Below are positions 1 through 57,693 of a stretch of 57,693 nt of DNA, one piece after another. The stretch spans positions 1 to 57,693 of the forward strand of contig JACPHP010000010.1 in NCBI GenBank assembly GCA_016188605.1. Reading direction: 5' to 3'. The notes under the pieces are model-generated. The model saw nothing but the letters and a program-made list of their open reading frames with translations. It ran no database searches and was not told the origin of the DNA. This stretch comes from Candidatus Spechtbacteria bacterium. GTDB taxonomy: Bacteria; Patescibacteriota; Minisyncoccia; Spechtbacterales; JACPHP01. The position numbers and the translations under genes are program-made. Each line of letters begins with the position of its first letter. The first letter of the stretch is position 1.

Positions 1-1
1 A

Positions 2-619
2 GAGAAAGCAAAGTCCCGCCGACCATTCCGCGAGATCTTCTGGACGGACGATACCAACGACTACCTGGTGCGCTGGCTCAAGAAGCGGGATCACCTTACG
101 AAAGTCATGAAGTTCGACGAACCGGGCGCACTCTTCGTATCAGTGACCAGCGTGAAGTGCGGCGACAGGTTCTCCATCAAGGGGGTGGGGGAAATGTTGC
201 GACGGTACTGCAACAGAGCAAAGATGCCGTACATGAACGCCCACAGCTTCCGGCATCACCGTGGACATCACATTATCAAGAGCGGCGGATCGACCGCAGA
301 CGTCATGAATATCCTGGGCCACGCTTCGGTGCAAAGCACGACCATCTACACAATGATGCATGGCAAAGAACTTGAACAGCGGGCGCGCCTCTTCCTCACG
401 GACAGCAATAAAGACTTCGCCGGGGAGAGGGAACGCGACCCAGGATTCGATGACGCGCTGCAGGGACTGGTCACATTCCTCCGGAACGAAAACCAGGGCA
501 AAGAAGCCATCACGGTCGATGAGTTCCAGCGACAGGCCGAGCACTTCTCGAAGCATGGGCTCTACATGCAGCGAACCCGATCCAAGACCAAAGTGCCTTA
601 TCCACAGTACGTAACTTGA
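2..619 (+). CDS. Tyrosine recombinase/phage integrase, 5' end cut off by the window
   Basis: C-terminal catalytic domain of a tyrosine recombinase, the enzyme class that cuts and rejoins DNA at attachment sites. The frame is open from base 2, so the N-terminal DNA-binding part and the first catalytic arginine lie outside the window. Counting from the GTG at 68, the visible catalytic residues are His59 and Arg62 (HSFR), His85 (LGH) and the nucleophile Tyr94 (TTIYT), in the usual order. About 85 residues follow the tyrosine, longer than in many family members. The stop (617-619) overlaps the -35 of the next gene's promoter. The GC-rich composition and codon choice contrast with most of the window, which suggests transfer from elsewhere. 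Whether it acts on a mobile element, or as a chromosome-dimer XerC/D type, cannot be decided from this part; the long tail and composition favour a mobile element. Confidence 0.85.
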   Translation, partial: EKAKSRRPFREIFWTDDTNDYLVRWLKKRDHLTKVMKFDEPGALFVSVTSVKCGDRFSIKGVGEMLRRYCNRAKMPYMNAHSFRHHRGHHIIKSGGSTADVMNILGHASVQSTTIYTMMHGKELEQRARLFLTDSNKDFAGERERDPGFDDALQGLVTFLRNENQGKEAITVDEFQRQAEHFSKHGLYMQRTRSKTKVPYPQYVT

Positions 620-643
620 CAGAAGTTGACAGGGGAATACAAT
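616..643 (+). promoter_or_regulatory. Sigma70-type promoter for the small HTH gene
   Basis: A perfect -35 (TTGACA, 616-621), a 16-base spacer and a -10 (TACAAT, 638-643). A second TTGACA lies at 626-631. Transcription should start near 650, after the GTG at 648, so the ATG at 666, which has AAAGGA upstream, is the better start for the following gene. Confidence 0.7.
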
Positions 644-665
644 AGTAGTGAAAGGATTCACAACT

Positions 666-884
666 ATGCCTCTATCAACATTCAAACAAAAACAAGTTCA
701 GGAGATGAAAGACAAAGCGGTGCGCCTGTACCAGCAGGGGCTGGACACGCGCACCGTTGCGAAGATGCTCAAGGAATTACATGGCTTCAAACGAAGCCAT
801 ACTTGGGTATGGGAGGCCGTAAAAGAGCACGATAGTTTATCCACTCCCAAGAAGTTGACAAAAACTGACAGACGAGTAAAATGA
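666..884 (+). CDS. Small helix-turn-helix protein
   Basis: A 72-residue basic protein. The central part, roughly residues 12-50, has the pattern of a resolvase/transposase-type helix-turn-helix: a helix with VRLYQQGL, a turn, then TRTVAKMLKE followed by a second helix. It is probably a DNA-binding protein, perhaps a regulator or recombination directionality factor for the integrase just upstream; that role is inferred from position only. ATG 666 is preferred to GTG 648 because the promoter would start transcription after 648 and a purine-rich SD precedes 666. It shares the higher GC of the integrase fragment. Confidence 0.55.
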   Translation: MPLSTFKQKQVQEMKDKAVRLYQQGLDTRTVAKMLKELHGFKRSHTWVWEAVKEHDSLSTPKKLTKTDRRVK

Positions 885-922
885 CAATAGGATCATTGAA
901 AAGCGAATACGCCTACTCGTCT
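870..922. repeat. Inverted repeat after the HTH gene
   Basis: Nine-base arms AGACGAGTA (870-878) and TACTCGTCT (914-922) are separated by 35 bases and overlap the end of the HTH gene. A related GACGAG occurs again near 972. This could be a recombinase arm site or a weak hairpin. The rest of 923-1019 shows no gene. Confidence 0.35.
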
Positions 923-1019
923 ACGAGGGGGAAAGCACAACAGGCAATAGGGCCAGTTGCGACTCCTCGCAGACGAGCAGTCGAGAATCAAAGCACGGGT
1001 GGCTTCCCCAGCACTGAAC

Positions 1020-1068
1020 CCCCTGTGGCACTTTTTACACTAGAAGAAATATAAAAAGTGTCATGGGG
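1020..1068. promoter_or_regulatory. Hairpin upstream of the NYN gene
   Basis: Stem CACTTTTTA (1029-1037) with TAAAAAGTG (1052-1060) and a 14-base loop, extended by CCCC (1020-1023) with GGGG (1065-1068). A T-run follows at 1076-1080, so it may terminate upstream transcription. It ends about 20 bases before the next start codon and could also be an operator. Confidence 0.4.
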
Positions 1069-1087
1069 CTGAAGGTTTTTATATTCT

Positions 1088-1576
1088 ATGCATAAACTAA
1101 CAAATAACTTTGCATTTATTGATAATACTAATATACATAAAGGCATTGGAATGCTTGGGTGGAAATTAGATTTTGCAAAATTTAGAAAACTGCTCAAAGA
1201 AAGATACGGTGTAATTCGGGCATATATGTTTATTGGGTATATGGCAGGAAATCAAGATATGTATAGAGACTTCCAGAATATGGGCTATACGTTGATTTTT
1301 AAACCCACACTTCCAAAAAAAGACGGAGGAATAAAAGGTAACTGCGATGCAGAATTGGTGCTACAAGCAATGATTGATCTTAATAGCTATGATAACGCTG
1401 TGATTATTACCGGAGATGGAGATTTTCAATGTCTAGTTAAGTATTTGAGAAAAATCAATAAACTTGGTTACGTTCTTAGTCCAAACAGAAAATGGTGTTC
1501 AATTCTATTAAAACGCGAGGCACGAGGAAATCATGTATTTATTGAAGAAATGAGATCAAAATTAGAGCATAAATGA
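1088..1576 (+). CDS. NYN domain (LabA/DUF88-like) putative RNase
   Basis: A 162-residue NYN-domain protein of the PIN-like nuclease superfamily. Visible family marks are the N-terminal acidic motif (FIDNTNI, about residues 10-16), the central KGNCDAELVLQAM motif with its aspartate, and the ITGDGDF motif near residue 110, whose aspartates would complete a metal site. These proteins are thought to cut RNA, but no substrate can be read here. The stop overlaps the ATG of the next frame (ATGA), but that frame is a gene remnant. Composition is clearly more A/T-rich than the integrase fragment before it. Confidence 0.8.
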   Translation: MHKLTNNFAFIDNTNIHKGIGMLGWKLDFAKFRKLLKERYGVIRAYMFIGYMAGNQDMYRDFQNMGYTLIFKPTLPKKDGGIKGNCDAELVLQAMIDLNSYDNAVIITGDGDFQCLVKYLRKINKLGYVLSPNRKWCSILLKREARGNHVFIEEMRSKLEHK

Positions 1577-1959
1577 AAAGGGCCCCAAATGGGACAAAAC
1601 CCAAAGAGGGACCTTTTCGTATTGATATTATCAATATAGCAAATTATGTCAGTCTGTCAACCACCATGGAATCTTTTGAGGATTGCGCGGCGCGTGAAAC
1701 TAGGGAAGAGTGCGGAATAGAAATCGATAATATTCATTTCCAGCATCTTTCGAACCTTACCAAATACGCGCCTAAGCATTATGTGCATATTGCTATGGTT
1801 GCAAAATGGAAGAGCGGAGAGGTTGAATTGCTCGAGCCGGAGAAATGTGAATCCTGGGCCTGGTACGATTTGGACAACATTCCCGAACCCTTATTTGAAA
1901 CTTGTCGTGTGAGCTTAGAGATACACAGAACGCAATCAGCATTTTCAAGTCCACAGTAA
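1573..1959 (+). pseudogene. 5'-truncated Nudix hydrolase, NUDT15-like
   Basis: The frame carries the second half of a Nudix hydrolase. From about residue 32 (ESFEDCAARETREECGIEI) it matches the REUxEExGU half of the Nudix box, and the C-terminal part (HYVHIAMVAKW, then EPEKCESWAWYDLDNIP) resembles NUDT15/MTH1-like nucleotide-sanitising enzymes. The first half is missing: there is no GG-x5-E and no substrate-binding N-terminal strand, and the preceding 90 bases include a terminator-like hairpin. A start at ATG 1666 would give a 97-residue fragment that still lacks the glycine motif. It is most likely a remnant, created by deletion or by insertion of the upstream accessory block. A frameshift upstream is possible, but no matching N-terminal coding was seen. 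Confidence 0.6.
1576..1617 (+). terminator. Terminator-like hairpin after the NYN gene
   Basis: AAAAGG-CCC arms (from 1576 and 1608-1617) pair with one mismatch around a 21-base loop, directly after the stop. The hairpin lies inside the nominal start of the Nudix frame, which argues that that frame is not translated from its first ATG. Confidence 0.4.
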
Positions 1960-1979
1960 TATAGTACGATAACTTTATT

Positions 1980-2543
1980 ATGCCCAACGATTTAATTATT
2001 CCAATAATTTTAGGTACAGCCCGCGAAGGCAGACGTTCTGAAAAAGTAGCTCATTTTGTACTTGACCAAGCTAAAAAGCATGGCTTTGAATCAGAAATAA
2101 TTGATGTCCGCGATTATATTCTTTGCGCCACTGATAATACTCAAGCAACTGATAAATCCAAGCAGCTCAGTGAAATTGTAGATAAAGCAGATGGTCTCAT
2201 TGTAGTTACTCCTGAATACAATCACAGCTATCCCGGAGAATTGAAGATGATGATGGACCAGGTGTATAACGAGTACAAACACAAGCCAGTTGCTTTTTGT
2301 GGCACATCGAGCGGTATGATGGGCGGATGCCGCGTGATTGAACTTTTGCGGCTTTACTCAATCGAGCTTTCGCTAGTGCCAATCCGTAGCGCGGCTTATT
2401 TTGCTAATGTAGGAAGCCTGTTTAATGACGACGGTAGTATAAAAGATCAATCTGCCTTATCCGCACAAGCCGATCGCCTCAAGATTATTTTTGATGAGCT
2501 TGCTTGGTATGCCGGCGCTCTAAAATCAGCCAGAAATGCTTAG
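1980..2543 (+). CDS. NADPH-dependent FMN reductase family protein
   Basis: A 187-residue flavodoxin-fold protein of the NADPH-dependent FMN reductase family. Evidence: an N-terminal strand with GTAREGRRSEKVA for FMN phosphate binding (residues 12-24), a central VVTPEYNHSYPGELKMMMD motif around 80-98 typical of the family, and GTSSGMMGG in the second half. These enzymes pass electrons from NADPH to flavins, quinones or related acceptors in the cytoplasm. The substrate is unknown. The stop lies two bases before the ATG of the ABC ATPase gene, so the two are probably co-transcribed. Confidence 0.85.
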   Translation: MPNDLIIPIILGTAREGRRSEKVAHFVLDQAKKHGFESEIIDVRDYILCATDNTQATDKSKQLSEIVDKADGLIVVTPEYNHSYPGELKMMMDQVYNEYKHKPVAFCGTSSGMMGGCRVIELLRLYSIELSLVPIRSAAYFANVGSLFNDDGSIKDQSALSAQADRLKIIFDELAWYAGALKSARNA

Positions 2544-2545
2544 TT

Positions 2546-3301
2546 ATGGAAAAAGACAGCGTATTGCGCGTAGAAAATTTGTCAGTATCATTTGACAATC
2601 AAGCCGTTTTGCACGGCGTTTCTTTTGCCGTGCAAAAAAAAACTATTACAGCCATATTGGGGCCCAATGGCGCGGGAAAAACTGTGCTTTTTCGGGCGTT
2701 GCTAGGCATTGTTAAGCATCAAGGGACGATTGAATGGCAGAAGGGAGTCCGCGTAGGTTATGTTCCGCAGAAATTTGCTATAGATCCAAGCTTTCCTCTA
2801 ACTGTCGGAGAATTTTTTGCATTAAAGCGCGCGCGGGGCGAAAAGATTACAGATGCGCTGCGCGCGGTTGGCATGCACGGCGACGAACATCACGTACAGC
2901 ATCATATCCTTGAAAGAAGAATAGGCGAGCTTTCCGGCGGAGAGTTTCAGAAAGTAAGCATTGCCTGGGCTCTTATAGATAGCCCGGACGTGCTTCTTTT
3001 TGATGAGCCGACTTCCGGTGTTGACGTGGGGTCAGAGGAGACTATTTACTCATTGATAGGGCATATTCGCGACGAGCGTGGTCTTACAATTCTTGTAATA
3101 TCTCACGAATTGAATATCGTATATCAATACGCTGACCAAGTCGTGTGTTTGAATAAGAGAATGATTTGCCAAGGACAGCCAAAACATGTGCTTGATGCGG
3201 GTGTATTGAAAGAAATGTACGGCGTGCAGATCGGAGTTTATGAGCACAAGGAGGAAGCAGATTCTGCTCATAGTCACGGTAATGGTAATGACGTTGAATA
3301 A
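2546..3301 (+). CDS. Metal-type ABC transporter ATP-binding protein (ZnuC/MntB-like)
   Basis: The 251-residue ATPase of a Zn/Mn-type ABC importer. Motifs: Walker A GPNGAGKT (39-46), Q-loop VPQKF, signature LSGGE (129-133), Walker B VLLFDE (149-154), and the H-loop histidine near 187. The C-terminus is rich in His, Glu and Asp, as in several metal transporters. ATG 2546 was chosen over an upstream in-frame GTG because homology starts directly after it. It is followed after three bases by the permease gene. No solute-binding protein gene lies nearby, so the binding protein must be encoded elsewhere, or the pair works without one. The metal is inferred from family type, not shown. Confidence 0.88.
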   Translation: MEKDSVLRVENLSVSFDNQAVLHGVSFAVQKKTITAILGPNGAGKTVLFRALLGIVKHQGTIEWQKGVRVGYVPQKFAIDPSFPLTVGEFFALKRARGEKITDALRAVGMHGDEHHVQHHILERRIGELSGGEFQKVSIAWALIDSPDVLLFDEPTSGVDVGSEETIYSLIGHIRDERGLTILVISHELNIVYQYADQVVCLNKRMICQGQPKHVLDAGVLKEMYGVQIGVYEHKEEADSAHSHGNGNDVE

Positions 3302-3304
3302 CTT

Positions 3305-4090
3305 ATGACATCATTTGATCTATTATTACAATCTCAATATTTTCTGCCGCTATTGGTGGCGCTGTTCGTGGGCGGAACTGCCGGCGCTCTCGGCGCCTTT
3401 ATGCTTATAAAGCGCATGGCGCTTGTTGGCGACGCATTAACGCACGTTGCGTTGCCCGGCATGGGCCTTGCTTTGCTTTGGGGGTATGATCCTTTTATTG
3501 GCGCATTCGCCTCACTTTCCGTAGCAGTTATCTGCATTTGGTGGTTGCGCGGATATACCAAGCTGCCATTTGAGGCGCTTGTTGGGATTTTATTTACCGG
3601 CTCTCTCGCCGTAGGCGTTTTGATAATCCCAGATGCTGAATTAATGGAAGCGCTGTTTGGCGATATCACATCCCTGCATGTCGTAGATGGCTTGCTTGCG
3701 ATTGTCATAGCAATAATTATATTACTAGGTCTGCGCGCGTTTAAATCTCATTTCATTATCACGACTATTTCGGAAGATGTTGCGCGGGCGTCTGGCATTT
3801 CTGTTTCGCGCACAGATTTTATTTATCTATTGCTGGTAGCATGCCTCGTCGCGCTTGGCGTAAAATTTGTCGGCGCGTTATTGATGGGCGCGCTTGTTAT
3901 TATCCCTGCCGCGAGCGCGCAGAATGTGGCACGAAGTTTTTCGCAGTACATCTCTCTTTCTGTGTTATTTGGCGTAGTAGGAGCACTTGCGGGAGTGTTG
4001 CTGCATTTTGCAACTGGCCTTGAAGCTGGTCCGCTGGTCGTGCTTGCGTCGGCTATGCTGTTTCTCGTATCCTTTATATTTAAAAGATAA
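3305..4090 (+). CDS. ABC-3 family metal transporter permease (ZnuB-like)
   Basis: A 261-residue inner-membrane permease with about eight hydrophobic segments. The block with GGTAGALGAFMLIKRMALVGDALTH (about 22-46), written here with its key residues G, R, D and H, is the hallmark of the ABC-3 family (ZnuB, MntC, TroC), as are the later ISVSRTDFIY region and the C-terminal AGPLVVL segment. It pairs with the ATPase immediately upstream to import divalent metal, most likely zinc or manganese. The four-base gap to the exonuclease start downstream suggests the operon continues. Confidence 0.88.
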   Translation: MTSFDLLLQSQYFLPLLVALFVGGTAGALGAFMLIKRMALVGDALTHVALPGMGLALLWGYDPFIGAFASLSVAVICIWWLRGYTKLPFEALVGILFTGSLAVGVLIIPDAELMEALFGDITSLHVVDGLLAIVIAIIILLGLRAFKSHFIITTISEDVARASGISVSRTDFIYLLLVACLVALGVKFVGALLMGALVIIPAASAQNVARSFSQYISLSVLFGVVGALAGVLLHFATGLEAGPLVVLASAMLFLVSFIFKR

Positions 4091-4094
4091 AACT

Positions 4095-4814
4095 ATGCGC
4101 TATCTTGCATTCGATATTGAAACAATTGGAAAAGATAAAGATTCTTTTGACGAAACGTCTCTGGGATATTTTCGCGAGTGGGCGGAGCGCACTGCCAAAA
4201 CAGACGAAGAGGTGGAAAGGGAATTGGATAATATTCAGGAGGGATTGCCATTTTCTCCGTTTTTGGGAGAGATTGTCGCGATAGGCATGCTTGATAATGT
4301 TGAAAAAGGCGCCGTGTATTTTCGCGCCGATAAGGCAAAAGATGTTAAAGATTTTGAAGAAAACAAAGTGATGTATCGCGTGGGTTCAGAGAAGGAAATT
4401 CTGGAGCGTTTTTGGGACGTGGCGCGCGAGTATAATTCTTTTGTTACATTCAATGGCCGTGGGTTTGACGTGCCGTATTTGATGATTCGCTCGGCGGTGC
4501 ATAAAATTCGCCCAACAGTGAATTTGCTCGCTAACCGTTATTTATCTTTGCAGCGTGGCGCGAAGCACTACGACTTGGCAGATCTGCTTACTTTTTATGG
4601 CGCGATGTTCAAAAAGCCAAACTTGCACTTCGTGAGCCAGGCGTTTGGCGTGGAGAGCCCTAAGGGCGGGGGAATGGAAGGCAAAATGGTGCCCAGAGCT
4701 TTCCGCGAAGAAAAATATCTGGAAATCGCTCGTTACTGTATTCAAGATGTATACGCTACTAAAAGAGTTTTTGACATTTGGGATGAGAATTTGAATTTTG
4801 AGTCGACATGGTAA
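4095..4814 (+). CDS. 3'-5' exonuclease of the PolB exonuclease-like family
   Basis: A 239-residue DEDD-type exonuclease resembling the predicted PolB-like 3'-5' exonucleases. ExoI is AFDIET (residues 4-9, DxE), ExoII contains the conserved asparagine and aspartate in FNGRGFDVPYL, and ExoIII is the YCIQD motif near residue 218. A basic insertion with KPNLHF precedes ExoIII. Such proteins trim DNA or RNA 3' ends; the role here is unknown. ATG 4095 is four bases after the permease stop and starts exactly at the first strand, so the longer frame beginning at 3987 is not used. A strong palindrome follows the stop. Confidence 0.82.
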   Translation: MRYLAFDIETIGKDKDSFDETSLGYFREWAERTAKTDEEVERELDNIQEGLPFSPFLGEIVAIGMLDNVEKGAVYFRADKAKDVKDFEENKVMYRVGSEKEILERFWDVAREYNSFVTFNGRGFDVPYLMIRSAVHKIRPTVNLLANRYLSLQRGAKHYDLADLLTFYGAMFKKPNLHFVSQAFGVESPKGGGMEGKMVPRAFREEKYLEIARYCIQDVYATKRVFDIWDENLNFESTW

Positions 4815-4837
4815 GGAGTAAATTTATATAAGCATGA

Positions 4838-4877
4838 AACTAGGGGGCGTGCCGCTGCAGCGGCACGCCCCCTAGTT
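4838..4877 (+). terminator. 40-base perfect palindrome, intrinsic terminator
   Basis: A perfect 40-base GC-rich palindrome, centred between 4857 and 4858 on GCTGCAGC, lies 24 bases after the exonuclease stop. A T-rich stretch follows further on. It probably ends the metal transporter operon and separates it from the peptidase pair. Confidence 0.75.
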
Positions 4878-4955
4878 AAAAGCTATACACACCACCTTTT
4901 TTATTCTATAGTTATTAATCGCGCACATTCACAATTTAATTAAGGAGGAATTATC

Positions 4956-6260
4956 GTGCGAGTCGGCGGTATTGAATTTGTCAGAGAATTTCACGGCGCG
5001 AGAGAATTCGTGTTAAAAGCAAACGGCCTTAAAATTTTGCTTTATCCCTACGCATTATTGCAGCGTGGCGCAGTTTTTATGGTGCATTATAATGTCGGCT
5101 CGCGTAACGAAGGGCTTGGCTATACGGGGTCAGCGCATTTCCTTGAGCACTTGTTGTTTAAAGGTTCTGTGAAATTTCCTAAAGACACTATGCCGATTGA
5201 TAAGCTTTTTGCTCGCGCGGGAGCAATCATAAACGCAAACACCAGTTATGATAGAACCGGTTTTTTCGAAGTTGTTTCCATAGAATATCTTGATCTTGCG
5301 ATGCAAATGGAAGCTGACCGTATGCGAAAAGCGACATTCACTGACCGCGACAGGCAAGACGAAATGTCCGTGGTGCGCAACGAACTGGAAATGCGAGAAA
5401 ATGATATGGCCGAACAATTGTATCATCTAGTTAATTCCATATCGCTTCTAGAGCATCCTTACCACCACCCTATTATAGGTTATAGGGCGGACGTGGAAGG
5501 CGTGTCCACAAACCGTATTCGTCAGTTCTATGACGAATTTTACCATCCGAATAACGCGATGATTATTGTTGTCGGCAGTATCCCCGAAATTTACGTGCTG
5601 GAAAGAATTAAAAAATATTTTGCAAAGATTCCGCGATCTACTCGCGCCATACCCACCGTGTATACAATGGAGCCGGCGCAAAAAGGTGAGAGGCGCGTAA
5701 TATTGAATCATATGTCAGAAGACATGGGTTCTATTCTTTTGGCATGGCGCACTCCGCCCGCATCGCATGAAGATATTCCCGCGCTTTGCGCTCTTTCCTA
5801 TGTCTTGTCGGGAGGATATTCTGGACTTATTGACCAAGAGTTTGTCGAGACAGGTCGCGTAGAGTCGGCGGGCACGCATGTTAATTGTTATCACGACGCA
5901 TCATTTACATTTATACGTGTCAACATGCTTGAACAAAATGGCCATGATATTTTGGAGAAACGCATACGGGGATTTTTGAAAACATTGCAGGAAAATGGAA
6001 TTACAGAGCAAGACGTCGAACGGGCAAAAATTTCAGCGGAAGCTAGGACGTTGCGTTCGCGTGATGGCTGCTTAAAAATTGTTCAAGAATTAAGTAATAG
6101 CGAAGGCGCGGGGTCATGGGATCTTTACTTCCGCATTCCTTCGGCTATTAGAAATGTTACGCCGGAGGATATTTTACGTGTTTTCCGAACATATTTTTGC
6201 GACGATACGCTCACCGTTGGTTGGTTTGTGCCTACTTCAATTTCAGGAGGCAGTAAATGA
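4956..6260 (+). CDS. M16 family zinc peptidase, catalytic subunit
   Basis: A 434-residue M16B (pitrilysin/insulinase superfamily) metallopeptidase. The inverted zinc motif HFLEH is at 61-65 and the third ligand is Glu143 in the expected RNELEM context, so the subunit should be active. It lacks a clear signal peptide and probably acts on peptides in the cytoplasm, although some CPR homologues are predicted to be surface-associated. The GTG start at 4956 is supported by a strong SD (TAAGGAGGA) eight bases upstream. The stop overlaps the start of the next M16 gene (ATGA at 6257-6260), which indicates coupled translation and a heterodimer. Confidence 0.9.
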   Translation: MRVGGIEFVREFHGAREFVLKANGLKILLYPYALLQRGAVFMVHYNVGSRNEGLGYTGSAHFLEHLLFKGSVKFPKDTMPIDKLFARAGAIINANTSYDRTGFFEVVSIEYLDLAMQMEADRMRKATFTDRDRQDEMSVVRNELEMRENDMAEQLYHLVNSISLLEHPYHHPIIGYRADVEGVSTNRIRQFYDEFYHPNNAMIIVVGSIPEIYVLERIKKYFAKIPRSTRAIPTVYTMEPAQKGERRVILNHMSEDMGSILLAWRTPPASHEDIPALCALSYVLSGGYSGLIDQEFVETGRVESAGTHVNCYHDASFTFIRVNMLEQNGHDILEKRIRGFLKTLQENGITEQDVERAKISAEARTLRSRDGCLKIVQELSNSEGAGSWDLYFRIPSAIRNVTPEDILRVFRTYFCDDTLTVGWFVPTSISGGSK

Positions 6261-7519
6261 ACCAATCAGAAATCATTCTTGAAAATGGTATGCGCCTTAC
6301 GGTTATTAATTCTCATGAACTGCCGTTGGTTCGATTGTATGGGATTATAAAAGCAGGAAACTATTTTCATTATAATCCTTATATCCCCGTGCTAACGAGC
6401 GATTTGCTAACTCGAGGCACTGCGCAGCAATCGCGCAAAGCATTCGCGGCATATTGTGATAAGTTTGGGTTGGAATTCGATATGGCAGATTGTGGTCCAC
6501 TTAATGTTTTCTTCAATGGTTCATCGCCTTCGCGATTTATAGATTTTTTGCTAGCTGTATGCCGCGACGCGCTTTTCTCTCCTTTGTTTTCCGCGGAGGA
6601 ATTAGCCATTGCAAAGAAAGAAAATCTGGCCGGTGTGATGAGGGGCGCAGACAGTCCGGAATTGCTGGCTAAGTGGGAAGTAATGAGCATGCTATACACC
6701 AAAAACCATCCTCTTTACGCTTTCCCCGCGGAGCAGTATTTGGAGCGGTATATTGACTTTGTAAATAATGCGACAAGAAATGAAATAGTGGCGTTTTGGA
6801 AAACGTGGTATGCACCAAGTAGAATTCACTTGGTGTTGGCCGGAGACGTTGACGCGCCAAGCATACAGACAGCACAAGCATTATTTGAACGGGAAGTAGG
6901 GGCTTTTTCATTCTTTGCCAATCAAACTTATTTACACGACGTACTGCCACTTCAAGCAGATGAACGTATTGTCTATCTGCCGCAGAAATCAAGCGCGGTG
7001 TACTGGGCGGGGCAGGCGATCAGCATTACGTCAGCTCACGCAGATTTCCCCGCCCTTAAAATGGCCATAGCTATTCTTGGCGCGGGCATGCAAAGCCGTC
7101 TTTTTAATCAGGTGAGAGAAAAGAAGGGGTATTCCTATTCAATAGGCGCCACAATCAATTACTCGGAGGAATTTCCGGGCTATTGGAGAATTATTGCGCA
7201 TTGCAATCCATCTAACATTTGGAAGGTTAGGGATGAAGTTGCCGACGTACTACGTATTTTTGTTGAGAAAGGCGTTACAGAAGAGGAAATTCGTGAAGCC
7301 CAGATGTTTCTTAAGGGGCGTAGGTTTTTTGCAGCGTCAAGTTTGCAGGGAATTGCCGCGCAAACTATTCCGGATATCATTGCAAAGCATCCGGGTCTAA
7401 CACAAAGTATAGAAGATCGTATAATGGTTTTGACTGTTGACGAAGTTAACGATGTCATGCGCCGACATGTCATTCCGGATGCCATGAAAGTTGCACTTGC
7501 GGGGACCATTGACAAATAA
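6257..7519 (+). CDS. M16 family peptidase-like protein, non-catalytic partner
   Basis: A 420-residue M16 paralogue without the HxxEH zinc motif; the corresponding N-terminal region (VLTSDLLTRGT) keeps the fold but not the ligands. The C-terminal half has the Arg/Tyr-type signature SRLFNQVREKKGYSYS near residue 290, which in two-component M16B enzymes helps bind substrate. It is therefore predicted to be the partner of the catalytic subunit just upstream, and the four-base overlap supports equal production of both. A hairpin terminator follows. Confidence 0.87.
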   Translation: MNQSEIILENGMRLTVINSHELPLVRLYGIIKAGNYFHYNPYIPVLTSDLLTRGTAQQSRKAFAAYCDKFGLEFDMADCGPLNVFFNGSSPSRFIDFLLAVCRDALFSPLFSAEELAIAKKENLAGVMRGADSPELLAKWEVMSMLYTKNHPLYAFPAEQYLERYIDFVNNATRNEIVAFWKTWYAPSRIHLVLAGDVDAPSIQTAQALFEREVGAFSFFANQTYLHDVLPLQADERIVYLPQKSSAVYWAGQAISITSAHADFPALKMAIAILGAGMQSRLFNQVREKKGYSYSIGATINYSEEFPGYWRIIAHCNPSNIWKVRDEVADVLRIFVEKGVTEEEIREAQMFLKGRRFFAASSLQGIAAQTIPDIIAKHPGLTQSIEDRIMVLTVDEVNDVMRRHVIPDAMKVALAGTIDK

Positions 7520-7526
7520 AATAGTA

Positions 7527-7563
7527 AAAGGGCTTTTCTTTCCAAAAAAGAAAAGCCCTTTTT
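7527..7563 (+). terminator. Intrinsic terminator of the M16 operon
   Basis: Sixteen-base arms beginning AAAAGGGCTTTTC, with a short A-rich loop and ending in a T-run, directly after the stop at 7519. Bases 7564-7688 hold no supported gene. Confidence 0.8.
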
Positions 7564-7688
7564 ATGAATTAGATAGCCAGCAAAGATTAGCCTGCCAACA
7601 GTCCCGCGGCGGTCACGCCTGCCAAGTAAAATACACAGGCGCGCAAACAGTGCGGCTCCTACGAAAGTGGATGGCCTCATACATCTAT

Positions 7689-7716
7689 TTGATTTTTTTC
7701 ATATAATTGATATATT
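7689..7716 (+). promoter_or_regulatory. Likely promoter of the HD-domain gene
   Basis: TTGATT (7689-7694), a 16-base spacer and TATATT (7711-7716), followed by a strong SD (AAGGAGG) about eight bases before ATG 7771. Confidence 0.45.
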
Positions 7717-7770
7717 ACAGACGTTCAAGCCTGTTCTTTAAGTGGCATGCAAACATAAGGAGGTATTAGT

Positions 7771-8391
7771 ATGGCCAGTAAATCGCAGCGAGATTTTGTC
7801 GAGGTACTGCAAGAACTTAGCGTGAACGCGGAACACGCGTTGCAACTCGATAGATTAGTGGAAGAGTTAAGAGAGCACGACTCGGCGACTGTCTATCATT
7901 GCCTGCGCGTTGCAACGCTCGCCTACGAAGTAGGGGTTGAGCTTAATCTTTCGCCAGCCGCGTTGTTTTACGCCGGTCTTCTGCATGATTTTGGCAAGCT
8001 TTCCGTTCCTCGTAAAGTCTTAGCTAAGAGCGGTATCGCTTTTTCCAGCGATGATTTTCAACTGGTTAAAGGGCATCCACTCTACGGCTACCAATTTTTG
8101 AAGGATCGATATCCTTTTTCTGCGGAAATTCTGTTGCGCCATCATTATTTTCAGCGCAATCGCTATCCAGATCCTTTGCCGATGCTTGATACCAAATACA
8201 GCGCGGCGGAAACCATGCTGATTGAACGATGCGCGCAAATTCTGGCGTTGGTAGATTTTTATGATGCGTTTCGCACCCGCGGGCAGCGCAGTCAGACAGA
8301 CAGCACAGTTTTTGAGGCGCTGATGGAAGAATATCCGGAGGAAAGAGCAACAATTGAATGTCTTTTTGCGTGCAGTTTATTTGAAGAGTAG
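7771..8391 (+). CDS. HD domain protein, HD-GYP-like
   Basis: A 206-residue HD-superfamily phosphohydrolase-like protein. His43 precedes the HD pair at 72-73 (LLHDFGK), and GHPLYGYQFL plus RHHYFQRNRYP follow, in the order seen in HD-GYP domains. The diagnostic GYP is only NRYP here, so cyclic di-GMP hydrolysis is uncertain; it may act on another nucleotide or be a signalling relic. No receiver or sensor domain is attached. A strong SD (AAGGAGG) supports the start. It is a single-gene unit between a promoter and a terminator. Confidence 0.78.
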   Translation: MASKSQRDFVEVLQELSVNAEHALQLDRLVEELREHDSATVYHCLRVATLAYEVGVELNLSPAALFYAGLLHDFGKLSVPRKVLAKSGIAFSSDDFQLVKGHPLYGYQFLKDRYPFSAEILLRHHYFQRNRYPDPLPMLDTKYSAAETMLIERCAQILALVDFYDAFRTRGQRSQTDSTVFEALMEEYPEERATIECLFACSLFEE

Positions 8392-8394
8392 CGT

Positions 8395-8424
8395 AAAAGC
8401 CCCTTGCAGCCGCGGGGGGCTTTA
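8395..8424 (+). terminator. Intrinsic terminator of the HD gene
   Basis: AAAGCCCC pairs with GGGGGCTTT around a short loop, four bases after the stop. Confidence 0.65.
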
Positions 8425-8513
8425 TGTTAAATTCAGAGCTCTGAAGAGCGGCATAGTTTGTACGCATACGAAACACTTGACGAAAAGCCAATTTTTCTAG
8501 TAAGCTAAAGGGC

Positions 8514-10199
8514 ATGTATAAGGAAATGAATCGCAAGCTTTCTTTAATTAAAACTTTTTATAGCAAAGCCATTCTTCTGCCCCTTGAGCTTCTTGGCGTA
8601 CTGTTGTTTGCAATAGGTAAAAGCATTATTTATGTTTTGTGGCTGGTCGTACGCACCGTTGTACGGCCTTTTCGCTTTGTCGCTGGTTCTAAAGGAAGGA
8701 CACGCACCCGACTTGTATTAGTGGCGGTTTTTTTCGTAGCATTTCTCCTGGGTAATTTTTTGTATCCAAAATATTGGAATCAATCAGCAGATCGGATTAA
8801 TCCCAAGATTGACAGCTTGAAGTCGCGCGCGCATCTACCAGCTGCCATTGCAAAGATTGATACGAAAGGAGTTTTGTCTGCAATCGGCAATAAAATATAC
8901 GTAAACCATTTTTACGAGGTGCCATTCTCCCTCGGCCTGGATTTGCAGGGCGGCACGCATCTTGTGTATGAAGCTGATACTGATGCGTTGAAGGGCAAAG
9001 ATCCCGCGGAAGCAATGGCTGGCATTCGCGATATTATTGAGCGAAGAGTCAACTCTCTTGGCGTGCGCGAGCCGCTTGTGCAGGTAAAAAAAACCGGTGA
9101 TAAACACCGTCTTATTGTTGAGCTGGCCGGTGTGTACAATACCAACGAAGCAATTAAATCAATTGGCGCTACACCCACGCTTGTTTTCAAAGAAGAGCGC
9201 ACAGACGAGGAAGTTAAGCAGATTTTCTCTTCTAAAGAATTTCTCCAGAAAGAAGCTATGGATAACCGCGCCGCATTGTGCCGAAATGTTGAGTTTATCT
9301 ACGCATTTCAAGAAATGTACAAGATAGATCCGTGTTTTTCAGAGACGTTGCTAAATGGTCAGTATCTTAAACAAGCAGAAATAGAGTTTGATCCCAATAC
9401 CAATCAGCCGTATGTGGGGTTAGTTTTTAATGACGAAGGCGCGAAACTTTTTGAAAACATTACCGAGAAGAATATTGGGAAACCCCTTGCTATTTATATT
9501 GATAAAATACCTTTAAGTATTCCCAATGTGCAGCAAAAAATTGCTGGTGGCAAGGCGCAAATTACTGGCATTTTTACCGTTGACGAAGTAAAAACACTCG
9601 TGCGCAACTTAAATGCGGGCGCACTGCCGGTGCCTATAAATCTCGTATCACAGCAGACAATTGGCGCGACTCTGGGCAGTGACTCGGTTAAAAAAAGCAT
9701 GACCGCGGCTATTTGGGGTGCGGTTTTTGTCGCGGTCTTTATGATTCTAATGTATCGTCTGTCTGGCGTTGTCAGCGTAATTTCTTTAGTATTTTACGCT
9801 TTGATAACTCTTACTGTCTTTAAGCTCTTGCCCGTAACTATGACATTACCAGGTATCGGAGGATTTATTCTTTCTCTTGGCATGGCAGTAGATGCTAACG
9901 TACTAGTATTTGAGCGTCTGCGCGATGAATTTCGCCGCGCGCCGGATTTGAGTTTTTCTCACGTGCTCGACCGTGCATTTGAACGCGCATGGACGTCCAT
10001 TCGCGATGGCAATATCTCCACACTTATTACCTGCGCCATTTTGTTTTGGTTTTCCACTAGTTTTGTGAAAGGATTTGCCCTGACACTCGGTATCGGTATT
10101 TTGGTTAGCATGTTTTGCGCGATGGTCGTGACGCGCCATTTCCTTCGCTGGTTTGTGGGAGGACGACTGGAGAAATATCGAAGGATATGGACAAGGTAA
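8514..10199 (+). CDS. secD: Protein translocase subunit SecD
   Basis: A 561-residue SecD, part of the SecDF complex that uses proton motive force to help pull proteins through SecYEG. The first 90 residues contain two hydrophobic segments, more than the single N-terminal anchor usually found. Family motifs follow: SLGLDLQGGTHLVYEAD (about 139-155), the P1 domain with RRVNSLGVREP, then five C-terminal membrane segments with GGFILSLGMAVDANVLVFERLRDE around 449-472, where the conserved Asp sits. A TTGACG at 8477 may be part of its promoter. The start is uncertain: ATG 8514 and ATG 8526 both lack a well-spaced SD. SecF follows after a repeat-filled spacer. Confidence 0.93.
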   Translation: MYKEMNRKLSLIKTFYSKAILLPLELLGVLLFAIGKSIIYVLWLVVRTVVRPFRFVAGSKGRTRTRLVLVAVFFVAFLLGNFLYPKYWNQSADRINPKIDSLKSRAHLPAAIAKIDTKGVLSAIGNKIYVNHFYEVPFSLGLDLQGGTHLVYEADTDALKGKDPAEAMAGIRDIIERRVNSLGVREPLVQVKKTGDKHRLIVELAGVYNTNEAIKSIGATPTLVFKEERTDEEVKQIFSSKEFLQKEAMDNRAALCRNVEFIYAFQEMYKIDPCFSETLLNGQYLKQAEIEFDPNTNQPYVGLVFNDEGAKLFENITEKNIGKPLAIYIDKIPLSIPNVQQKIAGGKAQITGIFTVDEVKTLVRNLNAGALPVPINLVSQQTIGATLGSDSVKKSMTAAIWGAVFVAVFMILMYRLSGVVSVISLVFYALITLTVFKLLPVTMTLPGIGGFILSLGMAVDANVLVFERLRDEFRRAPDLSFSHVLDRAFERAWTSIRDGNISTLITCAILFWFSTSFVKGFALTLGIGILVSMFCAMVVTRHFLRWFVGGRLEKYRRIWTR

Positions 10200-10325
10200 A
10201 TAAATTCAAAATTCAAAATGCAAAAGTCAAAACTATGATATGAATTTTCTAAAAGAAAATTCATTAAAATATGATCGCCGGAGGCGATACCTCACTTTTA
10301 ACTTTTGAATTTTAACTTTTAACTT
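10200..10325. repeat. Intergenic A/T-rich inverted repeat between secD and secF
   Basis: Words built on ATTCAAAAT and AAAAGTCAAAACT on the left (10204-10235) pair with AACTTTTGAATTTTAACTTTT on the right (10300-10325), enclosing an A/T stem and a GGAGGCGATAC segment. It belongs to the class of spacer repeats described elsewhere in the window. Confidence 0.6.
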
Positions 10326-10337
10326 CGATTGGCTTCT

Positions 10338-11321
10338 ATGCTTAAATATCACAAATACTTCTACGCACTATCACTAGCCGTTACTGTAATAGGCATCGCA
10401 AGCCTGCTTCTTTTCGGCTTGCGATTCGGTACTGATTTTATTGGAGGAAGTTCTATGGAAGTGCAGTTTTCCGTGGGTCGGCCATCCCACCAAGAAATTA
10501 TACAGAAACTCTCCGATTTGAATTTGGGTGATATCTCCATTCGCAATAGCGGCGAAAAGAGCGTAATTATGCGTTTTAAATCTGTGGATGAAACAACCCA
10601 CCAAGCCATTCTTTCTCATCTAAAGGAAATTCAACAGCCGGGTTCGACCCCTTCGATAAACTCAGGGCAAGCAAGCTCCCCTCAATCCGATTCGGAGCAA
10701 GCGCCGCAAGAGGGTTCTGATGCCACTATCGCAGAATCTCAATTTGATTCTATTGGTCCTGCTATCGGTAAAGAAACGCAACAGCGTTCAATGTACGCAA
10801 TGGGACTGGTGATTTTTATGATTGCTCTTTATGTAACGTGGGCATTTCGCAAAGTTTCATATCCTTTAGGGTCGTCTAAGTATGGCATCATAACAATTAT
10901 TACTCTCTTCCACGATGTTATTATCACAGTAGGTATTTTTTCTATTTTAGGTTATTTTTTCTCAATTGAAATTGGTGTTCCCTTTATTGCCGCTCTATTG
11001 ACTGTACTGGGGTATTCGGTAAATGATACGATAGTTGTATTTGACAGAATACGTGAGAATCTTGCTCGCCAGCGTGCCCAGTTTTCTTTTGCTGAAATTG
11101 TAGATACGAGTATGCGCGAAACGGTTGTGCGTTCAATCAACACTTCACTGACAGCTTTCGTCGCATTATGCGCAGTGCTTATTTTTGGTGGAGAATCTAT
11201 CCGCTATTTCATCCTGACTCTTGTAATTGGTGTTGTTGTAGGAACGTATTCGTCTATTTGGATTGCCAGTCCATTGTTAGTTACTTGGCATGATTTTGTT
11301 CGTAGGCGAGTAATTCGCTAA
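10338..11321 (+). CDS. secF: Protein translocase subunit SecF
   Basis: A 327-residue SecF. An N-terminal membrane segment leads into LRFGTDFIGGSSMEV (about 27-41), then a periplasmic P4 domain, then five C-terminal membrane segments with LGYSVNDTIVVFDRIREN carrying the conserved Asp/Arg. ATG 10338 is preferred to the in-frame TTG at 10329. Between the P4 domain and the next membrane segment is a low-complexity linker of about 25 residues rich in Ser, Gln, Pro and Gly, encoded by a DNA repeat (10640-10702) that also occurs in the cyclophilin gene near 46800. The linker is absent from ordinary SecF, so it looks like an in-frame insertion. Confidence 0.93.
   Translation: MLKYHKYFYALSLAVTVIGIASLLLFGLRFGTDFIGGSSMEVQFSVGRPSHQEIIQKLSDLNLGDISIRNSGEKSVIMRFKSVDETTHQAILSHLKEIQQPGSTPSINSGQASSPQSDSEQAPQEGSDATIAESQFDSIGPAIGKETQQRSMYAMGLVIFMIALYVTWAFRKVSYPLGSSKYGIITIITLFHDVIITVGIFSILGYFFSIEIGVPFIAALLTVLGYSVNDTIVVFDRIRENLARQRAQFSFAEIVDTSMRETVVRSINTSLTAFVALCAVLIFGGESIRYFILTLVIGVVVGTYSSIWIASPLLVTWHDFVRRRVIR
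10640..10702 (+). repeat. Dispersed repeat inside secF, copy 1
   Basis: A 63-base segment that aligns without gaps to 46768-46830 in the cyclophilin gene, with roughly 80-85% identity by eye. It encodes [16 protein letters not shown] and a few more residues in the same frame as the other copy. The core CTCAGGGCAAGCAAGCTCCC is part of a CCTTCGA-x-CTCAGG type repeat. Confidence 0.8.
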
Positions 11322-11326
11322 CATGA

Positions 11327-11355
11327 TTGACAATAAAATTTGTCTATGATATATA
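11327..11355 (+). promoter_or_regulatory. Promoter of the sigma4-HARE gene
   Basis: TTGACA (11327-11332), a 17-base spacer and TATATA (11350-11355), ending about 17 bases before ATG 11373. The gene therefore likely has its own promoter after secF. Confidence 0.6.
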
Positions 11356-11372
11356 TAAAGTAATCAATAAGT

Positions 11373-12419
11373 ATGATCCCATCTCAAAAAATTCAAATAA
11401 AGCCGGTAGTTGAACGCATTATGCGGTCTCTGCCCGAACGAAATAGAGACATTATTGCCTCTCGTTTTGGTATTGGCAAAGAAGGCCACGAGACTCTCGA
11501 GTCTATTGGTAGGCGCTATAGGGTAACGCGTGAGCGCGTACGCCAAATTGAAGAGGCTTCATTGGTAAAATTGACTACATGCTACGACTATCAGATTCTA
11601 GAACCTTACTTTGAGAAGATTGCCGCATTCATTGACGAAAGAGGAGGCATGGCGCAAGAGCAAGAACTTTTGCGGGATTTAGTTCCTTCCGCGCAGAGCG
11701 CGCATCTTCGTCTTGCTTTGAATTTAAGCGATGCTTTTACTTCTATTGCAGAAACCGACGATTTTCATCCTATGTGGGCGACCAACAAGATGTCTGCCGA
11801 TCAATTGCAAAGTATTCTTTTGCGTGTAGCTTCTTATTTGCATCAAGAGAGGATTCCGATGGCATGGGGAAATCTTTTAGAAATAGCAAAAAAAGAAGCG
11901 GCAAAAACAGCCCCGGATTTTTCGGCTGATGTAATCGCTCGCCATATAGCAGTTGCAAAAAACATTAAGAAGGGACCTTTTGAAAAATATGGTCTTGCGC
12001 ATTGGCCGGAAATTAGCCCACGCGGCATGCGCGACAAGGCGTATCTTGTGTTGGAGGAAAGCGCAAAAACACCACTTCATTTTCGTGAAATTGCAAAGCT
12101 TATAGATTCTCTCGCATATTTCAAAAATCTTAATAGCCGCCACGCTCATCCACAAACCGTACACAACGAGCTTATTAAAGATGGGCGATTTGTACTTGTT
12201 GGACGTGGCACATACGGCCTGGTAAAATGGGGGTATAAGCCGGGAATAGTGCGCGATGTAATGGTCAGCACTTTGAAGGAGTCTGGTCCCATGACCAAAG
12301 AAGAGCTTACGGCGAGTGTTCTTAAGCAGCGCATGGTGCAGGAAAATACGATTTTACTGAATATGCAGAATAAAAAGTATTTCCGCCGTACTTCCGATGG
12401 GAGATATACCGTAGCGTAA
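11373..12419 (+). CDS. Sigma70 region 4-like HTH fused to HARE-HTH domains
   Basis: A 348-residue protein. Residues 10-65 form a sigma70 region 4: LPERNRDIIASRFG, then a second helix, then YRVTRERVRQIEEASLVKL, the recognition helix that binds -35 elements. No region 2 is present, so it cannot act as a full sigma factor. The C-terminal part (about 215-345) contains a winged helix of the HARE/RpoE-delta type (LHFREIAKLID..., HPQTVHNELIKDGRFVLVGRGTYGL), with a further degenerate HTH (MTKEELTASVL) at the end. It is probably a transcription or chromatin regulator that contacts promoters through the region 4 fold. It is expressed from its own promoter. Confidence 0.75.
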   Translation: MIPSQKIQIKPVVERIMRSLPERNRDIIASRFGIGKEGHETLESIGRRYRVTRERVRQIEEASLVKLTTCYDYQILEPYFEKIAAFIDERGGMAQEQELLRDLVPSAQSAHLRLALNLSDAFTSIAETDDFHPMWATNKMSADQLQSILLRVASYLHQERIPMAWGNLLEIAKKEAAKTAPDFSADVIARHIAVAKNIKKGPFEKYGLAHWPEISPRGMRDKAYLVLEESAKTPLHFREIAKLIDSLAYFKNLNSRHAHPQTVHNELIKDGRFVLVGRGTYGLVKWGYKPGIVRDVMVSTLKESGPMTKEELTASVLKQRMVQENTILLNMQNKKYFRRTSDGRYTVA

Positions 12420-12431
12420 TCGGACTATAAA

Positions 12432-12520
12432 CAAATTAGAATTTCGAATTTCGAATTTTTAATTTTGAATAAAATTAGAATTTTGAATGTTGATTCGAAA
12501 TTCTAAATTAAAAATTGATA
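12432..12520. repeat. AATTTCGAATTT-type spacer repeat
   Basis: A/T-rich palindromic words (AATTTCGAATTTCG, then TTCGAAATTCTAAATT) form an inverted repeat after the sigma4-HARE stop. Related words occur at 37858-38035 and 46528-46566. The following 62 bases to ATG 12583 hold no clear signal. Confidence 0.55.
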
Positions 12521-12582
12521 GTAATTTATCAATTAGGACCGTAACCCTCGTCTTGGGCTCTCCTCGGGCACGGGTTTCATTC

Positions 12583-13851
12583 ATGGACATCATCGGTACA
12601 TTTGTCAGGTTGATACTCGTCATGATTCGTGACACTTGGTGGTTTATAACACCACTGCTTTTATGGCCACTCTTTTGGGAGATTTGGCTGTATTGGCGTT
12701 TTTATTTATGGGCTAGTAAAATACCAACAATCATGCTTGAGATTAAGCCGCCGCCCGATGTTCTTAAAACACCAAAAGCAATGGAAGTGATGCTTGCTGG
12801 TTTGCATGGATCGTGGGGAACTCTTAAGACACGTGATTATTGGATCTGGGGTAAACGTCAGCCTCGTTTCAATTTGGAATTCACTGGCGAAAACGGCAGG
12901 ATGCATTTCTATATACGCTGCCAGCGAAAATATCGTAATTTTGTTGAAGCGCATATTTACGCAGAATATCCTGACGCGGAAATTTTTGAAGTGGAGGATT
13001 ATGTAAATAGAGTTCCGCCTGATTTGCCCAATAAAGAATGGGAGTTATGGGGTACGGAAATGAAATTTGATAACAATCAGGCATACCCAATTCGCACATA
13101 CGAATATTTTGAGGATATGGAAGAGGAGCGTAGAATCGATCCGCTTTCCACATTTGCGGAAGTTATTTCAAAGCTGGGCGAGGGCGAGCATGTGTGGGTG
13201 CAAATTATAATACAGCCGATTCTTTCTAGTGAATGGACGCCGCAAGCAAAAGAAGTTTTAGATAAGTTGCTTGGCAGGGGAACGGGTCCAACATCGGAAA
13301 AAAGTTTTTTTGAACATATAGCAGAAATGACTTGGAAGGGCATTCGTATAGTTACGCACGGCGAAGTGCCGGTATGGGATGCGGCTAAAGCCGAAGAAAA
13401 TCAGTTTGGCGCATTGCGCCTTTCTCGATATGAGCAGGATATAGTCGCGGCAGTAGCAAACAAAATGAGCAAGCCGGGATTCAATGCTATGGTGCGTACG
13501 CTTTATATCGGTCGAAGGGATGTATACGATGGGACGGTTATCGGAGCCGTGCAAGGGGCATTTAAGCAATTTACCGATCAAAATTTAAATGGACTTCGCT
13601 TGATAAGCGACACCAAGCCAAGTAATCATATTATTTTATTTCGTGAAATGCGAAATCAACGGCGCAGAATTCGCCAGTTTAGATTATATAAAGGGAGGAT
13701 GTTCAATGATTTTTTTGGATCAGAGCCGTATGTTATGAATACAGAGGAGCTTGCGACGTTGTTTCATTTTCCGGGACGAGTTATTCACGCTCCTTCATTC
13801 CCGCGCGTGGAAAGCAAGAGAGGAGAGCCGCCTGCGGGACTACCGTTTTAA
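12583..13851 (+). CDS. Membrane-anchored protein paired with VirD4-like ATPase
   Basis: A 422-residue protein with a long hydrophobic N-terminus (about 5-45, probably two membrane segments rich in Trp and Leu), followed by a soluble domain with many conserved-looking aromatic residues. I do not recognise catalytic motifs. In CPR genomes a protein of this type commonly sits directly before a VirD4/TraG-like ATPase, as here, which suggests that the two form a membrane-bound DNA- or protein-handling machine. ATG 12583 was chosen because hydrophobic sequence starts there; an in-frame upstream start would lie in a repeat. No good SD is visible. A very long hairpin separates it from the ATPase gene. 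Confidence 0.65.
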   Translation: MDIIGTFVRLILVMIRDTWWFITPLLLWPLFWEIWLYWRFYLWASKIPTIMLEIKPPPDVLKTPKAMEVMLAGLHGSWGTLKTRDYWIWGKRQPRFNLEFTGENGRMHFYIRCQRKYRNFVEAHIYAEYPDAEIFEVEDYVNRVPPDLPNKEWELWGTEMKFDNNQAYPIRTYEYFEDMEEERRIDPLSTFAEVISKLGEGEHVWVQIIIQPILSSEWTPQAKEVLDKLLGRGTGPTSEKSFFEHIAEMTWKGIRIVTHGEVPVWDAAKAEENQFGALRLSRYEQDIVAAVANKMSKPGFNAMVRTLYIGRRDVYDGTVIGAVQGAFKQFTDQNLNGLRLISDTKPSNHIILFREMRNQRRRIRQFRLYKGRMFNDFFGSEPYVMNTEELATLFHFPGRVIHAPSFPRVESKRGEPPAGLPF

Positions 13852-13857
13852 TATATA

Positions 13858-13939
13858 GCATAGCCTCGTTTAGTTTTTCTTTTTGAAACCCAGACCCAAG
13901 CCCAGCCATTTCAAAAAGAAAAACTAAACGAGGCTATGC
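13858..13939. terminator. Long perfect hairpin between the membrane protein and ATPase genes
   Basis: Two perfectly complementary 31-base arms (13858-13888 and 13909-13939) enclose a 20-base loop made of CCCAGAC-type repeats. It lies seven bases after a stop codon. It may act as a terminator or RNA-processing site between two genes that otherwise look like an operon. Length and perfection exceed an ordinary terminator. Confidence 0.7.
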
Positions 13940-13983
13940 ACCACAATTTTGCATTTTGATTTTTAAGTTTTGAATTCGCTATC

Positions 13984-15795
13984 ATGCCTGACATAAATTA
14001 TTTCGCGCAACTAAATTATCGCGGACAGAAAAGCCGTTTTGGCATTAAAACGGACGATCGCCGCCGTCATATGTATGTGATCGGCAAAACTGGCATGGGT
14101 AAAAGCGAGATGCTTAAAACCATGGCAATTCAAGATATCCTTAATGGTAATGGCGTTGGTATCGTAGACCCTCACGGCGAGCTTGCGGAAGCCGTGCTTG
14201 ATTTTATTCCGCAAGATCGCGTCAATGATGTTGTATATTTTAATCCTGCGGATTATGAATATCCAATGGGTTTTAACGTTCTTGAAAATGTTAATTTTGA
14301 CCAAAGGCATCTTGTCGCATCTGGTTTGATGGGTGTGTTTAAGAAGTTATGGCCAGATGTGTGGTCTGCTCGCATGGAATATATTTTGAATAATGCCATT
14401 TTAGCGTTGCTAGAATATCCTGATGCAACCATGCTTGGCATCAACCGCATGTTTTCCAATCCATCATTCCGCAAGCGGGTGATAGATCACATTAGCGATC
14501 CTGTGGTAAAAACATTTTGGGTAGACGAGTATTCAAAATATACCCAACGGCTTGAATCAGAAGCAACGGCATCTATTCAAAATAAAGTCGGACAGTTCGT
14601 TTCAGCGCCACTCATTCGCAATATCATCGGTCAAGTAAAATCTACTGTGGACATCCGCTCTGTAATGGATGATCGTAAAATATTTATCGCTAATCTTTCA
14701 AAGGGAAGAATCGGCGAAGATAACGGCAGATTGCTTGGCTCCATGCTTATGACTAAAGTCTATCTTGCCGCTATGTCACGCGTGGATATTCCAGAAGAAC
14801 AGCGCGAAGACTTTTTCTTTTATGTGGATGAGTTTCAGAATTTTCAGTCAAAAGCGTTTGCCGACGTGCTTTCCGAGGCACGTAAATATCATCTCTCTCT
14901 TATTTTGGCACATCAATATGTAACACAAATGGAAGAGGAGGTTAGCGATGCTGTTTTTGGCAACGTGGGTACGATTGTGGCATTTCGCGTTGGCGCGATT
15001 GACGGTGAGTTGTTGGAGAAAGAATTTTCACCGGATTTTCTCGTGGAGGATTTTGTTAATCTCGGTAAATATAATGTTATCTTGAAACTTATGATTGATG
15101 GTCTTGCTTCGCGCGGATTTTCTGCCGCGACATTGCCCCCGCTGGAGTTTGCAGAGGCTTCTCGCCGTGACGAAGTAGTCACCTTTTCTCGCGCGCATTT
15201 TACTAATCCACGCGCGGAAGTGGAAAAATATATCACTTCTTGGCACGAAGATATCGCGGGCATGGATTCTAAGTCAGCTTCAAGAGACGATGGTCCATCG
15301 AGAGCCCGTTCCGCAGAATCAGGATCGCTGAGAGAGGGGAATATAGAACTTTTTGATGCTGTATGCGATAATTGCGGTAAGCCGACCAAAATTCCATTTC
15401 AGCCCGATGGCAAACGTCCGGTGTATTGCAAGAAGTGCAGGCAAAAATTGATAGCAGGTAGAAATGTGGCAAAGTCAGCCTCTGCGCAAGACTTTGACTT
15501 GGCAAAGTCAAAGATGTCAGAGACGAACCCGCCAATATACGTTCAGCTTTCCGCGGCAGAACTTACGGGTAATAAAAAAGAACCTGATTTAGAGGCCGTG
15601 CGCGATCTACTTCGTGAGTTTAGAGAAGATACCACCGAAGAAATAGCTGAAGATTCTCCAATGGAAGAAGGTATATCAGGAGGGGAAACAACGGAAATAG
15701 AGCCAGAAGATGGTACAATAAAGCCGGAGGAAGAAGCGGATGCCCAATCCGCAGACGACGATGAAGAGGATTATCCAGCAGAGGAAGATGAATAG
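13984..15795 (+). CDS. VirD4/TraG/HerA-like ATPase with C-terminal zinc ribbon
   Basis: A 603-residue ATPase of the type IV coupling protein/HerA group. Walker A is GKTGMGKS (34-41), Walker B is FFFYVDE (277-283), and the arginine-rich ring interface and AHQYVTQME segment (309-317) match the family. Such ATPases pump DNA or protein through membranes; the neighbour upstream is probably its anchor. After the ATPase comes a CxxC-17-CxxC zinc ribbon (Cys461, 464, 482, 485) and a strongly acidic tail of about 60 residues. The zinc ribbon closely resembles the small protein at 57251-57439. No relaxase or pilin gene is visible nearby, so conjugation is not supported; DNA uptake or chromosome handling are alternatives. 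Confidence 0.82.
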   Translation: MPDINYFAQLNYRGQKSRFGIKTDDRRRHMYVIGKTGMGKSEMLKTMAIQDILNGNGVGIVDPHGELAEAVLDFIPQDRVNDVVYFNPADYEYPMGFNVLENVNFDQRHLVASGLMGVFKKLWPDVWSARMEYILNNAILALLEYPDATMLGINRMFSNPSFRKRVIDHISDPVVKTFWVDEYSKYTQRLESEATASIQNKVGQFVSAPLIRNIIGQVKSTVDIRSVMDDRKIFIANLSKGRIGEDNGRLLGSMLMTKVYLAAMSRVDIPEEQREDFFFYVDEFQNFQSKAFADVLSEARKYHLSLILAHQYVTQMEEEVSDAVFGNVGTIVAFRVGAIDGELLEKEFSPDFLVEDFVNLGKYNVILKLMIDGLASRGFSAATLPPLEFAEASRRDEVVTFSRAHFTNPRAEVEKYITSWHEDIAGMDSKSASRDDGPSRARSAESGSLREGNIELFDAVCDNCGKPTKIPFQPDGKRPVYCKKCRQKLIAGRNVAKSASAQDFDLAKSKMSETNPPIYVQLSAAELTGNKKEPDLEAVRDLLREFREDTTEEIAEDSPMEEGISGGETTEIEPEDGTIKPEEEADAQSADDDEEDYPAEEDE

Positions 15796-15921
15796 AATAT
15801 TTACGCAGATTGATTTTTGAAGTATAAATAAAATAACACATATGCGCGATGTGAAATTGATCAACATTTTTACTTAATTAATTTTATATCACGCGCAATA
15901 CATATAATAATCATATAAATT

Positions 15922-16587
15922 ATGAACGATTCAGAAAAAAAATGGCATATTCCTTTCGCTTTGGGTATTTTGAGCTTATTAATGTTAGTTTCATTCGTAT
16001 ATTTTGGCAGCGATGGAAAGCAGGCGTCTGTCGGTGGTGAAACGGTTGATATGGCTACATTAGTAGTAGATGGATCTCCAGTCATAGGTTCCACGGACGC
16101 GCCAGTTATTGTTGTGGAGTTTGCGGATTTTCAGTGTCCGTTTTGCGGATTATTCGCCAAAAACACATATTCCCAGATTAAATCGCAATATATTGACACT
16201 GGAAAAGTTAAATTCGTATATCGTAATTTTGCTTTTCTTGGATTGGAATCGCAAGATTCGGCTAATGCGGCTTATTGCGCGCAAGATCAAGGAAAGTTTT
16301 GGGAATATCATGATTATCTTTATTCTCATCAAAACGGAGAGAATGAGGGCGCATTTATTAAAGATAATTTGAAAAAGTTTGCGCAAGACTTAGGGCTCGA
16401 TTCTTCTTCGTTTGATTCCTGTGTTGATTTCAGTAAATATCAGGATCGCGTTACCGCGGATATAAAAGCAGGTCGCGATGCTGGCGTAACAGGAACCCCA
16501 ACTGTATTTATTGGTGGAAAGCTCATCAGTGGAGCGCAAGGTTTTCAGATATATGCTGATGCAATTGAAGCGCAGTTGAGTAAATAA
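15922..16587 (+). CDS. DsbA-like thioredoxin-fold protein
   Basis: A 221-residue membrane-anchored thioredoxin (Thioredoxin_4/DsbA type). A hydrophobic anchor covers about residues 11-28. The active site CPFC is at 72-75 in the context EFADFQCPFC, and the cis-proline loop VTGTPTVFIGG lies near the C-terminus. It should form or shuffle disulfides in exported proteins outside the membrane; two extra cysteines suggest a structural disulfide. No DsbB or VKOR partner is encoded nearby. The 126-base A/T-rich spacer before it holds no clear promoter consensus. Confidence 0.88.
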   Translation: MNDSEKKWHIPFALGILSLLMLVSFVYFGSDGKQASVGGETVDMATLVVDGSPVIGSTDAPVIVVEFADFQCPFCGLFAKNTYSQIKSQYIDTGKVKFVYRNFAFLGLESQDSANAAYCAQDQGKFWEYHDYLYSHQNGENEGAFIKDNLKKFAQDLGLDSSSFDSCVDFSKYQDRVTADIKAGRDAGVTGTPTVFIGGKLISGAQGFQIYADAIEAQLSK

Positions 16588-16589
16588 AG

Positions 16590-16798
16590 ATATCTTAAAA
16601 CGCAAATCTAAAATCGCAAATCTGCAACTCAAATCTTAAATCTCCGTTCGTCAGATTAGAAGTTTTTCCGCCAGAGGCGCCTGTCCGCCTCTGGCGGGGA
16701 TCAGCCTTTGGCTGAGAGATTTTAGATTCAGTTTTGAGTTTTGCCTGCCCGAAACGCTTCGCGTATCGATGCGGGCGGGCCATTTGAGATTTGAGATA
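16590..16798. repeat. Composite spacer repeat: AAATCTCAAAT family plus CCGCCAGAGG palindromes
   Basis: The gap between the DsbA-like gene and the next gene is filled by repeats. CAAATCTAAAATCG words on the left match ATTTGAGATTTGAGAT on the right. Inside sit a TTTTTCCGCCAGAGGCG element (16662-16715) with its complementary arm, a CAGCC-TTTGGCTGA palindrome, and a GCCCG-CGGGC palindrome near 16745-16780. No gene is seen. Confidence 0.75.
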
Positions 16799-16833
16799 AA
16801 TAAAATTGATTTGGACTTTGTAATTTTTAGTTT

Positions 16834-17295
16834 ATGCCCCTAACTCCATTTTTGTTTGAGTATCTAATAAGTGGTTTTTTTGCAACGGTTGTGATGACTT
16901 TGAGTGTATTTTTTCTGCGTAATTTATTGGGTATCCATCTTAATATTCCGGTAATGTTGGGTTCAATGATTTTGCCAGGTGCGGCAGAGCAGTGGCATCG
17001 TAGAATTGGAATGACAAGTCATTTATTGATAGGTTCGGTTTTAGGACTTATTTTCGGGTTATTGGTGTACAATAAAATTTTGTTTTATGAATTTACCTTG
17101 TTGAATTGCATAGGGTTCGCGATTTTATCATGGTTGGTGATGATGGCTGTTTTAATGCCAATCAGCGGCCGTGGACTTTGGGGATTTAAGCAACATGAGC
17201 ATGTTTGGGTGGCATCACTCGCGGGGCATGTGATTTATGGCGGCGCTCTATATACATTCCACTATCTATTATTCATAGTGCCATACGCGCAATAG
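16834..17295 (+). CDS. Small membrane protein, four transmembrane segments
   Basis: A 153-residue protein with four hydrophobic segments (about 8-28, 62-82, 88-110 and 130-150). A short loop after the first carries GAAEQWHRRIGMTSH, and GFKQHEHVWVASLAGH precedes the last; the histidines could bind a metal or heme, but this is a guess. It is not recognised with certainty. It is a single gene between a repeat block and a terminator. Confidence 0.6.
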   Translation: MPLTPFLFEYLISGFFATVVMTLSVFFLRNLLGIHLNIPVMLGSMILPGAAEQWHRRIGMTSHLLIGSVLGLIFGLLVYNKILFYEFTLLNCIGFAILSWLVMMAVLMPISGRGLWGFKQHEHVWVASLAGHVIYGGALYTFHYLLFIVPYAQ

Positions 17296-17320
17296 AAAAG
17301 AATAAGTTCGATATTTTCAA

Positions 17321-17347
17321 AAACTCCTTTTGTAAGAGGAGTTTTTT
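17321..17347 (+). terminator. Intrinsic terminator of the membrane protein gene
   Basis: AAACTCCT pairs with AGGAGTTT around an eight-base loop and runs into TTTTTT. Confidence 0.85.
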
Positions 17348-17370
17348 GTTGGTATGATGGAAGTAATCTT

Positions 17371-17490
17371 AAAATTCAAATCTCAAATCGCAAAATTAAA
17401 ACTTAAATTTTTCAGCCAAAGCAAGAAATACAACGTAGATTTTAGATTCAGTTTTGAGTTTTGCCATTTGAGATTTGAGTTTGATATTTA
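17371..17490. repeat. AAATCTCAAATC-type spacer repeat with partial CCGCCAGAG element
   Basis: CAAATCTCAAATCGCAAAAT on the left (from 17378) pairs with GCCATTTGAGATTTGAG on the right. The centre, 17408-17430, is a partial copy of the TTTTTC-GCCA-AGCAAGAAATA variant also present at 21213. It lies directly before the NADH dehydrogenase start. Confidence 0.7.
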
Positions 17491-17503
17491 TTTTCTTTCT
17501 TCT

Positions 17504-18757
17504 ATGAAAAACATCGTAGTTCTTGGTTCCGGTTTCGGCGGCATCCGCGCCGCTCTTGAAGCAAATAATAGATTGCCGAGCAGTGGCTGGCAGGTGGTTG
17601 TAATTGATAGGCGTACTTTCCATACCTTCAGCCCCATTCTTTATGAGGTTGCGACCGCCTACTCGCAAATAGAGCCAAAGTCAGGCGTTGAAAACCGCGA
17701 TTTGGACAGCGCGCTCGCGGAAGACGTGTGCGTTCCCCTGCGGGAGGTATTTCGCAACACTAATATTCAGGTGGTTCATGATGAAATAATAAAGATAGAT
17801 GTTGTAAGTAAGAAAATAGAAACAAAAGACGGCAATGTTATTCCTTATGAGTTTTGTGTCAGCGCGCTGGGGACGGAAGCATTCTTTTTTGGTATTGAAG
17901 GAGCAGAGTCCAATAGCTATCCACTTAAATCTTTTGAAGATGGATTAAAGATCAGAGAGAAATTGCGCATGATGATTGGAGATATGGCGAATAAAAAAAA
18001 ACATATCATTGTAGTAGGAGGAGGCCCTTCGGGCGTCGAGGTTATCGCAGAGATGGCCGGATTCATCAGAAAAACGTGTCGCCAGTATGGCATTGCGTCG
18101 TCAGATGTAGCCTTAACTTTAATGGAAGCGCAGAGCGGAATCCTTGCAGGATTCAGTAAATCATTTATAGACACGGTAGAAAATCGCCTTAAAGTTTTTA
18201 ACATAAACATTCGTACAAACATGCATATAGCGCGCGTAACCCCATCAAGCGTGGTTCTAGATAATGGAGAAGAAGTTGGGGCGGATATTATCTTGTGGAG
18301 TGCGGGCGTGCAGACACCTGCGGTGGTTATCGGGGCGGACTTGCGCCAAGATAACCGTCATAGAATAGTAGTCGATGATTATTTGCGCGCGCAGGGCCAT
18401 GAGGATTTTTTTGCCATAGGTGATAATTCTTTATTTTTTGATAAGAAAAGAAATATGCCGGCATCAGGCACGGCATTTGTAGCTATTGAAGAAGGAAAAG
18501 TTGCCGCAGAAAATATTTTGCGTACAATAACGTGCAAGCCATTGAAGCCGTACGATTTTTTTGCGCCGGTGTATGTAGCGCCAATAGGAGGAAAATACGC
18601 GGTCGCTAATGTATTCGGCTATACACTGAGCGGATTATTTGCGTGGGTTTTTCGCGTGGCGATTGATTTTCGTTATTATTCTTCTATTTTTTCATACCCA
18701 CGAGCGCTCAAGTTAATTTTGCGTGGCGTTTGGATGTTCTCGAGAAATGATGGATAG
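17504..18757 (+). CDS. Type II NADH dehydrogenase/FAD-dependent oxidoreductase
   Basis: A 417-residue two-dinucleotide-binding flavoprotein of the NDH-2 family. FAD site: GSGFGGIRAA (8-17). NAD site: VVGGGPSGVEVIAEM in the middle. FAD-binding end: DDFFAIGDN-type motif (here EDFFAIGDN), with SGTAFVAIEEGK after it. The C-terminal hydrophobic and aromatic part should sit on the membrane. NDH-2 passes electrons from NADH to a quinone without pumping protons. No respiratory partners are in the window, so it may act on other acceptors. ATG 17504 starts exactly at the FAD-binding strand; the longer upstream frame is repeat sequence. Confidence 0.85.
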   Translation: MKNIVVLGSGFGGIRAALEANNRLPSSGWQVVVIDRRTFHTFSPILYEVATAYSQIEPKSGVENRDLDSALAEDVCVPLREVFRNTNIQVVHDEIIKIDVVSKKIETKDGNVIPYEFCVSALGTEAFFFGIEGAESNSYPLKSFEDGLKIREKLRMMIGDMANKKKHIIVVGGGPSGVEVIAEMAGFIRKTCRQYGIASSDVALTLMEAQSGILAGFSKSFIDTVENRLKVFNINIRTNMHIARVTPSSVVLDNGEEVGADIILWSAGVQTPAVVIGADLRQDNRHRIVVDDYLRAQGHEDFFAIGDNSLFFDKKRNMPASGTAFVAIEEGKVAAENILRTITCKPLKPYDFFAPVYVAPIGGKYAVANVFGYTLSGLFAWVFRVAIDFRYYSSIFSYPRALKLILRGVWMFSRNDG

Positions 18758-18761
18758 TAAA

Positions 18762-18877
18762 AATCTCAAAACGCAAATCTCAAATCGCAAAACTAAAACC
18801 CAAATCTAAAAACTACAACAAAGATTTAAGATTTGCGATTTAGATTTAAGATTTGCCATTTGAGATTTGAGATAAAA
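18762..18877. repeat. AAATCTCAAATC-type spacer repeat
   Basis: CTCAAAACGCAAATCTCAAATCG-like words (18763-18800) pair with GATTTAAGATTTGCCATTTGAGATTT words up to 18877. The element ends three bases before the hydrolase start codon and in-frame codons run through it, so a longer hydrolase start would be spurious. Confidence 0.75.
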
Positions 18878-18880
18878 TTT

Positions 18881-19555
18881 ATGCCCGAAAAATTAACCCT
18901 CATAACCACTGACCAAGTAATGATAGTCGGCAATTATTATCCCGCCAGCAATGTAAAAGCGCCGGCGGTAATTTTACTACACATGATGCCGGCAACCAAA
19001 GAATCGTGGGACGAGTTTGCTAAAAAATTGCAGCAAGCCGGTTTTCAAGTTCTTGCGATAGACGAGCGCGGGCATGGCGAATCAATCAAAAAGGGGCAAG
19101 ACGGCGAAGGGTTTATTCTTGATTACAAAAAATTTTCACTAGAAGATCATCAGGCCAAGAAATTAGACGTTGAGGCGTGCCGCGAGTTCTTTATTGAAAA
19201 AGAAGTGTCTATGGGCGATATTTTTATGGGTGGCGCTTCAATAGGAGCAAATCTTGCTATTCAATATTTAGCCGAACATCCAGAAGCGCGCGCGGCATTC
19301 GCGCTTTCGCCCGGGCTTGATTTTGGCGGGATTGAAACGGTACCTTTAGTACAAGTCCTGCAAGCCACGCAATCACTTTTTTTGATTGCTGCTAAAGATG
19401 ATGCCATCTCGGCTTACGCAGTTGGCCAACTATCCGACCAAGGCGCTGCTAAAAAGCGTGTGGAGCTTTATGAAAAGGGTGGTCATGGGACGAATCTATT
19501 TTTTACTAATCCTGATTTGATGGATGAGCTTGTGTCATGGCTGCGCAATTTTTGA
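18881..19555 (+). CDS. Alpha/beta hydrolase
   Basis: A 224-residue serine hydrolase of the alpha/beta fold. The oxyanion region LLHMMPATKESW follows strand 3, DERGHGES follows strand 4, and the nucleophile elbow is GGASIGAN (the serine of GxSxG). The acid in AAKDDAIS and the histidine in GGHGT near the C-terminus complete the triad. It may be an esterase, lipase or peptidase; the substrate is unknown. No signal peptide is seen. A long palindrome overlaps the stop codon. Confidence 0.87.
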   Translation: MPEKLTLITTDQVMIVGNYYPASNVKAPAVILLHMMPATKESWDEFAKKLQQAGFQVLAIDERGHGESIKKGQDGEGFILDYKKFSLEDHQAKKLDVEACREFFIEKEVSMGDIFMGGASIGANLAIQYLAEHPEARAAFALSPGLDFGGIETVPLVQVLQATQSLFLIAAKDDAISAYAVGQLSDQGAAKKRVELYEKGGHGTNLFFTNPDLMDELVSWLRNF

Positions 19556-19601
19556 ATTTAGCTTAAGATACACGGCCGTGTATGTTAAGCTAAATTCAAA
19601 A
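19550..19601 (+). terminator. 52-base palindrome overlapping a stop codon
   Basis: A 52-base palindrome centred on GGCC between 19575 and 19576 has a single mismatched pair. Its left arm includes the last codon and stop of the hydrolase gene. It probably serves both this gene and the convergent IMPDH-like gene as a terminator. Confidence 0.7.
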
Positions 19602-19666
19602 TAACTAATATTAGAAGATAAGAAAAATAAAAGGGTAATACGCCATTAGCGTATTACCCCGTATGT

Positions 19667-21190
19667 TTAGATTCCGCCATGCAAGCCGCGAACGCGGAAA
19701 GCGCTGGGGTCAACGAGTATGACGTACGGACCTTTATAATTCCAGAGCGCGTTGTGCGACTGAGGAATATTTCGTATGCCAATTGCGTGAAGCGAACGAA
19801 GCAGTCCCTCGGACATTTCTGCGAACAGGCGATCGACGTGTCCGCTAACACGCACAATAATCGGCGCGCCTTCTTCCACAAGCGGCCGCGCTATGGCAGT
19901 GCCGCTATGATGCATAATCGCGCGGTTGCTTTCCGCCCACGCCTCATGCGAGCCCATGCCGATGTGGCGTTTCTTGCGCCAATCATCACCAACAATTTTC
20001 GCTGGCGACTCGTGGGTCCCCGCGAAACGACTGCCGAACATAACACACTGCGCTCCGGCGGCAATTACGGCAAGTGTGTCCGAGTTTGTTTCAAGCCCGC
20101 CGTCAGCGCATACAGGAACGCCATATTCACGAGCTTCATCCGCGCATTCATACACCGCTGTTAGCTGCGGCATCCAGACGCCGTTTGCCATTGGAGTAAT
20201 GCAGATAGAACCAATACCTTGGCCAACTCGTAGGCCATCAACGCCAAGCTCAAGCAGACGGCGCGCGCCTTGGCGCGACGCGCAATTCCCCGCGATGATA
20301 TCACAGGGGCGGTTCAGTTCATTCCGTAATTGTTTTATTACTTGGATGGTGAGTTCTACTTTTTTCTCCGAAGATCGTGCCGTATCTATTACGAGCGCGT
20401 CCGCTCCAGCTTCAATTAGCACGCGTAAGGTTTCAGGGTGTTCGTAATCATATTTTGTTACAGCGCAGGTAACAGCTAAGCGACCCTCACGGTCAAGCGT
20501 GGCATCTCTGTATGAATGGTTTGACTCCAGATCTTTGAGGGTTACAAGATACATTGGCCACAACTTCTCATTGTAAACTACCAGCGACCTGCGGCCTCTC
20601 TTTACCATGAGGTTATGAAGAAATGCGGTGTCAAGCAGGCCGTCTTGCATGGGTATATCAGCTAAAGATACACCAGAGGCGTCACGCCTAACCATTCTTG
20701 TGCGTAACTGATCGTTTGCCAGGCGCATGTCGCTATCTTCTCGCTCATAGGTTCCTATAAATTCACTTTGCGGCGAGCCGTCACGCGTTAGAGGAAGATT
20801 TGAATAGTCCGTATCAAGCGCGCGAGCAATCTTGTCATTTAGAGAAAGCGTGAATGGAATGGGTGTAATAGCTGGCTGTATCACCAGGCTCTTGATGTAA
20901 AGTACAAGTTCTCGTTGTTCTTCGGGCGTGAAAGTAGAGGGTAGGACTCCTATGCCACCATTAAGCGCCGCGCGCACCGCGATGGCAAGTCCTGTTACAG
21001 TTCCCATAGGCGAGGATACAAACGGGTGCGCGAGCGAAATATTGCGCGAAAAACGCCCACGAATTGATACCTCGTCTAGCTCAAAATTTCTGTATCCCTC
21101 CACGAACGCGATTCTTTCAAAACCGTAGGCGGTGTAGAGATCTCTGTCCAATAGAGTTCTAAGCGGAAGCCCTGTCATTTTTGTGCTCAT
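19667..21190 (-). CDS. IMP dehydrogenase/GMP reductase family protein, divergent
   Basis: A 507-residue (beta/alpha)8 protein of the IMPDH/GMPR family. SSPMGTVT (59-66), AGADALVIDTA (261-271) and IIAGNCA match the family, and Cys330 sits in the GSIC loop where IMPDH carries its nucleophile. The residues after it are ITPM instead of the usual TTR, and the flap region HIGMGSHEAW lacks a clear Arg-Tyr pair, so function could be IMP dehydrogenase, GMP reductase or a sensor. The 110-230 stretch corresponds to a degenerate CBS pair. A strong SD (AAAGGAGGAG) supports ATG 21190. It lies alone on the minus strand; no other purine genes are near. Confidence 0.8.
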   Translation of the reverse strand: MSTKMTGLPLRTLLDRDLYTAYGFERIAFVEGYRNFELDEVSIRGRFSRNISLAHPFVSSPMGTVTGLAIAVRAALNGGIGVLPSTFTPEEQRELVLYIKSLVIQPAITPIPFTLSLNDKIARALDTDYSNLPLTRDGSPQSEFIGTYEREDSDMRLANDQLRTRMVRRDASGVSLADIPMQDGLLDTAFLHNLMVKRGRRSLVVYNEKLWPMYLVTLKDLESNHSYRDATLDREGRLAVTCAVTKYDYEHPETLRVLIEAGADALVIDTARSSEKKVELTIQVIKQLRNELNRPCDIIAGNCASRQGARRLLELGVDGLRVGQGIGSICITPMANGVWMPQLTAVYECADEAREYGVPVCADGGLETNSDTLAVIAAGAQCVMFGSRFAGTHESPAKIVGDDWRKKRHIGMGSHEAWAESNRAIMHHSGTAIARPLVEEGAPIIVRVSGHVDRLFAEMSEGLLRSLHAIGIRNIPQSHNALWNYKGPYVILVDPSAFRVRGLHGGI

Positions 21191-21212
21191 GTCTCCTCCT
21201 TTGGTATGCCGT

Positions 21213-21279
21213 AGTTTTTCCGCCAGAGCAAGAAATATAAAATGATATATTTTTTTAAGCGAATTAGCCTCTGGCTGAA
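21213..21279. repeat. CCGCCAGAG element, interrupted copy
   Basis: TTTTTCCGCCAGAG (from 21214) and its partner AGCCTCTGGCTGA (21264-21276) are separated by an A/T-rich stretch instead of the short loop found elsewhere. It lies upstream of the IMPDH-like gene on the minus strand. Confidence 0.65.
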
Positions 21280-21363
21280 ACGAAGGATGCCTTGTTAAAG
21301 AACTATACTTTCATTCCAATATGATTAGCTATGTATAGCACGAGTTGGAAGCAGTAACAAGCT

Positions 21364-21418
21364 CGCCAGCAACTAAAAACTGGGGCTACCGAGTAGCCCC
21401 AGTTTTTAGTTGCTGGCG
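21364..21418. terminator. Perfect 25-base-arm hairpin upstream of mnmA
   Basis: Arms 21364-21388 and 21394-21418 are perfectly complementary with a five-base loop (CCGAG). The hairpin ends 27 bases before the mnmA start and lies behind the 5' end of the minus-strand gene, so it may stop antisense or read-through transcription, or act as a leader. Confidence 0.65.
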
Positions 21419-21445
21419 TATTATTTATATTGTATAGTATTGGCT

Positions 21446-22651
21446 ATGTCGTACGAGTTAAAAAAATCCTTCGAGTACCCTCATGATGAACTCCATCGAA
21501 AGGTAGTGGTAGCCATGTCAGGCGGCGTGGACTCTAGCGTATCCGCGGCTCTGCTTAAATACGGGGGTTTTTCCGCCAGAGGCGGACCAGCCGTTGGCCG
21601 CGATGTTATTGGAGTGTTTATGAAATGCTGGAATGAGAACGACGAACTTACGCTTGGGCAATGCACTGCGGTTGATGACGAGTACAACGCGCGGCGAGTG
21701 GCCGGGCATCTTGGCATACCTTTTTACAGCTTTAATTTTATTGATGAATACAAAACGCGTGTCGTTGATTATTTCGTGCGTGAATACGCGGCTGGGCGCA
21801 CGCCAAATCCTGACGTGATGTGCAATAAAGAAATTAAATTCGGCATTTTTTTTGAAAAAGTAATGGGGGAGATGGGCGCTGACTTTATGGCGACAGGACA
21901 CTACGCCCGAATATCAACGAATAGCAAATCAAATACGAATAAACGACTAGACGAACCGCAAGTTAGTAGATTCGTAAATTCGCAGCGGAGTCGTTATTCG
22001 CTGATGAAAGCTAGCGACGGCAATAAAGACCAATCGTATTTTCTATATCGCGTGAGTAGTGAAAAATTGGCGCGGACAATTTTTCCTATCGGCGAATATG
22101 AAAAGCCACAGGTGCGCGAAATGGCGCGTGAGTTTGGCTTGCCTAATTCCGAGCGGCCTGATAGCCAGGGAATTTGTTTTATCGGCGAAATAAAAGTGCG
22201 GGATTTCTTGAAGCACTATATTCCTGACAGCCCCGGGCCGATTATAAATCATAAAGGAGAGACAATCGGCACGCATGATGGCCTGCATCTTTACACAATT
22301 GGTCAGCGCAAGGGGATTGGCATTGGCGGAGGCCTGGCTTACTATGTTACGGCAAAAGATTACAAGACAAATACTTTGCTCGTAGCTTTTGAATATGACG
22401 ATAAACTAAAAGAGGGTGAGTGTATGGTGGAAGATTTGCATTGGATAGGAGACGCGCCAAAATTTCCTTTGCATGTGAACGGAAAACTGCGTTATCGCCA
22501 GCCGGATCAAGGAATGACATTATACAAAGAAGGCGACAAAGCGCGCGCGGTTTTTGATTCGCCGCAACGCGCTGTCACTCCGGGCCAGTCGGCGGTATTC
22601 TATCAAGGCGAGGAATGCTTGGGCGGAGGAACGATATGTGGTAAAGTGTGA
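21446..22651 (+). CDS. mnmA: tRNA 2-thiouridylase MnmA with two insertions
   Basis: A 401-residue MnmA (TrmU), which puts sulfur on U34 of Lys, Glu and Gln tRNAs. The PP-loop is SGGVDSS (25-31). The first catalytic cysteine is in TPNPDVMCNKEIKF, the second in SQGICFIGE, and GQRKGIGIGGG follows. Two segments do not fit the family. About 12 residues (GFSARGGPAVGR) sit between ALLKYG and DVIGVFMKCW, where MnmA normally has no insertion. About 27 residues separate ATGHYARI from YSLMKASDGNKDQSYFL. Both are encoded by DNA resembling intergenic palindromic repeats of this genome. The catalytic residues are intact, so the protein is probably functional. ATG 21446 precedes the PP-loop by the usual distance. 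Confidence 0.92.
   Translation: MSYELKKSFEYPHDELHRKVVVAMSGGVDSSVSAALLKYGGFSARGGPAVGRDVIGVFMKCWNENDELTLGQCTAVDDEYNARRVAGHLGIPFYSFNFIDEYKTRVVDYFVREYAAGRTPNPDVMCNKEIKFGIFFEKVMGEMGADFMATGHYARISTNSKSNTNKRLDEPQVSRFVNSQRSRYSLMKASDGNKDQSYFLYRVSSEKLARTIFPIGEYEKPQVREMAREFGLPNSERPDSQGICFIGEIKVRDFLKHYIPDSPGPIINHKGETIGTHDGLHLYTIGQRKGIGIGGGLAYYVTAKDYKTNTLLVAFEYDDKLKEGECMVEDLHWIGDAPKFPLHVNGKLRYRQPDQGMTLYKEGDKARAVFDSPQRAVTPGQSAVFYQGEECLGGGTICGKV
21567..21601 (+). repeat. CCGCCAGAGG palindromic element inside mnmA
   Basis: The stretch starting GTTTTTCCGCCAGAGGCGG and continuing with CCAGCCGTTGGCC matches the intergenic elements at 16662, 37883 and 41312. It is read in frame as part of MnmA residues 41-52. 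Confidence 0.8.
21912..22000 (+). repeat. CGAATAAACGAC-type inverted repeat inside mnmA
   Basis: CGAATAAACGAC (21936-21947) and GTCGTTATTCG (21990-22000) are near-complementary, and other ATTCG/CGAAT words lie between. Similar words make up the spacer before serS (50172-50222). The stretch encodes the extra residues between ATGHYARI and YSLMK. Confidence 0.6.
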
Positions 22652-22676
22652 TTATTGTGGCGCAGAAGGATATTTA

Positions 22677-22826
22677 GATTTAGAAGTTTAAAATTAGCAT
22701 TGAATAATTACAAATTTCAAATGTCAAATTACAAATCAATTTTAGATTACAAATATTAAATGTCAAAAATTTTGGATTTTCGTTTTTGGCATTCATTTGT
22801 AATTTGTAATTTGGATTTTGACATTT
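22677..22826. repeat. ACAAATTTCAAATGTCAAAT-type spacer repeat
   Basis: ACAAATTTCAAATGTCAAAT and neighbouring words on the left are complementary to GACATTT and TTTGTAATTTGTAATTTGGA words on the right (22796-22826). The element runs to within a few bases of the alaS start. Confidence 0.65.
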
Positions 22827-22832
22827 ACTGTC

Positions 22833-24626
22833 ATGTCTTCTTCCGAAATTCGTAAAAAGTTTTTAGACTATTTCGCCGCGCACGGGCACGCGGTAGTGCC
22901 GTCGTCTTCACTTTTGCCGGATGATCCTTCGGTGCTTTTGACAACCGCGGGCATGCAGCAATTCAAGCCTTATTATACTGGCGAGGCTGACCCAATGGTT
23001 TCGCCGCATCCTGCGCTCAAAGGCGTTCCGCTTGGCAAAAAAAACGCGACTTCCATACAAAAATGTTTCCGCACTTCAGACATTGACGAAGTGGGCGATG
23101 ATACCCACCTGACATTTTTTGAAATGATGGGTAATTTTTCATTCGGTGGATACTTTAAGAAAGAAGCAATTAAGTATGTATACGAGTTCATTGCAAAAGA
23201 AATGGGCCTACGCGTTGAATACGTGACAATTTTTCAAGGAAATGAAAGCATACCTCGCGATTTTGAATCAGCGGAGATTTGGCGCTTGCTCAACCCTGCA
23301 ATTGAGGTGCGTGAGGCGGGCATGGAAGATAATTTTTGGGGGCCGACCGGCAGTCGCGGTCCGTGCGGTCCAACCACGGAAATTTACATCAAAAATGCCA
23401 AAGGCGAGAGCGTGGAAATTTGGAACGTGGTATTTAATGAATATCTTTGCGCGGGAAGTAGAGAGGATTTAATGAGCGGATTTGGCGACCATACCTTAGA
23501 AAAATTGGAGGTTCTTGGAGTTGATACCGGCATGGGGCTCGAACGGCTGACTATGACGGTTCAACAAAAGGCAACGATTTTTGATACAGATTTGTTCGCG
23601 CCGTTAATGGACATGCTGCCCGAGCGGCTGGACACGCGCAAAAAGCGCATCATCGCAGACCATTGCAGGGGCACGGCTTTTTTGTTGTCCGACGGTGTGC
23701 GCCCTTCAAACAAAGAGGCGGGATATGTGCTTCGTCGGCTTATGCGCCGCGTGATGGTTTACGAATATATTTATCGCCAAGCGAACCCTTTTGACACGCT
23801 GTCAGTTCTTGAAAAGGTTACGTCTATGTATCAGCAGTTTTACCCCGAGCTTGATTGGAACGTAATATACGAAGAGACAATAAAGGAGAAAGAAAAATTT
23901 GAAAAAAGTGTAGCGCGCGGATTGAGGGAGTTGGAAAAAACCACAGTTATTGGTACCGAGGCGGCGTTTCGTCTTTATGAAACATTTGGTTTGCCATATG
24001 AAATTATTAAAGAGTTAGGCGGTATAAAAGCAGAACAATTAAACAGGCAAGATTTTGACGTGCGATTTAAGAAGCATCAAGAGATTTCTCGCGCTGGCCA
24101 AGAAGCAAAATTTGGCGGGCACGGGCTTATATTGGACACAGGCGAGTTGAGGGCGAGAGACGAGGAAGAGCTTAAAAAGGTTACTCGGCTTCATACGGCA
24201 ACTCATCTTTTGCAAGCCGGTCTGCGCAAAGTGCTCGGCGATAGCATACATCAAGATGGCTCTGATATTACTGTGGAGCGATTGCGTTTTGATTTTAATT
24301 TTGACAGAAAATTGACAGATGAAGAAATAAAGCAGGTTGAAGGCTGGGTTAACGAAATAGTTAAGCGAGATGTGCCAATGGGCTTTACTAATATGCCGTT
24401 TGAAAAAGCGAAAGCAAGTGGCGCGCTGTATTCAAATAAAGAAAAATATCCAGCTGTAGTAAAAGTGTATTCCGCGCAGGACCATGCAACCGGCGAAGTA
24501 TTTACTAAAGAACTGTGCGGAGGTCCGCACGTAACTCATACGGGAGAGGTGGGAGTATTTAAAATTACTAAACAGGAAGCAGTGAGCGCCGGAGTGCGGC
24601 GTATTAGGGCGATTGTGGAAGGTTGA
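22833..24626 (+). CDS. alaS: Alanyl-tRNA synthetase, short form
   Basis: A 597-residue AlaRS. The class II catalytic domain shows the expected motifs: FLDYFAAHGHAVVPSSSL (9-26), LLTTAGMQQFKPYY, KCFRTSDIDEVGDDTHLTFFEMMGNFSFG in order, and GMGLERL. The tRNA-recognition middle follows, then the editing domain with HTATHLL and CGGPHVTHTGE zinc-type residues. It ends soon after ITKQEAVSAGVRRIRAIVEG, so the coiled linker and C-Ala domain, together about 280 residues in the E. coli enzyme, are missing. Truncated AlaRS of this type is known from CPR bacteria. A hairpin terminator follows, so the stop looks genuine. Confidence 0.93.
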   Translation: MSSSEIRKKFLDYFAAHGHAVVPSSSLLPDDPSVLLTTAGMQQFKPYYTGEADPMVSPHPALKGVPLGKKNATSIQKCFRTSDIDEVGDDTHLTFFEMMGNFSFGGYFKKEAIKYVYEFIAKEMGLRVEYVTIFQGNESIPRDFESAEIWRLLNPAIEVREAGMEDNFWGPTGSRGPCGPTTEIYIKNAKGESVEIWNVVFNEYLCAGSREDLMSGFGDHTLEKLEVLGVDTGMGLERLTMTVQQKATIFDTDLFAPLMDMLPERLDTRKKRIIADHCRGTAFLLSDGVRPSNKEAGYVLRRLMRRVMVYEYIYRQANPFDTLSVLEKVTSMYQQFYPELDWNVIYEETIKEKEKFEKSVARGLRELEKTTVIGTEAAFRLYETFGLPYEIIKELGGIKAEQLNRQDFDVRFKKHQEISRAGQEAKFGGHGLILDTGELRARDEEELKKVTRLHTATHLLQAGLRKVLGDSIHQDGSDITVERLRFDFNFDRKLTDEEIKQVEGWVNEIVKRDVPMGFTNMPFEKAKASGALYSNKEKYPAVVKVYSAQDHATGEVFTKELCGGPHVTHTGEVGVFKITKQEAVSAGVRRIRAIVEG

Positions 24627-24636
24627 TAATAAGCAC

Positions 24637-24680
24637 GGCAAATTAAATACTCCGCGGTTCTGCGGAGTATTTAATTTGCC
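24637..24680 (+). terminator. Intrinsic terminator of alaS
   Basis: Perfect 19-base arms (24637-24655 and 24662-24680) with a six-base loop, ten bases after the stop. Confidence 0.8.
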
Positions 24681-24729
24681 AAGATTATCCCCGTTTGTTT
24701 CTAACGGCGCGCGTGATATAATATAAGTG

Positions 24730-25971
24730 ATGATATCTTTTGCATCTCTAACAACATTTTTTTGGCCGGGAAAGAAAGAATTCATTACTGTTTTTGATCT
24801 TGGTACTTTTAGTATCAAGGCGTTACTGGTTGAAATAGGCGATGGGAAAGCAGTAGTGCGCGCGGCATGCGAGGAGCATTATGGCCCGGATGGTTTTGGT
24901 GACATAAAAGATGCAAGACAGAAAGTTTTTGCCGAGCTAAAACGTATATCGGGAATTACGCCCAACCACATATTCGTCGGTCTCTCCGGAAGCTCTGTGT
25001 TTGGTAAAAATTTTTCCCAATTTTACGCACGAGAAAATCCGCATTCTGAAATCGACGTTCCCGAGTTAAAGCATTTATTGCAGAATGTTGAACAGCGCGC
25101 GTACGAGTCACTACGAAAAGATTTCGCGCGCGAGACCGGACTGTCGGAGATTGAAGTATATATTATCAACGCTGCTGCGCAGGAAGTAAAAATTGACGGT
25201 TATCGGGTTGTAAATCCTCTCAATTTTCGCGGAAGAGAAATTAGTTTTAGTATTTTTAATTCTTATGTCGCCCGGCAATATTTGAAAAAAATAAGCGATC
25301 TTTTTACAAACAGCAATTTGATTCTGGACGGTTTTGTATACGAACCCTTTGCCCTGCATCAGAATTTTCTGCGTAAAGTGGCGCCAGACTATAATGCCAT
25401 ATTTCTTGATGTTGGTGGTTCATGCAGTACGGTAAGCGTCGTGCGCAAAGGACGTATTGAACAAGTGGGAAACGTGGAGATTGGCGGCGCGGCGTTTACT
25501 AAAAAAATTGCGCGAGAGCTAGAAGTTGGTTATTGGGAAGCAGAGCATATTAAAATGCGATATGATAGGGAGGATATAAGTCTTGCCGTTTCGCGCAAGC
25601 TTATGAAAATTTTTGCTAATGAAACAGAAACATTTCTACGAGGGCTCGAAATCATTTTGCATGATTTTTCACAATCAAGTTTATTGCCCCCCGTGCTGTA
25701 TCTCACGGGAGGAGGAAGCATGTTTAGTCACGTGCAAAAAATGATGGCAAAAAAAGAGTGGCGCGAAGAACTTTCTTTTCTGCAGCCGTTGCGTATTAAT
25801 TATATTGAACAAAGTTTTTTTCCACTGGTGAGCGTGAATTCGCAATTTTCATATGACGCGCGATGGGCGCAAGTATTTTCCCTAGCGCAGTTTATAGCAA
25901 CAGAATCAGAACGCAAAGACGACGTGCTCTACAAAACAATTAAGCGCATGGTGAAGTTAATACAAGAGTAA
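24730..25971 (+). CDS. FtsA/PilM-like actin-fold ATPase
   Basis: A 413-residue protein of the FtsA/PilM group. Phosphate 1 is VFDLGTFSIKALLVEIGDG (about 21-39), the inserted SHS2-like domain spans about 85-185, phosphate 2 is AIFLDVGGSCSTVSVV, and the adenosine motif is LYLTGGGSMF. The C-terminus has charged and hydrophobic residues that could form an amphipathic helix. It could tether division proteins or pilus assembly proteins to the membrane; ftsZ or pil genes are not in the window. ATG 24730 overlaps a GTG at 24727, both possible. A large anchored protein follows after a repeat-filled gap. Confidence 0.75.
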   Translation: MISFASLTTFFWPGKKEFITVFDLGTFSIKALLVEIGDGKAVVRAACEEHYGPDGFGDIKDARQKVFAELKRISGITPNHIFVGLSGSSVFGKNFSQFYARENPHSEIDVPELKHLLQNVEQRAYESLRKDFARETGLSEIEVYIINAAAQEVKIDGYRVVNPLNFRGREISFSIFNSYVARQYLKKISDLFTNSNLILDGFVYEPFALHQNFLRKVAPDYNAIFLDVGGSCSTVSVVRKGRIEQVGNVEIGGAAFTKKIARELEVGYWEAEHIKMRYDREDISLAVSRKLMKIFANETETFLRGLEIILHDFSQSSLLPPVLYLTGGGSMFSHVQKMMAKKEWREELSFLQPLRINYIEQSFFPLVSVNSQFSYDARWAQVFSLAQFIATESERKDDVLYKTIKRMVKLIQE

Positions 25972-25974
25972 AAC

Positions 25975-26145
25975 AATCTCAAAATTCAAATCTCAAATCG
26001 TAAAACTGAATATCAAATCTTAAAACTGACAATCTATCTTGTCATCCCGAACACAGCGAGGGATTGAAAGATTTAAGATTTGAGGTGTAGATTTGAGATT
26101 TGCCATTTGAGATTTACGATACGTAATTTTAATCTTTGCATTTTT
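25975..26145. repeat. AAATCTCAAATC-type spacer repeat with a TCATCCCGA element
   Basis: CTCAAAATTCAAATCTCAAATCG-like words (25978-26030) and GATTTAAGATTTGAGGTG to TTTGCCATTTGAGATTT (26067-26115) flank a TTGTCATCCCGAACACAGCG core (26039-26058), a word common in bacterial dispersed repeats. Confidence 0.75.
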
Positions 26146-26152
26146 TAATCAA

Positions 26153-28036
26153 ATGCCTCAATCAAGCGAAACAACTCTCTACGTAGACAAAGACAGCGAT
26201 CTCGCTGTTGTTGTTGATATGATTTTACGTTCGCCTGCCAAGAAAATTTTTCTTGTTATTCCGGAGGACGCGCGTTTTGCCAGTCACATATTAAATTTTC
26301 AACTTTTACAGCGAGAAGCAGAAACCGTTCGTAAAGAGGTCGTGATTGTTTCTTTAGATATACGCGTGCAAGGTCTTGCTGCAAAATCAGGAATGAAGGT
26401 GCACCATTTAAGCGAGAAGTTTGGCGCGAAAGAACCGGAAGAAGATGAGGGGAAAGAGGAGGGGGTTGTTAGGCTTGTTCCGGCAAGGGTAGCTGACATC
26501 ATTCTCCCGGGAGGCAGGGGGTCGTTGGCAACGCGAACCCCACAAAAATTAGCGCGCAGTCGTGATGGCTCATCATATCGAGGTTTAACCAAAGGAGATA
26601 TGCATTCGTTTCTTCGCAAGCGTAGTCAGTCAGCGGAGCGGGAAACAATACATATACCAGTGCAAGAAGATGGGCTTGGACAAAAAGAGAAGCAGGGTGC
26701 TCAATCTTTATCTTTGTCCTCATTTTCAACTCTATCTTTGCTGAAGAGGTTTGCGGGTCATCCGGAGGTAAAACAGGAGCAAGTTTTTTTGGAAACTTCG
26801 CGTTACGTTAATGCATGGCAACCAAAGAAGAGAAAATGGTTTTCATTTTTTTCTTTTCTTCCGCAATTGCGCAGCCGCGATATTTTCTCTTACGTTTTTG
26901 CAATTTTTGTTATTTTCACTGTGCTTATTGGTGGTTTTGTCGCTTCTCTTACCCTACCCTCAGCTGATATAACTATATATCCGCATATAGATACCAGAGA
27001 AGCGATCATTCCCCTTAGAGTTGAAACTACTTTTTCCGGCGTGGATGAAAAAAATAGTTTAATAGGAGGACAGATTCTTCAGGAAACACAGCATGCAACG
27101 CAAATATTTTCCGCATCCGGCCAGCAGAATATCGAACAATACGCAAGCGGAAAAATTAGAGTTTACAATGAGTTTAGCTCCGCGCCGCAAACGCTTGTTA
27201 GCGGCACACGCTTTGTTTCAAACGATGGCCTGCTTTTTCGTACGGATGAGACTGTGGTAATAGCAGGCGCGCAGATAGACGGAGGAAAGATTGTCGCAAG
27301 CTCCACGATTGTAAGCGTTCACGCGGCAGAAGCTGGCGAACAGTATAATATTGGTCCTTCTACTTTTTCTATCCCGGGGTTTAAGGGTACTCCTAAATTT
27401 ATCGCTTTCTATGGCAAGTCCGATACTCAGATGAGCGGAGGGTTTAAGGGTATTGCGCGTATTATTACCGATAGCGATATTTTTAATGCCAAAGATACGC
27501 TCCTCAAGGCGGTGGACGGACGTGCCTCAGATAAGCTTCGTGGTAGTATTCCGCAAGGGTATTTTCTTGCGCCCGATGCGTTGAGCGAGCTTCCCGCCAT
27601 ATTTACTTTTGACCATAAGCCAGGCGATCAAACAGATTCACTTAACGGCAAGGTAACATCCACGGCAATGGCGCTCGTATTTAAGCAAGAGGATGTTAAT
27701 CAGATTATCGACTCTTATTTTGCGAATAGTATTGAAAATACGAGTAATCTTAAAATTCTTTCCGATAAAAATATTACATATACTTTCGGTAAACGAGATT
27801 TTATCAGCGGTAAGTTCGTGATATCGCTTAATGTAAAACAACCAATAGGTTATGTGGTAGTATTGGATACTTTACGCGACGATCTCGCTGGGCTTAATGA
27901 AGAAGGAGCGCGATTATATCTTGCAAGTTTGCAAGGGGTTGATAAAACGGAAGTGAAATTTTGGCCATTTTGGGTGCGTAGCATTCCTAAAAATGAGGAG
28001 AAAATTACTATCAATGTTAAATATATGGCAGAATAA
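26153..28036 (+). CDS. Large membrane-anchored protein with beta-rich external domain
   Basis: A 627-residue protein not recognised with certainty. Residues 1-85 look like a small alpha/beta domain (YVDKDSDLAVVVDMIL, FLVIPEDARF). Residues 90-230 are low-complexity and charged. One membrane segment is at about 247-269 (FAIFVIFTVLIGGFVASL). The rest is beta-rich and should face outward; HAAEAGEQYNIGPSTFSIPGFKG recalls the repeat pattern of baseplate J-like proteins, a weak match. The topology suggests a cytoplasmic head and an external tail. It follows the FtsA-like ATPase, as I believe is common in CPR genomes, so it may form an envelope structure with it. Confidence 0.6.
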   Translation: MPQSSETTLYVDKDSDLAVVVDMILRSPAKKIFLVIPEDARFASHILNFQLLQREAETVRKEVVIVSLDIRVQGLAAKSGMKVHHLSEKFGAKEPEEDEGKEEGVVRLVPARVADIILPGGRGSLATRTPQKLARSRDGSSYRGLTKGDMHSFLRKRSQSAERETIHIPVQEDGLGQKEKQGAQSLSLSSFSTLSLLKRFAGHPEVKQEQVFLETSRYVNAWQPKKRKWFSFFSFLPQLRSRDIFSYVFAIFVIFTVLIGGFVASLTLPSADITIYPHIDTREAIIPLRVETTFSGVDEKNSLIGGQILQETQHATQIFSASGQQNIEQYASGKIRVYNEFSSAPQTLVSGTRFVSNDGLLFRTDETVVIAGAQIDGGKIVASSTIVSVHAAEAGEQYNIGPSTFSIPGFKGTPKFIAFYGKSDTQMSGGFKGIARIITDSDIFNAKDTLLKAVDGRASDKLRGSIPQGYFLAPDALSELPAIFTFDHKPGDQTDSLNGKVTSTAMALVFKQEDVNQIIDSYFANSIENTSNLKILSDKNITYTFGKRDFISGKFVISLNVKQPIGYVVVLDTLRDDLAGLNEEGARLYLASLQGVDKTEVKFWPFWVRSIPKNEEKITINVKYMAE

Positions 28037-28078
28037 TTGCAAAAAAATCCCTCACAGCTGTGAGGGATTTTTTTGCAA
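28037..28078 (+). terminator. 42-base perfect palindrome, intrinsic terminator
   Basis: A perfect palindrome centred on CAGCTG (between 28057 and 28058), with A-run and T-run ends, directly after the stop at 28036. It can terminate in both directions. Confidence 0.85.
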
Positions 28079-28179
28079 CGACTCTGGTGCGTTGCGCAAG
28101 TATACAAGCCGATGCTATAAAGATATAAAGAATAGGCACTTTCCAAACTTAATATAATCTGTTTGTGGGGAGGCGAAAG

Positions 28180-30285
28180 GTGAATCAAGGCAATGCCAAG
28201 CCCGTTGTTTACAGTAAAATTGGCAAACACGCAAAGGACGGGAAACGAAAAGTTATTCGCGTAGGGTTTATTTCGCGCATCGATTATCCAAGCAAGGGTT
28301 TCCGTAAAGGATTACTCGATCTTGCCGCGAGTACATTTTGCATTGCCCCCGGTATTGACTTTGTTGTTATTGCTGGCGGGTTAATATCAAATCATAGTTA
28401 TAGGCAGTTACTAAAAGAAAATATTGCAAAAGCATTACAGCAACGAAAAAATTTAATTGCAAATAATAAGAGTGTTCCGAGGGAAGATAAAGAGACTGTA
28501 GAGACTATAACCGAAATTCGTTCACGGATACGCGAAGAAACACTCGATGCCATTGCACTAGGACTGGCCGATCTAATTCCAGAATTTACGAATTCTGAGG
28601 GAAAGAAAACCAGAATCTATATTATTACTTCTCCTGCGATTAACTATGATGGTGAGAATGGGCCTGAAATCGCGCAGCGTTTGAGCCGTTCGCGCCCCGA
28701 TATCTCCTATTGGGGTCATGGCGATCAACGCGTGCGGCTGAAAGGCATTTTGCGCGAAGATGGAAAAGATAAAGATTTTTGGGTTGTGCTTCCCACTAAA
28801 GCCGCGTGGCGTTCAAAGTATTTTTCTACGCGTCCTGACAGGCTTATTGAAGATATCTCGCTTCAAACGACTCAAGATCTGCCGGAGTTGTGGATTAGCG
28901 ACTGCGCGTGCGTCAGTCTCATTCGCCCACGCGGAGAGCTTTCTCGGCCTAGAGTATCCACGCCAGGGCTTCATCGTCTTCAAGAAGTAACAACTTCAGA
29001 AAACCAAGTTGGTGTTCGTGTAGTTGAGTTCTATTCTGATAGCGACAATCCTTTCGTGCGAACATTTAGTTTAAAGGACTACGTTGCTAATGAGCGCACG
29101 CTTATCGTAAATCCGCAGGTAGCTTCTGCTTTACAAATAGCTATTTTGGAGGAGTTGAAGAAGTATCCTCAAACTATCGGCATGCTGGAAGATGCCCTGC
29201 GCAAAAATCGTGAACTTATTGAGCAAGCTCTTACAGAATATAGGAATGGCGGATTCGATCCCCTTATAGTTTACGACGATGCATCAAAGAAGTATGATAT
29301 TGCTATAAGCTGGCTACAAACAAAGTTGGCATATCCTGTTATCGATTCTAAGAAATTGAAAGTTGACGCGATTCTAGCATTCGGCTGTTTGCACGCAGGA
29401 TATAATAGTACTCAATATCAATATTTTGTTCACGATCTACCCAAGATTATCTTGCAACATGGGATTACCACGTTGGTTGGCGCGGGGGACTATATAGCGG
29501 GATTAAAACACGATCTACATCTGCGCGGAGAAGTTTTTGTAGGCATGAACTATACCAAGCAAGAGGAATTGGCAGCAAGTTTGGTTGGCGCGGTAATGTT
29601 TAAAGTATTTAAAGCACGGTTTGACCTAACACGTAGGCGTAAGAATAGCTCGGCGGATGAGCAGAGCGTTATGGCTGCTGTAGAAAAGTCTTTGCTCGAT
29701 TTTCGTTTCTGGCGTGGCAATCACGATAAATGGACGTTGGACTTTGGCATCGATCCTCTTACAACATTTCGTACCCGTCTGACAGCATATCTAATTGAAC
29801 GTATAGAAGAATATCTTAGCAAGCGCAATTTTTTCACTAAAGGGGTTGGCGGAATAGTTAGGGCTCATATTATTTATTCTGATGAACACGTTTTGCATTC
29901 CGGGCTTAAAATGAGTATCAACCATCCAGAAATGGCGCGCGCGCAAACCACCTCTCTTCGCGCCCAGCATACTCTCGGCGCGCGTAAGGGCTTTCATATC
30001 GCGGTGCTTGCTAACTTCCATACTGCAGAGGAAGTATTGCAGTGGGAGCGCGATCTTGGTCAAAGGGTAGCGTTGCAAGTAGGGACGCTTGTTTCCGGCA
30101 CCGACTTTGAGGATGGTAAATTAAAGACAGTTGATACGGGCGTTGGCATTCTCAAGGTGTATTCTCAAGATCAGAGGATTATTGCTACAGAAACTATATT
30201 TGAAGGCCCTAGGGAAGAAGACGAAGAACGTCTCGATAGTAATTCTATAGTAGTTACAGCGCTTTATGATCGGTTTAGTATTTAA
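28180..30285 (+). CDS. Large calcineurin-like metallophosphoesterase
   Basis: A 701-residue protein with the metal-binding signature of metallophosphoesterases in its second half: AFGCLHAG (near 402, in the place of GDxHxG), VGAGDYIAG (near 434, GD), RGNHDKW (510-516, GNHD) and LANFHTAEE (near 611, place of the GHxH). The first half repeats the theme in weaker form: GFISRIDYPSKGFRKG, then FVVIAGGLIS, then YWGHGDQ and WISDCACVSLI, which suggests an ancient duplication with a degenerate N-terminal copy. The substrate could be DNA, nucleotides or lipids; the large DP1-like size invites comparison with archaeal PolD small subunits, but no OB domain is evident. GTG 28180 is favoured by GGGGAGG eight bases upstream. 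Confidence 0.7.
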   Translation: MNQGNAKPVVYSKIGKHAKDGKRKVIRVGFISRIDYPSKGFRKGLLDLAASTFCIAPGIDFVVIAGGLISNHSYRQLLKENIAKALQQRKNLIANNKSVPREDKETVETITEIRSRIREETLDAIALGLADLIPEFTNSEGKKTRIYIITSPAINYDGENGPEIAQRLSRSRPDISYWGHGDQRVRLKGILREDGKDKDFWVVLPTKAAWRSKYFSTRPDRLIEDISLQTTQDLPELWISDCACVSLIRPRGELSRPRVSTPGLHRLQEVTTSENQVGVRVVEFYSDSDNPFVRTFSLKDYVANERTLIVNPQVASALQIAILEELKKYPQTIGMLEDALRKNRELIEQALTEYRNGGFDPLIVYDDASKKYDIAISWLQTKLAYPVIDSKKLKVDAILAFGCLHAGYNSTQYQYFVHDLPKIILQHGITTLVGAGDYIAGLKHDLHLRGEVFVGMNYTKQEELAASLVGAVMFKVFKARFDLTRRRKNSSADEQSVMAAVEKSLLDFRFWRGNHDKWTLDFGIDPLTTFRTRLTAYLIERIEEYLSKRNFFTKGVGGIVRAHIIYSDEHVLHSGLKMSINHPEMARAQTTSLRAQHTLGARKGFHIAVLANFHTAEEVLQWERDLGQRVALQVGTLVSGTDFEDGKLKTVDTGVGILKVYSQDQRIIATETIFEGPREEDEERLDSNSIVVTALYDRFSI

Positions 30286-30293
30286 TATTGTAT

Positions 30294-30325
30294 CCCGCCC
30301 CGCGACTGCAGGGCGGGTCTTTTTA
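30294..30325 (+). terminator. Intrinsic terminator of the metallophosphoesterase gene
   Basis: CCCGCCC (30294-30300) pairs with GGGCGGG (30311-30317), followed by TCTTTTTATT. Confidence 0.85.
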
Positions 30326-30420
30326 TTAAAATGTACTCTTCAGTGAATTACATTTTTTGTAATTTGTGCTATGGTTGGGTGAGAAGTTTGACCTAGTTCC
30401 TGAACAAAAGTAATCATACG

Positions 30421-30508
30421 AAAGGTCGCCTACGCCGAAGCTACGGCGGACCGAAGGTCGCCTTCGCATCTTCGTTACCACTACGAGCTACGGCGGACCG
30501 AAGGGAGG
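30421..30508. repeat. GCTACGGCGGACCGAAGG repeat, two copies
   Basis: An 18-base word is present twice (30440-30457 and 30487-30504), with CGCCGAAGC and CCTTCG words between them that can fold into hairpins. The last bases of the second copy contribute to the Shine-Dalgarno of the following gene. Bases 30326-30420 hold no clear gene; a weak TTGACC/TAATCA pair (30388, 30411) may be a promoter. Confidence 0.7.
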
Positions 30509-30512
30509 CTAC

Positions 30513-31301
30513 GTGGACGCTTCTGACGAACAAGCTTCTAAGAAGCCCAAAACATCCAAGCATCATTTTCGTCCGCGTTCACGCGGCGGAAATAATGAGC
30601 CAGACAATCTAGTCGCAATCGCAGCTAGGGAATTGCACGATCCGTACCACGCGCTTTTCACTAATCTTCGTCCTCACGAAGTATTTATACTCTTATATTT
30701 TTGCTGGGATACGATTAGCATAGCAGCCAATACCCAAGTTCGTCATTCCAACGACATTTCAAGCTGGACTGTTCTTTTTGGCAGAGATGCAACCAGCGCT
30801 TCTGCGCGAAAGTCTCTTTGGGAGGGGTTTGTTTCTCCTAGAAAAAACGATGAAGATCTCGAGCTGATGGAGCATGCGGACAAGCTTTGCAAGTATGCAA
30901 AGAATGCGGGCATTTTAGGTATAAATGGGATATATCTTTTTGATAAGGAAGAATACAGATTATGGGAGCATCATTCGGATTACACCAGAATTTTTGGCCG
31001 CCTGTTGCCGCACGAAGCAATTTTAGTTGCTTTTCTTGCCTGGCATACATTTTGCCCTTACAGAGAAAGAGAAAGTCAGAATACTTTCTTTGATTCTAAA
31101 ACAGGCAAGCCAGCCGTACCGCAGTTTAGGAAGCGTATAGAAACATGGATGTGGATGTTCAGCGACGGAGATCCTCAGAGAGTCATAGATCTAATCGAGA
31201 GCAAATATACCGATCCTAGAGATAAAAGCATGCGCGACCTAGCAAGCCAGGCAAAAAAGATTTGCATAAAAATGAGGAATTCAGGCTTGTTGCGTCATTA
31301 G
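30513..31301 (+). CDS. HNH-like protein with duplicated helical domain
   Basis: A 262-residue protein. Residues 14-56 match an HNH-type pattern: KHHFRPRSRGGNNEPDNLV, then His42 and His46 (HDPYHALF), so a nuclease or a zinc/DNA-binding relic is likely. After it, about 90 residues are duplicated: the 47-136 segment (LFTNLRPHEVFILLYFCWDTI, ending in CKYAKNAGILG) aligns with 159-260 (IFGRLLPHEAILVAFLAWHTF, ending in CIKMRNSGLLR). The repeated unit is helical and of unknown function. The GTG start has a GGGAGG sequence four bases upstream. No partner gene points to defence, repair or mobility. Confidence 0.6.
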   Translation: MDASDEQASKKPKTSKHHFRPRSRGGNNEPDNLVAIAARELHDPYHALFTNLRPHEVFILLYFCWDTISIAANTQVRHSNDISSWTVLFGRDATSASARKSLWEGFVSPRKNDEDLELMEHADKLCKYAKNAGILGINGIYLFDKEEYRLWEHHSDYTRIFGRLLPHEAILVAFLAWHTFCPYRERESQNTFFDSKTGKPAVPQFRKRIETWMWMFSDGDPQRVIDLIESKYTDPRDKSMRDLASQAKKICIKMRNSGLLRH

Positions 31302-31305
31302 TCTT

Positions 31306-31338
31306 AAAGATGGTCCCGCAGCGGCTGGACCATCTTTT
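31306..31338 (+). terminator. Intrinsic terminator of the HNH-like gene
   Basis: AAAGATGGTCC pairs with GGACCATCTTTT around a ten-base loop, just after the stop. Confidence 0.85.
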
Positions 31339-31377
31339 CACATATAACAAAGCCTACAACATCAGGAAAAAAGCTTA

Positions 31378-32394
31378 ATGAAAACTATATTCAAATTTTT
31401 TATAATTTTATTTGTGGGAGCCGCGGCTTTAGCGGTTGCCGCGTTTTTGTATTTGGAATACGGTGTAAGCCAAGTGGCTAACGCGCAAGATACAAAATTG
31501 CGTACTATTGAAATCACGCGAGGAATGGGAGCAAGTACCATGGCGGATAAATTACAGCAAGAAGGCATTATTCAAAATCCGTTGTATTTTTTATACTATG
31601 CGTGGCGGGAAAATGCGACCTCGCAGCTAAAAGCTGGAACATATAGCTTTAGTCCATCGATGCGTATTGCCGATATTGTGAGCGCGATGGAGCAAGGCGC
31701 GACGCAGGATATTCGCGTGACAATTCCCGAAGGTTTTTCATCAGCCGATATGGAAAGGCGTTTTATTGCAGCAGGCTTGCAAGTGAAGCAGGGCGAGTTT
31801 GTTGCATTTGTAGATATGACAATTAAGGACGCACGTAATAAATTTGATTATCCGTTTTTATTACAGCTTTCGCCAAGTCAAAATTTAGAAGGTTATTTAT
31901 TCCCTGACACATACGATTTTGCGCCCGATGCGACAGTTACACGAATGGTCGCAAAGATGCTGGAGAATTTTCAAGATAAAGCAATACCCGCAATTAGCCA
32001 AAATGCTAATCTTAACGATATTGTCACTCTGGCATCTATTCTCGAAAAAGAGGTGCAAACGTACGAAGATATGCGTGCTGTTTCCGGGGTGCTCAACAAT
32101 CGTCTGAAAGCCGGCATGCCTCTGCAGGTTGATGCGTCGTTAGCATATATCACTGGTAAGAAAACTGGGGAGATAACGGACAAGGATAAGAAGATTGATT
32201 CGCCATATAATACATATGTGCATAAGGGTTTACCGCCGGGCCCAATCACGAATCCTGGTCTAAAAAGCATTCAAGCGGCGCAGAATCCGCAAAAAAACGA
32301 TTATTGGTACTATCTTTCCACTTCCGACGGCAGAACGATTTTTTCAAAAACATTAGAGGAGCATAACGCGAATAAGGCGAAGTATTTGAGGTAG
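31378..32394 (+). CDS. mltG: Endolytic murein transglycosylase MltG
   Basis: A 338-residue YceG/MltG protein, which cuts nascent peptidoglycan strands at the membrane. An N-terminal anchor covers residues 5-27, a LysM-like part with IEITRGMGASTMADKLQQEGII follows, and the catalytic domain contains NLEGYLFPDTYDF, the active-site glutamate in LASILEKEV (near 223), then GVLNNRLKAGMPLQVD and KGLPPGPITNPG, all in the usual order. Usual partners (Holliday resolvase RuvX, thymidylate kinase) are not adjacent. The ribosomal L10 promoter begins 10 bases after the stop. Confidence 0.94.
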   Translation: MKTIFKFFIILFVGAAALAVAAFLYLEYGVSQVANAQDTKLRTIEITRGMGASTMADKLQQEGIIQNPLYFLYYAWRENATSQLKAGTYSFSPSMRIADIVSAMEQGATQDIRVTIPEGFSSADMERRFIAAGLQVKQGEFVAFVDMTIKDARNKFDYPFLLQLSPSQNLEGYLFPDTYDFAPDATVTRMVAKMLENFQDKAIPAISQNANLNDIVTLASILEKEVQTYEDMRAVSGVLNNRLKAGMPLQVDASLAYITGKKTGEITDKDKKIDSPYNTYVHKGLPPGPITNPGLKSIQAAQNPQKNDYWYYLSTSDGRTIFSKTLEEHNANKAKYLR

Positions 32395-32404
32395 GTGCAT
32401 GTCA

Positions 32405-32431
32405 TTGACACGATTTGGTCTTTGCTATACT
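32405..32431 (+). promoter_or_regulatory. Promoter of the rplJ-rplL operon
   Basis: A perfect TTGACA (32405-32410), a 15-base spacer and TATACT (32426-32431), preceded by TGC, so an extended -10 is possible. Transcription would begin near 32439 and cover the L10 leader. Confidence 0.7.
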
Positions 32432-32439
32432 ATGTACAC

Positions 32440-32618
32440 ATATAGCCGCAGACAAGGGGCGAGCGTGTTTACACGCGATAAGACCTCTCGAGGCAACGAA
32501 TCAAATACCTTATGGCTTCGCATTTAACGCAAGGTCATTGGCGACGAGGTGTTTGTGTTGAACCTTGGAACGTGAAGCTTTGCTTTTTACGTTCTCGGCG
32601 GCTTAATAAGCCGTTTTT
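32440..32618 (+). ncRNA. Ribosomal protein L10 leader
   Basis: The 290-base region between the promoter and rplJ begins with CCGCAGACAAGGGGCGAGCG and AAGACCTCTCGAGGCAACGAA words and later GGTCATTGGCGACGAGGTG, which fold into paired arms as in L10 leaders. In this class, L10 with L7/L12 binds the leader and represses its own synthesis. It ends in a terminator-like hairpin. Assignment is by pattern and location; a covariance model search would settle it. Confidence 0.65.
32599..32618 (+). terminator. Attenuator in the L10 leader
   Basis: CGGCTT-AAT-AAGCCG (32599-32613) followed by TTTTT is an intrinsic terminator located more than 100 bases before rplJ. It suggests that expression is set by attenuation in the leader. 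Confidence 0.7.
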
Positions 32619-32682
32619 ATTTTTACTTTCTAGCTTTGCTAGAAAGTAAAAATATCCTGAGCGAGCTTGCGAGTCGAAGGAT
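32619..32682. repeat. Second hairpin and CCTGAGCGAG element before rplJ
   Basis: A hairpin with TTTTTACTTTCTAGC and its complement around CTTT-like loop (32620-32652) is followed by CCTGAGCGAGCTTGCGAGTCG (abbreviated), a palindromic word of the CTGAGC-GTCGAAGG repeat class (32656-32682). Confidence 0.5.
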
Positions 32683-32726
32683 TACCTTTTTGGATACCTC
32701 GCAGTTTGCTCTATAAATGTAAATAT

Positions 32727-33248
32727 ATGGCAGTATCACGCAAAAAAAAAGAAGAATCGCTTACAAAATTTGTCGACTCTTTAAAAAAAAGTAAAATTGT
32801 TGTTTTTGTTAATTTTCAAGGTATGAACGTCAAAGACGTTTCAGAGCTGCGAAATCAGATTCGCCAAAACGGTGGCGCAATGCAGGTGGTGAAGAAAACT
32901 CTCATCAAGCGCGCGTCTCAAGAAAAAGGAATCACTGTTGATACGGCAATGCTTGGAGGAGAGATCGCCGCAGTGTTCGGGTATGATGACGAGGTTGGTG
33001 TAGTAAAAACCCTCGATGCCGCAGCAAAGGGCAAAGAGCGCCCGGAATTCCGCGGGGGAATTATGGGTATGGAAGCGCTAAATGCCGTAATGGTAAAACA
33101 ACTTGCATCTATTCCTTCACGCATCCAGTTGCTATCGCAATTTGTTGGCGGAATCAACGCGCCAGTTTCGGGATTTGTACAGGTGTTGAGTGGCAACTTG
33201 CGAAATTTTGTGCAGGTTATGCACGCGATACATGAGAAAAAATCATAA
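32727..33248 (+). CDS. rplJ: Ribosomal protein L10
   Basis: A 173-residue uL10, which carries the L7/L12 stalk dimers on the large ribosomal subunit. The N-terminal globular domain contains IVVFVNFQGMNVKDVSELR and VVKKTLIKRA; the C-terminal helix that binds L7/L12 ends in FVQVMHAIHEKK. ATG 32727 is chosen by homology; the in-frame GTG-type start upstream falls in the leader. Followed by rplL after 58 bases, the standard order. Confidence 0.95.
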   Translation: MAVSRKKKEESLTKFVDSLKKSKIVVFVNFQGMNVKDVSELRNQIRQNGGAMQVVKKTLIKRASQEKGITVDTAMLGGEIAAVFGYDDEVGVVKTLDAAAKGKERPEFRGGIMGMEALNAVMVKQLASIPSRIQLLSQFVGGINAPVSGFVQVLSGNLRNFVQVMHAIHEKKS

Positions 33249-33306
33249 TATTAATTATTCAGTTTTAGCAGCTTTATTATAAGACGCTAAAAACTTGTAA
33301 AATAAT

Positions 33307-33708
33307 ATGTCAGACGAAATGGAAGTAGAAGTTCCCGCAAAGTTCAAGGACTTCGTAGAGACAGTAGAGAAAATGAGTGTACTAGAGCTCGCGGAGCTTG
33401 TCAAAGTTCTGGAGAAGAAATTTGGTGTATCTTCGGCAGCGCCAATGATGATGGGTGGTGCCGCACCAGCCGCAGCAGCAGAGGCGGTGGAAGAGAAAAC
33501 ATCATTTAATGTTGAATTAAAGGAAGCTGGCAGTAACAAGATTGGTGTGATTAAGGCGGTGCGTGAGCTTACCCAACTTGGCTTGAAAGAAGCAAAGGAC
33601 CTGGTTGATGGCGCTCCTCAGACAGTAAAGACCGATGTGCCTAAAGAAGAGGCAGAGGCAATGAAGAAAAAACTTGAAGAGGCGGGCGCAAAGGTAGAGC
33701 TTAAGTAA
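33307..33708 (+). CDS. rplL: Ribosomal protein L7/L12
   Basis: A 133-residue bL12. The N-terminal dimerisation helices ([22 protein letters not shown]) lead to an Ala-rich hinge (33460s, [16 protein letters not shown]) and the C-terminal factor-binding domain with [20 protein letters not shown] and AKDLVDGAP. The acidic N-terminal extension [10 protein letters not shown] is slightly longer than usual. A very strong terminator follows, which closes the operon. Confidence 0.95.
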
Positions 33709-33709
33709 T

Positions 33710-33757
33710 ATATAAACGTCAACGCCCCCGCAACCGCGGGGGCGTTGACGTTTATAT
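33710..33757 (+). terminator. Terminator of the rplJ-rplL operon
   Basis: Perfect 22-base arms (33710-33731 and 33736-33757) with a four-base loop (AACC) and a GC-rich core; starts two bases after the rplL stop. Confidence 0.9.
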
Positions 33758-33789
33758 GCTTTCCGCTATAAGCTATAATATACACTTGT

Positions 33790-34455
33790 ATGCCCGAAGA
33801 AATTTTAGAAAAACTGTTTGACTCAGCTGTGAAGGTACGCTTGCTTAAACTTTTCATGCGCAATGAAAATTCGGTATTTACGTTAAATGAAATAAAAGAT
33901 CGTATTCAGCTTGAGGGGCCGGGCGTGCATCACGCATTGGATAATTTACGCGAGATTGGTTTTTTGCATGTCGTCGCTCGTAAGAAGAAAAATGCCAAAT
34001 CGGTTGTGAAAACGACCGGAAAAGGTAAAAAAGGAAAGAAAATTAAAATAGAGATTACGTCAAGAGAAAAATTTTTTTCGCTTAATCCGTCTTTCGTTTT
34101 TTATAACGAATTGCGTAATTTAGTGCTTAAATCTTCTCCTGCTTCTAAAAAGCGGATTGCGGAGAGGATTAAGCGGCTGGGTCGCGTAAAGATGGCGGTG
34201 CTTTCAGGTATTTTTCTTAAGCCGGAACGTGAAAATCTGCATACCGATATATTTATTGTCGGAGATGACATGAGCGAAAAAAAAGTTGCTAATTTTATCC
34301 GCGCCCTGGAAGCGGATGTCGGCACAGAGTTGCTTTATTCAGTGCTTTCAAGCGACGAATACTTTTATCGCACGAAAATGTTTGATCGTTTTCTGCTGGA
34401 TATTTTTGAAAATCCTCACGAGAAGATTATTAATAGGTTTAAGGAACAAGTGTAG
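33790..34455 (+). CDS. Winged-helix protein with nucleotidyltransferase-like C-terminal part
   Basis: A 221-residue protein. Residues 1-65 form a winged helix: VRLLKLFMRNENSVFTLNEIKDRIQL, then HHALDNLREIGFLHVVARKK (abbreviated), typical of MarR/ArsR-like regulators. A lysine-rich stretch follows (66-90), then a domain around 115-215 with KMAVLSGIFL and HTDIFIVGDD that resembles a minimal nucleotidyltransferase fold lacking clear catalytic DxD. It may regulate its own or the ribosomal operon upstream, but nothing in the sequence shows a target. Confidence 0.6.
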   Translation: MPEEILEKLFDSAVKVRLLKLFMRNENSVFTLNEIKDRIQLEGPGVHHALDNLREIGFLHVVARKKKNAKSVVKTTGKGKKGKKIKIEITSREKFFSLNPSFVFYNELRNLVLKSSPASKKRIAERIKRLGRVKMAVLSGIFLKPERENLHTDIFIVGDDMSEKKVANFIRALEADVGTELLYSVLSSDEYFYRTKMFDRFLLDIFENPHEKIINRFKEQV

Positions 34456-34461
34456 CGAGAC

Positions 34462-34542
34462 TTGAATCATGAATAGTGAATTATGAATCATGAACGACTA
34501 GTTTCGACATTCATCATTCAGTATTCGTGATTCTGTATTCAT
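34462..34542. repeat. GAATCATGAATAG-type spacer repeat before tRNA-Val
   Basis: GAATCATGAATAGTGAATTATG and related words on the left pair loosely with ATTCATCATTCAGTATTCGTGATT words on the right (34510-34541, abbreviated). Another family of palindromic spacers, ending ten bases before the tRNA. Confidence 0.55.
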
Positions 34543-34551
34543 AGTTTGCGC

Positions 34552-34626
34552 GGGCATTTAGCTCAGTGGTAGAGCGCTTCGTTCACATCGAAGAGGTCGC
34601 AGGTTCGATACCTGCAATGCCCACCA
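34552..34626 (+). tRNA. tRNA-Val (anticodon CAC), CCA encoded
   Basis: Acceptor GGGCATT (34552-34558) pairs with AATGCCC (34616-34622). D-arm GCTC/GAGC, anticodon stem CTTCG/CGAAG around TTCACAT with anticodon CAC at 34584-34586, T-arm GCAGG-TTCGATA-CCTGC. The discriminator is A34623 and CCA (34624-34626) is encoded. Its 3' end is the left boundary of the recombinase element. Confidence 0.93.
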
Positions 34627-36154
34627 AGATCTGACTTTCGGAAAATTGACCGACTTTTTCGTTGGCGGCACGGAGTGCCGCCCAAGCATTTCCCCCCGAC
34701 AAATCCTCTCCGCTCGGCGCGGTGAGCCGCGCCTCGCGGTTGGCCAAGACGAGGTTCGAGCCAAAGATTTCTTTGGCGGCAACCTTTTTCGCAAAAAGGT
34801 TGCTCTCCCGTGCGATTTCAGGCAGGTTTCCTGCCTCTTTTATCCATTCCGCCATAGGTTCGAGCCAGCCAGTCCGCTTTTGTTCAATCCGCGCCATTTG
34901 TTCCTCCAGCGACTTCTTTTCGGAAAGTAGTTTTGCTTTTTCGGTGCGGTAAATTTCGCGTTCAATATCCTGTTCCAAGTAGCCATCGAGAAGTCGCTGG
35001 AGCTTAGTTTGTATGGCGCGGATTCTCTCTTGGCTTTCCTGAACAAAAGCGGTGGAGGATTGGGCGGCTTCTGATTTTTCTTTTTCTAACATTTTCTGCA
35101 TTTCCGCCGCCCAATTCGGTCTCAAAGAAAATTTTTGAATAAGAGATGATAACTGGCGATCCAGTTCCTCTTGGCGAATACAAGGTTCGGGACACTTCAA
35201 TTTTGATTTCTTGGTGCAGTGGTAATAGACATACTCGTGGACATTGCCGTTCTTTTGCTTTTTCACCTTGTATTCGCCAGTTATCATCATTCCGCATGAG
35301 GCGCAGGAAAGAAGTCCACAAAACGCTTGCGGTTCATTTTTCTGCTTGTGGTGCGGTCTACCTCTTTGCTTCAAAATTTCCTGCGCCTTGTCAAAAATTT
35401 TCTTTGAGACGACTGGCTGGTGCTTACCCTCGTGAATTTCGCCGCCATAGCGAAAATGGCCGTAGTAGAACGGATTGGAAAGGATAAAAGTAATTCTGTC
35501 TCGGTGGAGTCGCTTGCCGTTCCGAGAATGGATACCGGATTGCGCCAAAAAGTTTGAAATGTCTTCAAGTCTGCTTCCATTCTTGGCGTACAGCTCAAAT
35601 GCCTTGCGAATGAGTGAGGCGCGTTTCTTGTCCACGACCACAGTTTTTGTCCGCACATCGTTGATATATCCGATTGGCGCAAGGCAGGGATACTCTCCGC
35701 GCCTCACTTTTTGACGCAATCCTCGTTTGGTATTCTCGGCAAGCGAATCCACATAGTATTTGCTTTGCCCAAAGGCGATATTGAGCATGAACTTTCCTTG
35801 CGAGGTATTTTCGCACCAAAATTGCGGAAATTTCAGGTCCGCAAGTCCACCGCCGTCAAGCAGGTAGATAATCTTTCCACCGTCAACAGAATTGCGCGCC
35901 AATCTGTCGGGGTGCCAAGCAAGAATTCCGTTTGCATCGCCGTTTTCAATGCGCGAAATCATCTTGTTGAAAATGGGACGACCGGTAACTTTGGCAGATT
36001 GCTTTTCGATAAACTCCTCGGCGATATGCAAACTCTCTTGCTTGGCAAAGGCGCGCAATTCTGTGATCTGCGCTTCAATAGATAAAACCTGCTTGTCCTC
36101 CACATCGGTGGACTTGCGGGCGTAGAGAAAAAATTTGTTATTGTTCATGCTCAT
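34583..36154 (-). CDS. Large serine recombinase integrated at tRNA-Val
   Basis: A 523-residue serine integrase. The resolvase domain begins FFLYARKST, with the catalytic serine in KST; the arginine of HPDRLARN is also conserved. The recombinase domain follows (GYINDVRTK, LSNPFYYGHFRYGGEIHEGKH), then a zinc ribbon (CGLLSCASCGMMI, CTKKSKLKCPEPC) and a coiled coil (KSLEEQMARIEQ). Numbering of starts: ATG 36154 and ATG 36148 are both possible; a TTG at 36169 is less likely. The gene's 3' end is odd: the final residues (GIAGIEPATSSM) are encoded by the antisense strand of tRNA-Val, so the stop codon lies inside the tRNA. The preceding 45 residues lie within the inverted repeat of the element. Confidence 0.9.
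   Translation of the reverse strand: MSMNNNKFFLYARKSTDVEDKQVLSIEAQITELRAFAKQESLHIAEEFIEKQSAKVTGRPIFNKMISRIENGDANGILAWHPDRLARNSVDGGKIIYLLDGGGLADLKFPQFWCENTSQGKFMLNIAFGQSKYYVDSLAENTKRGLRQKVRRGEYPCLAPIGYINDVRTKTVVVDKKRASLIRKAFELYAKNGSRLEDISNFLAQSGIHSRNGKRLHRDRITFILSNPFYYGHFRYGGEIHEGKHQPVVSKKIFDKAQEILKQRGRPHHKQKNEPQAFCGLLSCASCGMMITGEYKVKKQKNGNVHEYVYYHCTKKSKLKCPEPCIRQEELDRQLSSLIQKFSLRPNWAAEMQKMLEKEKSEAAQSSTAFVQESQERIRAIQTKLQRLLDGYLEQDIEREIYRTEKAKLLSEKKSLEEQMARIEQKRTGWLEPMAEWIKEAGNLPEIARESNLFAKKVAAKEIFGSNLVLANREARLTAPSGEDLSGGNAWAALRAANEKVGQFSESQILVGIAGIEPATSSM
34622..34818. repeat. Left inverted repeat of the recombinase element
   Basis: 34622-34758 matches the reverse complement of 36206-36343 with two substitutions and one indel. 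34805-34818 matches 36191-36204; 34759-34804 has no counterpart on the right. The outer edge is the CACCA end of tRNA-Val. It also encodes the C-terminal part of the recombinase. Confidence 0.88.
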
Positions 36155-36190
36155 ACAATTATTGGGCAAAGCAAATCCGAGACAGAATTA

Positions 36191-36343
36191 AAATCGCACG
36201 GGAGGCGAACCTCGTCTTGGCCAACCGCGAGGCGCGGCTCACCGCGCCGAGCAGAGAGGATTTGTCGGGGGGAAATGCTTGGGCGGCACTCCGTGCCGCC
36301 CAACGAAAAAATCGGTCAATTTTCCGAAAGTCAGATCTTGGTG
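36191..36343. repeat. Right inverted repeat of the recombinase element
   Basis: The inverted copy of the left repeat, lacking 46 internal bases. It reads on the plus strand as a remnant of a recombinase 3' end (ANREARLTAPSREDLSGG), out of frame after an extra C at the GCCGCC run near 36301. It ends with CTTGGTG, the complement of CACCAAG at the tRNA end. Confidence 0.88.
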
Positions 36344-36390
36344 TGTCTTTACAGTTTGGCTCGATTCCAGCATCGTCCACTCGACTCGTT
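36344..36390 (+). other. Possible tRNA 3'-end relic next to the right repeat
   Basis: GGCTCGATTCC followed by AGCATCGTCCA resembles a T-arm and acceptor end of a tRNA, in the same orientation as tRNA-Val relative to the plus strand, but only four of five T-stem pairs form and no 5' half is present. It may be part of a former attachment site. The CTCGACTCG to GCTCGTGG stretch that follows (36379-36418) is another repeat-like palindromic word. Confidence 0.3.
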
Positions 36391-36427
36391 CTTCGCTTCG
36401 CTCATCATTCGCTCGTGGCAAGCCACC

Positions 36428-36469
36428 AAAACAAAACCATTCCGCGTAGTTGCGGAATGGTTTTGTTTT
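36428..36469. terminator. Hairpin after the recombinase element
   Basis: Perfect 18-base arms (36428-36445 and 36452-36469) with A-rich start, T-rich end and a six-base loop. It works as a terminator in either direction and marks the end of the accessory segment. Confidence 0.8.
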
Positions 36470-36570
36470 AGACAGCACGTCGCGCTAACTCTATTGCGCG
36501 GTATTTTAATATGTGGTAAAAAATAGTTGTTCTTAAACAAACGTACGACAATATAAAGAGGAGGAAGCCA

Positions 36571-37266
36571 ATGGTTCGCGAAATTCATGGCCCGCACATT
36601 CATGTAGAACGTCATCCAGAAGGAGGATATGTGATCAATAAAAAAGCTTTGTCCATTCTGTTTTTTTTGTTATTCCTAATAGCGAGTTTGTTGTTTTTGT
36701 CCTTTTATTTTGTTTATGATTCACGTTCTCAATTAAGCCGATCTTTATCAGCGCAAGCGTTGCTCCAGCGAGACAGCGATATACTCACAAAAGTAAATTT
36801 TGATTTGCAGGATCGGTTGGCTTATGCAGAATATGAAATTTTCGACATGCGCCTAGAGGTTAATTCGCTAGCAGCTCAATATTTACCAAGTCTGATTATT
36901 GGCACTCTAACTGCCCGGGAAACATTCTCTGGATTTGTCGTTGCGATTAACCAAGGAGAATATAAAGTTGCATATCGTTTAACCGATTCCGAGTATAGAA
37001 CGTCATGTTCTGAGGAGCAATTTATTGACGCTATCAAAACATCTCGCACCGTCTTTCCTTTAATGAAGTTTGAGGGCGAGATTATTAGACCAGATCTGCA
37101 AGCGGCGATTGTAAGATATAATATTTCGCAAAATGGAAATATTTTTCAAGTCGATGCGGCGCTGATATTAGATAACGATCACTGGGCTGTGCCTGTTGGT
37201 ACGGAAGATTGTGGCGCTGTAGACAGCGATTTGGGCTCCATACTAGGCATAGAAGGTATAAATTAA
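36571..37266 (+). CDS. Membrane-anchored protein with coiled coil, upstream of mraZ
   Basis: A 231-residue protein. A short His-rich cytoplasmic N-terminus is followed by one membrane segment (about 28-49), a coiled-coil stretch (about 53-95) and an external alpha/beta domain (105-220) of roughly NTF2/DUF-like size containing two cysteines. It is not recognised. A strong SD (AGAGGAGG, 36557-36564) supports ATG 36571. TTGTTC-N17-AATATA just upstream may be the promoter. It directly precedes the division cluster but has its own terminator. Confidence 0.6.
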   Translation: MVREIHGPHIHVERHPEGGYVINKKALSILFFLLFLIASLLFLSFYFVYDSRSQLSRSLSAQALLQRDSDILTKVNFDLQDRLAYAEYEIFDMRLEVNSLAAQYLPSLIIGTLTARETFSGFVVAINQGEYKVAYRLTDSEYRTSCSEEQFIDAIKTSRTVFPLMKFEGEIIRPDLQAAIVRYNISQNGNIFQVDAALILDNDHWAVPVGTEDCGAVDSDLGSILGIEGIN

Positions 37267-37273
37267 CTTATTC

Positions 37274-37301
37274 AACCCCATATATTATATATGGGGTTTT
37301 A
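37274..37301 (+). terminator. Intrinsic terminator before mraZ
   Basis: AACCCCATATA pairs with TATATGGGGTT, followed by a T-run; seven bases after the stop. Confidence 0.8.
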
Positions 37302-37310
37302 TTATGTTTG

Positions 37311-37319
37311 TGTGGATAA
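37311..37319 (-). promoter_or_regulatory. DnaA box-like sequence in the mraZ upstream region
   Basis: TGTGGATAA is the complement of the consensus DnaA box TTATCCACA. It is a single copy, located about 100 bases before mraZ. A single 9-mer can occur by chance; a second lies at 57599. Confidence 0.3.
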
Positions 37320-37419
37320 CTATGGTTGCATGTATAAGTGTAGTGGTATAAAATGGGAGATAGATATTAAGGAGCGCCTTGTTCGGCGACCCTTATGTTC
37401 GCTAAAGCCATTATCTTCT

Positions 37420-37851
37420 ATGTTCATCGGTGAATACGCGCATACAGTTGATGATAAAAAACGTTTGGCGATCCCAGCGAAGTTTAGGGCGGAGCTCGGC
37501 AAGAAGGCGGTCATTACGCGTGGTTTAGATAACTGTTTATTCATATATCCGCAAAAGGAATGGAATACCTTGGCGCAGAAGCTTGGCAAATTACCATTTG
37601 GGCAAAGTGATACTCGTGGTTTTTTACGTTTGATGCTTGCCGGCGCGATGCAGGCGGACATCGATGGGCTGGGGCGTATTTTGGTGCCCGATTATCTGAA
37701 GCAATACGCGGAGCTAGATAAGCAGGTGGTCGTGACTGGTTTATATAATCATTTGGAAATTTGGGATGAAAAGAAATGGGCGGAATACAAGGAGAGGACA
37801 GAAAAAGAGGTGGGGAATATCGCGGAGAGATTGGGAGGGTTGGGAGTTTAG
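37420..37851 (+). CDS. mraZ: Transcriptional regulator MraZ
   Basis: A 143-residue MraZ, the first gene of the division and cell wall (dcw) cluster and its DNA-binding regulator. Two SpoVT/AbrB-like halves are visible: FIGEYAHTVDDKKRLAIPAKFRAEL and IDGLGRILVPDYLKQYA. ATG 37420 gives the family length; an upstream in-frame start at 37291 would add about 40 unrelated residues. A TGGGAG word near 37355 could be one of its binding boxes, but the usual three-fold repeat is not clear. rsmH follows after a repeat-filled gap. Confidence 0.94.
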   Translation: MFIGEYAHTVDDKKRLAIPAKFRAELGKKAVITRGLDNCLFIYPQKEWNTLAQKLGKLPFGQSDTRGFLRLMLAGAMQADIDGLGRILVPDYLKQYAELDKQVVVTGLYNHLEIWDEKKWAEYKERTEKEVGNIAERLGGLGV

Positions 37852-37857
37852 AGCAAC

Positions 37858-38040
37858 AAACTAATTTCGAATTTCAAGATATAATTTTTCCGCCTGAGGC
37901 GAATCAGCCTCAGGCTGAGAATAAAATTAGAATTATTTAATTTATAAACCCTAACCCATTTTCATTATTCAAGATTTATAGATAGTTTTTCTAATTTCAG
38001 TCATTCAAAATTCGAAATTATAAATTCAAAATTGGTAACA
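37858..38040. repeat. Composite spacer repeat between mraZ and rsmH
   Basis: AATTTCGAATTTC words, a CCGCCTGAGGCG element with CAGCCTCAGGCTGA (37883-37920), and more AATTCGAAATT words near 38005-38035. This splits mraZ from rsmH, which are usually adjacent. Confidence 0.7.
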
Positions 38041-38065
38041 AAAGCTAGTGCTTAGAATTTGTTTT

Positions 38066-38986
38066 ATGGAACACATACCAGTTTTGTTGAATGAAGTAAT
38101 AAAGTTATTGAATCCGCGTGAAGGCGATAACGCAATCGATTGCACTGCGGGCGGAGGAGGGCATGCGATAGCTCTCGCTGAAAAAATTGGCGAGAAAGGA
38201 AAAATTCTTGCGATTGATTGGGACGCCGAAAGCCTTAAACAGCTTGAAGCGAAAATACGATCGGCGCACGCAGAAATTGCAGATAGATTTGTTTTTTCAC
38301 ATGGAAATTTTGCTGATATCGAGGAGCTGGTATCACGCTCGGGATTTCCAAAAGCAGACTGCATACTTTTTGACTTAGGATTTTCCAGCATGCAGATTGA
38401 GGGAGAAGGCAGGGGATTAAGTTTTCAGAAAGATGAGCCGCTTGATATGCGGCTTGATAGAAATGACTCATCGCTTATGACAGCCGCAGATATTCTGGCG
38501 CGATACAGCGCGGAGGATTTAGAAAAAGTTTTCCGCGAATATGGCGAAGAAAGATACGCCAGGAAAATTGCTAGGCACATTGTTGATACGCGCAAAATGC
38601 GTCCTATTCTGACAACGAAAGATTTGGTTGATAGAATCGCAGAAACCATGCCGGAGCGCAAAGAAAAAGTCGTACGGCCCAAGATAGGTAAGATTCATTT
38701 TGCCACCAGAGTTTTTCAGGCATTACGCATTGAAGTGAATCATGAATTGCAAAATCTAGAGCAAGGGCTTGATGGGGCATTGAATGTTTGTAGCAACGGG
38801 GCACGTATCGCAGCAATTTCATTTCATTCTCTGGAGGACAGAATTGTAAAAAATAAGTTTCGAGATTGGGCCAAAGAGGGAAGATGTGGAATTATTACAA
38901 AAAAACCGCTCGTTCCAAGTTTGCAGGAGCGCATTGTAAATCCGCGGTCGCGAAGCGCAAAACTTAGAGTATGCGAGGTAATCTAA
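38066..38986 (+). CDS. rsmH: 16S rRNA m4C1402 methyltransferase RsmH
   Basis: A 306-residue RsmH (MraW), which methylates N4 of C1402 in the ribosomal P site. HIPVLLNEVIKLL (3-15) opens the protein, the SAM site is DCTAGGGGHA (26-35), LGFSSMQIEGEGRGLSFQ and DMRLD follow, then FQALRIEVNHEL and ISFHSLEDRIVKNKF. ATG 38066 is by homology. It sits in the usual dcw position after mraZ and before an FtsL-like gene. Confidence 0.95.
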   Translation: MEHIPVLLNEVIKLLNPREGDNAIDCTAGGGGHAIALAEKIGEKGKILAIDWDAESLKQLEAKIRSAHAEIADRFVFSHGNFADIEELVSRSGFPKADCILFDLGFSSMQIEGEGRGLSFQKDEPLDMRLDRNDSSLMTAADILARYSAEDLEKVFREYGEERYARKIARHIVDTRKMRPILTTKDLVDRIAETMPERKEKVVRPKIGKIHFATRVFQALRIEVNHELQNLEQGLDGALNVCSNGARIAAISFHSLEDRIVKNKFRDWAKEGRCGIITKKPLVPSLQERIVNPRSRSAKLRVCEVI

Positions 38987-39020
38987 ATTAAATATTTAAT
39001 AAATAAAATTCATAGCTCAT

Positions 39021-39091
39021 AATACAGCCGTAGCTGTATTACGCGCGATGAATTAGTAACATCGCTTTGCGATGCAAATTCTATCACATGA
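39021..39091. repeat. Leader repeat copy 1 (before the ftsL-like gene)
   Basis: A hairpin (AATACAGC-CGTA-GCTGTATT, 39021-39040) followed by GATGAATT-GTAACATCGC and CAAATTCTATCACATGA. The last word contains the ATG of the ftsL-like gene. The copy at 39470-39550 has the same layout before ftsI. Confidence 0.8.
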
Positions 39092-39450
39092 CAGCAGCAG
39101 AGAAACAATTGCACAGCCAATTTTCTTTTCACAGAAGATTATCCGCCGGTGATTTTTTGACGCGGTCTCATAAAATCATACTTATTGGAATAGTGTTTTT
39201 TATCGCAGGGTATGTTTTTCTTATTAATAACACTTTGGGCGGACGATATGTATTGAAAGATCTTGCGCAACAAACAACAAAGCTGGAACAGCAGCAGAAT
39301 GAGCTACGAAGGAACCTTGATATTATTAGTTCTCTCGAGGCAATTAATGTGGCAGGAAGCAGCGCGGGGTTTACCGATGTTACTTTAGTAAAATATTTGC
39401 AACTTGCGGGCGCTAGCGCGCAGAAGCAGAAGCTAGCAGCACAAAGATAA
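39088..39450 (+). CDS. FtsL-like division protein
   Basis: A 120-residue single-pass membrane protein in the FtsL position between rsmH and FtsI. A cytoplasmic N-terminus of about 28 residues leads to a membrane segment (IILIGIVFFIAGYVFLI, 30-46), then a coiled coil with heptad Leu/Gln (DLAQQTTKLEQQQNELRRNL). The sequence of FtsL is poorly conserved, so the call rests on topology and gene order. Its start codon sits within a repeat shared with the ftsI start. Confidence 0.65.
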   Translation: MTAAEKQLHSQFSFHRRLSAGDFLTRSHKIILIGIVFFIAGYVFLINNTLGGRYVLKDLAQQTTKLEQQQNELRRNLDIISSLEAINVAGSSAGFTDVTLVKYLQLAGASAQKQKLAAQR

Positions 39451-39469
39451 TTTTGAATTAAAATAGGAT

Positions 39470-39550
39470 CGTCCCGTATACAGCTCGGCTGTATACGGGA
39501 CGATGAATTTGTAACATCGCCTTGCCGTGGTGACAAATTCTATCACATGA
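39470..39550. repeat. Leader repeat copy 2 (before ftsI)
   Basis: A perfect hairpin (arms 39470-39484 and 39488-39502, loop TCG), then GATGAATTTGTAACATCGC and CAAATTCTATCACATGA up to the ftsI start. The core words match copy 1 almost base for base, although the middle differs. Confidence 0.8.
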
Positions 39551-41241
39551 ACCTAAAGCTTTCCACGCACTGGAGAATTTATTTTCTTTTTGGGCTATTT
39601 GTTGTAGCCGGCAGCGGTATTGCTGTTCGGCTTTTTTATCTCCAGGTTGTGCATAATACTTATTATGCTGCTTTAGCGCAGGGCCAACATGCTTCTTTTA
39701 ACGAGAAAGCCCCAGAGAGAGGGCGAATCTATTTACAAGATCTTCTTGCGACGAGCCCGCCGAACTCGCTTGCTGATAAAAAAAATTTACCATATTTTTA
39801 CGCGGCAATAAATGAAAACAAACCGATGGTGTACGCTTCTCCTAACATGATTACAAACGATGGTGATGTCGCGGAGATATTAGCGCCCATACTTGGCTTA
39901 GAACGAAATGCGTTGCAGCAAAAGCTATCAGATAGCAGCGGTTCGTATTTGCCGCTCGCGCGTCAAGTGAGCGATGAAATTGCTCAACGGGTGAGAGAAG
40001 AAAATATCAGAGGAATATTTGTTACAATCGAACCCGTGCGCAGATACCCCGGAGGACAACTTGCTTCTCATGTGCTTGGATTTCTTGGATATAAGGGCGA
40101 CCAGCGCGTGGGTCAGTATGGCATAGAAGGTTATTATGACGGGCAACTTCGCGGATCGCAAGGCGCTTTTAAAAACGAACAGGGTTCGGATATAGAGTTG
40201 ACTATAGATTATAACATTCAATATTTTGTGGAGAAAAAATTACATGAAGTAATTAGCAAATGGAGTGCTGATGCGGGAAGTGTTATTATAATGGATCCTA
40301 AGACCGGCGAGATAAAAGCCATGGCGGGCGTGCCTGCATTTGACCTTAATACATATAGTCAGGTTGACAGCTTGGATATATATTTAAATCAAGCAACACA
40401 AAAAGTTTATGAGCCGGGATCAATTATGAAACCGCTCACAATGGCAGCGGCTATTGACGCTGGCGCCATTAAGGCAAGCACAACATACACTGACACGGGA
40501 GAAATAAAAACGGGCGGTTATACGATCCGTAATTTTGATAATAAGAATCACGGCGTGCAAACAATGACTCAAGTGCTTGAAAAATCACTCAATACTGGCG
40601 CGGTTTTTGCTTCTCAGCAACTGGGTAAGGATCTATTTCGTAAATATTTGCTCGCGTTTGGATTAAATGAGAAGACAGGCATTGACCTGCCGGGAGAGTT
40701 GCCCGGGCATTTGGGCGATGTGATTACAACTGACCGTGATATTAATTTTGCGACAGCATCATTTGGGCAAGGTATCGCAATGTCACCCATGAATTTTCTA
40801 ACAGCGTTTTCTTCGCTGGCAAATAACGGTGGAATAATGAAGCCGCATGTGGTTAAAGCAATACACCGCGCAGACGGAACGATAGAAGAAATTAAACCCG
40901 AGAAGCTCGGCACTCCGATATCTGCTCGCACTGCCCAAGAGGTTACGGGAATGCTTGTGAGTGTTGCGGAAAACGGATACGACAAAAAGGCGAACGTACC
41001 AGGCTATAAAATAGCGGCAAAAACAGGCACCGCGCAAATCCCGAATGAGAATGCTCCCGGCTATTCAGATAAAAGATTTCATTCCTTCGCAGGGTATGCT
41101 CCGGCTGATAAACCCGCTTTTGTTGCCATTATTACGATGAAAAATCCTAAAGGAATAAATTTTGCGTCGGATTCACTGGCGCCGGTGTTCAAGGATATTG
41201 CATCGTATATCCTTCACTATTATCAGGTACCGAGTAACTAA
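39547..41241 (+). CDS. ftsI: Class B penicillin-binding protein (FtsI/PBP2-like)
   Basis: A 564-residue peptidoglycan transpeptidase. An N-terminal anchor (12-32) and pedestal domain (RGRIYLQD, GYKGDQRVGQYGIEGYYD) precede the transpeptidase domain. The catalytic motifs are SIMK (nucleophile near 292), SLN (near 347) and KTGTAQ (near 491). It cross-links septal or lateral wall on the outside of the membrane. The position after the FtsL-like gene favours the septal enzyme FtsI. The start codon lies in the shared leader repeat. Confidence 0.92.
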   Translation: MNLKLSTHWRIYFLFGLFVVAGSGIAVRLFYLQVVHNTYYAALAQGQHASFNEKAPERGRIYLQDLLATSPPNSLADKKNLPYFYAAINENKPMVYASPNMITNDGDVAEILAPILGLERNALQQKLSDSSGSYLPLARQVSDEIAQRVREENIRGIFVTIEPVRRYPGGQLASHVLGFLGYKGDQRVGQYGIEGYYDGQLRGSQGAFKNEQGSDIELTIDYNIQYFVEKKLHEVISKWSADAGSVIIMDPKTGEIKAMAGVPAFDLNTYSQVDSLDIYLNQATQKVYEPGSIMKPLTMAAAIDAGAIKASTTYTDTGEIKTGGYTIRNFDNKNHGVQTMTQVLEKSLNTGAVFASQQLGKDLFRKYLLAFGLNEKTGIDLPGELPGHLGDVITTDRDINFATASFGQGIAMSPMNFLTAFSSLANNGGIMKPHVVKAIHRADGTIEEIKPEKLGTPISARTAQEVTGMLVSVAENGYDKKANVPGYKIAAKTGTAQIPNENAPGYSDKRFHSFAGYAPADKPAFVAIITMKNPKGINFASDSLAPVFKDIASYILHYYQVPSN

Positions 41242-41248
41242 CAACAAT

Positions 41249-41395
41249 ATCTCAAATCGCAAATCTTAAATCTCAAAGCTACAACTCAAATCTTAAAACT
41301 ACGAACTACGGTATTTTTCCGCCAGAGGCGGATCAGCCTCGGGCTGAAGCTTTACGATTTAGATTTGAGATTTGCCATTTGAGATTTGAGATAGT
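41249..41395. repeat. Composite spacer repeat between ftsI and the Mur ligase-like gene
   Basis: CTCAAATCGCAAATCTTAAATC words on the left (abbreviated) and GATTTGAGATTTGCCATTTGAG on the right frame a TTTTTCCGCCAGAGGCGGAT element (41312-41347). Confidence 0.75.
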
Positions 41396-41438
41396 AAAAT
41401 TTCAAACAGTAATTTTACTATTCCGTGTTTCTAATAAT

Positions 41439-42644
41439 ATGCATATCCTCTTATCATTATTGCTTAAAAAATATCAGCCAAAATTGGTTGTGGTTTTTGG
41501 TCGTCAGGCACGCGAAGAGGCGCGCGCGATGACCGCAACGGTTTTGAGAAAAAAATATGTTGTTGCCGAAGCGGCGGCGGAAGATGTAGAGAATGCGATA
41601 TGGCATGAGTTTGGCGAAGGGTTTCTGAGAGCTATCGGTGCGTTGATCATTACGCGTAAAAAAGTATTTCCGGAAGTCCTTGTTATTTCTTGCGAGCCCA
41701 ATGGCCAGCACTACCAGAATCTTAAAAATATACTGGGCGTATATGCGGTTGTAATTACACCTATTGGCGATATACCCTCTTTCGTTGACGATTTTGCCGG
41801 AGAGGGAAGTGTAAAAATATATTTGGAAGAACTGAAAACATTGCCAGCATGGACATTTTTGGTATTAAATTATGATGACGAAACAGTTCGTTCGTTTGAC
41901 GATAAAACAAATATCAAAAGATATACTTACGGCATGAGTGAAAGAGCTGACATTAGCGCTCAAGAAACGCGCTATCATTTGTACGGCGAAAATAATGAAG
42001 AGCGTGCCGAGATAATAGGCGGTATGCACGCTAAGGTGCGCATGGAAGGATCTATTGTCCCATTTCGAATTCCTGGCGCTTTTGGCCGTAGGCATATTTA
42101 CGGCGCGCTTGCGGCTATCGGGATAGCTTCGCGCTTTGATATGAATATAGTAGAGGCGATAGGGGCGATGAATAATTATAAAGCACCCATGGGCACGGGA
42201 GCGTTACAGCACGGTATTAAAGGAAGCGTTCTGTTAGACGCTAGTACGCACGCGACACCATTTTTTGTACGAGAGTTGATGGATATATCAGCTTCTTTAA
42301 AAAATGATCGAGATGATTTACGCGTCGTTGTTGCCTTAAGCGATCTTGTGCATTTCGGAAAAGGAGAAGAGCGTATCAAAGTTCACGAGGCCATGGGCGA
42401 ATATGTAGGCAAGGTTGCAAGCAAGGTTTATTTAGTCGGCGAGCAAGTGCGTTTTGCGGAACAAGTGATTAGCGATTTAATTGGCACGGACAAGGTCCAT
42501 CGCTTTGAAAATTCACAGGAAGCCGCGCGCGATATTCAGCCGGCTATAAGAACAGGGGACTTGGTTATAGTTATGGGTTCGCCAGAATCGCGCATGGAGA
42601 CAATAGTGGAGGAGCTAACAGAGGTTGCGCCATATTTTTCATAA
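41439..42644 (+). CDS. Mur ligase-like protein without a recognisable P-loop
   Basis: A 401-residue protein related to Mur ligases, most like MurF. The central and C-terminal domains are visible: IPGAFGRRHIYGALAAIGIASRF, then NYKAPMGTGALQHGIKGSVLLDAST (MurF-type middle-to-C-terminal junction), DLVHFGKGEERIKVHEAMGEYV and GDLVIVMGSPESRME. At the N-terminus, VVVFGRQAREEARAMTATVL stands where ligases have the ATP-binding TGS-x-GKT. Without this P-loop it can hardly ligate peptides in the normal way. It could be a non-catalytic partner, a binding protein or a relic. It follows ftsI in the place of murF/murE in dcw clusters. Confidence 0.72.
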   Translation: MHILLSLLLKKYQPKLVVVFGRQAREEARAMTATVLRKKYVVAEAAAEDVENAIWHEFGEGFLRAIGALIITRKKVFPEVLVISCEPNGQHYQNLKNILGVYAVVITPIGDIPSFVDDFAGEGSVKIYLEELKTLPAWTFLVLNYDDETVRSFDDKTNIKRYTYGMSERADISAQETRYHLYGENNEERAEIIGGMHAKVRMEGSIVPFRIPGAFGRRHIYGALAAIGIASRFDMNIVEAIGAMNNYKAPMGTGALQHGIKGSVLLDASTHATPFFVRELMDISASLKNDRDDLRVVVALSDLVHFGKGEERIKVHEAMGEYVGKVASKVYLVGEQVRFAEQVISDLIGTDKVHRFENSQEAARDIQPAIRTGDLVIVMGSPESRMETIVEELTEVAPYFS

Positions 42645-42739
42645 CCTTGAAATAATTGGTATTTTCTGGCAGAATAGCAATCAGCTCGCTTTTTTGCTTG
42701 CTCTGCCGAAGCTCTGATGGATAATCAGAGCGAAGGAGA

Positions 42740-42814
42740 GGCGCCTTCGTCTAGTCTGGTCCAGGACGCATGGTTCTCATCCATGTAACATGGGTTCGAA
42801 TCCCGTAGGCGCTA
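42740..42814 (+). tRNA. tRNA-Glu (anticodon CTC), CCA not encoded
   Basis: Acceptor GGCGCCT (42740-42746) pairs with AGGCGCT (42807-42813), with G-U as the first pair. The D-arm starts GTCT, the anticodon stem CATGG/CCATG encloses TTCTCAT with anticodon CTC at 42776-42778, and the T-arm is ATGGG-TTCGAAT-CCCGT. The discriminator is A42814; the following bases are CTA, so CCA must be added. Its 3' end is repeated several times downstream. Confidence 0.9.
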
Positions 42815-42846
42815 CTAAAATAATATGGTGTTTTTCCTTTAATTTA

Positions 42847-42872
42847 AGTAGCGCATACGGGATTCGAACCCA
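42847..42872 (-). repeat. Inverted copy of the tRNA-Glu 3' end
   Basis: 26 bases that match the reverse complement of 42791-42816 (T-arm through acceptor end) with one mismatch. It could pair with the tRNA transcript or form an inverted attachment site. Confidence 0.85.
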
Positions 42873-42884
42873 TCGAAGGGGGTC

Positions 42885-43066
42885 GGGGAAACATTTGTTT
42901 CCCCGTGGCGGAAACAATCCCGCAGTGGCGGGATGTTAGAACCGAGGGGTTCTAAGGTGAGCCGATGTTGTATCGGCTCACCGGGGGCTAATCCCGTAGG
43001 CGCTACTAAAAAGGTTAGCCGATGCGTGTACCGGCTAACCGGGGCCAATATCGTAGGCATTACTGA
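42885..43066. repeat. Hairpin array with two direct copies of the tRNA-Glu 3' end
   Basis: Five hairpins follow one another: 42885-42904, 42917-42934, 42936-42955, 42956-42982 and 43013-43040, most with loops of four or five bases. The last two belong to a tandem unit of about 57 bases (42956-43012 and 43013-43066), each made of a GGT-AGCC-GAT stem and then a copy of the tRNA 3' end. 42990-43011 equals 42799-42820 over 22 bases; 43047-43064 is a degenerate copy. No gene is seen in 42815-43068. Confidence 0.8.
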
Positions 43067-43068
43067 TT

Positions 43069-43743
43069 ATGGCTACTATTAAAAAATATCAATTTGCGGT
43101 CATTGCCACCGATGTGGTGATATTTACGATTCAGAATAACGAGCTGAAAGTTTTATTAATTAAGATGAAGAAGTCGCCATTTACTGGCCGCTGGGCTGCG
43201 CCAGGTGGGCTTGTTGGTCCAAACGAATCAGTGGATGAATCGGCGGCGAGGCATCTTGTTGAAAAAACAGGATTAAAAAATGTGTATATGGAGCAGCTAT
43301 ACACATTCGGTAAAGTAAATCGTGATCCGTTCGGTCGCGTGGTTTCCGTTGCTTATTCCGCGCTTATTCCGCCCGATGCCAAAGTGAAAATCTTTACAAC
43401 AGCGGAATATCAGGACATCGCGTGGTTCCCCGCGAGACATTTACCAGCTATAGCATACGACCACAAAGAGATTATCTCTTATGCAATAGAACGTTTAAAG
43501 TCTAAGCTTGAATATACAAATATTGTCTATAGCTTGATGCCAAGAGAGTTTACGCTCGGTGAACTGCAAGACGTTTACGAGTTAATTTTAGGCAGAAAGC
43601 TTGATAAACGTAATTTTCGCAGAAAAATTGCATCAGCTAGGATGATAAGAGAGCTTGCTAAAAAACGAGAAGGAGAGGCAAATCGTCCCGCGGCTCTTTA
43701 TATTTTCACTAGTCACAAGCCACAGAAGGTAGAAATGATTTAA
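43069..43743 (+). CDS. Nudix-winged helix regulator, NrtR-like
   Basis: A 224-residue protein with an N-terminal Nudix fold (residues 8-150) and a C-terminal winged helix (FTLGELQDVYELILGRKLDKRNFRRKI, abbreviated). In NrtR regulators the Nudix part senses ADP-ribose and controls NAD-related genes. The Nudix box is degenerate: GGLVGPNESVDESAARHLVEKTG, cited by its key positions, has RH and EK where hydrolases have RE and EE, so binding without hydrolysis is expected. The start lies six bases after the tRNA-like array. No NAD gene is adjacent; the NADH dehydrogenase at 17504 or the FMN reductase could be targets, which is only a guess. Confidence 0.78.
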   Translation: MATIKKYQFAVIATDVVIFTIQNNELKVLLIKMKKSPFTGRWAAPGGLVGPNESVDESAARHLVEKTGLKNVYMEQLYTFGKVNRDPFGRVVSVAYSALIPPDAKVKIFTTAEYQDIAWFPARHLPAIAYDHKEIISYAIERLKSKLEYTNIVYSLMPREFTLGELQDVYELILGRKLDKRNFRRKIASARMIRELAKKREGEANRPAALYIFTSHKPQKVEMI

Positions 43744-43753
43744 CTTGTTAATT

Positions 43754-43773
43754 CCGACCAGCTTACTGGTCGG
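43754..43773 (+). terminator. Hairpin after the NrtR-like gene
   Basis: CCGACCAG-CTTA-CTGGTCGG, ten bases after the stop; no strong T-run. Confidence 0.6.
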
Positions 43774-43799
43774 AGGTTCATTAATACTTATAGCACGAG

Positions 43800-43829
43800 T
43801 TGACCGCAGCGCGTAAAAAATGATATACA
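43800..43829 (+). promoter_or_regulatory. Promoter of the small membrane protein gene
   Basis: TTGACC (43800-43805), an 18-base spacer and TATACA (43824-43829). An SD (GGGAGGG) follows before ATG 43876. The word TATAGCACGAGTTG at its -35 also occurs near 21334. Confidence 0.55.
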
Positions 43830-43875
43830 ACACGAATACTTCGAATGAATAATCAACCAGCAAGGGAGGGTTGAA

Positions 43876-44256
43876 ATGACGGATAAGAAAGCAACGAACG
43901 ATTCAGAAAATTTGCATGTGGATAATCATAGCGCGATTCATCTTGCGTCAGTTACGTGGGAGGAAATGGTTAGGATAGTGCGTCGTAACCTTCCCAGCCA
44001 TCGTCAGGTTCCTCTTGATCTTAAAGATTTTCCTACCGCGAAGGAAGCGGAAGAGGCAATTAAGAAAACTTCTCGTTGGAAGCTGTGGAGAAAAGATGGT
44101 AAGGATTTAATGATCACGCGATGGGTGCCAAAAGATCCAACTCAAACTATTGTAGTTATAGGTTCTGCGGCAATAATTGCTGCAAGTTTGGCTATGATGC
44201 TTAAGAACAGAAAAGTATGGGATAAAAAAATTCCTCCTCAGGGGGAAAAGAAATAA
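43876..44256 (+). CDS. Small protein with C-terminal membrane segment
   Basis: A 126-residue protein. The first 90 residues are soluble and charged, with the pattern SVTWEEMVRIVRRNLPSHRQVP and KEAEEAIKKTSRWKLWRKDGKD, and one membrane segment follows (about 93-111). The C-terminus is basic. It is not recognised. It has its own promoter, a good SD and a terminator, so it is probably expressed. Confidence 0.6.
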   Translation: MTDKKATNDSENLHVDNHSAIHLASVTWEEMVRIVRRNLPSHRQVPLDLKDFPTAKEAEEAIKKTSRWKLWRKDGKDLMITRWVPKDPTQTIVVIGSAAIIAASLAMMLKNRKVWDKKIPPQGEKK

Positions 44257-44261
44257 TTTTA

Positions 44262-44287
44262 AGGGCGTCCTGCCAATACAGGGCGCC
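44262..44287. terminator. Bidirectional hairpin between convergent genes
   Basis: GGCGTCCTG pairs with CAGGGCGCC (one mismatch) around a six-base loop between the convergent 43876 and 44287 genes. Confidence 0.6.
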
Positions 44288-45126
44288 TATTCTATTGCTT
44301 CTCGCGTTCGTTTATTTCTGTATATAAAGACAGAGACAAATATTATTATAAAGATTATTATTACGCCTATAACGATAAGCGTTGAGTCAAGCGAGGGTTT
44401 TTCAAGTTTATTTTTAAGTTCGTTGCTAAATTGTTGAGGATCGGTCGTTCCTATGCCGGCAAGTAAATCCTGTTGTTGAAGATTGGTTTTTGGGGTGGAA
44501 GAACCATCGTTTATGGTTTTGTTTGAGGCGATATTTAACGAAGCTGACACATTATTTTTTTGAGCAGGCATTGTTGCCAAAGTCGCGGCAGTATTTTTTG
44601 CAAGCGGCGTGCCATTAATTGGTCCGGCGTGCCAGCCAGCTAAATCCAAATTGCGTTCCATGGTCTGTTTTGTTTTAGCATCGCCCGCGAGCCAGCCATA
44701 AGATCCGTCTATTACATCTTGTACGGCTCCCGTTGTATCTGCGAGCATCAATTTTTCTCCGTTATTACTAAGCGCGCCGCTGTAGATTTGGCCGGCGGCA
44801 ATATTAGGCACGCTTTGGTCATCAGTGCGCTCGAGCAAGAAGTATCCACCAGCGGGGACTATACCCCGCAAAGTAATGCTAGGTGAACCGTCAGCGGACT
44901 GAAGGTGCCAGCCATCAATATTAACCGTATTATCGGTGGGGTTATATAACTCCATCCACTCGTCATTGGCAGAGGCAGTAGATCCGGCCCAGGCTATTTC
45001 ATTTATGATGATAGTAGTCCCAGCGTGCGAGCTAGAAGTGAAAATGATATAATAGAAAATAGCTAATATTATCGAATAAGCGCTTCTGTTTGACAACCTA
45101 GATTTAATGGTATATGATAGTATCAT
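44287..45126 (-). CDS. Lamin-tail domain surface protein
   Basis: A 279-residue exported protein. The N-terminal hydrophobic stretch (about 15-36, ending SSHAG) is a signal peptide or anchor. Residues 38-150 form a lamin-tail domain: IIINEIAWAGSTASANDEWMELYNPT (key IAW...WMELYNP), then NIDGWHL and FLLERTDD, ending in an MERN motif. A Ser/Thr/Asn-rich linker leads to a C-terminal membrane segment (about 250-270) and basic tail. The domain should therefore be displayed on the outside. Lamin-tail proteins in bacteria are often found with nucleases or surface enzymes; none is adjacent. Confidence 0.82.
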   Translation of the reverse strand: MILSYTIKSRLSNRSAYSIILAIFYYIIFTSSSHAGTTIIINEIAWAGSTASANDEWMELYNPTDNTVNIDGWHLQSADGSPSITLRGIVPAGGYFLLERTDDQSVPNIAAGQIYSGALSNNGEKLMLADTTGAVQDVIDGSYGWLAGDAKTKQTMERNLDLAGWHAGPINGTPLAKNTAATLATMPAQKNNVSASLNIASNKTINDGSSTPKTNLQQQDLLAGIGTTDPQQFSNELKNKLEKPSLDSTLIVIGVIIIFIIIFVSVFIYRNKRTREAIE

Positions 45127-45141
45127 AAAGATAGATGAAAT

Positions 45142-45169
45142 TTGAATTGGCGCGGTATATTCATTATAC
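45142..45169 (+). promoter_or_regulatory. Likely promoter of the MFS gene
   Basis: TTGAAT (45142-45147), a 16-base spacer and TTATAC (45164-45169) in the divergent region between the lamin-tail and MFS genes. Confidence 0.4.
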
Positions 45170-45174
45170 GCTCT

Positions 45175-45206
45175 AACAGCCCTATATAAAGCTGTTTTTA
45201 TTTTTC
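45175..45206 (+). terminator. Attenuator-like hairpin before the MFS gene
   Basis: AACAGC (45175-45180) pairs with GCTGTT (45191-45196), followed by TTTATTTTT, only ten bases before the MFS start. If the promoter at 45142 is used, the hairpin would lie at the very 5' end of the transcript. Confidence 0.45.
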
Positions 45207-45215
45207 TTTAGAGTT

Positions 45216-46529
45216 ATGTCAGACAATAAAATAACCGAATATATAATTGAGGAAAGTCCAGAGATAAGCATGGGCGAGGCACCCGGTTGGGGAGGCCGTT
45301 TTTTTCGCGCATTCCCGGCGTTTAAATCGCGCAGCTACCGCATGTATTTTGTCGGCCAACTGATTTCTCTTATTGGTACATGGCTGCAAACAGTCGCGCA
45401 AGGGTGGTTGGTGTTTCAGCTTACGCATTCTGCGTTTTGGGTAGGAACAATTACGGCTATCGGAAGCTTGCCCATCTTGATGTTGGCGTTGTTTGGGGGT
45501 GTTATCGTTGACAGATATAATAAAAAATACATTCTTCTTTTTACTCAGTCGTTCGCTATGATTTTAGCGTTTGCTCTTGGAATACTGGCATGGTTTCAAA
45601 TTGTAAATATTTGGGAAGTGGCAGTGCTATCCTTCTTGCTAGGTGTTACGAGCGCAATAGATATGCCAGCGCGCCAATCATTTGTGGTTGAGATGGTAGG
45701 GAAGGAGAATTTGGCATCAGCAATCGCGCTTAATTCAGGCATATTTAACGCGGCCCGCGCAATAGGCCCGGCTGTGTCGGGCGTGTTGGTGGCGCTGGTG
45801 GGGACCGCGGGCGCATTTATTTTAAATGGCGTAAGTTATGTGGCAGTGATTATCGCGCTTTTGTTGATGCGTGTAAAAATTGAGTTGCCAAAAGTTCATC
45901 CTCATCCATTGCATGCTATCCGTGAGGGCATAACCTATGCAGGCCGTCATTCTGTTATTCGCATTCTTTTGATATTTGCCGCCGGCACATCTGTTTTTGG
46001 GTGGTCTTATACAACCGTAATGCCCGTGATAGTGGCGGATATATTTCACAAGAGCGCGCTGGAGCTAGGTTATTTTTATTCAATTTCTGGCATCGGAGCG
46101 CTTCTGGGCGCGTTTGTAGTTTCTATATTTTCAAAAAAAGCAAATCCGTTTCGTTTCATAATGTTTGGAAATACTGTTTTTAGTTGCGCGTTGATTCTTT
46201 TTAGTTTTACTAATTATATGCCGCTTGCGTTTGTATTTTTGTTTTTTGCTGGCTTCGGTCTGGTCATGCAATTTTCCATGATCAACACAACCATTCAGCA
46301 TCTTGTGGAAGATCGTATTCGCGGACGGGTAATGAGCATTTACACCCTAATGTTTATTGGCTTGTCGCCAGTGGGTAGTTTTGAAATAGGTCTTGTGTCG
46401 GAGCATTTTGGAACACAGTTTGCGGTGCGAGCGGGGGCGATACTAGTGCTATGCATGGGATTTGTGCTGTTCAGCATACGCAAAAAGATTGATAGGGAAT
46501 ATAGGATGTATACGGGGAATAATAACTAG
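45216..46529 (+). CDS. MFS transporter (MFS_3/EntS-like exporter)
   Basis: A 437-residue major facilitator transporter with about twelve membrane segments. SYRMYFVGQLISLIGTWLQTVAQGWLVFQLT (key GxWLQ) opens the first helices, GGVIVDRYNKK is the A-like loop motif, and ARQSFVVEMVGKENLASAIALNSGIFNAARAIGP, cited in part, is typical of the MFS_3 branch. Related proteins export siderophores, drugs or other small molecules; the substrate here is unknown. The N-terminal 30 residues are acidic and extra compared with many members. Confidence 0.87.
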   Translation: MSDNKITEYIIEESPEISMGEAPGWGGRFFRAFPAFKSRSYRMYFVGQLISLIGTWLQTVAQGWLVFQLTHSAFWVGTITAIGSLPILMLALFGGVIVDRYNKKYILLFTQSFAMILAFALGILAWFQIVNIWEVAVLSFLLGVTSAIDMPARQSFVVEMVGKENLASAIALNSGIFNAARAIGPAVSGVLVALVGTAGAFILNGVSYVAVIIALLLMRVKIELPKVHPHPLHAIREGITYAGRHSVIRILLIFAAGTSVFGWSYTTVMPVIVADIFHKSALELGYFYSISGIGALLGAFVVSIFSKKANPFRFIMFGNTVFSCALILFSFTNYMPLAFVFLFFAGFGLVMQFSMINTTIQHLVEDRIRGRVMSIYTLMFIGLSPVGSFEIGLVSEHFGTQFAVRAGAILVLCMGFVLFSIRKKIDREYRMYTGNNN

Positions 46530-46566
46530 AATTTTGAATTTTTAGAATTTCGAAATTCAAAATTGC
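46528..46566. repeat. AATTTTTAGAATTTCG-type spacer repeat
   Basis: AATTTTGAATTTTTAGAATTTCG-like words overlap the MFS stop region and pair with GAAATTCAAAATT; short copy of the family at 12432 and 37858. Confidence 0.5.
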
Positions 46567-46641
46567 ATACTGCGGTATTGCTCTTTCACTTTTTTAAAAT
46601 CTACGCTATAAATAATTCATTGAAAATTAATTATTTTTCGT

Positions 46642-47409
46642 ATGCGATATTATATTATATTTTCAGTTCTTGTAGTCATCGGTGTCGGGGGGCTATTGGT
46701 GGTTAGATTTTATCCTTCATCTCAGCCTAATACATCATCGCCGGTAGCGCAGGTCCCACCTTCGACTGGTTCAACTCCTTCGACGAACTCAGGGCAGGCA
46801 AGCTCCCCTCAATCTAATTCGGGGCAGGCAGGGCAAGCAGCTGCACCAGCGCAGACTGCAGCAAATACAACTAACCCTAAAGAAAAATTTATGATAGCAA
46901 CAATTGAAACAGCGCGCGGCAATATCGTATTAAAACTTTATCCGGATGTTGCGCCAAAAACAGTGGCAAACTTTATAAAGCTAGCTAAGGAAGGTTTCTA
47001 TGATGGCATTACTTTTCATCGAGTGATTTCTGATTTTATGATTCAAGGCGGCGATCCTTATTCTAAGACGCACGCAGGCCCAGTAGGTACTGGAGGCCCA
47101 GGATATAAATTTGAAGATGAAATAAATCCTAAGGTGCTTGGAATGTCTGATGATGCGATTGCTCAATTAGAGGCGCAAGGATATAAATACAATTTTTCTC
47201 TTGCCTCACTGCCTGTAAATGTGGGAATGTTAGCCATGGCAAACTCTGGCCCTGATACCAACGGCAGTCAATTCTTCATTGTTACTCAGCAAAATCAGCC
47301 CCATCTTAATGGCAAGCATACGGTGTTTGGAGAAGTGATAGAAGGGATGAATGTGGTGCGCGCGACCCAGCAGGACGACGTAATGAAGAAAATTACGATA
47401 AGCGAATAA
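46642..47409 (+). CDS. Membrane-anchored cyclophilin-type peptidyl-prolyl isomerase
   Basis: A 255-residue protein. A membrane anchor (2-24) is followed by a low-complexity linker (30-75) rich in Ser, Gln, Pro, Ala, then the cyclophilin domain from about residue 84: [24 protein letters not shown] (cited in part), [18 protein letters not shown] with the catalytic Arg, [19 protein letters not shown] and [12 protein letters not shown] 27-residue insertion ([22 protein letters not shown] region) lies before the active-site strand, as in some bacterial homologues. It should help fold exported proteins. The linker is encoded by a DNA repeat shared with secF. Confidence 0.9.
46768..46830 (+). repeat. 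Dispersed repeat inside the cyclophilin gene, copy 2
   Basis: Aligns without gaps to 10640-10702 in secF and encodes [20 protein letters not shown] in the same frame. A partial extra unit (CCTTCGACTGG, 46759-46769) precedes it. Confidence 0.8.
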
Positions 47410-47412
47410 ATA

Positions 47413-47447
47413 AAATGCCCCCCGACACAATGTGTTGGAGGGCATTT
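47413..47447. terminator. Bidirectional terminator between cyclophilin and minus-strand gene
   Basis: AAATGCCC (47413-47420) pairs with GGGCATTT (47440-47447), extended inward with interruptions. It lies four bases after the cyclophilin stop and three bases after the stop of the minus-strand gene. Confidence 0.8.
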
Positions 47448-47449
47448 GG

Positions 47450-47788
47450 TTAGGTGGCGTTCCAGTCAACAGTCCTCTTGTTGCATGGGACAAGCCCATC
47501 GCCTTCGTCGTTTACGGCAGGTATACGGCGAATTCGTCGATTTACCTGTTGTTGGATAAAATTTTGAAGCTTACTGCTTCCCCATCTACCATGTCCAAAA
47601 TGACCGGTCAAACTAGGGCAGTTATTTTGCTGCCTGTGATGCCGATGTCCGTTGGATCTAGCCTCCAGTAGCTTTTCGCGTCTCGGATCGCGCATACGAG
47701 TTGGCTTGAAAGGACTCGGGAACCCTTTTACCAAAATAGCGAGTATACTCGATTCCTCCAACACTGCCTCTTGTTTGACTACGTCCAT
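47450..47788 (-). CDS. Unknown 112-residue protein with consensus promoter
   Basis: A small gene on the minus strand. Support is strong for a gene rather than a shadow: a perfect promoter, a GGGGG-type SD (complement of 47798-47807) nine bases before ATG 47788, a reading frame of 112 codons without unusual codons, and a terminator right after the stop. The protein is basic, with an acidic start (MDVVKQEAVLEESS), RMRDPRREKLLEARSNGHRHH in the middle, and GHFGHGRWGSSKLQNFIQQQVNRRIRR, a Gly/His-rich then basic helical part. I do not recognise it. The same transcript could instead work as an antisense or structural RNA. Confidence 0.6.
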   Translation of the reverse strand: MDVVKQEAVLEESSILAILVKGFPSPFKPTRMRDPRREKLLEARSNGHRHHRQQNNCPSLTGHFGHGRWGSSKLQNFIQQQVNRRIRRIPAVNDEGDGLVPCNKRTVDWNAT

Positions 47789-47832
47789 AGAGTCAATACC
47801 CCCTACCGCAAAAGTACAAAAGTACAAAAATC

Positions 47833-47861
47833 ATTATAGCTTTGTACTAACAATCTGTCAA
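47833..47861 (-). promoter_or_regulatory. Perfect consensus sigma70 promoter on the minus strand
   Basis: TTGACA (complement of 47856-47861), exactly 17 bases, and TATAAT (complement of 47833-47838). Around the start of transcription are two direct TTTTGTAC words (complement of 47811-47828), which could be an operator. Confidence 0.85.
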
Positions 47862-47926
47862 GCGTGCGTAGAAATACATCCTCTTGTATTTCTTGTACCA
47901 ATTCAGCTGCTGGAATAAGTTTTGTT

Positions 47927-48145
47927 ATGAAGTATTATGTTGAAGTAAAGCCAAATAGCAAGCAAAATAGCATTGAAGAAAAAGACGGCACTCTTTTAGT
48001 ACGCGTCCATGCGCCTGCGCGAGAAGGCAAGGCCAACGAGGCCGTGGTTAAGCTTATAGCAAAGCATTTTCATGTAGCCCCATCGCGTGTGTCACTTATA
48101 CATGGTGAAAGGGGTAGGAAAAAAGTTGTTGAAGTAGTGGTATAA
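47927..48145 (+). CDS. DUF167/YggU family protein
   Basis: A 72-residue protein of the DUF167 family: VEVKPNSKQNSIEEKDG, LLVRVHAPAREGKANEAVVKLIAKHF (key PAREGKANEA) and SLIHGERGRKKVVEV. The family folds as a small alpha/beta domain; its function is unknown. ATG 47927 gives the family's usual start. The word GGTATAATGG at its end leads into a repeat and the next gene. Confidence 0.88.
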   Translation: MKYYVEVKPNSKQNSIEEKDGTLLVRVHAPAREGKANEAVVKLIAKHFHVAPSRVSLIHGERGRKKVVEVVV

Positions 48146-48195
48146 TGGAACAATGAGACAATGCAACAATGAAGCCATTGAGTAATGAACTTATG
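48144..48195. repeat. ATGGAACAATGA-type repeat overlapping the HAD gene start
   Basis: ATGGAACAATGAGACAATG, then CAACAATGAAGCCATTGAGTAATG up to ATGAAA (cited in parts). Similar sequence lies at 48994-49036 before the DUF1554 gene and, as an inverted repeat, at 57001-57080. It encodes MKPLSN if the upstream ATG at 48169 is used. Confidence 0.75.
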
Positions 48196-48885
48196 AAATC
48201 CTCTCCTAAAAAAGTAGCAGTGTTTGATATTGACGGCACAATCTTCCGCTCCAGCCTTATGATTGAATTGCTGGAAGAGTTTATCGAGCAAGGCGTTTTT
48301 CCTGCTAGCGCGCGGCGAATTTTCGAAGAAGAGCATCGCATGTGGCTTGAACGTCGGGGATCATACAACGATTACACAAAAAAGATTATTGAGGCATATT
48401 TTAAGCATATTAAAGGCGTAAAGCTTGATGACGCGCTAGAGGTGGCGAATCTCGTAATGCTTTTTCATAAGAATCGCGTGTATCGTTATACTCGCGATCT
48501 CGTGGAGAAGTTAAGGGATACGCACTTCTTGCTGGCTATTTCCCATTCCCCGTATCATATAGTTGAGCCATTCTGCCGCGAGTGGGGCTTTCAAAAAGTG
48601 TATGCATTCTTCTACGAAGTAAACGATAAAGGATATTTTACTGGCAGTATTGAAGATGAGGCATTGATGCGCGACAAGGGCAAGATTTTTCAAAGAGCTA
48701 TTGAGAAAGAGCATTTGACATTGAAGGGTTCGGTGGGAGTTGGCGATTCGGAGTCTGACATAACGTTTTTAAAAATGGTGCAAAAGCCAATCGCATTTAA
48801 TCCTAGCTCCGGACTTTATAAAGTAGCCAAGCGCAATAAGTGGGATATAATCGTGGAAAGGAAGGACGTGATGTACCGTCTTTAG
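48193..48885 (+). CDS. HAD family phosphatase, SerB-like (IB subfamily)
   Basis: A 230-residue HAD phosphatase. Motif I is VFDIDGTIF (residues 9-17, nucleophile Asp), motif II is the serine in AISHSP, motif III is the lysine of RDKGKIFQ, and motif IV is GVGDSESDITFL. Subfamily IB includes phosphoserine phosphatase and related enzymes; a helical cap is present between motifs I and II. The substrate could be phosphoserine or another small phosphate. ATG 48193 is preferred to ATG 48169, because the eight residues between come from a repeat found also before an unrelated gene. Confidence 0.85.
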   Translation: MKSSPKKVAVFDIDGTIFRSSLMIELLEEFIEQGVFPASARRIFEEEHRMWLERRGSYNDYTKKIIEAYFKHIKGVKLDDALEVANLVMLFHKNRVYRYTRDLVEKLRDTHFLLAISHSPYHIVEPFCREWGFQKVYAFFYEVNDKGYFTGSIEDEALMRDKGKIFQRAIEKEHLTLKGSVGVGDSESDITFLKMVQKPIAFNPSSGLYKVAKRNKWDIIVERKDVMYRL

Positions 48886-48954
48886 AAATTTCAAAATTCA
48901 AATTACAAAGTCCAAATGGGCATTTATCATTTTACCTTTGATATTCTATATTTA

Positions 48955-48963
48955 TGCTATAAT
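48955..48963 (+). promoter_or_regulatory. Extended -10 promoter of the DUF1554 gene
   Basis: TGCTATAAT (48955-48963) fits an extended -10. A poor -35 (TTGATA, 48938) is 14 bases upstream. Confidence 0.5.
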
Positions 48964-48993
48964 AACCATAGTAGAATTAATCAACTTAATATC

Positions 48994-49036
48994 AATGGAA
49001 CATTGAACAATGAAGCCATTGAGCAATGTAATTATG
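48994..49036. repeat. ATGGAACATTGA-type repeat overlapping the DUF1554 gene start
   Basis: ATGGAACATTGAACAATGAAG (cited in part) CCATTGAGCAATG and TTATGAAA. Nearly identical to 48144-48195; encodes MKPLSN in the same frame relative to the downstream ATG. Confidence 0.75.
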
Positions 49037-50161
49037 AAAAATTTCTCCCTCTCCACCATCGCAGGTGCTACCCTAGGATTACTATTAGTAGGATATACAG
49101 TGTTAGCTTGGTCAGTGCCAACATCTCCCGCTCCGGGGGGTAATATGCCATCTCCGTTAAATACAGGAATATCAGATCAAACTAAAGCAGGCGGAACATT
49201 AACATTACAAGGAGATTTAGTATCAAAAAATACAACTATCAAAGGAGATGACATGGTTCTTGGAGCTGGAGCGGGACAAGGAATAACAACAGACGGAGAC
49301 CTTAAAGTAACAAACTCTTCCGGTCAAGAAAAAGTAGGTTTACATGCCGGAGATATAGGGAATTGGTTTCTAAAACTTTTTGATTCAAGCGGCAATTCAC
49401 AAATCGCCTTTAATCCACAAGATAAAAAAATTCAGGCAGGCACTGTTACTATAAATGGCGATGGGACTATTTCGCCCAACCTCAACGCCAATAAACTTCA
49501 AGATCTTCAAGCCGCCGACTTGATGGCGGCGGGAGGAGGGGTAATGTCCCCGGCAGATTATTATAAATATATTTATGTTTATTTTTCAAAAAATTCGCAC
49601 GATGGAAATTTGGGCGGTTTGACCGGCGCAAATACTATCTGTGCTAATGAAAAAACAGATGGCGTGCCGAGCGGCCTTACCTATAAAGCTTATTTATGCG
49701 ACACTTCTGCATGCCAAAAACCAATAGCCACAACAAATACCATAGTAATAGGGGCCCCAAGGGGAATCGGACTTGGATATTATAAAATTATCAATATATT
49801 GAAAACTCCCGATGCTCTAAGCGCGTCAACCGGCTCATGGGACGAACTAAAATACGGTCTTTCAGGCATAGGAAGCTCTAGTGCTCCGTTTGCGTCCCTC
49901 GGGCAATTTTTAGTCGAAACGTCGCCGATAACTTATTGGACCGGAATTGGCTCTCCAGCATTATTTTATACAAACGTGGCGCCGTTGGGGGTTTATGACC
50001 TTAAAATGCCTAGTAGTTATAATTGCAATTCATGGACCGGTGCTAACCAAGATGGTTATTTTGGTAACGGTAGTGAGGTGTTTACGGCTCAAAATTGGGT
50101 CACTACTAACAGTCGGCAAGGATGTAATGTGGAGAGGTTCTTGCTTTGTTTTGCTCAATAA
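49034..50161 (+). CDS. Secreted protein with DUF1554 (endostatin-like/C-type lectin-like) domain
   Basis: A 375-residue exported protein. An N-terminal signal or anchor covers about 6-27 (IAGATLGLLLVGYTVLAW). Residues 30-160 are Gly/Thr-rich beta strands as in stalk or pilin-like proteins (SVPTSPAPGGNMPSPLNTG; GTLTLQGDL). From about 165 the C-terminal domain matches DUF1554: YKYIYVYFSKNSHDGNLGG, GLTGANTICANEK, GLTYKAYLCDTSACQ, WTGANQDGYFGNG and CNVERFLLCFAQ, with paired cysteines. Related domains occur in Leptospira surface proteins that bind host factors. A role in attachment to a host cell is plausible for a CPR bacterium, but inferred. Confidence 0.72.
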   Translation: MKNFSLSTIAGATLGLLLVGYTVLAWSVPTSPAPGGNMPSPLNTGISDQTKAGGTLTLQGDLVSKNTTIKGDDMVLGAGAGQGITTDGDLKVTNSSGQEKVGLHAGDIGNWFLKLFDSSGNSQIAFNPQDKKIQAGTVTINGDGTISPNLNANKLQDLQAADLMAAGGGVMSPADYYKYIYVYFSKNSHDGNLGGLTGANTICANEKTDGVPSGLTYKAYLCDTSACQKPIATTNTIVIGAPRGIGLGYYKIINILKTPDALSASTGSWDELKYGLSGIGSSSAPFASLGQFLVETSPITYWTGIGSPALFYTNVAPLGVYDLKMPSSYNCNSWTGANQDGYFGNGSEVFTAQNWVTTNSRQGCNVERFLLCFAQ

Positions 50162-50171
50162 AATTTTACGC

Positions 50172-50222
50172 TTCAATGGCTAATTCGTTTATTCGCTAGA
50201 GATTCGTTATTCGTTGATTAAA
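50172..50222. repeat. ATTCGTTATTCG-type spacer repeat before serS
   Basis: GCTAATTCGTTTATTCGCTAG and GATTCGTTATTCGTTGATT, direct copies of an ATTCGTTATTCG word. The same words form the second insertion in mnmA. The element ends three bases before the serS start. Confidence 0.6.
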
Positions 50223-50225
50223 TTC

Positions 50226-51497
50226 ATGCTTGACATTCGTTTCATTCGTGAAAATCCAGATATTGTAAAAAAAGCTGTTCAGAATAAGAACAGCGATGTT
50301 GATATTGATAAATTGCTTGAGGTTGATGAAAAGCGTCGAAAATTTATTGGGCAAGTAGATGATTTTCGCGCCAAGCAAAATCTTGTTTCAGATCAAATCG
50401 CTCAAGAAAAAGATGAAAATATCCGCTCGGAAAAAATAGAAGAGATGCAGCATTTAAAGCGCGATTTACACGACGTAGAGGGGCATTTAGCAGAAATTGA
50501 ACTGGAGTTTAAAAGCATGATGATGGAAGTGCCAAACATTCCTTTTGATGATGTGCCAGTCGGGCGCGACGAGAGCTTTAATGAAGTATTGCGCGAAGTA
50601 GGAGATAGACCTAAATTTTCTTTTGAACCCAAAGATTACATGACCCTGGCGCAAACGCATGACTGGATAGATGTGGAGCGCGCTTCAAAAATAGCTGGCA
50701 CAAGGTTCTCGTATCTTCGCCGCGACTTACCATTACTTGAGTTTGCCATAGTCACTTACACCATGAATAAGCTTGCAGAGCACGGATTTATTCCATGCCT
50801 GCCGCCGGTGTTTATTAAGCCGGAGTACATGGACGCGATGGGTTTTTTGCACGGCGCGACTAAAGATGATGTATATTTCTTGGAGCAAGATCAAATGTAT
50901 TTAGTGGGTACGTCTGAGCAATCAATCGGGCCAATGCACGCGGGCGAAACATTGCCGCGTGAATATTTGCCGCTTCGCTATGCCGGATTTTCCACTTGTT
51001 TCCGCAGAGAAGCGGGATCGTATGGTAAAGACACCAAGGGCATCTTGCGCGTACACCAATTCGATAAAGTAGAAATGATCAGTTTTTCCGCGCCGGAAAA
51101 ATCACGCGAGGAGCATAAGTTTCTTTTGAGTTTGAATGAAGCAATGATGCAAGAGCTTGGATTGCCATATCGCGTAATTCATATCTGTACCGGCGACCTA
51201 GGCCTTTCTAAAGCTGAACAGTTTGATATTGAAACATGGATTCCAAGCGAGGGCAGATACCGCGAAACACATTCGGCAAGCAACACAACTGATTTTCAGG
51301 CGCGCCGCCTCGGCATAAAAACAAAAAACGAAGAAGGGGATACGGTGCTCGTGCACATGCTTAATGACACGGCATTTGCCATCGGCCGCATTCTTATTGC
51401 TATTATAGAAAACTTTCAACAGGAAGACGGGAGTGTGCGCATTCCCGATGCTTTGGTGCCTTATTTTGGGGCGGAGGTGATGCCGAAGAGTAAATAG
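50226..51497 (+). CDS. serS: Seryl-tRNA synthetase
   Basis: A 423-residue class II SerRS. The N-terminal tRNA-binding arm is a long antiparallel coiled coil (about 28-100), starting MLDIRFIRENPDIVKKA. The catalytic core shows motif 1 (GFIPCLPPVFIKPEYMDAMG), motif 2 (AGFSTCFRREAGSYGKDTKGILRVHQFDKVEM, key FRREAGS and RVHQF) and motif 3 (LNDTAFAIGRILIAIIENFQ, key GR). TGDLGLSKAEQFDIETW confirms the type. It is full-length. ATG 50226 starts exactly with the family N-terminus. Confidence 0.95.
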   Translation: MLDIRFIRENPDIVKKAVQNKNSDVDIDKLLEVDEKRRKFIGQVDDFRAKQNLVSDQIAQEKDENIRSEKIEEMQHLKRDLHDVEGHLAEIELEFKSMMMEVPNIPFDDVPVGRDESFNEVLREVGDRPKFSFEPKDYMTLAQTHDWIDVERASKIAGTRFSYLRRDLPLLEFAIVTYTMNKLAEHGFIPCLPPVFIKPEYMDAMGFLHGATKDDVYFLEQDQMYLVGTSEQSIGPMHAGETLPREYLPLRYAGFSTCFRREAGSYGKDTKGILRVHQFDKVEMISFSAPEKSREEHKFLLSLNEAMMQELGLPYRVIHICTGDLGLSKAEQFDIETWIPSEGRYRETHSASNTTDFQARRLGIKTKNEEGDTVLVHMLNDTAFAIGRILIAIIENFQQEDGSVRIPDALVPYFGAEVMPKSK

Positions 51498-51517
51498 TAA
51501 GGTAAATATCGTTCGTG

Positions 51518-51594
51518 TTTGTCATCTCGAACGCCCTGCAGCAGCGGGGCGGAGAGATCTCTCGTCGTTGCTACGACTTCGAGATGACAAACTA
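51518..51594. repeat. TGTCATCTCGA inverted repeat after serS
   Basis: TTGTCATCTCGA (51519-51530) pairs with TCGAGATGACAA (51580-51591), enclosing a GCCCTGCAGCAGCGGGGC palindrome and GAGAGATCTCTC. A common kind of bacterial dispersed repeat; may act as terminator. Confidence 0.7.
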
Positions 51595-51634
51595 TTTTTG
51601 AGACGTTATTTCGACTCACAATTTGACTTTTTTC

Positions 51635-52543
51635 ATGCACCTAACGTTTTTCCAGCGTAAAAAGCGCAACCATTTTATTGGCGAAGAAAAAGAGAAAGGG
51701 TTTAAATCGCACACCTTTTCCATTTTGCCAAAGCCCTCATTTTCCCATGCCGTTGGTATGGGCGTCTTTTTATTGCTTACCATTGGTGGATTCGCAATCT
51801 ATGCGCTATTTTTTTCCAAATGGGCGCGCATTACAACAATCAGTGTTAACGGCTCGCAATTTGTCGAAAGCGAGCAGGTTTTGCAAATAGCGCAAAATGC
51901 GGCGAATGGTAAAAAGTTTTTAGTATTGCCGCTTAATTCGTACGCGATGTTTCCTGCAGCATCGATAATTCAGGCCGAGGAAAAAGCATTTCCGCGACTT
52001 GCTTCAGTTTCGGTATCGCGATCATTTCCACATATCGCTACAATTACAGTTAAGGAGCGGCAAATCGCGGGAATATGGTGCGTCGACCAGCAAGTCGGCT
52101 GCGCGTTTATAGACTCCGAGGGAGTTATTTTTGAATCCGCGCCATCGTCAACGCAAGGCATGCTTTTCTTTTTAGTTGAAGACGGCCGAGCGGCAACGGT
52201 GCCAGATTTAGGAACACAGGTGCTGGACGCAAAAATGTATGTTTTTTTGCAGGATTTGAGAGGGAGCTTAAGCCAAGCAAAAATTATACCCGCGCGTATC
52301 AGAATAAAAAGCAACGAGGAAGTTGATATTACGTTCAATGGCTCTTCGCAAAGCACGTGGGACGCGTATTTTTCCACACAGGAAAGTCCGCAGTACCAGG
52401 CGCGGGTATTAGCGCGCATTTTGTCGGAAGAGGTCGGCGATAAACAGATTCCGCTACTCTCATATATTGATATGCGCGTGAAGAATAAAGTATTTTATAA
52501 ATTCAAAGACCAAGAGCCGGTAGCGCCAGTCACTCAACCCTAG
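51635..52543 (+). CDS. FtsQ/DivIB-like division protein
   Basis: A 302-residue single-pass protein. The cytoplasmic part is basic (KKRNHFIGEEKEKGFKSH), a membrane segment covers about 42-62, and a POTRA domain follows: ITTISVNGSQFVESEQVLQIAQ, FPRLASVSVSRSFPHIATITVKERQIAGIWC (cited for the KERQIAG motif), then DSEGVIFE. It should connect septal proteins on the outside of the membrane. Location away from the ftsL/ftsI cluster is unusual. The start is ATG 51635; a TTG 12 bases upstream is less likely. A terminator shared with the convergent gene follows. Confidence 0.82.
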   Translation: MHLTFFQRKKRNHFIGEEKEKGFKSHTFSILPKPSFSHAVGMGVFLLLTIGGFAIYALFFSKWARITTISVNGSQFVESEQVLQIAQNAANGKKFLVLPLNSYAMFPAASIIQAEEKAFPRLASVSVSRSFPHIATITVKERQIAGIWCVDQQVGCAFIDSEGVIFESAPSSTQGMLFFLVEDGRAATVPDLGTQVLDAKMYVFLQDLRGSLSQAKIIPARIRIKSNEEVDITFNGSSQSTWDAYFSTQESPQYQARVLARILSEEVGDKQIPLLSYIDMRVKNKVFYKFKDQEPVAPVTQP

Positions 52544-52546
52544 CAA

Positions 52547-52573
52547 AAAGCCCCGCTTGGCGGGGCTTTTTGC
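52547..52573. terminator. Bidirectional terminator between ftsQ-like and GT39-like genes
   Basis: AAAAAGCCCCGC pairs with GCGGGGCTTTTT around TTG; arms lie between the two convergent stops. Confidence 0.9.
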
Positions 52574-52574
52574 A

Positions 52575-54446
52575 CTATTCGATGTGATAAACAAATATAG
52601 AATATCCAATTACTGTTACTGGCTTATATGCATCGAGCCATTTGTAGAATGTTGTAGATTCTTTCCAGCCCTTGGCTGGTACGGCCCTGCCTTGCTGAAG
52701 GAATGTGGCGGATACTGCTATCCAACCTTTCTGCGGACCAAGACTGGCGTTCATTTGCTCGTAATGATTGCCCAAGTAGTAAGTTGGGCTGCTGCCGCCA
52801 AAATAATCAACCTTTATTTTATTGATATTATTTTGTTCTACGAATTCAGCTAGTCGTTTGAGGTTTTGTCCCCAATCAAGGTTTGAATCAGTTACATATT
52901 TATAGCCATTCGCGGGCCCGCCGGCAATTTCATTAAAATATGCAAGGTAATGTGGCGCGACGGCAATGCTCGTCATTCCATACCAGAAAAGCAATACAGC
53001 AATTAAGAACACGCGGAACCATTTTTTAATATACGCGGCAACTGTTTGTGCCACAGCGGCAAGAGGATGAGTTGGCACGATCGTTATTGGCTCGTGAATC
53101 CAACGATGAATCTGTCCTGCCACAAGAATTATAATGAATGGAAATGTTGGAATGATGTGACGGACGCCGATGTTGAGGTTGCCTGTCATACTGGTCATCC
53201 AGTAAAGCAAGATGAACAACACCATAATGAACTCGGTGAAGTTATTATACATGAACTCTTTAAGCATTGTCCAACAGCCATGGATTCTCCCCTCTAAAGC
53301 ATACGCGCGATTGAGAATAGTAGAATTGCGCCAAAGAGATTTAATGAAAAGAAGAACAGAAAATCCGAGTAGGATAAGAAATGCCGTAGGAATCTTAAGG
53401 AGGTAAACGACAGGGAAGTAATACCACCATGCAACATTGGCAACTTGGCCCAGGAAATACGTGGTGTTGCCGCCGCCAACGCGAAGCACTACCATTGCTA
53501 GCCCGAGAAGATACTGAGAATAAGCGCGCAGTACTGGCTTGTCGGCCATCCATACGAGCGCGTGGTTTATGTTTTGCAAGCGCGGCCCATCAAGGATTGT
53601 ATTGATGTCCTGTATTTGTTTTTCCACGGGATAATTCAGTACATGGAATTGGTATACCGGATAGAGAAAAATATACGACATCACGACAATTCCGGTGAAC
53701 ACGGCGGCATAGCGGAGTAAGCGTTTTATTATCTGTAATGAGATAATCTCCAGGGGTGGGTCTTTGAAAATAACCCACAAAATTGTTGCGGCTATGAAGA
53801 GCGGCCACAGCAGAATGAGTGAGAATTTTGTTAGCTGTGCAATGGCAATTACAAACGAGGCAAGGAAAAAGTTTTTCCAAGTTTGGCGTTCAAGAAAATG
53901 AAGATATGCCCACGTGCCGGCAAAAAATGCTGCCGCGGCCGGAACGTCGGTTGTAACTAGACGGCCATGCGCGATGAGTTCTGGTGAAAACGCGTAAATA
54001 AATAACGTAAATAGCGCGGTTTTTTCTCCAAATAATTTTTTAGTCCAAAGAAATATGCCGATACCAAGCAAAAGCATTACAAGGATTGGCCCCATGCGTC
54101 CCCACCAAATAATCTGGTCGGGGTTATTACCAGATTCAAAAAGGAATTGTGGAGCTAAACTCCACTGGTCGTTGACATTTGTCGTCCAGCTTGGGCTTTG
54201 GTCAGGAAAATTTAAATTTAGGAAAAGAAGCGGAAGAGCGGCGATGTCTTTAATGAGTGGCGGATGCTCGGGATTGATGCGGTAGTCATGACGCGTGAGG
54301 TAACTGTACCCCGCGGTAATGTGGGGCGCTTCGTCGGTGGTGATGGAATCGCCATAACTTGCAAAAAGCGCTGCCGCAGCCATAACTGTAAGAAGGAATA
54401 TTGCTATCCAATTCGAACGAGAAAAAAAGTTTGTCATGTAGTACAT
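52575..54446 (-). CDS. GT39-like polytopic glycosyltransferase
   Basis: A 623-residue membrane protein with about ten to twelve membrane segments. The first outer loop contains DEAPHITAGYSYLTRHDYRINPEHPPLIKD, cited for the DE pair and the EHPP motif typical of protein-mannosyltransferase/ArnT-like (GT39, GT-C fold) enzymes. The C-terminal 130 residues form a soluble outer domain (YVTDSNLDWGQNLKRLAEFV). Such enzymes transfer sugars from polyprenyl-phosphate to proteins, lipids or polymers. The acceptor is unknown. ATG 54446 and ATG 54437 are both possible starts. Confidence 0.82.
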   Translation of the reverse strand: MYYMTNFFSRSNWIAIFLLTVMAAAALFASYGDSITTDEAPHITAGYSYLTRHDYRINPEHPPLIKDIAALPLLFLNLNFPDQSPSWTTNVNDQWSLAPQFLFESGNNPDQIIWWGRMGPILVMLLLGIGIFLWTKKLFGEKTALFTLFIYAFSPELIAHGRLVTTDVPAAAAFFAGTWAYLHFLERQTWKNFFLASFVIAIAQLTKFSLILLWPLFIAATILWVIFKDPPLEIISLQIIKRLLRYAAVFTGIVVMSYIFLYPVYQFHVLNYPVEKQIQDINTILDGPRLQNINHALVWMADKPVLRAYSQYLLGLAMVVLRVGGGNTTYFLGQVANVAWWYYFPVVYLLKIPTAFLILLGFSVLLFIKSLWRNSTILNRAYALEGRIHGCWTMLKEFMYNNFTEFIMVLFILLYWMTSMTGNLNIGVRHIIPTFPFIIILVAGQIHRWIHEPITIVPTHPLAAVAQTVAAYIKKWFRVFLIAVLLFWYGMTSIAVAPHYLAYFNEIAGGPANGYKYVTDSNLDWGQNLKRLAEFVEQNNINKIKVDYFGGSSPTYYLGNHYEQMNASLGPQKGWIAVSATFLQQGRAVPAKGWKESTTFYKWLDAYKPVTVIGYSIFVYHIE

Positions 54447-54491
54447 GATACCATATTAGCGTATTGTATAGAATCTGTCGCAATTTCAAAA

Positions 54492-54529
54492 GGACGGACC
54501 GACCCTCCTGCAGGAGGGTCGGTCCGTCC
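54492..54529. repeat. 38-base perfect palindrome
   Basis: A perfect palindrome centred on CTGCAG (between 54510 and 54511), containing GGACGGACCGACCCTCC and its complement. Half of it recurs at 57555-57575. It lies between divergent genes. Confidence 0.85.
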
Positions 54530-54561
54530 GGAAGGGTAGCATGTATCTGGGAGGGGGTGTG

Positions 54562-54590
54562 TTGCACGAATACAGAATATGTAGTATAGT
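54562..54590 (+). promoter_or_regulatory. Promoter of the 54618 gene
   Basis: TTGCAC (54562-54567), a 17-base spacer and TATAGT (54585-54590), followed by GGGAGG just before GTG 54618. Confidence 0.65.
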
Positions 54591-54617
54591 GATTAATAGA
54601 AAAAATAGGGAGGCAAT

Positions 54618-54995
54618 GTGACTAATATACTTGCAAGTGCAAGCGCTGATGCTATGGTCACAATGAGCCGTAAATTTCCCGAGGCATACGAAGGCTCGAT
54701 CTGTCCGTCAGACATTGATGCGCGAGTATGCGCGCGAGTTAATTTTTTCAATACATTTGGGCATTATGAAACAGAATCTTCCGCATGGTGGGTTGTGTGG
54801 TTTTGCCAGAATCAAGGAAGCTGGGAACCGTTCTCATTTAAGCAAATCGATTCATTCTATCGTGCTAACAGAGGACTCGGTCATTTTACTCTCAACAGAT
54901 TAGTTCCTGATGAATTCATCATTTTGATGGACGACGGGAAATATCGCGTCACCGAGGGATTCATTTCGGCATGCCATCGCGCATCGCCGGTATAA
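54618..54995 (+). CDS. Unknown 125-residue protein
   Basis: A small soluble protein of unknown function. It is rich in aromatic residues (WWVVWFCQNQGSWEPF near the centre), with three to four cysteines and a C-terminal IILMDDGKYRVTEGF strand pair. No signal peptide or membrane segment is seen. It has a good promoter, an SD (GGGAGG, four bases from GTG 54618) and a terminator, so it is a genuine single-gene unit. It may bind a nucleic acid or a ligand; nothing in the sequence decides this. Confidence 0.6.
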   Translation: MTNILASASADAMVTMSRKFPEAYEGSICPSDIDARVCARVNFFNTFGHYETESSAWWVVWFCQNQGSWEPFSFKQIDSFYRANRGLGHFTLNRLVPDEFIILMDDGKYRVTEGFISACHRASPV

Positions 54996-55000
54996 GCTGC

Positions 55001-55028
55001 AAAGCCCCGCTAAGCGGGGCTTATTCTT
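55001..55028 (+). terminator. Intrinsic terminator of the 54618 gene
   Basis: AAGCCCCGC pairs with GCGGGGCTT around TAA, then TATTCTTTT. The following 170 bases hold an A/T-rich stretch with TATAAT words near 55104, possibly the promoter of the P-type ATPase gene. Confidence 0.85.
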
Positions 55029-55199
55029 TTCACTGAATTCCATCAAACTCTGCGCGGCGGCAGATATGCACAGGCGCAATAATATCAAATTAGTTTCGCT
55101 CGAGATATAATATAATATGTAGATGTTTTATATTCAAGGCTCAATGAAGGGCACGTTTTATGTAACAGCGCCGTTTTATAGGCCAAATACGTAAGCCAT

Positions 55200-56987
55200 A
55201 TGATTGGCTTTATGCTCCAATACTTTCGTCAATTCATCCGACATACAGAATTTTTTCTTCCCTCGATTCTTCTAGCAATAACTGCGGCAGGATTTTTTTT
55301 GCAGCTATCGCAATTATTACTAGCAGCTTTGGTTATTGGGCTCGCTAAGCTTGTTCTAGAATCGTTCTATAAAATTCGCGAAGGCCATTTTGCGCTCGAT
55401 TATGTAGCGCTGCTTGCGATGGCAACTTCACTTGCGCTATCGGAATTTTTGGCGGGCGCCATCATCGGCTTTATGTATGCTTTCGGCTCGGCTTTAGAAG
55501 ATTATGGCTACGCTCAGGCGCAGAAAACATTAAAGGCATTGATTGATCAGATTCCTAAAACCTGTTTAATTAAGGGCGCAGACGAAAAAGTTGCTCCAAA
55601 GAATATTCAAGATGTGAATGATGGCGAGATTATTCTTGTGCGGAAAAATGAGCTTATCCCGCTGGACGGTTTTTTGGTTTCACATGAAGCAGTAATTAAT
55701 GAAGCTAATCTTACGGGCGAGATAGAGCCGAAAGCGTATGGGAAAAATGATTTTTTAAAAAGCGGTTTTATTAATGTTGGCAATACTTTGGAAATGAAGG
55801 TGGTGGGTGACTTTGCTCACTCCACATATCAGCGCATTGTGCAAATTGTAGAGGAGAGCAAAAAACAGCCCGCAAATTTAGTGCGCCTAGCCGAAAGATT
55901 TAATGTTATCTTTACTTTAATTACATTAGTATTCGCAGGAGGCGCGCTGCTGTTTTTTAACGACTGGACGCGCGTGCTCGCCGTGCTTGTTATTGCAACT
56001 CCATGCCCATTGTTGATTGCTGCGCCCGTGAGTTTTCTTGGGGGGCTTAATAAAGGAGCGCGCAGAGAGATTATTTTTAAAAAACCGATTATTATTGAGC
56101 TGTTGCGAAGTGTGCGAACTGTGTTTTTTGATAAAACCGGTACACTCACGCTAGGAGAGCCAAAACTGCAAAAGATTATTATCCACGACAGTGCGTTAGA
56201 CGAAAACATCGTCATTGAGCTTGCTTCTGCGATTGAATTTCATTCCATACACCCGCTTGCCCGATCGTTCATACAAGAAAGAGAACGACGCGAACTCAGG
56301 GCGCTTATTGCGCTAAACGTTGACGAATCAATAGGTAAAGGGATTTCAGGGGAGATTGACAATAAGAGGTATAGTTTGAAAAAATCGTCTAAATTAAACG
56401 CCGGAGGAATTACAATTGATTTTTTCTCCGACGATAATCATGCCGCCACATTTATATTTGACGACGCGCTTAAAGATGATGCCGCTGAACTTTTCTCTTA
56501 TTTTCGGGATCGCGGTTATTATGTAGCCATGCTTACCGGCGATAAAAAGGAAAATGCTGACAGACTGTTTGGAAGATTTAATATACCAATTTACGCCGAG
56601 TGTTCGCCGGAAGAAAAATCTCGCATTGTTCGCGAGCACCAAGGGAGGGGGCAGAAAGTTGCGCTGGTCGGCGACGGGCTTAATGACGCGCCTGCCCTTG
56701 CGATCGCTGACGCGGGTATTGTGTTTTCTGGAACAGAAAACAGCGCCTCAATTGAAGCTGCTGATGTAGCAATTCTTTCTCATGAAGCCGGCCGTGTGAG
56801 TGAGGCGTTTGAAATAGCTCGTAGTTCGTATGGAGTCGCGTTGCAAAGCATCGTAGGAGGTATTGGGCTGTCAACTATAGGTATGGTGTTAGCGTTTTTT
56901 GGATATATACCACCAGTAACAGGCGCTATTTTGCAAGAGGTGATTGATGTTGTGGTGATAGTTAATTCTTTAAGATCAACCTATTGA
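55200..56987 (+). CDS. P1B-type metal-transporting ATPase
   Basis: A 595-residue heavy-metal P-type ATPase. No N-terminal metal-binding domain is present. Actuator: NEANLTGEIEPKAYG (TGE). The membrane metal motif is TPCPL (267-271), with Thr instead of the usual Cys or Ser. The phosphorylation site is DKTGTLT (310-316), the P1B-specific HP dipeptide is in IHPLA, and TGDKKENA and GDGLNDAPAL complete the P domain. It should export a transition metal such as zinc, cadmium or cobalt at the cost of ATP; the variant TPC motif leaves the ion open. With the ABC importer at 2546-4090 it suggests active metal balance. Confidence 0.88.
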   Translation: MIGFMLQYFRQFIRHTEFFLPSILLAITAAGFFLQLSQLLLAALVIGLAKLVLESFYKIREGHFALDYVALLAMATSLALSEFLAGAIIGFMYAFGSALEDYGYAQAQKTLKALIDQIPKTCLIKGADEKVAPKNIQDVNDGEIILVRKNELIPLDGFLVSHEAVINEANLTGEIEPKAYGKNDFLKSGFINVGNTLEMKVVGDFAHSTYQRIVQIVEESKKQPANLVRLAERFNVIFTLITLVFAGGALLFFNDWTRVLAVLVIATPCPLLIAAPVSFLGGLNKGARREIIFKKPIIIELLRSVRTVFFDKTGTLTLGEPKLQKIIIHDSALDENIVIELASAIEFHSIHPLARSFIQERERRELRALIALNVDESIGKGISGEIDNKRYSLKKSSKLNAGGITIDFFSDDNHAATFIFDDALKDDAAELFSYFRDRGYYVAMLTGDKKENADRLFGRFNIPIYAECSPEEKSRIVREHQGRGQKVALVGDGLNDAPALAIADAGIVFSGTENSASIEAADVAILSHEAGRVSEAFEIARSSYGVALQSIVGGIGLSTIGMVLAFFGYIPPVTGAILQEVIDVVVIVNSLRSTY

Positions 56988-57000
56988 ACAATATAATTAA

Positions 57001-57080
57001 CAAGAAGCAAAAGAGCAATGAAACTATGAAACAATTTAGTTGTATAGTTCATTGCTCCATTGTTCAATTGTTTCATTGCG
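57001..57080. repeat. GAGCAATGAAAC inverted repeat
   Basis: GAGCAATGAAACTATGAAACAA (57016-57035, cited in part) pairs with ATAGTTCATTGCTC and TTGTTTCATTGC words. Same ATGGAACAATG family as at 48144 and 48994, here without a gene start. 57081-57250 contains no clear gene. Confidence 0.65.
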
Positions 57081-57250
57081 GCGTTGCTGCGTTTGACTTA
57101 TTCTCTCAAAAATACTATCATAGTTTTATTGTCCAATCGTAGTTAATAACGCGAGCGGATAGGTCGTATTATAAAAATTCCATTGAGTCAAAGTACAGTC
57201 CGATTAGGCAAATTTTAATTTGATCTAGGAATGTCTTTACTCCTCGTATA

Positions 57251-57439
57251 ATGTTTGATCGAAACAACGGGGGCAATGGTGGCAATGGCTTTGAAAGGAG
57301 AATGATCCAGGGCAATTGGAAATGTTCTGATTGCGGAACTGAGATCACGGAACTCCCATTTGAGCCACGCGACGGTAGCTCTGTATATTGCAGAGAATGC
57401 TATCGCAACCATCGTCCTCCACGAAGAGATTTTAGATAA
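57251..57439 (+). CDS. CxxC zinc-ribbon protein
   Basis: A 62-residue protein. A Gly/Asn-rich start (NNGGNGGNGF) is followed by a zinc ribbon with Cys25, Cys28, Cys47 and Cys50 (KCSDCGTEITELPFEP, then VYCREC) and a basic end (RPPRRDFR). Small proteins with this CxxC-linker-CxxC ribbon are widespread in CPR bacteria; the function is unknown but nucleic acid binding is likely. The ribbon matches that of the VirD4-like ATPase at 13984. TATAAT overlaps the ATG, so either transcription starts elsewhere or the real start is the ATG at 57302, which would be too close to its purine-rich SD. Confidence 0.72.
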   Translation: MFDRNNGGNGGNGFERRMIQGNWKCSDCGTEITELPFEPRDGSSVYCRECYRNHRPPRRDFR

Positions 57440-57457
57440 TAAAGTCTCGCATTGATT

Positions 57458-57489
57458 AAAACCAGTCCCGCCTAGGCGGGACTGGTTTT
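57458..57489 (+). terminator. 32-base palindrome, intrinsic terminator
   Basis: A perfect palindrome centred on CCTAGG between 57473 and 57474, with AAAA and TTTT ends, 19 bases after the stop. Confidence 0.9.
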
Positions 57490-57598
57490 GTTATAGAGTC
57501 AGAAATCGCCGGCTTTAGCTGGCGTGCGCGTGTTTTTGATGTATTTAAGTTTCTCGCAGGAGGGTCGGTCCGTCCTGCGCGCCATCCTCAACCTAAAG

Positions 57599-57607
57599 TT
57601 ATCCACA
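57599..57607 (+). promoter_or_regulatory. DnaA box-like sequence near a poly-G tract
   Basis: TTATCCACA, the consensus 9-mer. Single copy; could be chance, or belong to a regulatory region of a gene beyond the window. Confidence 0.3.
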
Positions 57608-57621
57608 CCCTACCCATCGCA

Positions 57622-57650
57622 GGGGGGGGGGGGGGGATTCATGATATACT
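57622..57650 (+). promoter_or_regulatory. Run of 15 G followed by a -10-like element
   Basis: Fifteen G in a row (57622-57636) are followed eight bases later by TATACT (57645-57650). The next gene would lie outside the window. The run sits where a promoter spacer or upstream element would be. Confidence 0.45.
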
Positions 57651-57693
57651 ATATTCATAGGTCTGCCAGTTTATATTCTTATTCATTAAACTA

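What the first reader, a model, noticed from the sequence alone, without database searches (positions are those of the whole stretch)
42740..43066. Array of tRNA-Glu 3'-end copies and hairpins
Seen: after tRNA-Glu there is an inverted copy of its last 26 bases (one mismatch), a chain of five hairpins, and two more direct copies of the 3' end (one exact over 22 bases, one degenerate). The last two hairpins and copies form a tandem unit of about 57 bases: a stem of the form GGT-AGCC-GAT, then GGGG-C-AAT and the tRNA-like tail. This is not a CRISPR (units differ, no spacers of equal size) and not an rRNA/tRNA operon. Inference: serial insertion of small hairpin modules at an attachment site in the tRNA 3' end, an attC-like structure, or a regulatory RNA that mimics the tRNA end (for example as a decoy for CCA addition or RNase P).
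Basis: partly seen in the sequence, partly recalled or inferred. Interest (0 to 1): 0.82.

Follow-up and report, generated by a model that had tools for sequence, protein, structure and literature searches.

The report
Gene-end-swapping folded RNA element family
Beside a tRNA gene of an uncultured Parcubacterium lies one copy of an apparently undescribed family of tiny (~180-base) protein-free mobile elements that settle at the ends of essential genes, bring their own copy of the gene end, and carry a short arm complementary to the spot they occupy, which suggests a base-pairing-guided way of moving.

Summary
The stretch after tRNA-Glu is one copy of a dispersed family whose central ~100 nt is a covarying folded core. 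A covariance model built from it hits 96 of 286 genomes of the class (up to 13 copies each) and other Patescibacteria classes; viral contigs (exact pattern), phages and plasmids gave none, and no Rfam family matches. I compared 202 copies. Each is: gene end (x1-x2) - x1' (12-25 nt complementary to x1) - core - a second gene end. Hosts are tRNA genes (19 isotypes) and the ends of conserved protein genes (gyrB, fusA, lepA, dnaX, S9, S10, PGK). The unit is ~182 bp. x1' fits its own upstream x1, not orthologues (101/111) and not the downstream copy (43 vs 3). The two ends differ mostly synonymously and empty sites exist, so the element imports a new gene end and displaces the native one. G.U over A.C pairs (72:28) point to the core-sense strand acting as a folded single strand, probably RNA. 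I infer a non-coding, base-pairing-targeted, tail-restoring mobile element. The enzyme, if any, is unknown: the six mobility families tested do not track the element. The window's second copy is a remnant of an older insertion.

The parts
42740..42815 (+). tRNA-Glu(CTC), host gene; its 3' part is the upstream gene end (x1-x2) of the unit
   Evidence: ARAGORN and Rfam
42790..42821 (+). x1 with flank: T-arm, acceptor and 3' flank that pair with x1'
   Evidence: inverted repeat I1
42822..42841 (+). short spacer (b) between gene end and x1'
   Evidence: direct reading
42842..42873 (+). x1', target-complementary (guide-like) arm
   Evidence: 94% complementary to 42790-42821; same position relative to the core in the other copies
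42878..42884 (+). conserved junction strand GGGGGTC before hairpin 1
   Evidence: near-invariant in alignment A1
42884..42905 (+). hairpin 1 of the core
   Evidence: covarying stem
42905..42914 (+). conserved junction strand GTGGCGGAAA
   Evidence: near-invariant in A1
42917..42934 (+). hairpin 2, variable and absent in some copies
   Evidence: alignment A1
42936..42955 (+). hairpin 3 of the core (ACC-GAGG-GGT top)
   Evidence: covarying stem
42956..42982 (+). hairpin 4, right end of the core
   Evidence: fold; covariance-model hit 42875-42978
42983..43011 (+). downstream copy of the gene end (x1-x2), inferred native end displaced by the insertion
   Evidence: direct repeat D1, 22 nt exact
43013..43068 (+). 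remnant of an older unit: second hairpin 4 (43013-43040) plus a decayed gene-end copy (43041-43068)
   Evidence: direct repeat D1 third member, 62%; coordinates

Best explanation
The array is one insertion, plus the remnant of an older one, of a small non-coding mobile element. The mobile unit is ~180 nt: x1-x2 (an imported copy of the host gene's end), a short spacer, x1' (complementary to x1), and a folded core. SHOWN: this anatomy, its recurrence at tRNA and conserved protein-gene ends in many Patescibacteria, fixed geometry, covariation of the core and of x1/x1', empty sites, and imported versus displaced gene ends. INFERRED: the core-sense strand acts as a folded single strand, probably RNA. 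x1' makes the unit recognise the same conserved sequence in another genome by base pairing. Copying or recombination between the unit's x1-x2 and the host's inserts the unit so that the host gene gains a complete new end and the old end is left downstream (the outcome of a single crossover with a ~180-bp circle). Repeated entry, or going round the circle more than once, gives tandem units. UNKNOWN: which activity cuts and joins. It is either an unrecognised protein, host recombination after DNA uptake, or catalysis by the core itself.
For: Recurrence: 96/286 class genomes at E<=0.001, up to 13 copies; 15 genomes of other classes; 86 exact-pattern stretches in GTDB contigs, with Parcubacteria or Patescibacteria titles wherever informative, apart from two archaeal-titled MAGs. 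Core covariation: 98.3% of cells paired, 65 double-change cells vs 21 shuffled. Direct repeat and hairpin beat the best of ~20 re-paired controls in 65% and 61% of 156 copies. x1' fits its own x1 better than orthologous x1 in 101/111, Wilcoxon p 6e-19. Where the two gene ends differ, x1' follows the upstream one, 43 vs 3. Upstream/downstream differences are synonymous at true coding ends: gyrB L156 11/0, fusA L097 10/1, PGK L153 11/1, GAPDH L140 9/1. Empty fusA site in G103; G121's downstream copy next to rpsG is closer to G103, its upstream end closer to the G061 element. S10 occupied in G195, empty in six relatives. Unit length median 182, IQR 171-206. G.U vs A.C: 21:4, 44:21, 7:3 on the core-sense strand. 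Two identical tandem 163-bp units at tRNA-Arg in G008.
Against: No transposase, recombinase, reverse transcriptase or guided nuclease could be linked. No larger autonomous relative was recognised. The imported-end argument rests in detail on one gene family (fusA in three genomes) plus the synonymous pattern; a test for further native/imported pairs was limited. About a third of copies show no clear second gene end, probably decay. There is no transcript or mobility experiment, and most if not all genomes are metagenome assemblies.
Confidence: 0.62

Rival explanations
1. Passive spread: the unit arose once per gene by a rare event and moves between species only by ordinary homologous recombination after DNA uptake. 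The gene body and the downstream gene-end copy serve as homology arms; there is no dedicated mobility.
For: No mobility enzyme family tracks the element. Sites are the most conserved genes, where recombination across species is easiest. The product is the same as the one observed.
Against: Does not explain why the same core sits in dozens of unrelated genes and nearly all tRNA isotypes, nor the arm x1' that is complementary to each local target, nor the fixed unit length.
Confidence: 0.2
2. A stationary regulatory or structural RNA of the host gene (3' processing, termination or antisense control), with gene-end duplications as by-product.
For: Covarying core and G.U preference indicate selection on a folded single strand. 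In tRNA copies x1' lies beyond a terminator-like hairpin.
Against: The same element sits antisense at the 5' ends of fusA, lepA and dnaX. It is patchy between relatives, one copy in this genome and up to 13 in others, and orthologous genes without it are intact.
Confidence: 0.1
3. A reverse-transcription element: a unit-length, possibly circular RNA copied into DNA at a nicked target, with the gene end as target duplication (retrozyme-, retron- or group II-like).
For: Folded core-sense strand; partial downstream units end 3-13 nt after the conserved GGGG in four loci, as if at an RNA end or a strong stop; circularly permuted cores exist.
Against: Eleven of 15 high-copy genomes have no RVT_1 match, versus 10 of 15 zero-copy ones. 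Gene ends with only synonymous differences are not expected of a target duplication.
Confidence: 0.07
4. Local artefact: duplication plus snap-back (template-switch) synthesis at the tRNA, or assembly error.
For: Inverted and direct copies of a tRNA end can arise by template switching (general knowledge).
Against: The same core and geometry recur in hundreds of loci from independent assemblies, with covariation.
Confidence: 0.01

Closest known systems
Integrative elements in tRNA and other gene 3' ends (tyrosine-recombinase islands; general knowledge)
   Same: Reconstitute the host gene end from the element and leave the native end displaced as a direct repeat
   Different: Here ~180 bp, no open reading frame, no associated integrase, many unrelated target sequences, and an inverted target copy next to a folded core
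Fungal mitochondrial mobile elements that replace a gene's C-terminal end (Allomyces atp6 type; general knowledge)
   Same: Foreign gene tail becomes functional, native tail displaced downstream; homing-like choice of conserved genes
   Different: Those carry an endonuclease gene; here a non-coding folded core and a complementary arm
IS110 elements and bridge RNA (PMC11208160)
   Same: Structured non-coding RNA with segments complementary to the target; similar RNA size range
   Different: No IS110 recombinase in any of 15 high-copy genomes; long gene-end replacement; a single arm complementary to the target
Integron attC cassettes and CTX-phi folded attachment site (general knowledge)
   Same: Folded single strand with a stem that presents the recombination sequence; tandem units
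   Different: Stem sequence is target-specific rather than a recombinase motif; conserved part is the loop core; no integrase
Retrozymes and other small circular ribozyme RNAs (PMC7761336)
   Same: Unit-length folded RNA, tandem genomic copies, circular permutation of the core
   Different: No known ribozyme motif, no reverse transcriptase in most carriers, gene-end import
Insertions in CPR rRNA genes with homing endonucleases (PMC11270868)
   Same: Same bacterial radiation; targets are conserved genes
   Different: Insertions inside rRNA genes, some encoding a homing endonuclease, not non-coding end-swapping units

Membership tests
Integron attC / gene cassette | integron integrase (tyrosine recombinase) in the carrier | tested here: not met
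   most high-copy genomes hold a single PF00589 protein, as do element-free ones, so no extra integrase; the subfamily of that protein was not determined
Integron attC / gene cassette | conserved R'/R'' core-site sequences at the stem ends | tested here: not met
   stem ends x1/x1' are target-specific, not a constant motif
IS110 bridge-RNA element | DEDD IS110 recombinase | tested here: not met
   0 of 15 high-copy genomes
IS110 bridge-RNA element | separate target- and donor-binding loops | tested here: inconclusive
   one target-complementary arm seen; no second loop recognised
Group I or II intron / DGR / retron | match to a known RNA family | tested here: not met
   no Rfam match at gathering score; weak sub-threshold matches unrelated
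Group II intron / DGR / retron | reverse transcriptase in the genome | tested here: not met
   RVT_1 in 4/15 high-copy vs 5/15 zero-copy genomes
IS200/IS605, TnpB-guided or REP/RAYT elements | Y1 transposase or TnpB tracks the element | tested here: not met
   Y1_Tnp 8/15 vs 7/15; TnpB zinc-ribbon model at most 1 vs 1
tRNA/gene-end integrative element | gene end restored by element, native end displaced | tested here: met
   fusA in G121/G061/G103, synonymous differences, S10 empty sites
tRNA/gene-end integrative element | element-encoded site-specific recombinase | tested here: not met
   unit of ~180 bp without room for a gene; no distant upstream repeat found in the copies examined before the script stopped
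CRISPR array | identical repeats with unique spacers of equal size | tested here: not met
   mostly single units per site; repeats are gene ends
Retrozyme / self-cleaving RNA circle | self-cleavage | not testable with these tools
   only an indirect hint: partial units end near GGGG(TC) in four loci
Mobile element in general | presence/absence variation at orthologous sites | tested here: met
   fusA empty in G103; S10 occupied in G195, empty in six relatives

The most novel reading that the evidence does not exclude
A protein-free, self-mobilising RNA: the core is a new catalytic RNA that, guided by x1', inserts its ~180-nt circle into DNA or transcripts at any matching gene end. It would be a minimal homing element that changes target by changing one arm.
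Probability: 0.12. Interest if true: 0.97.

Novelty: categorically new. Interest (0 to 1): 0.86.

Why it matters
If the reading holds, a large part of the Patescibacteria carries a class of tiny protein-free elements that rewrite the ends of essential genes and choose their site by base pairing. It would add a non-coding counterpart to homing endonucleases and RNA-guided transposons, offer a compact guided insertion principle to test, explain an unnoticed route of gene-end exchange between species, and point to an unidentified activity in these little-known bacteria.

Tried and rejected
CRISPR, local duplication and tRNA mimicry: rejected by recurrence at protein genes. Known RNA families: Rfam at gathering score and at E<=5 gave nothing for the core. 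RT, LAGLIDADG, tyrosine recombinase, Y1 transposase, TnpB and IS110 were compared in 15 high-copy and 15 zero-copy genomes: none tracks the element (LAGLIDADG_3 10/15 vs 6/15, which corrects the count in my notes). A search for a distant upstream repeat, which would betray a large autonomous element, found none in the copies examined, but the script stopped partway and was not rerun. Phage and plasmid records: no match; viral contigs: no exact pattern. A first genome contigs pattern was mis-spaced and found nothing; the corrected one gave 86 stretches. The first count of upstream versus downstream agreement of x1' (63:3) was biased by how x1 was chosen, and a second version (171:15) extended beyond the aligned repeat; the fairer count is 43:3. 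Paper searches found no earlier description; the library holds only openly licensed papers.

Full report
WHAT IS IN THE WINDOW. The tRNA-Glu(CTC) gene ends at 42815. Its T-arm and acceptor recur inverted at 42842-42873 and direct at 42983-43011 (22 nt exact) and 43040-43068 (62%). Between them lie four hairpins and, after the first direct copy, a fifth. The region folds far better than shuffled sequence (z -7.95).

A FAMILY, NOT A LOCAL DUPLICATION. A nucleotide search of 55 relatives showed that the sequence after the inverted copy, not only the tRNA, recurs elsewhere. Fifteen such sequences gave alignment A1, in which hairpins 1 and 3 covary. On 41 model-aligned copies 98.3% of cells pair, and 65 cells changed on both sides against 21 in shuffles; slid versions collapse. 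That alignment was fitted to the model, so it leans towards it, but one search used a plain alignment. The model finds the core in 96 of 286 genomes of the class, with up to 13 copies, once in the window's own genome, and in 15 genomes of other classes of the phylum. An exact pattern found 86 stretches in GTDB contigs. Informative titles are Parcubacteria or Patescibacteria groups (Colwell-, Lipton-, Yanofsky-, Wolfe-, Harrison-, Terry-, Uhrbacteria), apart from two archaeal-titled assemblies. No viral contig has the pattern, phages and plasmids give no match, and no Rfam family matches. Contig G028:C4 (58,156 bases) has the same length as a Yanofskybacteria contig (L137) and is listed as 'same class' as the window, so the window is most likely from Paceibacteria.

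ANATOMY. I compared 202 distinct copies. Reading along the core strand: gene body - x1 - x2 - (spacer) - x1' - 5 to 8 nt - GGGGTC - hairpin 1 - GTGGYGGAAA - optional hairpin 2 - hairpin 3 - GGAG - hairpin 4 - CGAC - x1 - x2 copy - native downstream DNA. In 89 copies the gene is a tRNA, in all but one called in sense orientation (19 isotypes; tRNA end a median 64 nt before the core). Of the 113 others, many lie at the 3' ends of gyrB, fusA, rpsI (S9), rpsJ (S10), rplR, rpmJ, pgk, gap, nusG and rpsG, or antisense at the 5' ends of fusA, lepA and dnaX (gene names are my reading of the translated ends). The direct repeat and the upstream hairpin exceed the best of about 20 controls made by re-pairing flanks of different copies in 65% and 61% of 156 copies. 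Unit length is narrow: median 182, IQR 171-206.

THE ARM x1'. Most non-tRNA copies in which a repeat is recognisable have an x1' matching their own x1 at the same place before GGGGTC. Between orthologous targets x1' follows the local sequence: own x1 scores above the mean of orthologues in 101 of 111 copies (Wilcoxon p 6e-19). Where upstream and downstream gene ends differ, x1' agrees with the upstream end 43 times and the downstream end 3 times. So x1, x2, x1' and the core form one inherited unit.

WHICH END IS NATIVE. At genuine coding ends, the two copies differ almost only synonymously: gyrB L156 11 synonymous / 0 other, fusA L097 10/1, PGK L153 11/1, GAPDH L140 9/1, fusA 3' L111 10/2, S10 L056 3/0. 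At least one of the single 'non-synonymous' counts is two changes in one codon that together are silent. Some loci in that table are not true coding ends (frames chosen by length only) and are not counted here. A dead duplicate would not keep codons, so both ends came from working genes. For fusA, G103 is empty. In G121 the downstream end sits next to rpsG at the native place and is closer to G103 (8 vs 11 differences, counted by eye), while the upstream end and its 5' untranslated region resemble the element of G061. For S10, G195 is occupied and six relatives are empty. This fits insertion that imports a new gene end and displaces the old one, the outcome of a single crossover with a small circle.

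WHICH STRAND ACTS. In paired positions the core-sense strand shows G.U rather than A.C: 21:4 in hairpin 1, 44:21 in x1/x1', 7:3 in hairpin 3 (the stem finder scored both as mismatches). Mutation of double-stranded DNA would give equal numbers. The core-sense strand is therefore probably selected as a folded single strand, most likely RNA, though single-stranded DNA is not excluded.

TANDEMS AND PERMUTATIONS. G008 has two identical 163-bp units after tRNA-Arg and a third cut just after GGGGGTC. L085, L155 and L171 have partial extra units cut 3-13 nt after GGGG. In L052 and L091 an additional core is circularly permuted and closes on hairpin 1. The window's 43013-43068 (second hairpin 4 plus decayed gene end) fits the right end of an older insertion pushed downstream by a newer one. 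These facts suit a circular intermediate or an end near GGGG/GTC, but four cases are few.

MACHINERY. Reverse transcriptase (4/15 high-copy vs 5/15 zero-copy genomes), LAGLIDADG_3 (10 vs 6), Y1 transposase (8 vs 7), TnpB (at most 1 vs 1) and IS110 (0 vs 1) do not track the element, and most genomes have a single tyrosine recombinase. The activity that moves the unit is unknown.

CONCLUSION. Shown: a new, widespread, covarying, non-coding family with target-complementary arm, gene-end replacement and presence/absence variation. Inferred: mobility guided by base pairing, with an RNA as the acting form. Not shown: transcription, a circle, the enzyme or catalysis. I found no earlier description in the papers held, which leaves out most subscription journals. 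Statements on known families without a citation rest on general knowledge.

Noticed in passing
L052 and L091 (upstream of the main core): A circularly permuted version of the core (closing stem is hairpin 1) sits between x1' and a gene-end copy at tRNA-Pro in L052 and at a similar tRNA-like end in L091.
   Followed up: partly
L289 820-1170 (G008:C2:26320-26670): Perfect tandem of two 163-bp units at tRNA-Arg with a third truncated right after GGGGGTC; good material for an in vitro test.
   Followed up: partly
L024, L025, L027, L030, L050, L051, L069: tRNA copies share a subtype whose downstream T-arm carries a small hairpin (GGTTCTAG...CGGAATCC), suggesting one lineage jumped between tRNA genes by the shared T-arm.
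   Followed up: no
L082, L083, L086, L087, L088 (G019, G047): A multi-copy intergenic subtype without a recognisable gene end, with CTCCCTTTGGAGGGAG-type flanks.
   Followed up: no
L166 and L179: Contigs titled Nanoarchaeota and Euryarchaeota archaeon carry the element; either mis-titled or mis-binned, or transfer to archaea.
   Followed up: no
window 43069-43743: A NUDIX-like hydrolase reading frame (by eye) starts directly after the last decayed gene-end copy.
   Followed up: no
L023, L048, L074: In one gene of unknown function the x1/x1' stem persists in three related genomes although x2 has shrunk, which hints that the stem itself is kept.
   Followed up: partly
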